DNA of 32,821 bases from Anaerolineae bacterium. Lineage in GTDB: Bacteria; Chloroflexota; Anaerolineae; Aggregatilineales; Aggregatilineaceae. The notes beneath the pieces were generated by a model. That model saw nothing but the letters and a program-made list of their open reading frames with translations, was not told where the DNA came from and did not search any database. The DNA is taken from assembly GCA_023382715.1 (NCBI GenBank), contig JAHDWP010000036.1, positions 1 through 32,821 on the forward strand, given 5' to 3'. Made by a program: the position numbers and the translations under genes. Positions 1-32,821 of the stretch are shown here, piece after piece; positions within the stretch are counted from its first letter, which is position 1; the number at the start of each line of letters is the position of its first letter.

Positions 1-67
1 CACATCCCCCTTAACCATGCGATAATTGTGTCCAGCTTTATGGGTCCACTACATACACCCTTTTAAG

Positions 68-142
68 CCCCTCCCTCCTTGTGGGGAATAGGGTGGAAAA
101 GCGCATAACACGCTCTGGCTCGGCTGGAGGGGGGACTCAGGG
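68..142. repeat. Remnant of CCCCTCCC / GGGG intergenic repeat
   Basis: The stretch begins CCCCTCCCTCCTTGTGGGGA and continues to a second G-rich block (CTGGAGGGGGGACTCAGGGG). It resembles the C-tract / G-tract palindromes at 1740-1865, 14755-14805 and 19958-20072. I see no convincing gene in bases 1-186. Confidence 0.5.
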
Positions 143-154
143 GCAGGCGTTCAT

Positions 155-171
155 CAGACTTCGGAAGTCTG
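155..171. repeat. AGACTTC-G-GAAGTCT palindrome (single copy)
   Basis: CAGACTTCGGAAGTCTG is a palindrome with 8-base arms around one central base. It lies 16 bases past the gatA stop codon. The same 15-mer, paired with its reverse complement, recurs at 9238-9271 and 10751-10783, and in variant form at 24739-24771. No T-run follows it on the gatA strand, so its role as a terminator is only inferred from position. Confidence 0.85.
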
Positions 172-186
172 CTCTCTGCCCCTCGC

Positions 187-1638
187 TCACAGCGGCGGGC
201 GGCGCGAGTGCCAGCTTGTGACGCGCTGGTAGGCGTCGGCGGCGCGCAGCACGGTCGGCTCGTCGAACGCCGGGCCGATGATCTGCAGGCCGATGGGCAG
301 GCCATTCTCATCGAAGCCGCAGGGCACGCTCGCCCCCACGATCCCCGCCAGACTCGCCGACAGCGTGAGCGTGTCCGACAGGTACATCGCCAGCGGATCG
401 TCGGCCTTTTCGCCGATGCGGAAGGCGGTCGCCGGGGTGGTGGGCGCGGCGATCAGGTCCACCTCGGCGAAGGCCCGGTCGAAGTCCTGCCGGATCAGCG
501 TGCGGACCTTCTGCGCTTTCAGGTAGTAGGCGTCGTAGTAGCCGGCGGAGAGCGCGTAAGTGCCCAGCATAATCCGTCGCTTGACCTCCGGGCCGAAGCC
601 TTTGCCGCGCGTGGCTTTGTAGGTGGGCCACAGCGCCCCCTGCGCGTCGCGCAGGCCGTAGCGCACTCCATCGAAGCGGGCCAGGTTCGCCGACGCCTCC
701 GACGGCGCGATCAGGTAGTAGATCGGCAGCGCGTATTCGGTGTGCGGCAGGCTGATCGGGCGCACCTCTGCGCCGAGCGCGGCGAGCTGGTCAATCGCCG
801 CGCGCACCGTCTTCTCGACTGCCGGCTGCACTCCCTCAACGAAATATTCGCGCGGTACGCCCACGCGCAGCCCGCGAATGTCGCCGGTCAGGGCGGCGGC
901 GTAGTCCGGGACGGGCAGGGTCATGCTGGTGCCGTCGCGCGGGTCGTGCCCGGCGATGACGCCCAGCAGCGCGGCGAGGTCGGCGGCTGAGCGCCCGAAC
1001 ACGCCCACCTGGTCCAGCGACGAGGCGAAGGCGATCACCCCATAGCGCGACACGCGGCCATAGGACGGCTTGAGCGCACACACCCCGCAGAACGACGCCG
1101 GCTGACGCACGCTGCCGCCAGTATCCGTGCCCAGCGCGCCGAGGGCCAGGCGTGCAGCGACGGCGGCGGCGCTGCCCCCGCTGCTGCCGCCGGGCACGCA
1201 CGCTACGTCCCAGGGATTGCGCGTGGGGCCGTAGCCGGAGTTTTCGGTGGACGACCCCATCGCGAACTCGTCGGTGTTCGTCTTGCCGAGCATGACCGCC
1301 CCGGCGTCGAGCAGGCGTTGCACGGCGGTCGCCGTGTAGGGCGGGAGGAAGCCCTCCAGGATGCGCGAGCCGGCGGTGGTCGGCACGCCGCGCGTCATCA
1401 GCACGTCCTTGATCGCCAGGGGGATGCCCAGCAGCGGGGAGTCGTCGCCGTTGGCGCGGCGGCGGTCGGCTTCTTCGGCGGCCTGCAGGGCCAGGTCTTC
1501 GGTCACGGTCAGGTAAGCGTGCAGGTCTGGCTCCAGCGCGCGGATGCGCTCCAGGTGCGCCTGGGTCAGCGCGACGGCGGTGATCGTTCCCGCGCGCAGG
1601 GCAGCCTGCGCCTCGCTCAGCGTCAGATCGGTCAGCAT
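187..1638 (-). CDS. gatA: Glutamyl-tRNA(Gln) amidotransferase subunit A
   Basis: This is the amidase subunit of GatCAB, which releases ammonia from glutamine to convert Glu-tRNA(Gln) (and often Asp-tRNA(Asn)) to the amide form in the cytoplasm. The 483-residue product is the usual family length. The amidase-signature Ser-cisSer-Lys triad is visible: Lys77 in GIPLAIKD, Ser152 in GGSSGGS and Ser176 in [11 protein letters not shown] chose the ATG at 1638 ([10 protein letters not shown]) because AAAGGGA lies about 12 bases upstream. An in-frame ATG at 1650 (MSHPM...) is also possible but has that site almost touching it. gatB and gatC are not in the window, which is common because the three genes are often scattered. 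A tRNA-Gln gene lies 16 kb away, consistent with the indirect charging route. Confidence 0.97.
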
Positions 1639-1687
1639 CGGGTGGCTCATTCCCTTTGGGTGATCGCGTGTCTGTGTGTCGCGCGGG

Positions 1688-1696
1688 AGTATACCA
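1688..1696 (-). promoter_or_regulatory. Extended -10 promoter for gatA
   Basis: On the minus strand the sequence reads TGGTATACT, an extended -10 (TGn + TATACT). It lies 37 bases above the farther possible start (ATG at 1650). No good -35 is visible at the usual spacing. Confidence 0.6.
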
Positions 1697-1712
1697 CAAC
1701 CGCGCGCCGGCC

Positions 1713-1865
1713 GGTTGACCTCCCCCCACTCGGCGCGCGGCACAGGCGGAACGCCCCTCCCCCTGGCCCCTTCCCCCGCGCTGCGCGGAGGGAGGGGGGA
1801 GCAGGCCTGCCGCTTTTCTCCCTTCCCCCCTCGTGGGGGAAGGGCCGGGGATGGGGGGGGGACGG
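1713..1865. repeat. Composite C-tract/G-tract intergenic repeat
   Basis: The region starts GGTTGACCTCCCCCC, which recurs with few changes at 32790-32814. It continues through CCCCTCCCCCTGGCCCCTTC, GGAGGGAGGGGGGAGCAGG and CTCGTGGGGGAAGGGCCGGG. Complementary C and G tracts could fold into long hairpins. The reading frames across it have repeat-like composition and no recognisable protein. Confidence 0.7.
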
Positions 1866-1966
1866 GCACAGCCAAAGATGTGGGTCATGTATAGCCGCGT
1901 GTGGAGAGGGGGCCAGCGGGTGAGGTCAATCGCACGCGCCCCCTTTGGTCGCTTTGCCCAAAGTCC

Positions 1967-1995
1967 TTGACAACCCTGCCAAACCCTGCTACCTT
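1967..1995 (+). promoter_or_regulatory. trp operon promoter
   Basis: TTGACA (1967-1972) matches the -35 consensus exactly. A 17-base spacer follows, then TACCTT (1990-1995) as the -10. The predicted start is near 2002, just ahead of the T-box stem I. Confidence 0.8.
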
Positions 1996-2028
1996 TTGAA
2001 GCACAGTCGCATACACGCAAAAGCGTTG

Positions 2029-2364
2029 ATCTGGAATAGTACACACCGTAGCGGTGTTCAGAGAGCCGCCGGGGGCTGTGAAGGCGGTACAAGCGCCGGT
2101 GTGGAATGGGCCAGGGAGCTGTGCGGTCGAACGCGCTCGCGCGCCACTAGCCCGCACCGGAGACACCACCGTTAACAGGGTGACGGGTATCGAGGCGGCC
2201 CAGAGCAGGCGGGCTGCGTCCGTACCTCAACGAGTGAAGCTGGCTTCTCCTGCATCTCCGCGCATTCACCGGAGATGTTTTTGTTGCTGGAGACAGTCGC
2301 TTAATCAGGGTGGCACCGCGGGAATCTCCTCTTCTCGTCCTTGAGCGAAGGGGGAGATTCTTTT
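2029..2364 (+). promoter_or_regulatory. T-box riboswitch, tryptophan (UGG specifier)
   Basis: The T-box antiterminator core AGGGTGGCACCGCGG is at 2307-2321. Stem I can be traced. A lower helix CTGG/CCAG (2031-2034 with 2111-2114) and an upper helix CACACCG/CGGTGTG (2042-2048 with 2097-2103) enclose the specifier loop. That loop has AGTA on the 5' side (2038-2041) and GAA followed by TGG on the 3' side (2104-2109). TGG at 2107-2109 is the Trp codon. The variable T-box base in TGGCACC is C, which would pair with the G73 discriminator typical of bacterial tRNA-Trp. The distal stem CCGCC/GGCGG (2066-2070 with 2083-2087) carries the expected AG-rich flank. Uncharged tRNA-Trp should stabilise the antiterminator and turn on the trp genes downstream. 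Confidence 0.96.
2322..2364 (+). terminator. T-box-controlled intrinsic terminator
   Basis: GAATCTCC (2322-2329) pairs with GGAGATTC (2353-2360), extended inward by CTTC/GAAG, and is followed by TTTT (2361-2364). The left arm begins inside the conserved T-box, so antiterminator and terminator exclude each other. Confidence 0.92.
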
Positions 2365-2395
2365 CGTTTCTGGCAATCCTGCGGGAGGCGCACTG

Positions 2396-3916
2396 ATGGC
2401 ACTGTCACCGGAACACCTGCGCACGCGCGCGCCGATCATCCCGGATCGGGCGGCGGCTCATCGCCTGTTCGAGCGCGGCGATCTGCTGCCCGTCTACCGT
2501 ACACTGCTGGCCGACCTGGAGACACCCGTCTCGGTCTACCTCAAGCTGGCCGCGCTGGGCACGTCGTCGTTCCTGCTGGAGAGCGTCGAAGGTGGCGAGC
2601 AGGTCGGGCGCTACTCGTTCCTGGGCGTGAATCCCAAGGGCATGATCACCGTGCAGGGCCAGCGGGTGACGATCGCCCGGCACGGCCAGACGACGGTGCG
2701 CGACCTGGCCCCCGGCGAAGACCCACTGCACGTCATCGCCGCTGAGTTCGAGCGCGTCCGCCCGGTGCGGCTGGAAGGGCTGCCGCGCTTCGTCGGCGGG
2801 GCGGTCGGCTATCTCAGCTACGATGTCGTGCGCCATTTCGAGCGGCTGCCGGCCACCGCCAGCGACGACCTGAACGTGCCGGATGTCGCCTTTCTGCTGG
2901 CCGATACGCTGGTCATCTTCGACCACGCCAAACACCAGCTCATCGTCCTGGCCAACGCGCACAACACCGGCGATCCAGACGCGGCCTACGATGATGCTGT
3001 GCGGCGTATTGACCAGATTCTGGACGCGCTGGCTGCCCCGCTGCCCTACCTTGACGAGTGTCCCGCCGCGAGCGAGGACAACCTGCGCTCCAACGTCAGC
3101 CGCGCCCAGTTCGAGGCCAACGTCCGCGCGGCCAAAGAGTACATCGCCGCCGGCGACGCCTTCCAGATCGTGCTCTCGCAGCGTTTCAGCCGCCGGACGT
3201 GCGCGCCGCCGTTCACCATCTACCGGGCGCTGCGCGCGCTCAACCCCTCGCCCTACATGTTCTTTCTGCGCTTCAGCGACGACCTGGCGCTGATCGGCGC
3301 CTCGCCGGAGATGATGGTGCGCCTGGAGGAGGGGATCGCCACCGTGCGGCCCATCGCCGGGACGCGCCCGCGCGGGCGCGACGAAGCCGAGGACAGCGCG
3401 CTGGCCAGTGAGCTGCTGGCCGACGAAAAAGAGCGCGCTGAGCACGTCATGCTGGTGGACCTGGGCCGCAACGACCTGGGCCGCGTCTGCGAATACGGCA
3501 CGGTGCACGTGCCGCACATGATGATCGTCGAGCGCTACTCGCACGTGATGCACATCGTCAGCCAGGTACAGGGGCGGCTGCGCGCCGGGCTGGGCGCCTT
3601 CGACCTGCTGCGGGCCACCTTCCCCGCCGGGACGCTCAGCGGTGCGCCGAAGGTGCGGGCCATGGAGATCATTGAGGAGCTTGAGGGCACACGGCGCGGG
3701 CCGTATGGCGGCGCGGTGGGCTACTTCAGCTTCGACGGCTCAATGGACACCTGCATCACCATCCGCACCATGCTCATGCGCGGCGACGAGGTGACTTTTC
3801 AGGCGGGCGCGGGCATCGTCGCCGACAGCGATCCGGCCCGCGAGTACGAGGAGACGGTCAACAAGGCGCGGGCGGTAGCCGTGGCCGTGCAGAACGCCGA
3901 GCGCGGATTGGGATAG
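2396..3916 (+). CDS. trpE: Anthranilate synthase component I
   Basis: TrpE converts chorismate to anthranilate with ammonia supplied by TrpG, the first committed step of tryptophan synthesis. The 506-residue protein has the N-terminal regulatory domain with LLES at residues 60-63, the family's tryptophan feedback site. The C-terminal chorismate-binding domain carries GDAFQIVLSQRFS, PIAGTRPRGRDEAED, VDLGRNDLGRV, GTLSGAPKVRAMEI (about residue 412) and QAGAGIVADSDP. The ATG has GGGAGG seven bases upstream and lies 31 bases past the T-box terminator. Control is therefore expected at two levels: T-box antitermination of the transcript and product inhibition of the enzyme. PabB is the main alternative, but the operon and the LLES motif argue for TrpE. 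Confidence 0.98.
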   Translation: MALSPEHLRTRAPIIPDRAAAHRLFERGDLLPVYRTLLADLETPVSVYLKLAALGTSSFLLESVEGGEQVGRYSFLGVNPKGMITVQGQRVTIARHGQTTVRDLAPGEDPLHVIAAEFERVRPVRLEGLPRFVGGAVGYLSYDVVRHFERLPATASDDLNVPDVAFLLADTLVIFDHAKHQLIVLANAHNTGDPDAAYDDAVRRIDQILDALAAPLPYLDECPAASEDNLRSNVSRAQFEANVRAAKEYIAAGDAFQIVLSQRFSRRTCAPPFTIYRALRALNPSPYMFFLRFSDDLALIGASPEMMVRLEEGIATVRPIAGTRPRGRDEAEDSALASELLADEKERAEHVMLVDLGRNDLGRVCEYGTVHVPHMMIVERYSHVMHIVSQVQGRLRAGLGAFDLLRATFPAGTLSGAPKVRAMEIIEELEGTRRGPYGGAVGYFSFDGSMDTCITIRTMLMRGDEVTFQAGAGIVADSDPAREYEETVNKARAVAVAVQNAERGLG

Positions 3917-3928
3917 GAGCAGGTGACG

Positions 3929-4495
3929 ATGATCCTGGTCATTGATAACTACGACAGCTTCACCTATAACCTGGTGCAATTGATGGGCGAGCTGGGCGCT
4001 GAGTTGCGCGTGGCCCGCAACGACCAGATCGCGCTCGACGAGATACGCGCGCTGCGCCCATCGCACATCGTCATCTCGCCCGGCCCCGGCACGCCCGACG
4101 ACGGCGGCATCTCGCTCGACGTGATCCGCGCCCTGGGGCCGACCACGCCGATCCTGGGCGTGTGCCTGGGCCAGCAGTGCATCGGCCAGGCGTATGGCGG
4201 GCGCGTCGTGCCCGCCCCGCGCCTGATGCACGGCAAAATCAGCCCCATCTACCACAAGAACGCCGCGCTGTTCACCGGCGTGCCCAGCCCGTTCGAGGCG
4301 ACGCGCTACCACAGCCTGATCGTCGAGGAGCCGCTGCCCGCCGCGCTGCTGGTCACCGCTTTCACCGAGGCCGGCGAGGTGATGGCCCTGCGCCACAGGG
4401 AGCACCCGGTCGTCGGCGTGCAGTTTCACCCGGAAAGTATCCTGACGAAGTACGGCGCGCGTATTGTGCAGAACTTCCTGGAGCACCGCCTGTGA
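3929..4495 (+). CDS. trpG: Anthranilate synthase component II (glutamine amidotransferase)
   Basis: This class I glutamine amidotransferase makes ammonia from glutamine for TrpE. The product is 188 residues. The nucleophile is Cys79 in GVCLGQQ, and the rest of the triad is His167 and Glu169 in VQFHPES. The oxyanion strand SPGPGTPDD is at about 50-58. The ATG at 3929 is preferred because AGGAG (3915-3919) lies nine bases before it. An in-frame GTG at 3923 would be only three bases from that site. The gene starts 12 bases after trpE stops and stays a separate chain, not a TrpEG fusion. Such subunits sometimes also serve PabB; nothing here tests that. Confidence 0.97.
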   Translation: MILVIDNYDSFTYNLVQLMGELGAELRVARNDQIALDEIRALRPSHIVISPGPGTPDDGGISLDVIRALGPTTPILGVCLGQQCIGQAYGGRVVPAPRLMHGKISPIYHKNAALFTGVPSPFEATRYHSLIVEEPLPAALLVTAFTEAGEVMALRHREHPVVGVQFHPESILTKYGARIVQNFLEHRL

Positions 4496-4499
4496 GGGG

Positions 4500-4612
4500 A
4501 TGATCGGTGATCAGCGATCAGCTTCCAGCCTTCGAGATTACTTGTAACCGACAACTGATCACTGACAACTGACAACCGATCACCAACCACCAGCCACCAG
4601 CCACCACGAGGA
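4500..4612. repeat. GATC-rich inverted and tandem repeat between trpG and trpD
   Basis: The gap begins TGATCGGTGATCAGCGATCA. Near its other end it carries CTGATCACTGACAACTGACA followed by ACCGATCACC, roughly the inverse of the first block, then CCACCAGCCACCAGCCACCA. The ends can pair into an imperfect hairpin within the operon transcript. No gene is visible. Confidence 0.7.
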
Positions 4613-4618
4613 GCCACC

Positions 4619-5654
4619 ATGAACCCAGTCATTGACATCCAGCGCGCCCTTGACGTGATCAGCCGCTTCGGGCAGCTTCGCGCCGAGGAGGCCGAAGCGG
4701 TCATGAGCCAGATCATGCGCGGGGAGGCCACCGAAGCGCAGATCGGCGCCTACCTGATGGGCCTGCGCATGAAGGGCGAGACCGAGGCCGAGATTCTGGG
4801 CAGCGCCCGCGCCATGCGCGCCAACGCCATCCGGGTGCCCACGCGCTTTGACGGCGACCTGCTCGATACCTGCGGCACCGGCGGCGATCGGTCGGGCACG
4901 TTCAACATCAGCACGACGGTCGCCTTCGTGGCGGCGGGCGCGGGCGTGCGCATCGCCAAGCACGGCAACCGCGCCAGCACCAGTCGCTGCGGCAGCGCCG
5001 ACGTGCTGGCCGAGCTGGGCGTCAACCTCGACCTGACGCCGCAGCAGGTCGGGCGCTGCGTGGACGAGATCGGCATCGGCTTTTTGTTTGCCCCGAAGCT
5101 GCACCCGGCCATGAAGCACGCCATCGGCCCGCGCCGCGACCTGCACGTGCGCACCATCTTCAATATCCTCGGCCCGCTGACCAACCCGGCAGGCGCGCGC
5201 CGCCAACTGATGGGCGTCTTCGCCCCCGACCTGACCGAGTACCTGGCCAACGTGCTCGGCGAGCTGGGAGCGATCTCGGCCATCGTCGTCTGCGGCTACG
5301 GCAACATTGACGAGCTGACTACGACCGGTCCCAACGTCGTCAGCCATTACGCCGCTGGCGCGGTGCGCACCTTCGAGCTGAATCCGCTGGACTATGACCT
5401 GACGCCCGCCCACATCTGGGAGCTGCTCGGCGGGGACGCGGCGGAGAACGCACGTATCCTGCGCGGCATCCTCAGCGGCCAGGTCAACGCCGCCAAGCGC
5501 GACGTGGTGCTGCTCAACGCGGGCGCGGCGCTGGTGGCAGCAGGGCGCGCGGATGACTTCGCCGAGGGCATCGCCCTGGCCGCTGACGCCATCGCCAGCG
5601 GCGCGGCGCTGGCCAAGCTCGACGCGCTGATCGCCTTCAGTCAGGAGCTGGCGC

Positions 5655-5665
<11 letters not shown>
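4619..5665 (+). CDS. trpD: Anthranilate phosphoribosyltransferase
   Basis: TrpD joins anthranilate to PRPP to give phosphoribosyl-anthranilate. The 348-residue protein is the normal length. The glycine-rich PRPP loop DTCGTGGDRSGTFN starts at residue 83, and KHGNRAST starts at Lys114. The N-terminal helical domain (FGQLRAEEAEAVMSQIMRGE) and GPLTNPA are typical. GAGGAG lies just upstream of the ATG, at the end of the repeat-filled 123-base gap after trpG. This is the only large gap in the operon. Its last codons overlap trpC. Confidence 0.98.
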
Positions 5666-6469
<804 letters not shown>

Positions 6470-6473
<4 letters not shown>

Positions 6474-7143
6474 CCCGCGTCAAGATTTGCGGCGTGACGA
6501 CGCTCGACGACGCCCTGCGCTGCGCGAAAGCCGGCGCTGACCTGCTCGGCCTGAACTTCTACCCGCCCAGCCCGCGCTACCTGCCGCTGGAGCGGGCGCG
6601 CCTGATCGCTGCCGGGCTGCGGAGCATCCTGGGGGCGGCCCGCCCGCTGCTGGTCGGCGTCTTCGTTAATGCGGAGACCGCTGCCATCATTCGCGCTTTC
6701 GAGGAAGTTGGCCTGGATGCGGCGCAGCTCAGCGGCGACGAGCCAGCAGAGACGCTCGCCGCGCTGGACGGGCGCGCTTTCAAGGCGCTGCGCCCCCGCG
6801 ACGACGCCGCCGCGCTGGACACAGCCCGCCTGTTCGCGGCTCACGCGCCCCACGACGAACGCCTGCCCGCCCTGCTGGTGGACGCCTACCATCCGCAGCT
6901 TTACGGCGGCACGGGTGAGACAGCAGGCGAAGACGTGGCACGCGCCGCGTTGAGCGCCGCACCGCGCGTCATGCTCGCCGGCGGCCTGACGCCCGCCAAC
7001 GTGGCCGGGCGGGTGCGCGCGCTGCAACCCTGGGGCGTGGACGTGGCCAGCGGGGTGGAGCGCGCGCCCGGCATTAAGGACGTGGCGCTCGTCCGTGCCT
7101 TCATTGCTGTGGTGAAATCAGTTGATCAAGGAATGGAAAGCTC

Positions 7144-7147
<4 letters not shown>
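6470..7147 (+). CDS. trpF: Phosphoribosylanthranilate isomerase
   Basis: TrpF performs the Amadori rearrangement of phosphoribosyl-anthranilate. The protein is 225 residues. Cys7 in VKICGV and Asp138 in LLVDAY are the expected general base and acid. [22 protein letters not shown] and [13 protein letters not shown] complete the phosphate-binding barrel. It overlaps trpC by ATGA, a sign of coupled translation, and ends overlapping trpB in the same way. A monofunctional TrpF next to TrpC means the two successive barrels are separate chains here. Confidence 0.97.
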
Positions 7148-8369
<1,222 letters not shown>

Positions 8370-8373
<4 letters not shown>

Positions 8374-9185
8374 GCGAAACGACGCGCACGCAGACCGGTC
8401 TGGACGCCCTGGACGCCCTGTTCGCCCGCACCCGCGCCCAGGGCCGCGCCGCCTTCCTGCCCTACTACCCGATCGGCTATCCGACGATTGAGGCGTCGCT
8501 GGACACGATCCAGGCGATGGCCGGGGCCGGCGTGGACGGCTTCGAGATTGGGATGCCCTTCAGCGACCCGCTGGCCGATGGCCCGACCATCCAGGCGGCG
8601 ACGCAGGTCGCGCTGGGCAACGGCGTCACCGTCCGGCGCTGCCTGGAAGCAGTTGCCGAGCTGCGCGCGCGCGGCGTTGCCCAGCCGCTGCTGCTGATGG
8701 GCTACCTCAACCCGCTGCTGGCCTATGGGCCGGACGCCTTCGCCCGCGACGCGCGCGCCACCGGCGCCGACGGGCTGATCATCCCCGACCTGCCGCCGGA
8801 AGAAGCCGATCTGTTCGCCCCCGGCTGCGCCCGCGAGGGGCTGGCCCTGATCTTCTTCCTGGCCCCCACCAGCACCGACGCGCGCATCCGCCTGGTGGCC
8901 GGGCGGGCGCGCGGCTTTCTCTACGTCGTCTCGGTGACGGGCGTGACCGGCGCGCGCGCGACACTGCCGCCCGACCTGGGCGACTTCCTGGCGCGCATCC
9001 GCGCGCAGACCGACTGCCCGCGCGTGGTCGGCTTCGGCATCAGCGGGCCGGAGCAGGCGCGGGCCATGAGCGGCCTGGCCGAGGGCTTCATTGTCGGCAG
9101 CGCGCTGGTGCGCGCCGGCGCGGGGGGTGTGGACGCCGTGCGCGACCTGGCCGCGCAGATTCGCGGGGCGCTTGGGGACGGGTGA
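8370..9185 (+). CDS. trpA: Tryptophan synthase alpha chain
   Basis: TrpA cleaves indole-3-glycerol phosphate to indole and glyceraldehyde 3-phosphate and passes indole through a tunnel to TrpB. The 271-residue barrel shows Glu59 and Asp70 in [15 protein letters not shown], with the same spacing as the catalytic Glu49/Asp60 pair of the Salmonella enzyme. Other marks are [28 protein letters not shown] and [10 protein letters not shown]. It is the last gene of the operon and is followed after 52 bases by a perfect 15-bp hairpin. Confidence 0.98.
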
Positions 9186-9237
9186 GCGGTCCCGTCCCGC
9201 TGCGGGGCGCGAGAACGCGGGGGATGAGCGCGCGCGC

Positions 9238-9271
9238 AGACTTCGGAAGTCTCTGAAGACTTCCGAAGTCT
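9238..9271. terminator. AGACTTC repeat hairpin, end of trp operon
   Basis: AGACTTCGGAAGTCT (9238-9252) and its exact reverse complement (9257-9271) form a 15-bp stem with loop CTGA, followed on the plus strand by TGTTTATCT. It lies between the convergent trpA and the minus-strand gene ending at 9279, so it can end transcripts from both sides. It is also a dispersed repeat (155-171, 10751-10783, 24739-24771). Confidence 0.8.
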
Positions 9272-9278
9272 TGTTTAT

Positions 9279-10661
9279 CTACCCCCCCACCCCCACCAAC
9301 TGCTCCCTCCCCGTGATCCCGCGCAGCGTGCGCAGGAAGTCCTCCAGCGTCGCGCTGTGGGCCAGAATCCCCTCGATGGCCGGGCCGGTGGGGTCGGTCC
9401 CGCCCGCGCCCGGCTCGCCCTGGTAGCCGCCGTAGAAGGCGAAATACGCCTGGTTCAGCTTGCGGATCGGGTAGCCGTGCCGGGCGAACTTGCGCTGCTG
9501 CGCGTCCATATACGCTTCCGCCGCCTCGACCAGGCCCTGCCACAGCAGGAAGTCCACGCGGGCGCGCGTGGCGCCCATCTCGCGGGCGTAGTCAAAGGGC
9601 GGTGGTGCGTCGGGATCGCCGGGCGGGGCCTGCGGCGCGGCTTCCTGGGATGTGACAGCGCTCGCAGCCAGGAAGGACGGGTACTGCGGGACAGGCAGCT
9701 CCGGGTAGTAGCGGGCGATGACCCGCTGCGCGACGGCCCGCCCGAAAAAGGTGGCCGTCGTCTCGTTGATGATGCGCGTCTCGGCGCGCGCGTTGTACTC
9801 CCAGCCGAGCGGATAGAAGACCAGGTAATGGTGCGCCCACTCGTGGGCGGTCACCTCGAAGGCGCGGGCCAGCGTGCGCGCCGTGTCGCGCGCGGACGGC
9901 TCGACGATCATCGCCGGGTAGAGGCTCAGCCCGCCCAGCGGCACGATCAGCGAGGACACGCCCAGCGCCGCGTCAATGCGCGCTTCGAGCGATTCCCGCT
10001 CTTCGACCGGCAGCGCGTCCAGGTCGAGGTTGGCGGCGACGGCGATTCGCTCGCGGGGGGAGACGATCAGCGCGACGGGCGTCTCGGTGAAGTGCATGGC
10101 GACGGGCGGCAGCACCTGCCCCAGCAGACCGAAACCCTCATCGGCCAGCACCGCCGACACCTGCCCCTCGATCAGGCGCTCGACGAGCGGCTGGTCGGCG
10201 CGCAGCCGCTCGCGCAGGGTGTCGCGCTCGGCGCGCAGAGGCGCGGCGGCGGCGTCCGGGTCGGGCACGTCCGGGTCGGCGTAGAGCCGCTCGATCTGCG
10301 CTTCGACCTCCTGCGCAGCGCCCAGCGTCTCCAGATAGGCCAGCACCAGGGCGCGGCCCTGCTCATCCTCCAGGTAGGGGCCGACGCCCAGCACAGACTC
10401 GCGCAGCTTGCCCCACAGCGCTTCGACCTCCCAGGCGGCGTAGTCGAACAGGTGATCGCGGGCCAGGGCGGTGATGCGCGCGCTCAGCGACGTGTCGCGC
10501 ACCGCTCCGTCGCCGAGCACGACGATCAGGGCGATGGTCAGCGCCAGGCGCAGCGCGCCGATCCACAGCGCGCGCAGGCTGCGCCGGGCGCGTCGCCAGG
10601 CGATGCGCGCCGCGCGGATCGTCCGCGCGACGAGGGTTGTGATGCGGTGCAGGTGAGTCAC
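9279..10661 (-). CDS. Membrane-anchored putative zinc metalloprotease
   Basis: I do not recognise a named family. The 460-residue protein starts with a basic segment (MTHLHRITTLVARTIRAARI...), then one membrane helix at about residues 34-50 (IGALRLALTIALIVVLG). A large domain follows, presumably outside the membrane. HEWAHH at 273-278 is an HExxH zinc site, with Glu274 as the likely catalytic residue. INETTATFFG has Glu300 at a gluzincin-like distance for a third ligand. Residues about 105-165 look helical and charged. The start is a GTG with no clear ribosome site; no ATG lies nearby. It stands alone between hairpin repeats on both sides. Substrate and role are unknown; protease is an inference from the motif. 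Confidence 0.72.
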   Translation of the reverse strand: MTHLHRITTLVARTIRAARIAWRRARRSLRALWIGALRLALTIALIVVLGDGAVRDTSLSARITALARDHLFDYAAWEVEALWGKLRESVLGVGPYLEDEQGRALVLAYLETLGAAQEVEAQIERLYADPDVPDPDAAAAPLRAERDTLRERLRADQPLVERLIEGQVSAVLADEGFGLLGQVLPPVAMHFTETPVALIVSPRERIAVAANLDLDALPVEERESLEARIDAALGVSSLIVPLGGLSLYPAMIVEPSARDTARTLARAFEVTAHEWAHHYLVFYPLGWEYNARAETRIINETTATFFGRAVAQRVIARYYPELPVPQYPSFLAASAVTSQEAAPQAPPGDPDAPPPFDYAREMGATRARVDFLLWQGLVEAAEAYMDAQQRKFARHGYPIRKLNQAYFAFYGGYQGEPGAGGTDPTGPAIEGILAHSATLEDFLRTLRGITGREQLVGVGG

Positions 10662-10707
10662 AGCAGCCAGAGGCGCTAATTCTCCGAGAACAGGAATTGG
10701 TCTGGAG

Positions 10708-10728
10708 GGGCGCTGCTCCGCTGCGCCC
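10708..10728. repeat. GGGCGCTGCTC palindrome, copy 1
   Basis: A 21-base near-palindrome with arms GGGCGC and GCGCCC around a CTGC-rich middle. Copies lie at 10946-10966 (inverted sense) and 32768-32788. It sits in the 336-base gap 10662-10997, which holds four repeat elements and no gene that I can support. Confidence 0.75.
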
Positions 10729-10750
10729 TCGGCTGCGAGCGCCCCGGCAT

Positions 10751-10783
10751 AGACTTCGGAAGTCTGCGAGACTTCCGAAGTCT
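10751..10783. repeat. AGACTTC repeat hairpin
   Basis: AGACTTCGGAAGTCT (10751-10765) and its exact reverse complement (10769-10783) are separated by GCG, giving a perfect 15-bp stem. It lies downstream of the minus-strand ABC operon and upstream of the metalloprotease gene, so it could end the ABC transcript. No T-run follows. Confidence 0.85.
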
Positions 10784-10910
10784 GGTGGGAACAGTTTACC
10801 GCATAGTGGCGGGGGCGGCTGATAGCGTGCTCGTAGGGGCGTATTGATGCGCTCTAGTCATGACCTGGGGCATCTTGCTGTTCGGTTATGCAGGCGGCTT
10901 GAGGCGTTTT

Positions 10911-10942
10911 TGTAGGGGCGGGTTTGCAAACCCGCCCCTACA
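10911..10942. repeat. Perfect 32-bp palindrome TGTAGGGGCGGGTTTG / inverse
   Basis: The left arm TGTAGGGGCGGGTTTG (10911-10926) is followed at once by its exact reverse complement to 10942. A related half element GTAGGGGCGTATTGATGCG begins at 10833, and a relative lies at 24793-24816. It is 55 bases beyond the end of the ABC permease gene, and a GGGCGC palindrome (10946-10966) abuts it. Confidence 0.9.
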
Positions 10943-10945
10943 CAT

Positions 10946-10966
10946 GGGCGCAGCAGAGCAGCGCCC
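10946..10966. repeat. GGGCGCAGCAG palindrome, copy 2
   Basis: The reverse complement of the element at 32768-32788. It abuts the 32-bp palindrome, so two repeat families have landed side by side. Confidence 0.75.
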
Positions 10967-10997
10967 CTATGTGCCGTGCGCGCTATCCTCACCGCCT

Positions 10998-12236
10998 CTA
11001 CTCGTAGCGGAAGCGCAGCAGCCCGAAGGCGAAGAACAGCGCGGCCATGCCCAGCAGCACGCCGAGCATCGGCGCGATGTCGGCCAGCGTCCCGCCGTAG
11101 AACATCATCTCCTGGAAGGCGTCCATGCCCCAGGCGACCGGCGTCAGGTGCCCGACGGCCTTCATGAAGGGCGGCACGATCTCCAGCGGCCACCACGCCC
11201 CGCCCAGCGGGGCGAGCGTCATGCCGAAGAGCATACTCAGGTTGACCGCCTGTGCCGAGGTGCGGGCCACCGTCGCCAGGGCCACGCCCAGCGCGGTCAC
11301 GGCCAGCGTGTAGGTGAGCATGACCAGGACGACGCCCGCCACGTTATCACCCCACTGCACGCCCATCAGCGCCCCGGCCAGCACCAGCACGGCGAAGATG
11401 CTCAGCCCATAGACGTACTGACCCAGGATTTTGCCGGCGAGCGTCTGCCAGCGCGGCACGGGCAGCGTGAACAGGCGTTGCAGCGTGCCCGTCTCGCGCT
11501 CATAGATCAGCAGCGCCGCCCCGTTGAGGGTGAAGATGAGCACGAACATGGTGGCGATGCCCGGCCCGCTCTGGTTGAAGCCGAAGCGCGATACCTGGCT
11601 GGTGGTGCCCTCGGCGCGCACACGCACCGGGCGCTCGTCCCAGGCGGCGTCCACGCGGGCGCGCACCGTCTCGAAAGCGGCAGCACGATCCAGCGGGCCG
11701 AAGGCGCTCTCGGCGGCGTGGGCGGTCAGGTCGGCAATGGCCACCGCCCCACTCAGGCGGCTGACCGCCGCCTCGATCTTCTGCTCGGCCAGCGTCGGCG
11801 CGGTCAGGTCGGCGCTGCTCTTGTAGGTGACGGTCGCCTCCTCCCCGGCGCGCAGCGCGTCGCCGAAGCCCGCCGGGATGCGGATTGTCCCGAAGCTGTC
11901 GGTGTCTTCCAGGCGCTTGTCGGCCACCTGCTCCAGGCGATCCGGTGCGGCGCTGACCGCACAGCCGTCTCCATCGTCTGCGCCCAGGACGCACAGCCGG
12001 AACGAGTCGTCCACCTCCAGCTCGGCGCGCAGCGCAGCGATCAGCGCCCCCGACAGCGCGCTGTTGTCTTCGTCCAGCACGTCTACGGTGATCGTCGCCG
12101 AGTTGGCGCTGCCGCCCATCGCCACGCCCAGCAGCAGCATCATGATCCCCGGCATGAGCAGGCCGAAGAGGAACGTCTCGCGCTGCTTGAGCGAGCGCAG
12201 CAGGTCATAGCGGGCAACCGTCAGGATGGCGCGCAT
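10998..12236 (-). CDS. ABC-2 type exporter permease (second)
   Basis: The 412-residue integral membrane half of an exporter. It has one N-terminal helix (about 17-37, TFLFGLLMPGIMMLLLGVAMG). A long extracytoplasmic insert of about 180 residues follows, then five or so helices from about residue 225 to the end, with the ABC-2 block YERETGTLQRLFTLPVPRWQ. This matches the ABC2_membrane_3 layout seen in linearmycin/bacitracin-type drug exporters. The ATG at 12236 has GGGAG about six bases upstream. Another ATG at 12251 overlaps the previous stop but has no such site. It follows the other permease within 15 bases and probably forms a heterodimer with it. Cargo is unknown. Confidence 0.88.
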   Translation of the reverse strand: MRAILTVARYDLLRSLKQRETFLFGLLMPGIMMLLLGVAMGGSANSATITVDVLDEDNSALSGALIAALRAELEVDDSFRLCVLGADDGDGCAVSAAPDRLEQVADKRLEDTDSFGTIRIPAGFGDALRAGEEATVTYKSSADLTAPTLAEQKIEAAVSRLSGAVAIADLTAHAAESAFGPLDRAAAFETVRARVDAAWDERPVRVRAEGTTSQVSRFGFNQSGPGIATMFVLIFTLNGAALLIYERETGTLQRLFTLPVPRWQTLAGKILGQYVYGLSIFAVLVLAGALMGVQWGDNVAGVVLVMLTYTLAVTALGVALATVARTSAQAVNLSMLFGMTLAPLGGAWWPLEIVPPFMKAVGHLTPVAWGMDAFQEMMFYGGTLADIAPMLGVLLGMAALFFAFGLLRFRYE

Positions 12237-12247
12237 GGTGATCTCCC

Positions 12248-13561
12248 TCATAGTTCCTGGCGGCGGCTGAAGCGCCACAAACTGGCCACGAACAGCACGA
12301 CGCCGATCACCGCCAGCGCCAGCAGATGGGTGCTGACGCCCGCCAGCGCCGCTTCGCCGGTCGCCACGTCGTAGAAGCCGCGAATGCCCCAATAGTTGAG
12401 GGTGAGCTTGGGCAGCCAGCTCAGCACGCCCGGCAGGTTTTCGATGGGGACGAACGAGCCGCCGAGCATCCCCAGCACCAGGGCGGCGATGCTGCTGTAG
12501 GTGTTGGCCTGCTCGGCAGTCCTGGATAGCGCGGCGATGAGCAGGCCCAGGCTCGTCGCCGCGAAGACGACAGCCAGCACCAGCAGCGCAATGGCCAGCC
12601 CGTCCGTGCCCCATAAGCTGTTCTGGCGGCCCATCAGCCGGGCGACGAGCGTCGTCGCGACGATGAGCAGGATCATCTGGGCCAGGCCGGTCCCGTACAT
12701 GCCCAGCAGCTTGCCGCCCATGAAGGCCCAGCGCGGCGTCGGCGTGGTCAGGATGCGCTGCAGCGTCCAGCGCTCCCTCTCAAGGCGGATGGCCGTCGCA
12801 CTCGCGCCCATGGCGAACGTCATGAACAGGATAGCCATCGAGGGGGCGAAGTACTGCAGGGCGTCGAAAGAGCGCGTCTTGCCCTGCAAATCAACCTGCT
12901 CCAGCCGGATCGGGGCGGCGGCGGCGATAGACGTGGCGGCGGCGCCCAGCTCGGCGGCGGCGCTGGCGATGGCCGCCTCGTCCGCGCCCACCGTCGCGCC
13001 GATCTCCGCCAGGGCCGCCGGGCCGAGGCGCTGGGCCAGGATGACGCTGTTCATGCCGTTGGTGATAGCGCTGACGATGCTGCGCACCACGCTGGGGCCG
13101 ATGCTGCGCCCGCTGTCGTACAGGATGTCAACGGTGCCGGGGGCGTCCCCGCTCAGGGCGTTGGCGGTGAAGTCCGCGCCGCCGATGGTGATCAGCGCGG
13201 CCAGGTCGCCGTCGGCAATCTCCTCGCGGGCGCGGTCGGCGTCGGCATAGGCCGTGCCGTCCGTCAGGTCGTGGATGGCGGCAAACGGCTCGTCCTGGGC
13301 GGGATCGCCGCTAGGCACGAAGGCCCGCTCCAGCGTCTCGCCCAGACTCAGCGTCTCGCCGCCAGGCAGGGTGACGCCCTGATCCTGATTGACGACGGCG
13401 ACGGGCACGGGATCAATGCTCACGTCACCGCCCGTCCCGAAGGCCAGGCCGACGATGGCGCTGAGCACGATGGGCAGCGCCACCAGGTAGGCAACGGCGT
13501 CGCGGTCTTTGAACGTCGTGGTGATGTCTTTCCAGGCGATGGCGATGATCTTGTGGTGCAT
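12248..13561 (-). CDS. ABC-2 type exporter permease (first)
   Basis: The 437-residue membrane protein has the same plan as the gene after it. An N-terminal helix (VAYLVALPIVLSAIVGLAFG) comes first, then an extracytoplasmic domain of about 190 residues starting at DVSIDPVPVAVVNQDQG. A C-terminal set of helices follows, with ERERWTLQRILTTPTPRWAF as the ABC-2 signature region. The ATG at 13561 is preceded by AGGGGGCGG and lies 10 bases after the ATPase stop. The two permeases are clearly related but divergent, which suggests an asymmetric channel. Transport of a lipid-like or antibiotic-like compound is the usual job of this family; that is inference. Confidence 0.88.
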   Translation of the reverse strand: MHHKIIAIAWKDITTTFKDRDAVAYLVALPIVLSAIVGLAFGTGGDVSIDPVPVAVVNQDQGVTLPGGETLSLGETLERAFVPSGDPAQDEPFAAIHDLTDGTAYADADRAREEIADGDLAALITIGGADFTANALSGDAPGTVDILYDSGRSIGPSVVRSIVSAITNGMNSVILAQRLGPAALAEIGATVGADEAAIASAAAELGAAATSIAAAAPIRLEQVDLQGKTRSFDALQYFAPSMAILFMTFAMGASATAIRLERERWTLQRILTTPTPRWAFMGGKLLGMYGTGLAQMILLIVATTLVARLMGRQNSLWGTDGLAIALLVLAVVFAATSLGLLIAALSRTAEQANTYSSIAALVLGMLGGSFVPIENLPGVLSWLPKLTLNYWGIRGFYDVATGEAALAGVSTHLLALAVIGVVLFVASLWRFSRRQEL

Positions 13562-13571
13562 GGCCGCCCCC

Positions 13572-14540
13572 TCAGTCGCGCAGGCCGCGCCCGGTCAGGT
13601 GCAGGAAGACGGCTTCCAGCGTTGGCTCGCGCACCTCGACCGCTTGCAGGCTCAGCCCGGCCTCGTTGATCAGGCGGATCGCGTCGGGCAGGGCGCGCCG
13701 CCCTTCGTCGGCCAGGACGTGCAGCTCGCCGTCTTCGCCGTCCGCGCGCACGCAGGCGCTCACGCCGGGCAGCCTGCCCAGGGCGCTCACCAGCTCCGGC
13801 GTGGCGTCCGGTACCTTGAGCGCCAGCGTGTCCTGCTCGCCGACGGTGCGCGTCAACTCGTCCTGCGTGCCCAGGGCGATGATCTGCCCGTGATCAATGA
13901 TGCCGACACGGTGCGAAAGCTCTTGGGCCTCTTCCATGTAGTGCGTCGTATAGAGCACGGTGATGCCCTCGGCGTTGAGCGCCTTCACCGCGTCCAGGAT
14001 ATTGCGCCGCGACTGCGGGTCAATGGCGACGGTCGGCTCGTCGAGGAAGAGAACCTGCGGGCGGTGCAGCAGGCCGATGCCGATGTTGACGCGGCGCTTC
14101 ATCCCGCCGCTGTACTGCTCGATCGGGTCGTCGGCGCGGTCGGTCAATTCGGTGAACTCCAGCACTTCACCGATACGCCGCTTCAGTTCGCGCCCGCCCA
14201 GGCCGTACATCTTGCCGAAGAAAGCCAGGTTCTGGCGGGCGGACAGGGTGGGATAGAGCGCCAGCTCCTGCGGCACGACGCCGATCAGCCTGCGCACGGC
14301 CAGCGACTCGCGAGTGACGGAGTGCCCGCCGACGATCACATCGCCGGCGGTGGGCGCCAGCAGGCCGCTGATCATGCCGATGGTCGTCGTCTTGCCTGCG
14401 CCGTTCGGGCCGAGCAGACTGAAAATCTCGCCCTGCATGATGCTGAAACTCACATCCTTGACGGCGATCACGCCGTCGGGTGGGTTGAATTGCTTGCCCA
14501 GCCCGCGCAACTCGATGATGGGGGTTGTAGTTGGGGTCAT
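13572..14540 (-). CDS. ABC exporter ATP-binding protein
   Basis: The 322-residue ATPase energises the two permeases downstream. Walker A is GPNGAGKTT at residues 44-52, followed by the Q-loop VVPQELALYPTLSA, signature YSGGMKRRVNIG, Walker B VLFLDEPT and switch histidine in TTHYMEEA. The D-loop region reads TVAIDPQSRR where relatives usually have TxGLDP. A C-terminal extension of about 90 residues (from LALKVPDATPEL) resembles the tail of DrrA-type drug-export ATPases. I chose ATG 14540 (MTPTTTPIIELRG), where homology begins. Upstream in-frame codons to 14663 look non-coding, though the ribosome site is weak. A promoter lies at 14693-14721. Confidence 0.93.
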   Translation of the reverse strand: MTPTTTPIIELRGLGKQFNPPDGVIAVKDVSFSIMQGEIFSLLGPNGAGKTTTIGMISGLLAPTAGDVIVGGHSVTRESLAVRRLIGVVPQELALYPTLSARQNLAFFGKMYGLGGRELKRRIGEVLEFTELTDRADDPIEQYSGGMKRRVNIGIGLLHRPQVLFLDEPTVAIDPQSRRNILDAVKALNAEGITVLYTTHYMEEAQELSHRVGIIDHGQIIALGTQDELTRTVGEQDTLALKVPDATPELVSALGRLPGVSACVRADGEDGELHVLADEGRRALPDAIRLINEAGLSLQAVEVREPTLEAVFLHLTGRGLRD

Positions 14541-14692
14541 GGGAGTTTCTGCCCTCTGGCAACTCTTGATGGATGATCGGCAGCCGGGACGCGCTGTGCG
14601 CTCGCCTCCCGACAATGCCCGACTCGTGGCGGCTCGGATTAGGAGCGCATCACCTCTATACACTAATAGGAGCCGGGCGGTTACGCGAGGTA

Positions 14693-14721
14693 AGTATAGT
14701 GAGGGTGAATAGATGGCGCAA
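14693..14721 (-). promoter_or_regulatory. Promoter for ABC exporter operon
   Basis: On the minus strand TTGCGC (14716-14721) and TATACT (14693-14698) are 17 bases apart, pointing at the ATPase gene with a leader of about 145 bases. I see no other structure in that leader. Confidence 0.6.
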
Positions 14722-14746
14722 ACCAGGGCCAGACCCAGCGGCGGGG

Positions 14747-14805
14747 CGATTTACCTCACCCTTCAGTCCCCTCTCCAGCCCGGCTGAAGGAGGAGATCGA
14801 GGGAG
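14747..14805. repeat. C-tract/G-tract intergenic repeat fragment
   Basis: TTTACCTCACCCTTCAGTCC is followed by CCTCTCCAGCCCGGCTGAAG and a G-rich run, matching the general form of the repeats at 1740-1865 and 19958-20072. The rest of the gap 14541-14841 holds only the promoter noted above. Confidence 0.5.
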
Positions 14806-14841
14806 GAGCATAGACGGGGCGGGCGGAGAGGCCCCTGCCGC

Positions 14842-16314
14842 CTACTCAACCTTCTCCACGTCCCATACGCCGGTGCGCAGGAAGTGGTCAATCGAGCGCG
14901 CCGCTTTGCGCCCGTGCCCCATCGCCAGGATGACCGTCGCCGCGCCGATGGCGATGTCGCCGCCAGCGAACACGCCGCGCTTGGAGGTGCGCATCGTCTC
15001 CAGGTTGGTCTTGACCGTGCCGTGCCGCGCGTCCACGTCCAGCCCGGCGGTCGTCTTGGGCACCAGCGGGTTGGGGCCGTTGCCGATGGCGACGACGACC
15101 GTATCCACGTCAATAGTGAACTGCGAGCCTTCGACCGGCACCGGGCGGCGACGCCCGGAGGCGTCTGGCTCGCCCAGCTCCATGCGGATGCACTCCACCT
15201 GGCAGACGCGCCCGCACTCGTCGCCGATGTAGCGCACCGGGTTGTGCAGCAGCTTGAAGACGATGCCCTCTTCCCTGGCGTGGTGAATTTCCTCGATGCG
15301 GGCGGGCATCTCCGCTTCGGAGCGGCGATAGATCAGGTAGACTTCCTTGGCGCCGAGACGAGCCGCCGTGCGCGCCACGTCCATGGCCACGTTGCCGCCG
15401 CCGATCACGGCCACCCGCTCGCTGGCGGCGATGGGCGTGTCACTGTAAGGGAACTCGTAGGCGCGCATCAGGTTGCAGCGCGTCAGGTACTCGTTGGCCG
15501 AATACACGCCGTTGAGGTTCTCGCCGGGCAGGTTCATGAACCAGGGCAGCCCCGCCCCGGTGCCCAGAAAGACCGCGTCGTGGCGCTCCAACAGCTCGTC
15601 CACCGTCTCGATCTGGCCGATGACGTAGTTGTACTCAATCTGCACGCCCATGCGCTGGACGACTTCCACCTCGGCGCTGACGATGGACTTGGGCAGGCGG
15701 AACTCCGGGATGCCGTACATCAGCACGCCGCCGGGGGCGTGCAGCGCCTCGTAGATGGTCACCTCGTGCCCCAGGCGGCGCAGGTCAATGGCCGCGGTCA
15801 GCCCGGCGGGGCCGCTGCCCACCACGCCGACGCTCTTGCCGGTGGGCGCGCCGGTGGGCGGCGGCTCGACCAGGCCGTGCTCGCGCTCCCAGTCGGCGAC
15901 GAAGCGCTCCAGGCGGCCAATGGCCACCGGATCGCCCCGCTTGCCCACGACGCACAGCGCCTCGCACTGCGCTTCCTGCGGGCAGACGCGCCCGCAGATG
16001 GCCGGGAGCATGTTCGTCTCCTTGACTTTGCGCACAGCGCCCTCGAAATCGCCCTGGACGATGAGCGCGACAAAGCCGGGGATGTCAATCCCGACCGGGC
16101 AGCCTTCGACGCAGGCGGGCTTCTTGCAGGCCAGACAGCGGTTCGCCTCCACGATGGCCGTCATAGCGGGCAGCCCGTGAGGGACTTCGCGGAAGTTGGC
16201 ACGGCGCACGTCGGGCGCCTGCTCTGGCATCTGCTGGCGCGGGATCTGCATCCGCTCTTTTGGCTTGAGGGAGCGCAGTCGCTCGATCTCGTGGGGGTCC
16301 AGTTGGTCGCTCAT
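14842..16314 (-). CDS. nfnB: NADH-dependent ferredoxin:NADP+ oxidoreductase, large subunit
   Basis: NfnB pairs with NfnA to reduce two NADP+ with NADH and reduced ferredoxin by flavin-based bifurcation, in the cytoplasm. The 490-residue protein has an N-terminal cluster domain with Cys60, 63, 68, 72 and Cys107, 111, 117, 121. A FAD-binding VGSGPAGL at 165-172 and a second Rossmann site VIGGGNVAMD at 303-312 follow. This is also the architecture of GltD, the glutamate synthase small subunit. The adjacent NfnA gene and the absence of gltB decide for NfnB. The start is ATG 16314 with AAGG eight bases upstream; a GTG at 16320 is possible. It begins 40 bases after nfnA. Confidence 0.92.
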   Translation of the reverse strand: MSDQLDPHEIERLRSLKPKERMQIPRQQMPEQAPDVRRANFREVPHGLPAMTAIVEANRCLACKKPACVEGCPVGIDIPGFVALIVQGDFEGAVRKVKETNMLPAICGRVCPQEAQCEALCVVGKRGDPVAIGRLERFVADWEREHGLVEPPPTGAPTGKSVGVVGSGPAGLTAAIDLRRLGHEVTIYEALHAPGGVLMYGIPEFRLPKSIVSAEVEVVQRMGVQIEYNYVIGQIETVDELLERHDAVFLGTGAGLPWFMNLPGENLNGVYSANEYLTRCNLMRAYEFPYSDTPIAASERVAVIGGGNVAMDVARTAARLGAKEVYLIYRRSEAEMPARIEEIHHAREEGIVFKLLHNPVRYIGDECGRVCQVECIRMELGEPDASGRRRPVPVEGSQFTIDVDTVVVAIGNGPNPLVPKTTAGLDVDARHGTVKTNLETMRTSKRGVFAGGDIAIGAATVILAMGHGRKAARSIDHFLRTGVWDVEKVE

Positions 16315-16354
16315 CCACACTACCTTGTCAGCCCTTTTGCCGACGCTGAGATCA

Positions 16355-17215
16355 TCATGAGGGGGTGGCCTGGGCCAGGGACTCGGCCTGGCAGCGCTCT
16401 TGCATCTGCTGATAGGCGAGCTGTTCCTGTTCCTTGTAGAACGCCTGGCGCTTGATCAGCTCGTCGAAATCCACCAGGTGCCCGTCGAAGTCCGGCCCAT
16501 CCACACAGGCGAACTTCATCTCGCTGCCCACCGTCACCCGGCAGCCGCCGCACATGCCCGTGCCGTCCACCATGATCGGGTTGAGGCTGACCATTGTGGG
16601 AATGCCGTGCTCTTTGGTCAGCAGGCTGACGTACTTCATCATCGGCACCGGGCCGACGGCGAAGACGAAATCGGGCTTGCCGCGCTGAGCGATGAGATCG
16701 GCCAGGGCGTGGGTGACGAATCCCTGCAGGCCGCAGGTGCCGTCGTCGGTGCATACGATCACCTCGTCCGAGGCGCGGCGCATCTCCTCTTCCATGATCA
16801 GCAGCGCTTGAGTGCGCGCGCCGAGGATGGAGATCACCGTGTTGCCCGCCGCCTTGAGCGCCTGGGCGATAGGGTGCGCCGGGGCGATGCCGATCCCGCC
16901 GCCGATGACCACCGCAGTGCCCCGCCGTTCAATATGCGTGGGCGCGCCAAGAGGGCCGACCACGTCGCGCAGGCTGTCGCCGGGCTTCAGCGTCGCCATC
17001 TGCGCCGTGCTCTTGCCCACCGCCTGGACGACGAGAGTGATCGTGCCGCGCGCGGGGTCGGCGTCGGCGATGGTCAGCGGGATGCGCTCGCCGTGCTCGT
17101 CAACGCGCACGATCACGAACTGCCCGGCCTTGCGTCGCTGCGCGATCTTGGGGGCAGCGATCACATAGCGATTGACGCTCTCGGCGATCACCGTGTTTTC
17201 CAGTATCTCATTCAC
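16355..17215 (-). CDS. nfnA: NADH-dependent ferredoxin:NADP+ oxidoreductase, small subunit
   Basis: NfnA is the FAD and [2Fe-2S] subunit that accepts NADH electrons. It is 286 residues. The flavin domain (AGQFVIVRVDEHGERIPLTI) is at about 30-49, and the nucleotide-binding VVIGGGIGIAPAHP at 102-115. The cluster ligands are Asp217 with Cys222, Cys225 and Cys237 (VDGTGMCGGCR ... ACVDGPDFDG); an aspartate ligand is characteristic of this subunit. The family is also annotated as sulfide dehydrogenase subunit beta. The start is a GTG with GGAG eight bases upstream. The 195-base gap to the tRNA terminator is relatively AT-rich and probably holds the promoter, though I cannot name its boxes with confidence. 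Confidence 0.93.
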   Translation of the reverse strand: MNEILENTVIAESVNRYVIAAPKIAQRRKAGQFVIVRVDEHGERIPLTIADADPARGTITLVVQAVGKSTAQMATLKPGDSLRDVVGPLGAPTHIERRGTAVVIGGGIGIAPAHPIAQALKAAGNTVISILGARTQALLIMEEEMRRASDEVIVCTDDGTCGLQGFVTHALADLIAQRGKPDFVFAVGPVPMMKYVSLLTKEHGIPTMVSLNPIMVDGTGMCGGCRVTVGSEMKFACVDGPDFDGHLVDFDELIKRQAFYKEQEQLAYQQMQERCQAESLAQATPS

Positions 17216-17410
17216 CTGTTTTGCTCCGTGTTCGGCCTGTGCCCAACGACAGCGGGCTGCTGAGAGAGCGCCGGCAGCGTGTTCCCTTCATCATACTACG
17301 GGGTTGCGCCGGACGGGACTAGTTCAAAAATAACCCTTCTGCGACGATTAATATCACCCTCATGACAAAATCTAACAGCAGGGTGCGAGGGTGTTTGCCC
17401 CGCGCCGATC

Positions 17411-17436
17411 AAAAAACCTGCCGAGGACGACAGGTT
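17411..17436 (-). terminator. Intrinsic terminator of tRNA-Gln
   Basis: On the minus strand AACCTG and CAGGTT (17431-17436 and 17415-17420) form a stem with a CGTCCTCG-like loop. It is followed by a run of six T (17416-17411). Confidence 0.85.
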
Positions 17437-17447
17437 GTAGAGCAGGC

Positions 17448-17520
17448 TGGGGAGGCTGGATTCGAACCAGCGAATGGCGGCTCCAAAGGCCGCTGCCTTA
17501 GGCCCCTTGGCTACTCCCCA
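17448..17520 (-). tRNA. tRNA-Gln (UUG)
   Basis: The minus strand starts TGGGGAG and ends CTCCCCA, a seven-pair acceptor stem with the U1-A72 pair typical of tRNA-Gln. The anticodon arm is GCGGC-CTTTGGA-GCCGC, giving anticodon TTG. The T arm is GCTGG-TTCGAAT-CCAGC. CCA is not encoded (the next bases are GCC), so a CCA-adding enzyme is needed. With gatA in the same window, charging through Glu-tRNA(Gln) is likely. Confidence 0.96.
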
Positions 17521-17530
17521 CTGGCGGGCC

Positions 17531-17536
17531 ATTATA
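17531..17536 (-). promoter_or_regulatory. -10 box of tRNA-Gln promoter
   Basis: TATAAT on the minus strand lies 10 bases above the tRNA 5' end. A possible -35 (TGTCCG) stands 17 bases further up but is poor. Confidence 0.65.
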
Positions 17537-17569
17537 GCACAGCCGCACGCCGCCGGACAGGGCAAATGA

Positions 17570-17597
17570 GATTGCGGATTGCGGATTGCGGATTGGA
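17570..17597. repeat. Tandem 7-mer GATTGCG, 3.5 copies
   Basis: GATTGCG occurs three times in perfect register (17570, 17577, 17584) and is followed by GATTGGA. It is non-coding and lies in the 251-base gap before the MaoC gene. Confidence 0.85.
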
Positions 17598-17654
17598 AAA
17601 TCCTCGTTGCACACGGAGGGCGGAGGGAGGCTGTCAGATCCCCCCGCGGCTCTT

Positions 17655-17686
17655 CTCCGCGCCCTCTGCGCCTCTGCGGTTCAAGG
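17655..17686. repeat. CTCCGCGCCCTCTGCGCCTC element
   Basis: CTCCGCGCCCTCTGCGCCTC followed by TGCGGTTCAAGG resembles a short dispersed intergenic sequence I associate with many environmental genomes. That recollection is not tested here. It is imperfectly repetitive (CTCTGCG, CCTCTGCGG). Confidence 0.5.
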
Positions 17687-17771
17687 TATCGCCCCCTGGG
17701 GGCCGTTTGCCCGCTGGGGCTGCGCGCGCTATCCTGAGCGCAGTGTCCACCCAGCCAGGGAGCGATCCCCC

Positions 17772-18188
17772 ATGCCACCGACCATCGGCGCCAGCGCCAG
17801 CCGCACCAAGACCTTCAGCGACGAGGACGTGCGCGCCTTCGCGCACATCTCCACAGACGCCAACCCCGTCCACCTGGACGACTCCTACGCGGCCACGACA
17901 CGCTTTGGGCGGCGCATCGTGCACGGGATGCTGACCGCCGGCCTGATCTCCGCCGTGCTGGGCAACGATCTGCCCGGCCCCGGCACGATCTACCTGAGCC
18001 AGTCGCTCCAGTTCAAAGCGCCGGTCTACGTGGGCGACACGGTGACGGCCACTGTCGAAGTGACGGCCATCCGCGAGGGACGAGGGATCGTCACGCTGGC
18101 GACGACCTGCACCAGGCAGGACGGCACAGTGGTCATCACCGGCGAGGCGCTGGCGCTTGTCCCGGCGGAGAGCGGCCCCTCGTCCTGA
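17772..18188 (+). CDS. MaoC-like (R)-specific enoyl-CoA hydratase
   Basis: The 138-residue single hot-dog protein has the hydratase-2 motif. Asp29 and His34 in STDANPVHLDD are spaced as the catalytic pair of PhaJ, and FGRRIVHGML follows. The family adds water to trans-2-enoyl-CoA to give (R)-3-hydroxyacyl-CoA, for beta-oxidation, PHA precursors or fatty-acid routes. No PHA gene is in view, so I leave the symbol blank. The ATG at 17772 has GGGAG nine bases upstream; the longer frame back to 17586 crosses repeats and is unlikely. It converges with the mutase-like gene and stands alone. Confidence 0.9.
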   Translation: MPPTIGASASRTKTFSDEDVRAFAHISTDANPVHLDDSYAATTRFGRRIVHGMLTAGLISAVLGNDLPGPGTIYLSQSLQFKAPVYVGDTVTATVEVTAIREGRGIVTLATTCTRQDGTVVITGEALALVPAESGPSS

Positions 18189-18212
18189 TCGCTCCCCCGC
18201 CCTGTGCCCGGC

Positions 18213-19868
18213 CTACGTCCCCGGCGCGCGCAGCGCGGCCAGCCGCTCCTCCTCGCTGAGCGGGTTCCCGGCGCGATCTACGGCCCACACGGCCCCCTCC
18301 ACGCTGCGCGTGCGGACGCGCCCCGGCGCGTAGGGGGAGTTGACCAGTTGCGGTGCGTCGAGCAGGCCCTCGGCCACCGCTCGCGCGAGCACGTCCGGGT
18401 TCAGCAGCGGGTCGTCGTCGCCGCTTCCCAGCGCGCGAATGGCTTCCACCAGCCGGTCGGTCTCGGCGATCAGCTCGTCGCGCCGGCGCAGCACCGCCGG
18501 GTCGCGGGTCATGTCGGGGTTGCCGCGCAGGGCCGTCTCGATCACGTCCTGGGCCATCACCGCGCTCTCGATCACTTCCTCGGCGCTGGCCGCGTGATCG
18601 GCCTCGCTGTAGCCCACCACGTGGACGATGTGCGGGCGCAGGGCCATCTGTAGCATGACGCTCTGCGCCAGGTGCGCGCGCGCCCGGCGCAAGTCCACCG
18701 GATAGCTGAGCAGGCCAGTGCGCGTCTGCCGCCAGATGTGGAAGTCGTCCGCCGCGAAACGCTCGCTGAGCGCAGCAATCGCCAGGGCGCGGGCCAGGTC
18801 CATGGCGTTGGAAAGCTGCGGCGGGCTTTGGAACATATAGGTCAGGATGTAGTCGCGCACGCCGCAGTGCCGGGCGTTGTAGGCGTAGAGATAGGCCGAG
18901 GCGCACACCACCGCGTCCGGCGCGTCGCGCATCCCCCAGTGATAGGACTCGTTGCCTTCCACAGGAATGCCGCGCGCGCCGTGCCAGGCCATCAGCGCCT
19001 GGTGCTCGGCGATGGACTGCGCCAGCGGCGATGGCCCACGCCCGTCCATCGCGTTGAACCAGAACAGCGACGTGGCGCACCAGGCGTTGTCAAGGGTGCG
19101 CACGAGCAGATCGGCGTAGCGCAGGTGATCGGCGGTGCCGGAGTACGAGCGCAGCAGCGGGTAGTTTCCCCGGCGGCTGGCCGCGTAGAGGCGGCGCAGA
19201 TCGTCTTCCGTGCGGAAAGGCACGCCGCCCGCGCCCCTGCTGCGCAAGTCCTGGCGGCTGGGGTGAAAGAAGTGCTCCTGCGCGTCCTGGTCGGCGCCCA
19301 GCGAGATCACGTCCAGCGCGCTCGACTCGGCGATCTGGGCGATGCCCTCGACGGTCGGCTCGATGGTCGGCGCGGGGATGCCGAAATGGTGGCGCAGGAT
19401 CGGGTAGGGCGCTTTCCAGCGGATGCGCTCGATGGCCCGCTGAGGGAAAGTGTCCGGGTCGCGCTGTTCGACAGACTTGCCCTCCAGCGCCAGCCGAATC
19501 TGGTGCGGCGACTCCTCGCCGGAGAAGATCGCGTCGAAGCAGCCCATCTCGCGGGCGATGGCCGCGACGGGCGGCGTCCCGCCGAAGAAGAGGCGCTTGC
19601 GGCCCAGCACGCCCGCCGCTTCCAGCATGGCGCGCAGCTCGGCCAGCAGCGTGCGCGCATTGTCGGGCGTCAGCCGGTAGCTGACGCCGATCACGTCCGG
19701 GTCGTAGGCGATGATGGCATCCATGAAGGCTTCCAGCCCCGTCGCCGGGCCGGTGAAGTGCGTCTCGTAGCCTGCTTCTGCGGCGGCAGCCAGGAAGCGC
19801 GTGACCCCGGCCACGTGCACGCAGTCGCCCAGGCTGCCCGCCAGCACTTTGCCCGTTTTGTCGTGCAT
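18213..19868 (-). CDS. Single-chain glutamate-mutase-like cobalamin enzyme
   Basis: The 551-residue protein fuses two parts that are separate subunits in glutamate mutase. Residues about 5-130 are a MutS-like B12 domain: GDCVHVAG (Asp15, His18, Gly21), SYRL (63-66) and FFGGT (94-98). The canonical forms are DxHxxG and SxL; here both are one residue longer. Residues about 150-550 resemble MutE: NYPLLRSYSGTAD with Arg240, PPQLSNAMDLARAL at 349-362, and a tail RALGSGDDDPLLNPDVL...DRAGNPLSEEE. The barrel is shorter than MutE. By my remembered alignment only one of three substrate arginines of glutamate mutase is kept, so the substrate is probably different. AGGAGG lies six bases before the ATG. 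The opine-dehydrogenase-like gene is upstream on the same strand. Carbon-skeleton or amino mutase is inferred. Confidence 0.68.
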   Translation of the reverse strand: MHDKTGKVLAGSLGDCVHVAGVTRFLAAAAEAGYETHFTGPATGLEAFMDAIIAYDPDVIGVSYRLTPDNARTLLAELRAMLEAAGVLGRKRLFFGGTPPVAAIAREMGCFDAIFSGEESPHQIRLALEGKSVEQRDPDTFPQRAIERIRWKAPYPILRHHFGIPAPTIEPTVEGIAQIAESSALDVISLGADQDAQEHFFHPSRQDLRSRGAGGVPFRTEDDLRRLYAASRRGNYPLLRSYSGTADHLRYADLLVRTLDNAWCATSLFWFNAMDGRGPSPLAQSIAEHQALMAWHGARGIPVEGNESYHWGMRDAPDAVVCASAYLYAYNARHCGVRDYILTYMFQSPPQLSNAMDLARALAIAALSERFAADDFHIWRQTRTGLLSYPVDLRRARAHLAQSVMLQMALRPHIVHVVGYSEADHAASAEEVIESAVMAQDVIETALRGNPDMTRDPAVLRRRDELIAETDRLVEAIRALGSGDDDPLLNPDVLARAVAEGLLDAPQLVNSPYAPGRVRTRSVEGAVWAVDRAGNPLSEEERLAALRAPGT

Positions 19869-19957
19869 ACGTCCCTCCTGTTCTGTGATGATGTGCTACG
19901 GCAATCGAACGGTGTGGGGAGTGAACACTCCTGAGGGGGCCTGTTCAGGACGTGTAT

Positions 19958-20072
19958 GGAAACCCCCTCACCCCTGCACCCCTCTCCCTCAACGGGGCGA
20001 GGGGAAACCCTGTGCCTTGCTCCCCTTCTCCCCCCGAAGGGAGAAGGGGTCGGGAGATGAGGGAGCAAGAAC
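19958..20072. repeat. C-tract/G-tract repeat within the mutase/dehydrogenase gap
   Basis: CCCCCTCACCCCTGCACCCC begins the element. CTCTCCCTCAACGGGGCGAG and CTTCTCCCCCCGAAGGGAGA follow, each a hairpin with complementary C and G tracts. It fills most of the 222-base gap between the two minus-strand genes and may lower expression of the second, or separate them. Confidence 0.75.
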
Positions 20073-20090
20073 GGTCTACCAAACACACTC

Positions 20091-21233
20091 TCAGGGTCGC
20101 CCGTAGGGATCGCTGGGGGACGGCTCCGGGTCGGGGCTGCCCGTCTCGACCAGCCGCGTGATCTCGCGCAATGACAGCCCGACCAGCCCCATGCGCTCCA
20201 GCGTGCGCCCGCGATGGCGATAATCCACGCCGTCAATGACGCAGGCGATCTGGATCATGGACTCCATGCCCCACACGTCCACCCCGAAGCGTTTGCCCAG
20301 CTCGGAGATCGGCACCAGGCTGTAGGGCACGTCTTCGAAGATGTAGCGGTGGCGCAGCGTGCGCGGCGCGGTGATGCCGCGGTAGCCGGGGTTGGCGTGG
20401 ATGGCCTGGTGCAGGTTGTTGCCATAGGCCGAATAGGCCCGCGCCAGCCAGTCCCGCGCGGACTGGGCGCGGATGCCCAGGGCGGTGGCCACCGTCACCC
20501 GCTCGCGGTCCAGCCGTTCCAGAAGCTGGGCGGTGGAAGGCGTGACGCCATCAATGTAGAACTCGAACTGCCCGCCAGTGGCCTCGATCCACCCGGCGTT
20601 GAGCAGGGTGAGGGCCGGGTGAAATACCGCACCCATATTGTTCAGGCTGGTATAGAGCACATTCGGTGCGATGATGAACTGCGGGTAGACCTCCTGCAAC
20701 ACATCGAGCACTTCGCTGGTGCGCGCAGAGGGCAGCGCCGCCAGGGGGACGGTGTTCTTGCGGCGGAAGATCTGCGCCTGGGCCGGGCCGTTGCTGCGGC
20801 TGGCAAAGAGGAAGGTCTCCGTCTCGGCGATGATCACGTCGGCGGTGCAGTTGTTCTCGCGCAGCACGCTGCGGAACTCCAGCGCCCCGCCGGTGCGCCC
20901 AGGATTGAGGACGACGATCTGCCCATCGCGCAGGTGCGGCGCGCAGGCCAGGGCAATGTCGCGGTGAGCCGACGCCGGGACGACGATCATGACCAGCTTG
21001 GCATCGGCCAGGGCGAAAGCCATGTCGCTGGTCACGTAAGGAATCGGGCCGAATACCTGCTGCCCATCTTCCAGCGTGACCTCGATGCCGCCGCGTGCGG
21101 CGATGTCTTCAATATGCTCGTAGCTGCGATTGTAGAGGCGGACGGTGTAGCCGCGCACGGCCATTTCGGCAGCCATCGCTTTGCCGCCGTGCCCGGCCCC
21201 AATCACTGCGATCTGAAGCTCGTAGTCAAGCAT
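20091..21233 (-). CDS. NAD(P)-dependent opine dehydrogenase family protein
   Basis: The 380-residue protein has an N-terminal Rossmann domain (VIGAGHGGKAMAAEM, residues 10-24; NPGRTGGALEF) and the helical octopine/nopaline dehydrogenase domain. NNMGAVFHPALTLLNAG carries the family's conserved histidine. Known relatives reduce the imine of an amino acid and a keto acid, or run the reverse, and some act on other 2-oxo acids; the substrate here cannot be read. The ATG at 21233 has AAGGAG six to seven bases upstream. It is transcribed first, with the cobalamin protein gene 222 bases downstream on the same strand. The two may be consecutive steps of one amino-acid pathway, which is inference. Confidence 0.85.
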   Translation of the reverse strand: MLDYELQIAVIGAGHGGKAMAAEMAVRGYTVRLYNRSYEHIEDIAARGGIEVTLEDGQQVFGPIPYVTSDMAFALADAKLVMIVVPASAHRDIALACAPHLRDGQIVVLNPGRTGGALEFRSVLRENNCTADVIIAETETFLFASRSNGPAQAQIFRRKNTVPLAALPSARTSEVLDVLQEVYPQFIIAPNVLYTSLNNMGAVFHPALTLLNAGWIEATGGQFEFYIDGVTPSTAQLLERLDRERVTVATALGIRAQSARDWLARAYSAYGNNLHQAIHANPGYRGITAPRTLRHRYIFEDVPYSLVPISELGKRFGVDVWGMESMIQIACVIDGVDYRHRGRTLERMGLVGLSLREITRLVETGSPDPEPSPSDPYGRP

Positions 21234-21394
21234 GAAGATACTCCTTCCTGATCGTTCGGGATGGGCGCGCCGGTCGCAGAGTCGTCGCGATAGGGGTTTG
21301 AAGGGCGACCGAGTCTCCGAAATGATTGCGCAATGGCAGGGGAGAACGCGCGAGAGGCCGACAGGCCCCTGGTGTGGCTGAAGCCAAAAAGAGC

Positions 21395-21416
21395 GTACAA
21401 GTGTACCGGTAGTATA
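21395..21416 (-). promoter_or_regulatory. Promoter and operator-like palindrome before opine dehydrogenase gene
   Basis: On the minus strand TATACT (21411-21416) is a good -10; the -35 at 17 bases is poor (TTTATT). GTACAAGTGTAC (21395-21406), with 5-base arms, overlaps the predicted start of transcription near 21404 and could bind a repressor. The leader of about 170 bases has no B12-box that I can find. Confidence 0.5.
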
Positions 21417-21533
21417 GCGAAGCAGAGATCGAAAATAAAGTTTTAGAGACCATGGGGGGCGTGCCAGGATTGACCGCGTCTTGCCGGGCGTCGGGCAGTG
21501 ACCCTACGGAACCGGCGCGAGGTCAATTCCTCT

Positions 21534-21597
21534 AGCTTTGCTGGAGGAAGGGGCCGGGGGATAGGGACATTCAGCTTTGCTGGGGATAGGGGCATTC
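21534..21597. repeat. Tandem AGCTTTGCTGG...GGATAGGG repeat
   Basis: AGCTTTGCTGGAGGAAGGGG ending GGATAGGGACATTC (21534-21572) is followed directly by a shorter copy, AGCTTTGCTGGGGATAGGGG plus CATTC (to 21597). The copies differ by an internal deletion. It belongs to the G-tract repeat style seen elsewhere. Confidence 0.75.
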
Positions 21598-21663
21598 CGG
21601 CAATCGCCCAGCAACTTGTTCGTGGACCCTGCCCGACTCCAGGCTCCCACCGCGCACCGCCTG

Positions 21664-21672
21664 TGTTATAAT
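21664..21672 (+). promoter_or_regulatory. Extended -10 promoter for glyQS
   Basis: TGTTATAAT is a perfect extended -10 (TGn TATAAT) 36 bases before the ATG. No -35 is recognisable. The short leader has no room for a T-box. Confidence 0.75.
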
Positions 21673-21708
21673 GCGCCCGCTGAGTCGTCCCACCCCTGAG
21701 GTCAAGGC

Positions 21709-24714
<3,006 letters not shown>

Positions 24715-24738
24715 CGCGGGGGTGGGGGCGTAGCGCGA

Positions 24739-24771
24739 AGACTTCCGAAGTTTTGAAAACTTCGGAAGTCT
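24739..24771. terminator. AGACTTC repeat hairpin, variant
   Basis: AGACTTCCGAAGTTTT (24739-24754) pairs perfectly with AAAACTTCGGAAGTCT (24756-24771), a potential 16-bp stem. Compared with other copies the inner end is changed in both arms, so pairing is kept. It lies between convergent glyQS and the lipoprotein gene and can serve both strands. Confidence 0.8.
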
Positions 24772-24792
24772 GGCGTCGGAGCGCCTGCATCC

Positions 24793-24816
24793 GTAGGGGC
24801 GTATCGCATACGCCCC
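24793..24816. repeat. GTAGGGGCGTAT / ATACGCCCC palindrome
   Basis: GTAGGGGCGTAT is followed by CGC and ATACGCCCC, a hairpin of about 10 pairs. It shares the GTAGGGGCG arm with the palindromes at 10833-10850 and 10911-10942. It lies 20 bases beyond the end of the lipoprotein gene. Confidence 0.8.
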
Positions 24817-24835
24817 GCTGCATTTTGTGGGGCGC

Positions 24836-25537
24836 TCAGTCGCTCAGCGTTGCGGCGAAAATGGCCAGGTCGTCGAAGGCGACGTGCACTGTCACGCCTT
24901 CATTTGCCCCGGCGATCAGCCCGACCTGCCCGGCCCGGCGATAGAGGCTGTCCTTCACCTCGCCCAGGAACTGGCCGTTGGCATACACAGCCAGGTAGTT
25001 CCTCGCGCACACGGCGCGGATCGTGTTGGCGGCCTGCCCCTGCTCAATCACGTCGGACTGATGCCATTTGAGCAGGAAGCCCAGGCTGCCGCGCGAAAGG
25101 TCGGCGATGCCATAGTGCCCGTCGCCGCTGATCAGCAGGGCGTAGCCGCTCCAGTTGCCGGCGTCGTCCTGGGCCAGCCGGCACAGCACGCCGTACAGGT
25201 TGTCCTTGCCGGCGCTGAGCTGTTCCGCCCGAACTTCCACGATCACCTCTTCGTAGTCCGCGCCGCCCGCGCCCCAGGTGAACGACGCGGCGCGCTCGGC
25301 GCGGTGCGCGATCCCGTAGCGCCCATCGGCGATGGCCAGGCGCGAGACCGGGTCTGCCGCGTCCGGCGGGTAGGCCCCTTCTTCCCAACTGCCCGGCGCG
25401 TCGAAGCTCTCGCTGAACAGCATCTCGCCGGCGACCGGCCTGTACGACGGGTCGCTCCCGCCGCACGCGGCCAGGGCGAGCGCGGCAGTCCCCAGGGCGA
25501 TGAGCAGCTTGAACAGGGTGCGTGGCTTTGAGGTCAT
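24836..25537 (-). CDS. Putative lipoprotein with jelly-roll-like domain
   Basis: I do not recognise a specific family. The 233-residue protein has a lipoprotein signal: basic start, hydrophobic LLIALGTAALALAAC, lipobox LAAC with Cys25. The mature part (LFSESFDAPGSWEEG ... GRYGIAHRAERAA ... YGVLCRLAQDDAGNWSGYALLISGDGHYGI ... GQFLGEVKD) has the rhythm of a concanavalin-like or 3-keto-disaccharide-hydrolase (DUF1080-like) beta sandwich. This is a guess from pattern. The start codon overlaps the rmuC stop by ATGA, so the two are probably translated together. A surface role is likely from the signal. Confidence 0.75.
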   Translation of the reverse strand: MTSKPRTLFKLLIALGTAALALAACGGSDPSYRPVAGEMLFSESFDAPGSWEEGAYPPDAADPVSRLAIADGRYGIAHRAERAASFTWGAGGADYEEVIVEVRAEQLSAGKDNLYGVLCRLAQDDAGNWSGYALLISGDGHYGIADLSRGSLGFLLKWHQSDVIEQGQAANTIRAVCARNYLAVYANGQFLGEVKDSLYRRAGQVGLIAGANEGVTVHVAFDDLAIFAATLSD

Positions 25538-26589
25538 TGCTCTGTCAGTTCCTCTCCAGACAGCTTCTCGTCCGCTTCTTCGTTGGGCAGGCTAAGCTGA
25601 GTGACTCGATTCTGGAGCTTTTCGAGCCACCTCTGCACGGCGTCGAGGTTGCTCAGGCCGCGCGTGATCTGCTCGCGCGCCCGTTTCCACAGCTCGGCCT
25701 GCCTGTCCAGCATTTGCCTGAGCTGGGCCATCTCTGCCAGCGCATGGCGCACTTCGTCGGTCGAGCGCAGGTAATTCAGGCCGCGCGAAACAGTGAGCAG
25801 ATAGGGAAACAGCGTGTTCGGGCTGACCGGGAACACGTGCCGTTCTAGCGCATAGGTGATCAGGTCTTTGCCGTCCACGACCGTCAGCGTATTGGTCACG
25901 ATCTCATAATAGATGGCCTCGCTGGGGACGAACATAAAGGCGAAATCCAGCGTCCCCTGGGCCGGCGCAATGTATTTGGCAGCGATGTCATCAATATGTC
26001 GGCGCACATCCCCGGCGAACTGCCGCAGGTGACGCTGGCGCTCGGCGTCGTCCAGGGCCTTGACAAACCGCTGGAAGTTGTCGCGCGGAAACTTCGAATC
26101 AATGGGGATCAGGTGATTCTTTTCAAGCTCAATGATCGCATCTACCCGGTGGCCATTAGGGAAGCGGTACTGAGTCTTATAGCAGTCTTGGGGCAGCAGC
26201 TCCAACAGCTTTTCCAGCACGAATTCCCCGAATCCCCCGCGCAGTTGCGGCGATTGCAGCAATTGCTGGAGATCGGAGAGGTGCTGGCGTATCTCGACCA
26301 TCTGCGTGGTGGTCGCCTTTAGCTCGCCGACTCCGGCAATCAGCGATTCGTTGCCGCTCAGCAGTTGCTGGGTGGCGTGGGTCAGCCCGCCGAACTGCTG
26401 GAACAGCGAGCGGGAATCGGTGTTGACCCGCTGCATCTCTGCCGCCAGCCGGGCCAGCGACTCGGAGAATTGCTGGTCGCCCCGCGCGCTGCGCCGTGTG
26501 CTGTAGATAGCCAGGCCCAGGAAGATACTGAACAGGAGATTGACCCCGACCAGTCCTATCACGAATACGAGCAGGAGATCGGTATCCAT
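25534..26589 (-). CDS. rmuC: RmuC family protein
   Basis: The 351-residue protein starts with one membrane helix (about 5-28, LLLVFVIGLVGVNLLFSIFLGLAI). A coiled-coil region to about 115 follows, then the RmuC domain with RGGFGEFVLEKLLELLP and a PD-(D/E)xK-like site: Asp150 in NGHRVDAII and Asp164/Lys166 in PIDSKFPRDNFQRF. RmuC was named from its effect on recombination at inverted repeats in E. coli; its biochemical job is poorly known. Given the many palindromes in this window the presence of the gene is noted, but it is common in bacteria. The ATG at 26589 has only a weak ribosome site. Confidence 0.92.
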   Translation of the reverse strand: MDTDLLLVFVIGLVGVNLLFSIFLGLAIYSTRRSARGDQQFSESLARLAAEMQRVNTDSRSLFQQFGGLTHATQQLLSGNESLIAGVGELKATTTQMVEIRQHLSDLQQLLQSPQLRGGFGEFVLEKLLELLPQDCYKTQYRFPNGHRVDAIIELEKNHLIPIDSKFPRDNFQRFVKALDDAERQRHLRQFAGDVRRHIDDIAAKYIAPAQGTLDFAFMFVPSEAIYYEIVTNTLTVVDGKDLITYALERHVFPVSPNTLFPYLLTVSRGLNYLRSTDEVRHALAEMAQLRQMLDRQAELWKRAREQITRGLSNLDAVQRWLEKLQNRVTQLSLPNEEADEKLSGEELTEQ

Positions 26590-26707
26590 GCGAGAGCGCT
26601 TCCCCCTCTTTGATTCACACGTCGAACAGGCAGAGTGCGCGCGTTCGGCACCCTCGCCTGCCAGTATAGGGGATTCGCGTGCAACAGGCGAATATCTGTT
26701 CGACCGA

Positions 26708-27700
26708 TCAGAAGAGCGGGCGGATGATGATGTAGAGCAGCGCGCCGAGCGCTGCTGCCGCCGGGATGGTCAGGAACCACGAGATAACGATATGGTTGAC
26801 CACGCCCCAGCGCACTTTCTGCACGCGCTCCGCGCTGCCCGCGCCCACAATGGCCGAGCTGACGACGTGCGTCGTGCTCACCGGGCCGCCCAGCAGCGCC
26901 GCGCCCAGGATCACCGCGCTGGAGGCCGTCTGCGCGCTGAAGCCGTGAATCGGGCGCAGGCGGTAGAACCCGGTCCCCAGCGTGCGGATCAGGCTCCAGC
27001 CGCCGAAGAGCGTCCCCATGCCCATCACGGCGGCGCTGGCCAGGATCACCCACAGCGGGATATGAAAGGTCGCCAGATGGTCGGTCGCCACCAGCCCCAG
27101 GGCGATGATGCCCATTGTCTTCTGCGCATCATTGGTGCCGTGCGAAAGGGCCAGCGTCGCCGCAGTGGCGATCTGCCCGCGCTGGAACCAGGCATTGACG
27201 CGCGGCGTGGCTCCCCGGGCCAGGAAGAAGTTCAGCTTGATGATCCAATAGCCGGCGATCATGCCCAGGATGGGCGACAGGAACAGGGTCAGCAGGACCT
27301 TGAGCAGGCCGTTTGCCAGGATAGCCCCCGTGCCATAGCCGGCCAGCGCCGGCCCCACCATGCCGCCGATCAGCGCGTGCGAGGTGCTGGAAGGGATGCC
27401 CAGCTTGAGCGTGATCAGGTTCCAGAGAATGGCGGCCAGCAGCGCCGCGTAAACGACGGGCAGCGTCACGGCCTTCTCCGCCACCACTTCGTGACCGATG
27501 GTCTTGGCCACGGCCACGCCGAACAGCAGCGGCCCGACGCCATTGGCGAGGGCGGCCATCCACAGCGCCAGGCGAGGGCGCATGGCGCGCGTTGAGATGA
27601 CCGTCGCCACCACGTTCGATGAATCGTGCAGACCGTTATAAAAGCCGAAAATGAGCGCGATCAGGATGAGCAGAATGGCTTCGAGCGAGAATGAAGACAC
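26708..27700 (-). CDS. pit: PiT family inorganic phosphate transporter
   Basis: This low-affinity phosphate permease brings metal-phosphate in with protons or sodium. The 330-residue protein has about ten membrane helices and the two duplicated PHO4 signatures: FGFYNGLHDSSNVVATVIST near the N terminus and ALSHGTNDAQKTMGIIALG in the middle. PSSTSHALIGG and PVSTTHVVSSAIVG are the matching second halves. The start is a GTG (MSSFSLEAI) with AAGGGA five to six bases upstream. It is divergent from the DUF47 gene, its usual partner, across a 348-base gap. Confidence 0.95.
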   Translation of the reverse strand: MSSFSLEAILLILIALIFGFYNGLHDSSNVVATVISTRAMRPRLALWMAALANGVGPLLFGVAVAKTIGHEVVAEKAVTLPVVYAALLAAILWNLITLKLGIPSSTSHALIGGMVGPALAGYGTGAILANGLLKVLLTLFLSPILGMIAGYWIIKLNFFLARGATPRVNAWFQRGQIATAATLALSHGTNDAQKTMGIIALGLVATDHLATFHIPLWVILASAAVMGMGTLFGGWSLIRTLGTGFYRLRPIHGFSAQTASSAVILGAALLGGPVSTTHVVSSAIVGAGSAERVQKVRWGVVNHIVISWFLTIPAAAALGALLYIIIRPLF

Positions 27701-27717
27701 AGACTTCCCTTGACCTC

Positions 27718-27727
27718 ACCACGTGGT
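27718..27727. promoter_or_regulatory. ACCACGTGGT palindrome upstream of pit
   Basis: A perfect 10-bp palindrome 17 bases above the GTG of pit, where a regulator could block transcription or translation. No regulator is identified. Confidence 0.4.
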
Positions 27728-27827
27728 AGCAGGATGACCGGCGCGAGTCCGGCTTACCAAAAGACTCTGCTATTTTGGCCTGTGAGAAAGCTTCTGAGAA
27801 GCCCCGATCGGCGGGTTCGTCTCACCC

Positions 27828-27859
27828 TCGAATCTCCCCCGTGCGGAGAGGGGATTCGA
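27828..27859. repeat. TCGAATC...GATTCGA hairpin in pit/DUF47 gap
   Basis: TCGAATC (27828-27834) and GATTCGA (27853-27859) enclose further C/G-tract pairing. The rest of the 348-base gap has a possible GCTCC/GGAGC stem and becomes AT-rich after about 27960; I see no gene in it. Confidence 0.6.
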
Positions 27860-27982
27860 CCGCAGAACAACGCCCGCTCCACCTGGAAAGGAGCGGAGGT
27901 CGGATTTTCAAGGTCTCTCAGAGTGCGATGCCAGACTCCACAGACAGCCTGGCTGAAAAATCATCCTAGCACAAACACGTAA

Positions 27983-28012
27983 TTGACATTACAATCATTC
28001 TACTGTGTTAAA
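27983..28012 (+). promoter_or_regulatory. Promoter for DUF47 gene
   Basis: TTGACA (27983-27988) is a perfect -35. At 17-18 bases lies TGTTAA/GTTAAA as a weak -10, in the most AT-rich stretch of the window. Confidence 0.6.
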
Positions 28013-28048
28013 AGAATTTTACCAAGCATCTATCGAGGAAACCGCAAC

Positions 28049-28714
28049 ATGATTGACCGCATCATCCGTTTCTTCACGAGCATCCCGCAGCGCATCCGGG
28101 AGTGGTTCAGCCGCAGGCCAGATCATTTTATCGAGCGGCTGCGCCAGCAGTGCACACTGGGCACTGAGGCAACGATGGCGCTCATTGACTATATGGAAAA
28201 GCCGAGCAAAAAGAACGCGCAGCGCGTCCGCCAGCTCGAAAAGGACGCCGACGAACTGCTGCGCATCCTGGTGGACGAGCTGAACCGCACGTTCGTCACG
28301 CCCATTGACCGCGAAGACCTGTACAAGCTCTCGCGCGCGGTGGACGACATCCTGGATGATACGTGGTTCACCATCAATGAGATGGACATCCTCGAAGTCG
28401 AGCCAAACCTGCACCTGCGCGAGATGGCCGCGCGCCTGGTCACCGGTGCCGAAGAGATCAAGCTGGCTGTTGAGCGCCTGAGCGATCACCCTGGCGTGGC
28501 CAGCACCCACGCGACCCGCGCCAAAGCTGTGCGCAACGACATGGAGCAGCTTTACGCCAGGGCTTTGGCCGACCTCTTCCGCAAGCCCAAAGACCTCGAC
28601 AACGTGATCATGATGCTCAAGCTGCGCGAAATCTACCGCCACCTGTTTCACGCGGGCGGGCGCATCGGTGACTCCGCCGACATCATTGACGACATCATCG
28701 TCAAGTTCTACTGA
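28049..28714 (+). CDS. DUF47 family PhoU-like phosphate transport regulator
   Basis: The 221-residue all-helical protein matches the DUF47/PhoU-like family that usually accompanies PiT transporters and is thought to modulate them. Typical stretches are KNAQRVRQLEKDADELLRIL, FVTPIDREDLYKLSRAVDDI and LREIYRHLFHAGGRIGDSAD near the C terminus. I took ATG 28049 (MIDRIIRFF), with GAGGA about eight bases upstream. The longer frame from 27983 would begin in the -35 box. Here it is divergent from pit, not co-directional, so co-regulation would need a shared intergenic control. An intrinsic terminator follows at 28744. Confidence 0.93.
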   Translation: MIDRIIRFFTSIPQRIREWFSRRPDHFIERLRQQCTLGTEATMALIDYMEKPSKKNAQRVRQLEKDADELLRILVDELNRTFVTPIDREDLYKLSRAVDDILDDTWFTINEMDILEVEPNLHLREMAARLVTGAEEIKLAVERLSDHPGVASTHATRAKAVRNDMEQLYARALADLFRKPKDLDNVIMMLKLREIYRHLFHAGGRIGDSADIIDDIIVKFY

Positions 28715-28743
28715 ACAGCCCGGCCCTCGCCCCAAAGCACAAG

Positions 28744-28773
28744 CCGGCAGCCGCGCGCTGCCGGTTTTCTTTG
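28744..28773 (+). terminator. Intrinsic terminator of DUF47 gene
   Basis: CCGGCAGC (28744-28751), loop CGCGC, GCTGCCGG (28757-28764), then TTTTCTTT. Confidence 0.92.
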
Positions 28774-28779
28774 GTCCAG

Positions 28780-28852
28780 TACCCCCGGACGGATTTGAAC
28801 CGCCGACGCCAGGTTTAGGAAACCTGCGCTCTATCCTCTGAGCTACGGGGGC
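28780..28852 (-). tRNA. tRNA-Arg (CCU)
   Basis: The minus strand runs GCCCCCG...CGGGGGT-A. The D arm is GCTC-AGAGGATA-GAGC, the anticodon arm CAGGT-TTCCTAA-ACCTG with anticodon CCT (reads AGG), and the T arm CGGCG-GTTCAAATC-CGTCC, which closes with one mismatch by my reading. The discriminator is A. CCA is not encoded. AGG is a rare codon in such GC-rich genomes, so this is a minor tRNA. Confidence 0.94.
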
Positions 28853-28864
28853 AGATGTGTGGGT

Positions 28865-28892
28865 AGTTTACCACGCGCAGGGCGCTTTTCAA
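28865..28892 (-). promoter_or_regulatory. Promoter for tRNA-Arg
   Basis: On the minus strand TTGAAA (28887-28892), 16 bases, TAAACT (28865-28870), 12 bases above the tRNA 5' end. Confidence 0.65.
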
Positions 28893-29035
28893 GGCTGGGC
28901 CGGTCGTTGAGTGCGCGCGAAGGTTGCCAGCGACTCGCCAGGCGCAGGCCAGTCCCCTCCCCTGATCTCTCCGCGCCCCCAAAACGTGATACGCCCCCTC
29001 ATCGCGCCTGGCTTTCGCAAGCCGATCGAATGACC

Positions 29036-29041
29036 TATACT
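29036..29041 (+). promoter_or_regulatory. -10 box for secreted protein pair
   Basis: TATACT 66 bases before the ATG at 29108. No clear -35 (TTTCGC at 17). The rest of 28893-29107 shows no gene. Confidence 0.5.
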
Positions 29042-29107
29042 GGCCCCGATAAGCATCACAACCTCTCCCGATGACGAAAGCAAGTGATACAGAGCAGGAG
29101 CGTTCCC

Positions 29108-30214
29108 ATGCGAACAAGAAGACTGCTGGCACTCAACACCTGCGCGCTCATCCTGGCCCTGACCGCGCTGAGCCTTCCACCTCGCGCCAATGTGGCCGCC
29201 GAGAAGCTCTGGCAGGGATCATCCCAGCTTGACGGATACCAGATTTACTTCTCCGAGTCGCTGGGCGAAGCGAGCCGCTTCGACCGCTCCGCCAAAGGGT
29301 TGTCGCGCCTGGCCGGGCTGGTAGACTTGCTCGGCGCGGACCTCTACACGCTGGAGTGGCGGACAGGCATCCCCGCCGATGCCGATCTGCTGGTCATCGC
29401 CGGGCCGGCCAATGACCTGTCGGCGGACCAGGTTGCCTGGCTGTGGGCCTATCTGCAGAACGGGGGCCGCCTGCTGCTGCTGGCCGATCCGCCTCCCGCC
29501 AAGGCGCTTCCCGCCACCAGCGGGCTTTTCCAGCTCCTGTGGGATGACATGGGGCTGCGCGGGCGCAACGATGTGGTCGCCACCGAGGGTGAGCTTCGCC
29601 CGGTGGTGCCGCCCCCGGCCAAGGTAGCGGCTGATCAGCCGACGCCCACTCCCCTGCCGCCCGTCGAGATCCCTGCCCTGGTGATGGACTTCACGACAAC
29701 GACCATCAATACGTTCCACCCCATCGCAGTGGGGCTTGAAGGCGAGCTGGCCTTCTTCGGCGCGCGCTCGCTCGAAGTGGACGCAGCCCCGCGCGAGTCC
29801 CAGGTGACGCCGGTTGTCTATACGGACAGCGTTTTCTACGGCGAAAGCGACATCGCCACCTACCAGCAGTTTCAGTACGTGGAGTACAACGTAGACCAGG
29901 ACACGGCGCGGGGGATGCTGCCCCTGATAGCGGCCATGGAGAACATCGCCAGCGGCACGCGCATCGTGCTGATCGGCGACCGCGACTTCGCCACCAACGG
30001 CGGTGGCTTCGAGACTTCGCCACCCTACAGCGGCGCATTCCTCCATCCCGGCAACGTGCGCTTCATGCTCAACGCCATCGCCTGGCTGCTGGATGCGGAG
30101 CCGGTGGCGGGCGCGGTTTCGTTCCCAGAGCCGGGGCCGACGGCCACGCCAACGCTAACCCCCACGCCGACGCCGCTGCCGCCGCCATCGCCCACGCCGA
30201 CCGCCGGGCAGTGA
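29108..30214 (+). CDS. Secreted GldG/DUF4350-like protein, first of tandem pair
   Basis: The 368-residue protein has a signal peptide (MRTRRLLALNTCALILALTALSLPP...). A domain of about 300 residues follows with ADADLLVIAGPANDLSADQV, LWAYLQNGGRLLLLADPP, GTRIVLIGDRDFATNGG and FMLNAIAWLL. This layout, a test of whether a limit value is reached followed by a Rossmann-like core, recalls GldG/IFT52-like or DUF4350 proteins. The assignment is from pattern only. The C-terminal 30 residues are Pro/Thr-rich (PTATPTLTPTPTPLPPPSPT), a likely cell-wall or surface spacer. AGGAG lies seven bases before ATG 29108; the upstream GTG at 29084 is less likely. Function unknown. It overlaps the next, related gene. 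Confidence 0.8.
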   Translation: MRTRRLLALNTCALILALTALSLPPRANVAAEKLWQGSSQLDGYQIYFSESLGEASRFDRSAKGLSRLAGLVDLLGADLYTLEWRTGIPADADLLVIAGPANDLSADQVAWLWAYLQNGGRLLLLADPPPAKALPATSGLFQLLWDDMGLRGRNDVVATEGELRPVVPPPAKVAADQPTPTPLPPVEIPALVMDFTTTTINTFHPIAVGLEGELAFFGARSLEVDAAPRESQVTPVVYTDSVFYGESDIATYQQFQYVEYNVDQDTARGMLPLIAAMENIASGTRIVLIGDRDFATNGGGFETSPPYSGAFLHPGNVRFMLNAIAWLLDAEPVAGAVSFPEPGPTATPTLTPTPTPLPPPSPTPTAGQ

Positions 30215-31938
30215 TGCTGCCCACAGCGATTGTGAGTGGCCAGATGCCTCTGCGCTCTCTCACGACCCTGGGCGTCGTGCTCCTGCTGATCGCGCCGCTG
30301 GTGCCCGCGCGCGCGCAGGAAAGCCTGCCGCCGCTGGTGGTCTTCATCGAGGATCAGCAGCTTCAGACCTCCTCGGTGATGGACCCCGGCCCGGATGGCC
30401 TGACGCGGCTGGAGCAGATCTTCCAGTCGTATGGTGCGCGCACGCGCTGGCTGGCGCTCTCTGACCCCCTGCCCAGAGACACAGCGGTGATCGTCCTGGT
30501 GCGCCCGCTGCGCCCGCTGCCGGCAGATCAGCTTGCCCGCCTGTGGGTGCAACTGACGCGCGGCAGTCATCTGCTGCTGGCCCTTGACCCCAGCGGCCTG
30601 GTCAGCGCCCGCCCGGATCGCTCGCTGGCTGCCAACACCGACAAGGCGAACAGCGGCCTGTCTATCCTGCTCGACCGATACTACGGCATCCGGCTGGAGG
30701 ATACGTTCGTCGTCGCGCCCTGGTTCACGCACGGGTCCATCACCAGCCAACAGACGACTTTCTCGTATGTCTATTTCGAAGATTTCGCGCCGCACCCGGT
30801 CATCGAGCCGCTGGCAGCGCAGCGACTGCCCGTGCTGACCTGGGGCGCGCGCACGCTGGCTGTCGAGCCACTGGGTCTGGGCAGTCATGCCGCGCCGCTG
30901 CTCTACACCCTGTCCGGCTATGGTGAGACCGATGCCAAAATCTTCGCAGGGACGGATCCGGCGCCGCTGGAGGTGAACCTGGGTCAGGATCGGGTGGGGC
31001 GGCTGCTCCTCGGCGCGCTGGGCGAAAACACGCACCTCGGCTCGCGGGTGGTAGTCTTCGGCGATGCGGAGATCGTCCAGAACGGCTATGGCCTGGACAG
31101 CAACTCGCGCACGCAGGCCCCCTTGCACTGGGGCAATCGCCTGCTGACCGAGCGCGCCGTCGCCTGGCTGCTGGGCGTGCCCCAGGAGAGGTGGCCGGGA
31201 CTGCCAGAGGGGTACACCTGGCTGGCAGTTGACGGAGACGGTGAGGACTGGCCGGAGGACGTGCTCGTCCTGGAAGACCCCTCCGACGTGCCCATCGCGC
31301 GTTACGACATCGAGCGCGTCAGCGCCTTCCAGGACGACGGCTACCTCTACCTGCGCGTGGAAACGGCCCAGCCGCCCGCCAGCGTCGCCCGGCTGACGGT
31401 GGACATCGAGAACACCTTCGACGGCGTTGTTGATGTCCGCTTCGCCCTGGATGAGGAGCAGAGAGTGGCCCGGGATTCTACGGGCACGTTCTCGCTGCCC
31501 GACGGGGCGTTCGCCGTGGGAGACGTGATCGAGGCGCGCCTGCCGCTGCGCGTGGCCGGCGCGGGCGGGCTGGTCAGCACGGTCTGCCTGGCCGACCGCC
31601 GCACAGACCCCGGCTCCGCGCCGGTGGACTGCACCAGCCAGTCCCTGGCGATTGTGGCGGTGGCGCGCACGCAGGCGCCGGTTGAGACGTGGCACGCGCC
31701 CATGCCCCTGGTGACGGTCTACTCCACCCAGGCCGAAGCCGTCAACCTGCGCGCACAGCCGAACACGGACTCCGCCGTGCTGGATGTGCTGGTCAACGGG
31801 CGGACGCTGGCCGCCGTCGGGCGCACCGAGTCCGGCGAATGGATTCAGGTACAAAATGCGCGGGTGACGGGCTGGCTGGCGACTTTCGTGGCACGGGCCA
31901 ATGTGGAGGTTCAGGCGCTGCCGGTCGTCGCGCCGTAA
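30214..31938 (+). CDS. Secreted GldG/DUF4350-like protein with SH3b domain
   Basis: The 574-residue protein is a paralogue of the gene before it: RLEQIFQSYGARTRWLALSD, ADQLARLWVQLTRGSHLLLA, GSRVVVFGDAEIVQNG and LTERAVAWLLG align with the same parts. A DOMON/CBM9-like segment follows (YDIERVSAFQDDGYLYLRVE, about 360-470). A C-terminal bacterial SH3 domain ends it (AVNLRAQPNTDSAVLDVLVN ... GEWIQVQNARVTGWLATFV, about 505-565). The ATG at 30214 shares its A with the previous stop (TGATG). An internal ATG at 30244 gives a cleaner signal peptide (MPLRSLTTLGVVLLLIAPLVPARA). Function unknown; wall or glycan binding is likely from SH3b. Confidence 0.8.
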   Translation: MLPTAIVSGQMPLRSLTTLGVVLLLIAPLVPARAQESLPPLVVFIEDQQLQTSSVMDPGPDGLTRLEQIFQSYGARTRWLALSDPLPRDTAVIVLVRPLRPLPADQLARLWVQLTRGSHLLLALDPSGLVSARPDRSLAANTDKANSGLSILLDRYYGIRLEDTFVVAPWFTHGSITSQQTTFSYVYFEDFAPHPVIEPLAAQRLPVLTWGARTLAVEPLGLGSHAAPLLYTLSGYGETDAKIFAGTDPAPLEVNLGQDRVGRLLLGALGENTHLGSRVVVFGDAEIVQNGYGLDSNSRTQAPLHWGNRLLTERAVAWLLGVPQERWPGLPEGYTWLAVDGDGEDWPEDVLVLEDPSDVPIARYDIERVSAFQDDGYLYLRVETAQPPASVARLTVDIENTFDGVVDVRFALDEEQRVARDSTGTFSLPDGAFAVGDVIEARLPLRVAGAGGLVSTVCLADRRTDPGSAPVDCTSQSLAIVAVARTQAPVETWHAPMPLVTVYSTQAEAVNLRAQPNTDSAVLDVLVNGRTLAAVGRTESGEWIQVQNARVTGWLATFVARANVEVQALPVVAP

Positions 31939-31968
31939 TCGGCACACTCCCGGCGTGTTCATCGCATA

Positions 31969-31990
31969 AGCCTGCCCCCGCCGGCAGGCT
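31969..31990. terminator. Hairpin between convergent genes
   Basis: AGCCTGCC (31969-31976) and GGCAGGCT (31983-31990) form an 8-bp stem with loop CCCGCC. No T-run follows on either side, so terminator activity is uncertain. Confidence 0.5.
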
Positions 31991-32046
31991 CATGCCGGTT
32001 ATCCAGGCGGACAGCCTGCGCGCGGCTTCGGGGGCACAGGCGGCGG

Positions 32047-32724
32047 TCAGCGGTCGCCCGACTCGACGATCTCGCCGGTGACCATGAAGACCACGCGCTC
32101 GCAGATATTGGTCATGCGGTCGGCGATGCGCTCCAGGTTGTGCGACACCCACAGCAGGTACGTCGCCCGGCTGATATTGCGCGGGTCGGAGAGCATGTAG
32201 GTCAGCAGCTCGCGGTAAACCTGCTCATCGAGCTGGTCCACCTCATCGTCGCGCAGCGCCGTCCGCGCGGCCAGGTCTGCGTCGTAGTCCAGGTAGGCCT
32301 GCAGCCCGGCGCGCAGCATCTCGCGGCTGATCTGGGCCATGCGCGGCACGTCAATCAGCGGCTTGAGCGGCGGCTCGGCGGCCAGAGGGATGGCCAGCTT
32401 GGCGATCCCGCGCGCGTGGTCGCCGATCCGTTCCAGCTCGACGACGATGTGAATGGCGGTGACGATGGCCCGCAGGTCGCGGGCGGCGGGCTGGTGCAGC
32501 ACCAGCAGCGCGTAGCACTCCTGCTCGATCTGGTAGCGCAGGGCGTTGATCTGCTCGTCGTCGGCGATGATCTGGCGCGCCAGGTTTACATCGGCCTCCC
32601 GGAGCGCCTGGATCGAGCGCTCGATAGCCCCATCCACAAGGTGGCTCAGCTTGAGCACATTGTCGCGCAGCGTGGTCAGCTCGCGGTCGAGCCTGGTGCG
32701 CGCTTTCAAAGGCATATCGCTCAT
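32047..32724 (-). CDS. phoU: Phosphate-specific transport accessory protein PhoU
   Basis: PhoU dampens PhoR-PhoB signalling and phosphate uptake. The 225-residue protein has two three-helix repeats. The metal-binding motif is present in both halves: VVELERIGDHARGIAK and SHNLERIADRMTNICE. The N-terminal RLDRELTTLRDNVLKLSHLV is typical. I chose ATG 32724 (MSDMPLK), which has GGAG about seven bases upstream, over ATG 32736, which has no room for a site. pst genes are not in the window and might lie beyond its right edge on the minus strand. It lies 3.3 kb from the DUF47 gene. Confidence 0.96.
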   Translation of the reverse strand: MSDMPLKARTRLDRELTTLRDNVLKLSHLVDGAIERSIQALREADVNLARQIIADDEQINALRYQIEQECYALLVLHQPAARDLRAIVTAIHIVVELERIGDHARGIAKLAIPLAAEPPLKPLIDVPRMAQISREMLRAGLQAYLDYDADLAARTALRDDEVDQLDEQVYRELLTYMLSDPRNISRATYLLWVSHNLERIADRMTNICERVVFMVTGEIVESGDR

Positions 32725-32767
32725 CGGGTTCTCCATCCCTGGGGTGCGTGCAAAACCTGTCAGGGTG

Positions 32768-32814
32768 GGGCGCTGCTCTGCTGCGCCCTGGTTGACCTCA
32801 CCCCCGCTCGGCGC
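32768..32814. repeat. GGGCGCTGCTC palindrome plus GGTTGACCTC element
   Basis: The 21-base palindrome (32768-32788) is the third copy of the family at 10708 and 10946. It is followed by GGTTGACCTCACCCCCGCTC (32790 on), which matches 1713-1736 closely. The end of the window cuts what follows. Confidence 0.75.
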
Positions 32815-32821
32815 TAACGCG

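Follow-up and report, generated by a model that had tools for sequence, protein, structure and literature searches.

A gene pair joining a B12-binding protein to an opine dehydrogenase has been in print, without an assigned function, since 2009. In the section that describes it, Zhang et al. predicted a B12-dependent family that is constantly adjacent to a pfam02317 dehydrogenase, with D-Ala-D-Ala ligase and asparagine synthase genes nearby in several genomes and with hosts that include Chloroflexi (PMC2667541). In its corresponding part, the 2009 Halothermothrix orenii genome paper reported a putative operon of an octopine dehydrogenase and a B12-binding protein, named Roseiflexus as another host, and placed the range of the pair in hot anaerobes (PMC2626281). 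Both papers, in these parts, set the B12 protein against methionine-synthase-type domains (PMC2667541, PMC2626281); the section of Zhang et al. gives no relation to glutamate mutase, and its main text names neither GlmL nor MutL. No substrate, direction or activity of the pair was found in the literature that we searched.

To our knowledge, B12-dependent carbon-skeleton mutases that use neither CoA nor PLP are very few, namely glutamate mutase and methyleneglutarate mutase, and we know of no described adenosylcobalamin enzyme that rearranges an opine. A B12 mutase also lies beside an NAD(P)-dependent amine dehydrogenase in the layout of ornithine degradation. Here we compare these systems with a locus in a 32,821-nucleotide stretch of Anaerolineae DNA (hereafter, the window). 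Going by the published descriptions, in the parts cited above, the locus resembles the family of Zhang et al. in its N-terminal B12-binding domain and adjacent pfam02317 gene, and the H. orenii putative operon in the adjacency of the same two families; three Roseiflexus loci (L099, L103 and L113) belong to the set that we examined. The combination had been presented in an earlier note on this DNA as an undescribed one, a claim that the two 2009 papers, even as represented by these parts, contradict.

Gene layout and conserved pairing

Two genes lie on the minus strand of the window, as the earlier note had it: an open reading frame of 551 codons (positions 18213..19868), whose product fuses a B12-binding domain to a GlmE-like barrel and is referred to here as the mutase, and one of 380 codons (20091..21233), whose product belongs to the opine dehydrogenase family (ODH). 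The ODH gene is upstream of the mutase gene in transcription order, the gap between them is 222 nt, and an RBS-like AGGAGG precedes the mutase ATG at 19868. Part of the gap (19905..20085, minus strand), outside both enzymes, holds a copy of a dispersed element of ~115 bp from which the same gap at locus L062 is largely free. Scanning revealed no promoter-like site (0.3 expected) and two terminator-like sites (1.1 expected), and no cobalamin riboswitch reached the Rfam gathering score in the window or in seven relatives (L017–L023).

At a tblastn E-value of 1e-3 or better, the genome collection encodes relatives of the mutase at 430 places, which argues that the locus is not a chance occurrence. 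In 76 of the 80 best of these 430 loci, an ODH gene lies near the mutase gene, always on the same strand and in either order, so that the conserved pairing on which the earlier note had staked its proposal is borne out; in three of the other four loci an ODH gene is elsewhere in the genome, and in the fourth (L082) none was found in the genome at E 1e-30. In a draw of 301 Chloroflexota genomes, all 15 with a non-fused mutase had an ODH scoring at least 460 bits, within 250 nt of the mutase gene; none of the 286 others encoded an ODH of that score. Because several genomes belong to both sets (for example, G283 is L092 and G216 is L098), this count and that over the 80 loci are not independent. 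The two proteins have also diverged together (r 0.78 over 76 rows, against a largest value of 0.18 in 2000 permutations, with L141, whose ODH is cut by a contig end, left out and only the first of two ODH copies kept for L085, L086, L088 and L090), and gene order has changed twice on the tree. Neither the viral contigs scanned nor the plasmids searched by tblastn contained a relative of the mutase.

Fold, cofactor motif and pocket of the mutase

Residues 6–118 of the mutase match the B12-binding family PF02310 (43.6 bits), and residues 291–540 match MutE (PF06368) at 25.8 bits, slightly under the cut-off of 26.6. Among the members of our alignment A1, which leaves out the partial G011 protein (alignment A2 leaves out L154 and L176), PF02310 is found in 15 of 15 and PF06368, at E 0.001, in 3 of 15. 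Since so few members reach PF06368, assignment of the barrel (about residues 137–547) depends on the predicted fold. The AF2 model (pLDDT 81.7, pTM 0.74) aligned best, by VIA-align, with GlmE (6h9e_B/1cb7_B; Z 31.4, rmsd 3.3–3.4 over 376–377 residues), and Foldseek likewise returned 1cb7_B (E 1.7e-14). Lysine 5,6-aminomutase (Z 27.2), ornithine 4,5-aminomutase (24.3) and methylmalonyl-CoA mutase (19.6) ranked lower in the VIA-align list, from which the absence of a family carries no evidential weight, and residues 3–131 matched the B12 domain of 2yxb (Z 15.1). Profile–profile comparison with Chloroflexota MutE gave E 2e-9, or 1.7e-11 using 81 rows. The joining of a MutS-like B12 domain to a MutE-like barrel in one chain, suggested before from motifs, thus finds both of its parts in the predicted model, and the glutamate-mutase-type (GlmE) fold that the model assigns to the barrel is newly added here.

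The comparison drawn in 2009 with methionine-synthase-type domains, in the parts cited (PMC2667541, PMC2626281), raises the possibility that the B12 protein functions not as a mutase but as a corrinoid methyltransferase or non-catalytic sensor. The B12 domain alone would allow this, for it scores about equally against corrinoid methyltransfer proteins and mutases. The barrel of the model, however, aligns far less well with MetH barrels (Z 14.7–15.3) than with GlmE, and the GlmL neighbours and invariant Glu330 counterpart described below speak against such a role, which we regard as very improbable.

Within residues 13–28 of the mutase (positions 19785..19832, minus strand) the sequence L-G-D-C-V-H-V-A-G forms a CxHxxG motif. 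In an alignment of 81 rows, His18 and Gly21 are present in every row and Cys16 in 80, as are Ser63 and Leu66 in all 81; the family thus departs from the DxHxxG cobalamin motif in having Cys for Asp in 80 of 81 rows. His18 is the expected cobalt ligand. In methionine synthase, according to the part of the source that deals with it, replacing the Asp or the His of the motif removed most activity (PMC6013808). The change from Asp to Cys may therefore mean either that the cofactor chemistry is altered or that our reading is wrong. A PduO-type adenosyltransferase (204 bits) is encoded in the window's own genome.

The residue that aligns with Glu330 of GlmE is Glu422 (codon at 18603..18605, minus strand), and it is invariant in the 81 rows. 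The role suggested for Glu330, in the relevant part of the source, is to hold the adenosine ribose (PMC3958899). In all three alignment modes, Arg66, Arg100 and Arg149 of GlmE correspond to His161, Gln197 and Tyr242 of the mutase, each invariant in the 81 rows, and Lys326 of GlmE aligns with Val418. We take the three arginines to be those that bind glutamate; with these and Lys326 replaced, the pocket differs from that of glutamate mutase. Judged from the alignments, the Cys-for-Asp motif, and the loss of the three glutamate-binding arginines with apparent retention of the adenosine-holding Glu, are new here.

Genes of the MutL family lie near the mutase gene in nine of the best 80 of the 430 loci, and all eight such neighbours tested passed the NCBIfam GlmL cut-off (that of L085 was outside the test). 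In L031, the B12 domain, barrel and MutL are united in one protein of 1264 residues directly downstream of ODH. This link between GlmL and the mutase is also newly added here. No GlmL lies beside the pair at the window locus, and the genome's only MutL match (174 bits) is on another contig; such matches occur in 93 of the 301 phylum genomes. Genome-wide co-occurrence of MutL with the mutase (15 of 16 mutase genomes, 78 of 285 others) was given no weight, because it tracks class membership and most of the matches score far below those of the GlmL neighbours.

These findings bear on whether the protein is a true glutamate mutase in a single chain, converting L-glutamate to 3-methylaspartate and so supplying or drawing off 3-methylaspartate for an opine. 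It shares with GlmE/GlmS the barrel fold, which is its top match, the B12 domain, the Glu330 counterpart and, in some loci, a GlmL-type neighbour; glutamate chemistry is also hinted at by two neighbours, a gene resembling D-glutamate cyclase (L095) and one for a gamma-glutamyltranspeptidase (L086). Unlike glutamate mutase, it carries its B12 domain N-terminally in a single chain, has Cys in place of the motif Asp, lacks the substrate arginines and Lys326, and is only about 15% identical to GlmE. Moreover, the phylum has MutE proteins above the Pfam cut-off as a distinct group of their own (in 4 of 301 Chloroflexota genomes). We thus consider this reading quite unlikely; glutamate, bound the way glutamate mutase binds it, is probably not the substrate.

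The folds that rank next suggest, instead, an enzyme like the aminomutases in which PLP is absent or held otherwise. By analogy, the gene layout would match that of ornithine degradation, in which a racemase, a B12 aminomutase and a GlmL-related protein are followed by a dehydrogenase that uses NAD and takes the shifted amine as its substrate, and L086 contains GlmL together with a gene that resembles ornithine racemase (348 bits against a cut-off of 480). The lysines that hold PLP, as given in one part of the source, are Lys144 in the Rossmann domain of 5,6-LAM and Lys629 in 4,5-OAM (PMC3958899). However, in the alignment of the family itself, none of the columns across mutase residues 7–151 shows Lys in as many as half of its 81 rows, and we hold an aminomutase of this kind to be rather improbable.

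The dehydrogenase, neighbouring genes and a proposed function

The ODH product matches PF02317 at 165 bits, preceded by Rossmann-type families from residue 7 to about 108, and its best PDB match is 1bg6 (275 bits), in agreement with the family proposed for it before. It has in common with 1bg6 (N-(1-carboxyethyl)norvaline dehydrogenase) and 3c7a (octopine dehydrogenase) the PF02317 domain, the Rossmann N-terminus and the His and Asp that we take to be the catalytic dyad in 1bg6 and octopine dehydrogenase. His205 and Asp301, which align with those of 1bg6, are found in 77 and 69 of 77 aligned rows, respectively (Glu replaces Asp in seven, and one has a gap). What sets ODH apart from both enzymes is its tie to a B12 mutase, in the 76 of the best 80 loci noted above.

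Any third gene recurs only in subsets of the best 80 of the 430 loci. Besides the nine loci with a MutL-family gene, AsnB-like genes occur in 10 (in L070 and L072 they separate the ODH and mutase genes), DUF5698 as often (10, seven within 3 kb), and in four a D-Ala-D-Ala-ligase-like (ATP-grasp) gene lies no more than 20 nt from ODH or mutase (assigned by Pfam for L119, which also has GlmL, and L136). Neighbours for which Pfam was not run were assigned by BLAST clustering. DUF72, YkuD, UbiA, fasciclin and TPR neighbours look incidental. Ring closure of the beta-lactam-synthetase kind, considered from Ser2 in 3 of 11 AsnB-like proteins of named loci, was dropped for want of further support.

The ligases could mean that the product of the pair is a small protective compound, namely an opine that is amidated or ligated and serves as osmolyte or thermolyte. 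That would account for the AsnB-like and ATP-grasp genes, for ion-balance genes nearby (a c-di-AMP-receptor-like gene in L085, L086, L088 and L090, assigned by Pfam in L090 and by clustering in the others, and Na+/H+ or Na/Ca exchangers near L026, L109 and L132), and for the hot-anaerobe range given in the part of the genome paper cited (PMC2626281). Yet most loci lack any given one of these neighbours, and all four loci with the c-di-AMP-receptor-like gene depend on a single unresolved tree fork. In some other lineages, Dpp-type importer genes or catabolic-type regulators adjoin the pair; sampling of groundwater and of deep lakes has also yielded relatives, which extends the range beyond hot places. 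A protective product is, we think, unlikely; the neighbouring genes point both ways, to breakdown and to synthesis.

We rather favour the view that the pair forms one pathway segment, in which an adenosylcobalamin mutase acts on some amino-dicarboxylate that is not glutamate and works with an opine dehydrogenase. The 551-residue protein would bind adenosylcobalamin through His18 of CxHxxG, and homolysis of the Co–C bond would yield a 5′-deoxyadenosyl radical. The GlmE-like barrel would then rearrange the carbon skeleton of a small substrate resembling an amino-dicarboxylate, with neither CoA nor PLP. The NAD(P)(H)-dependent ODH of 380 residues would make or cleave a C–N bond linking a 2-oxo acid to the amino acid that the mutase uses or produces. 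A GlmL-type protein may serve to reactivate the mutase in certain lineages, and in some the operon includes an ATP-grasp or asparagine-synthase-like ligase. It is from the two families together that we infer rearrangement and oxidation or reduction as their joint pathway, much as the earlier note had. As a further and unlikely variant, the mutase might act on the opine, rearranging either the secondary-amine dicarboxylate or its N-carboxyalkyl arm, with a Cys-His relay on cobalt replacing Asp-His, ODH supplying or consuming the opine, and AsnB-like or ATP-grasp ligases finishing the metabolite in some lineages.

A family encoded at 430 places, with, among the best 80 examined, a fixed ODH partner, GlmL in some loci and a pocket that differs from that of glutamate mutase, points to an unassigned B12 reaction. 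With a predicted GlmE fold, a residue map and a link to GlmL, the case raised in 2009 has become testable.

Linkage of the mutase and dehydrogenase genes

The two open reading frames of the earlier note lie exactly where it placed them, both on the minus strand: 20091-21233 encodes an opine-dehydrogenase-family protein (ODH; 380 residues), and 18213-19868 encodes a 551-residue protein (the mutase) that joins an N-terminal B12-binding domain to a barrel resembling the glutamate mutase subunit GlmE. The ODH gene precedes the mutase gene in transcription, with a 222-nt gap up to the mutase start, an ATG with AGGAGG ahead. The pair is flanked on one side by a MaoC-like gene (Pfam) and on the other by an open reading frame (21709-24714) read by eye as glycyl-tRNA synthetase; GlmL (the MutL-family reactivator), importer, regulator and ligase genes were all absent beside the pair in the window. 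A PduO-type adenosyltransferase is present in the same genome, in which a search for a CobA-type enzyme found none. Region 19905-20085, between the two genes, carries a GC-rich, hairpin-bearing element of ~115 bp with 59 matches in its own genome (the present copy included), several clustered and several at contig ends; judged by sequence, it would be REP- or MITE-like. The corresponding gap is much shorter in Thermoflexus sp. (L062), whose mutase, 92% identical to that of the window, is the closest among the best 80 of 430 relatives.

Elsewhere in the window, region 2017-8373 combines a T-box leader (RF00230 at 95.4 bits) with downstream genes of tryptophan-synthesis type, which match anthranilate synthase, glutamine amidotransferase, glycosyl transferase 3, PRAI and PALP; this is probably an instance of T-box control of trp in Chloroflexota. 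At 14842-17215 (minus strand), a FAD/NAD-binding subunit and an adjoining GltA-type flavoprotein (NF004862 and TIGR01316, both above cut-off) may form a sulfide dehydrogenase or NfnAB-like pair.

A scan of a genome collection found 430 places encoding mutase relatives at a tblastn E value of 1e-3 or better, and the best 80 of these were used. The pairing proposed in the earlier note was strongly confirmed: an ODH gene lies near the mutase gene, always on the same strand, in 76 of these best 80, with no gene between in 69 and intervening genes in 7 (L070, L072, L086, L090, L093, L095 and L119; in L086 and L090 the gene between is a second ODH). A local ODH was absent, also by profile search, from the remaining four of the 80 (L077, L079, L082 and L108). 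Contig ends cut L077 and L108 on the side where the ODH would be expected, and the genomes of L077, L079 and L108 encode an ODH elsewhere; that of L082 yielded none at E 1e-30. The ODH comes first in 33 of the 76 pairs and the mutase in 43; since this order changed on the tree, with only two changes required, the linkage has survived rearrangement. Mutase and ODH distances are correlated (r = 0.78 over 76 rows, window included; best of 2000 permutations, 0.18). In a draw of 301 Chloroflexota genomes, some also represented among the best 80, the mutase occurs in 16. ODHs scoring at least 460 bits occur in exactly the 15 genomes with a non-fused mutase, at most 250 nt away from it, and in 0 of the 286 others, where the best score was 244 bits.

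The earlier note took the combination to be undescribed, but it was already in print in 2009. Zhang et al. predicted this B12 family in 11 bacteria, where its genes always adjoin pfam02317 and have D-Ala-D-Ala ligase and asparagine synthase in the vicinity (PMC2667541), and the Halothermothrix orenii genome paper described a putative operon of both families, its role stated to be unknown, in hot anaerobes including Roseiflexus (PMC2626281). An octopine dehydrogenase, which may correspond to the present ODH, is reported in another paper as raised in an ethanol-tolerant Thermoanaerobacter strain (PMC3751872). Our search, which covered few subscription journals, found no functional study of the pair or family, although one may exist. 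As far as we have seen, the glutamate-mutase fold, GlmL link, Cys motif, pocket map, MutL-fused variant and larger locus set are additions to the two 2009 papers.

Fold and residues of the two proteins

In the mutase, the Pfam B12-binding model scores 43.6 bits and the MutE model falls slightly short of its cut-off (25.8 versus 26.6 bits); no NCBIfam model came near its cut-off, which leaves the protein without a curated NCBIfam name. Superposition of a predicted structure on glutamate mutase bore out the fold suggested earlier. The AF2 model, built on a 15-sequence alignment (pLDDT 81.7, pTM 0.74), most closely resembles the epsilon chain of glutamate mutase (Foldseek E 1.7e-14; VIA-align Z 31.4, 3.3-3.4 Å over 376-377 residues), followed by Lys 5,6-aminomutase (Z 27.2), Orn 4,5-aminomutase (24.3) and methylmalonyl-CoA mutase (19.6); MetH barrels score near 15. 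The N-terminal domain matches the B12 proteins 2yxb, 4jgi and 1y80 (Z about 15).

Residues were counted in an alignment of the window mutase and the 80 relatives (81 rows). In the cobalamin motif, DxHxxG, His18 and Gly21 are kept in 81 of 81, and Cys replaces the Asp in 80, L075 being the sole Asp row. This Cys is notable because substituting the Asp or His in methionine synthase is said to remove most activity (PMC6013808). GlmE numbering was transferred through the Chloroflexota MutE protein L153 (residue n = GlmE n+41 over the part used), and the 81-row profile aligned to MutE at E 1.7e-11, identically in three modes. GlmE Arg66, Arg100 and Arg149, which we take to be the substrate clamp, correspond to His161, Gln197 and Tyr242, and Lys326 to Val418; invariant Arg159 and Arg240 stand two residues ahead of His161 and Tyr242. 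GlmE Glu330, suggested in print to bind ribose hydroxyls (PMC3958899), corresponds to the invariant Glu422. Our reading is that the adenosyl-radical machinery would be retained and the substrate pocket altered. Lys152, the only Lys present in 79 of 81 rows, lies outside the B12 domain, a position that would speak against PLP being bound in the manner of the aminomutases. Three MutE paralogues (L155, L174 and L175; genomes G089 and G137), in which the GlmE Arg149 position is not Arg, are candidates for further Chloroflexota B12 mutases.

The ODH matches PF02317 (165 bits) and, among solved structures, most closely the N-(1-carboxyethyl)norvaline dehydrogenase-type 1bg6 (275 bits), with His and Asp positions aligned. 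All 77 aligned rows have His at position 205; at position 301, 69 carry Asp and 7 carry Glu, and the remaining one has a gap.

Neighboring genes and proposed function

Third genes do recur near the mutase, the question raised by the earlier note: among the best 80 of 430 loci, MutL-family genes occur at 9 (L082, L085, L086, L088, L090, L093, L119, L127 and L134), AsnB-like genes at 10 (8 within 3 kb), DUF5698 genes at 10, and D-Ala-D-Ala-ligase-like ATP-grasp genes at 4, including L119, which has GlmL as well. The eight of these nine that were tested scored 574-607 bits on the NCBI GlmL equivalog model (cut-off 475). At L031 (3022-8027, genome G184), an ODH is directly followed by a 1264-residue protein comprising a B12 domain, GlmE-like barrel and MutL, a mutase fused to its own likely reactivator, and then by Dpp-type importer genes. 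In L070 and L072, AsnB-like genes separate the ODH from the mutase; others lie near the pair at L019, L027, L028 and L029 of the phylum draw. Three near the pair (L095:4476-5846, L110:12878-14239 and L137:12725-14119) have Ser for the glutaminase Cys2, and perhaps encode amide ligases that take a different amine in place of ammonia. L085, L086, L088 and L090, one unresolved fork of the tree, combine one mutase with two tandem ODHs (possibly a two-chain dehydrogenase), a c-di-AMP-receptor-like gene and Dpp-type ABC genes; L086 adds ornithine-racemase-like and gamma-glutamyltranspeptidase genes. Upstream regulators are GntR/UTRA (L127 and L134), RpiR (L031) and LacI (L136).

The GlmL neighbors are the best evidence for glutamate-mutase-type cofactor chemistry; we do not file the protein as a glutamate mutase because the arginines are lost and the cobalamin motif carries Cys. 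Loci with importers and regulators suggest a breakdown direction and those with ligases a synthesis direction, L119 mixing both types of neighbor. We propose that the mutase would be an adenosylcobalamin radical mutase of glutamate-mutase fold, and that the opine-type dehydrogenase would handle its substrate or product.
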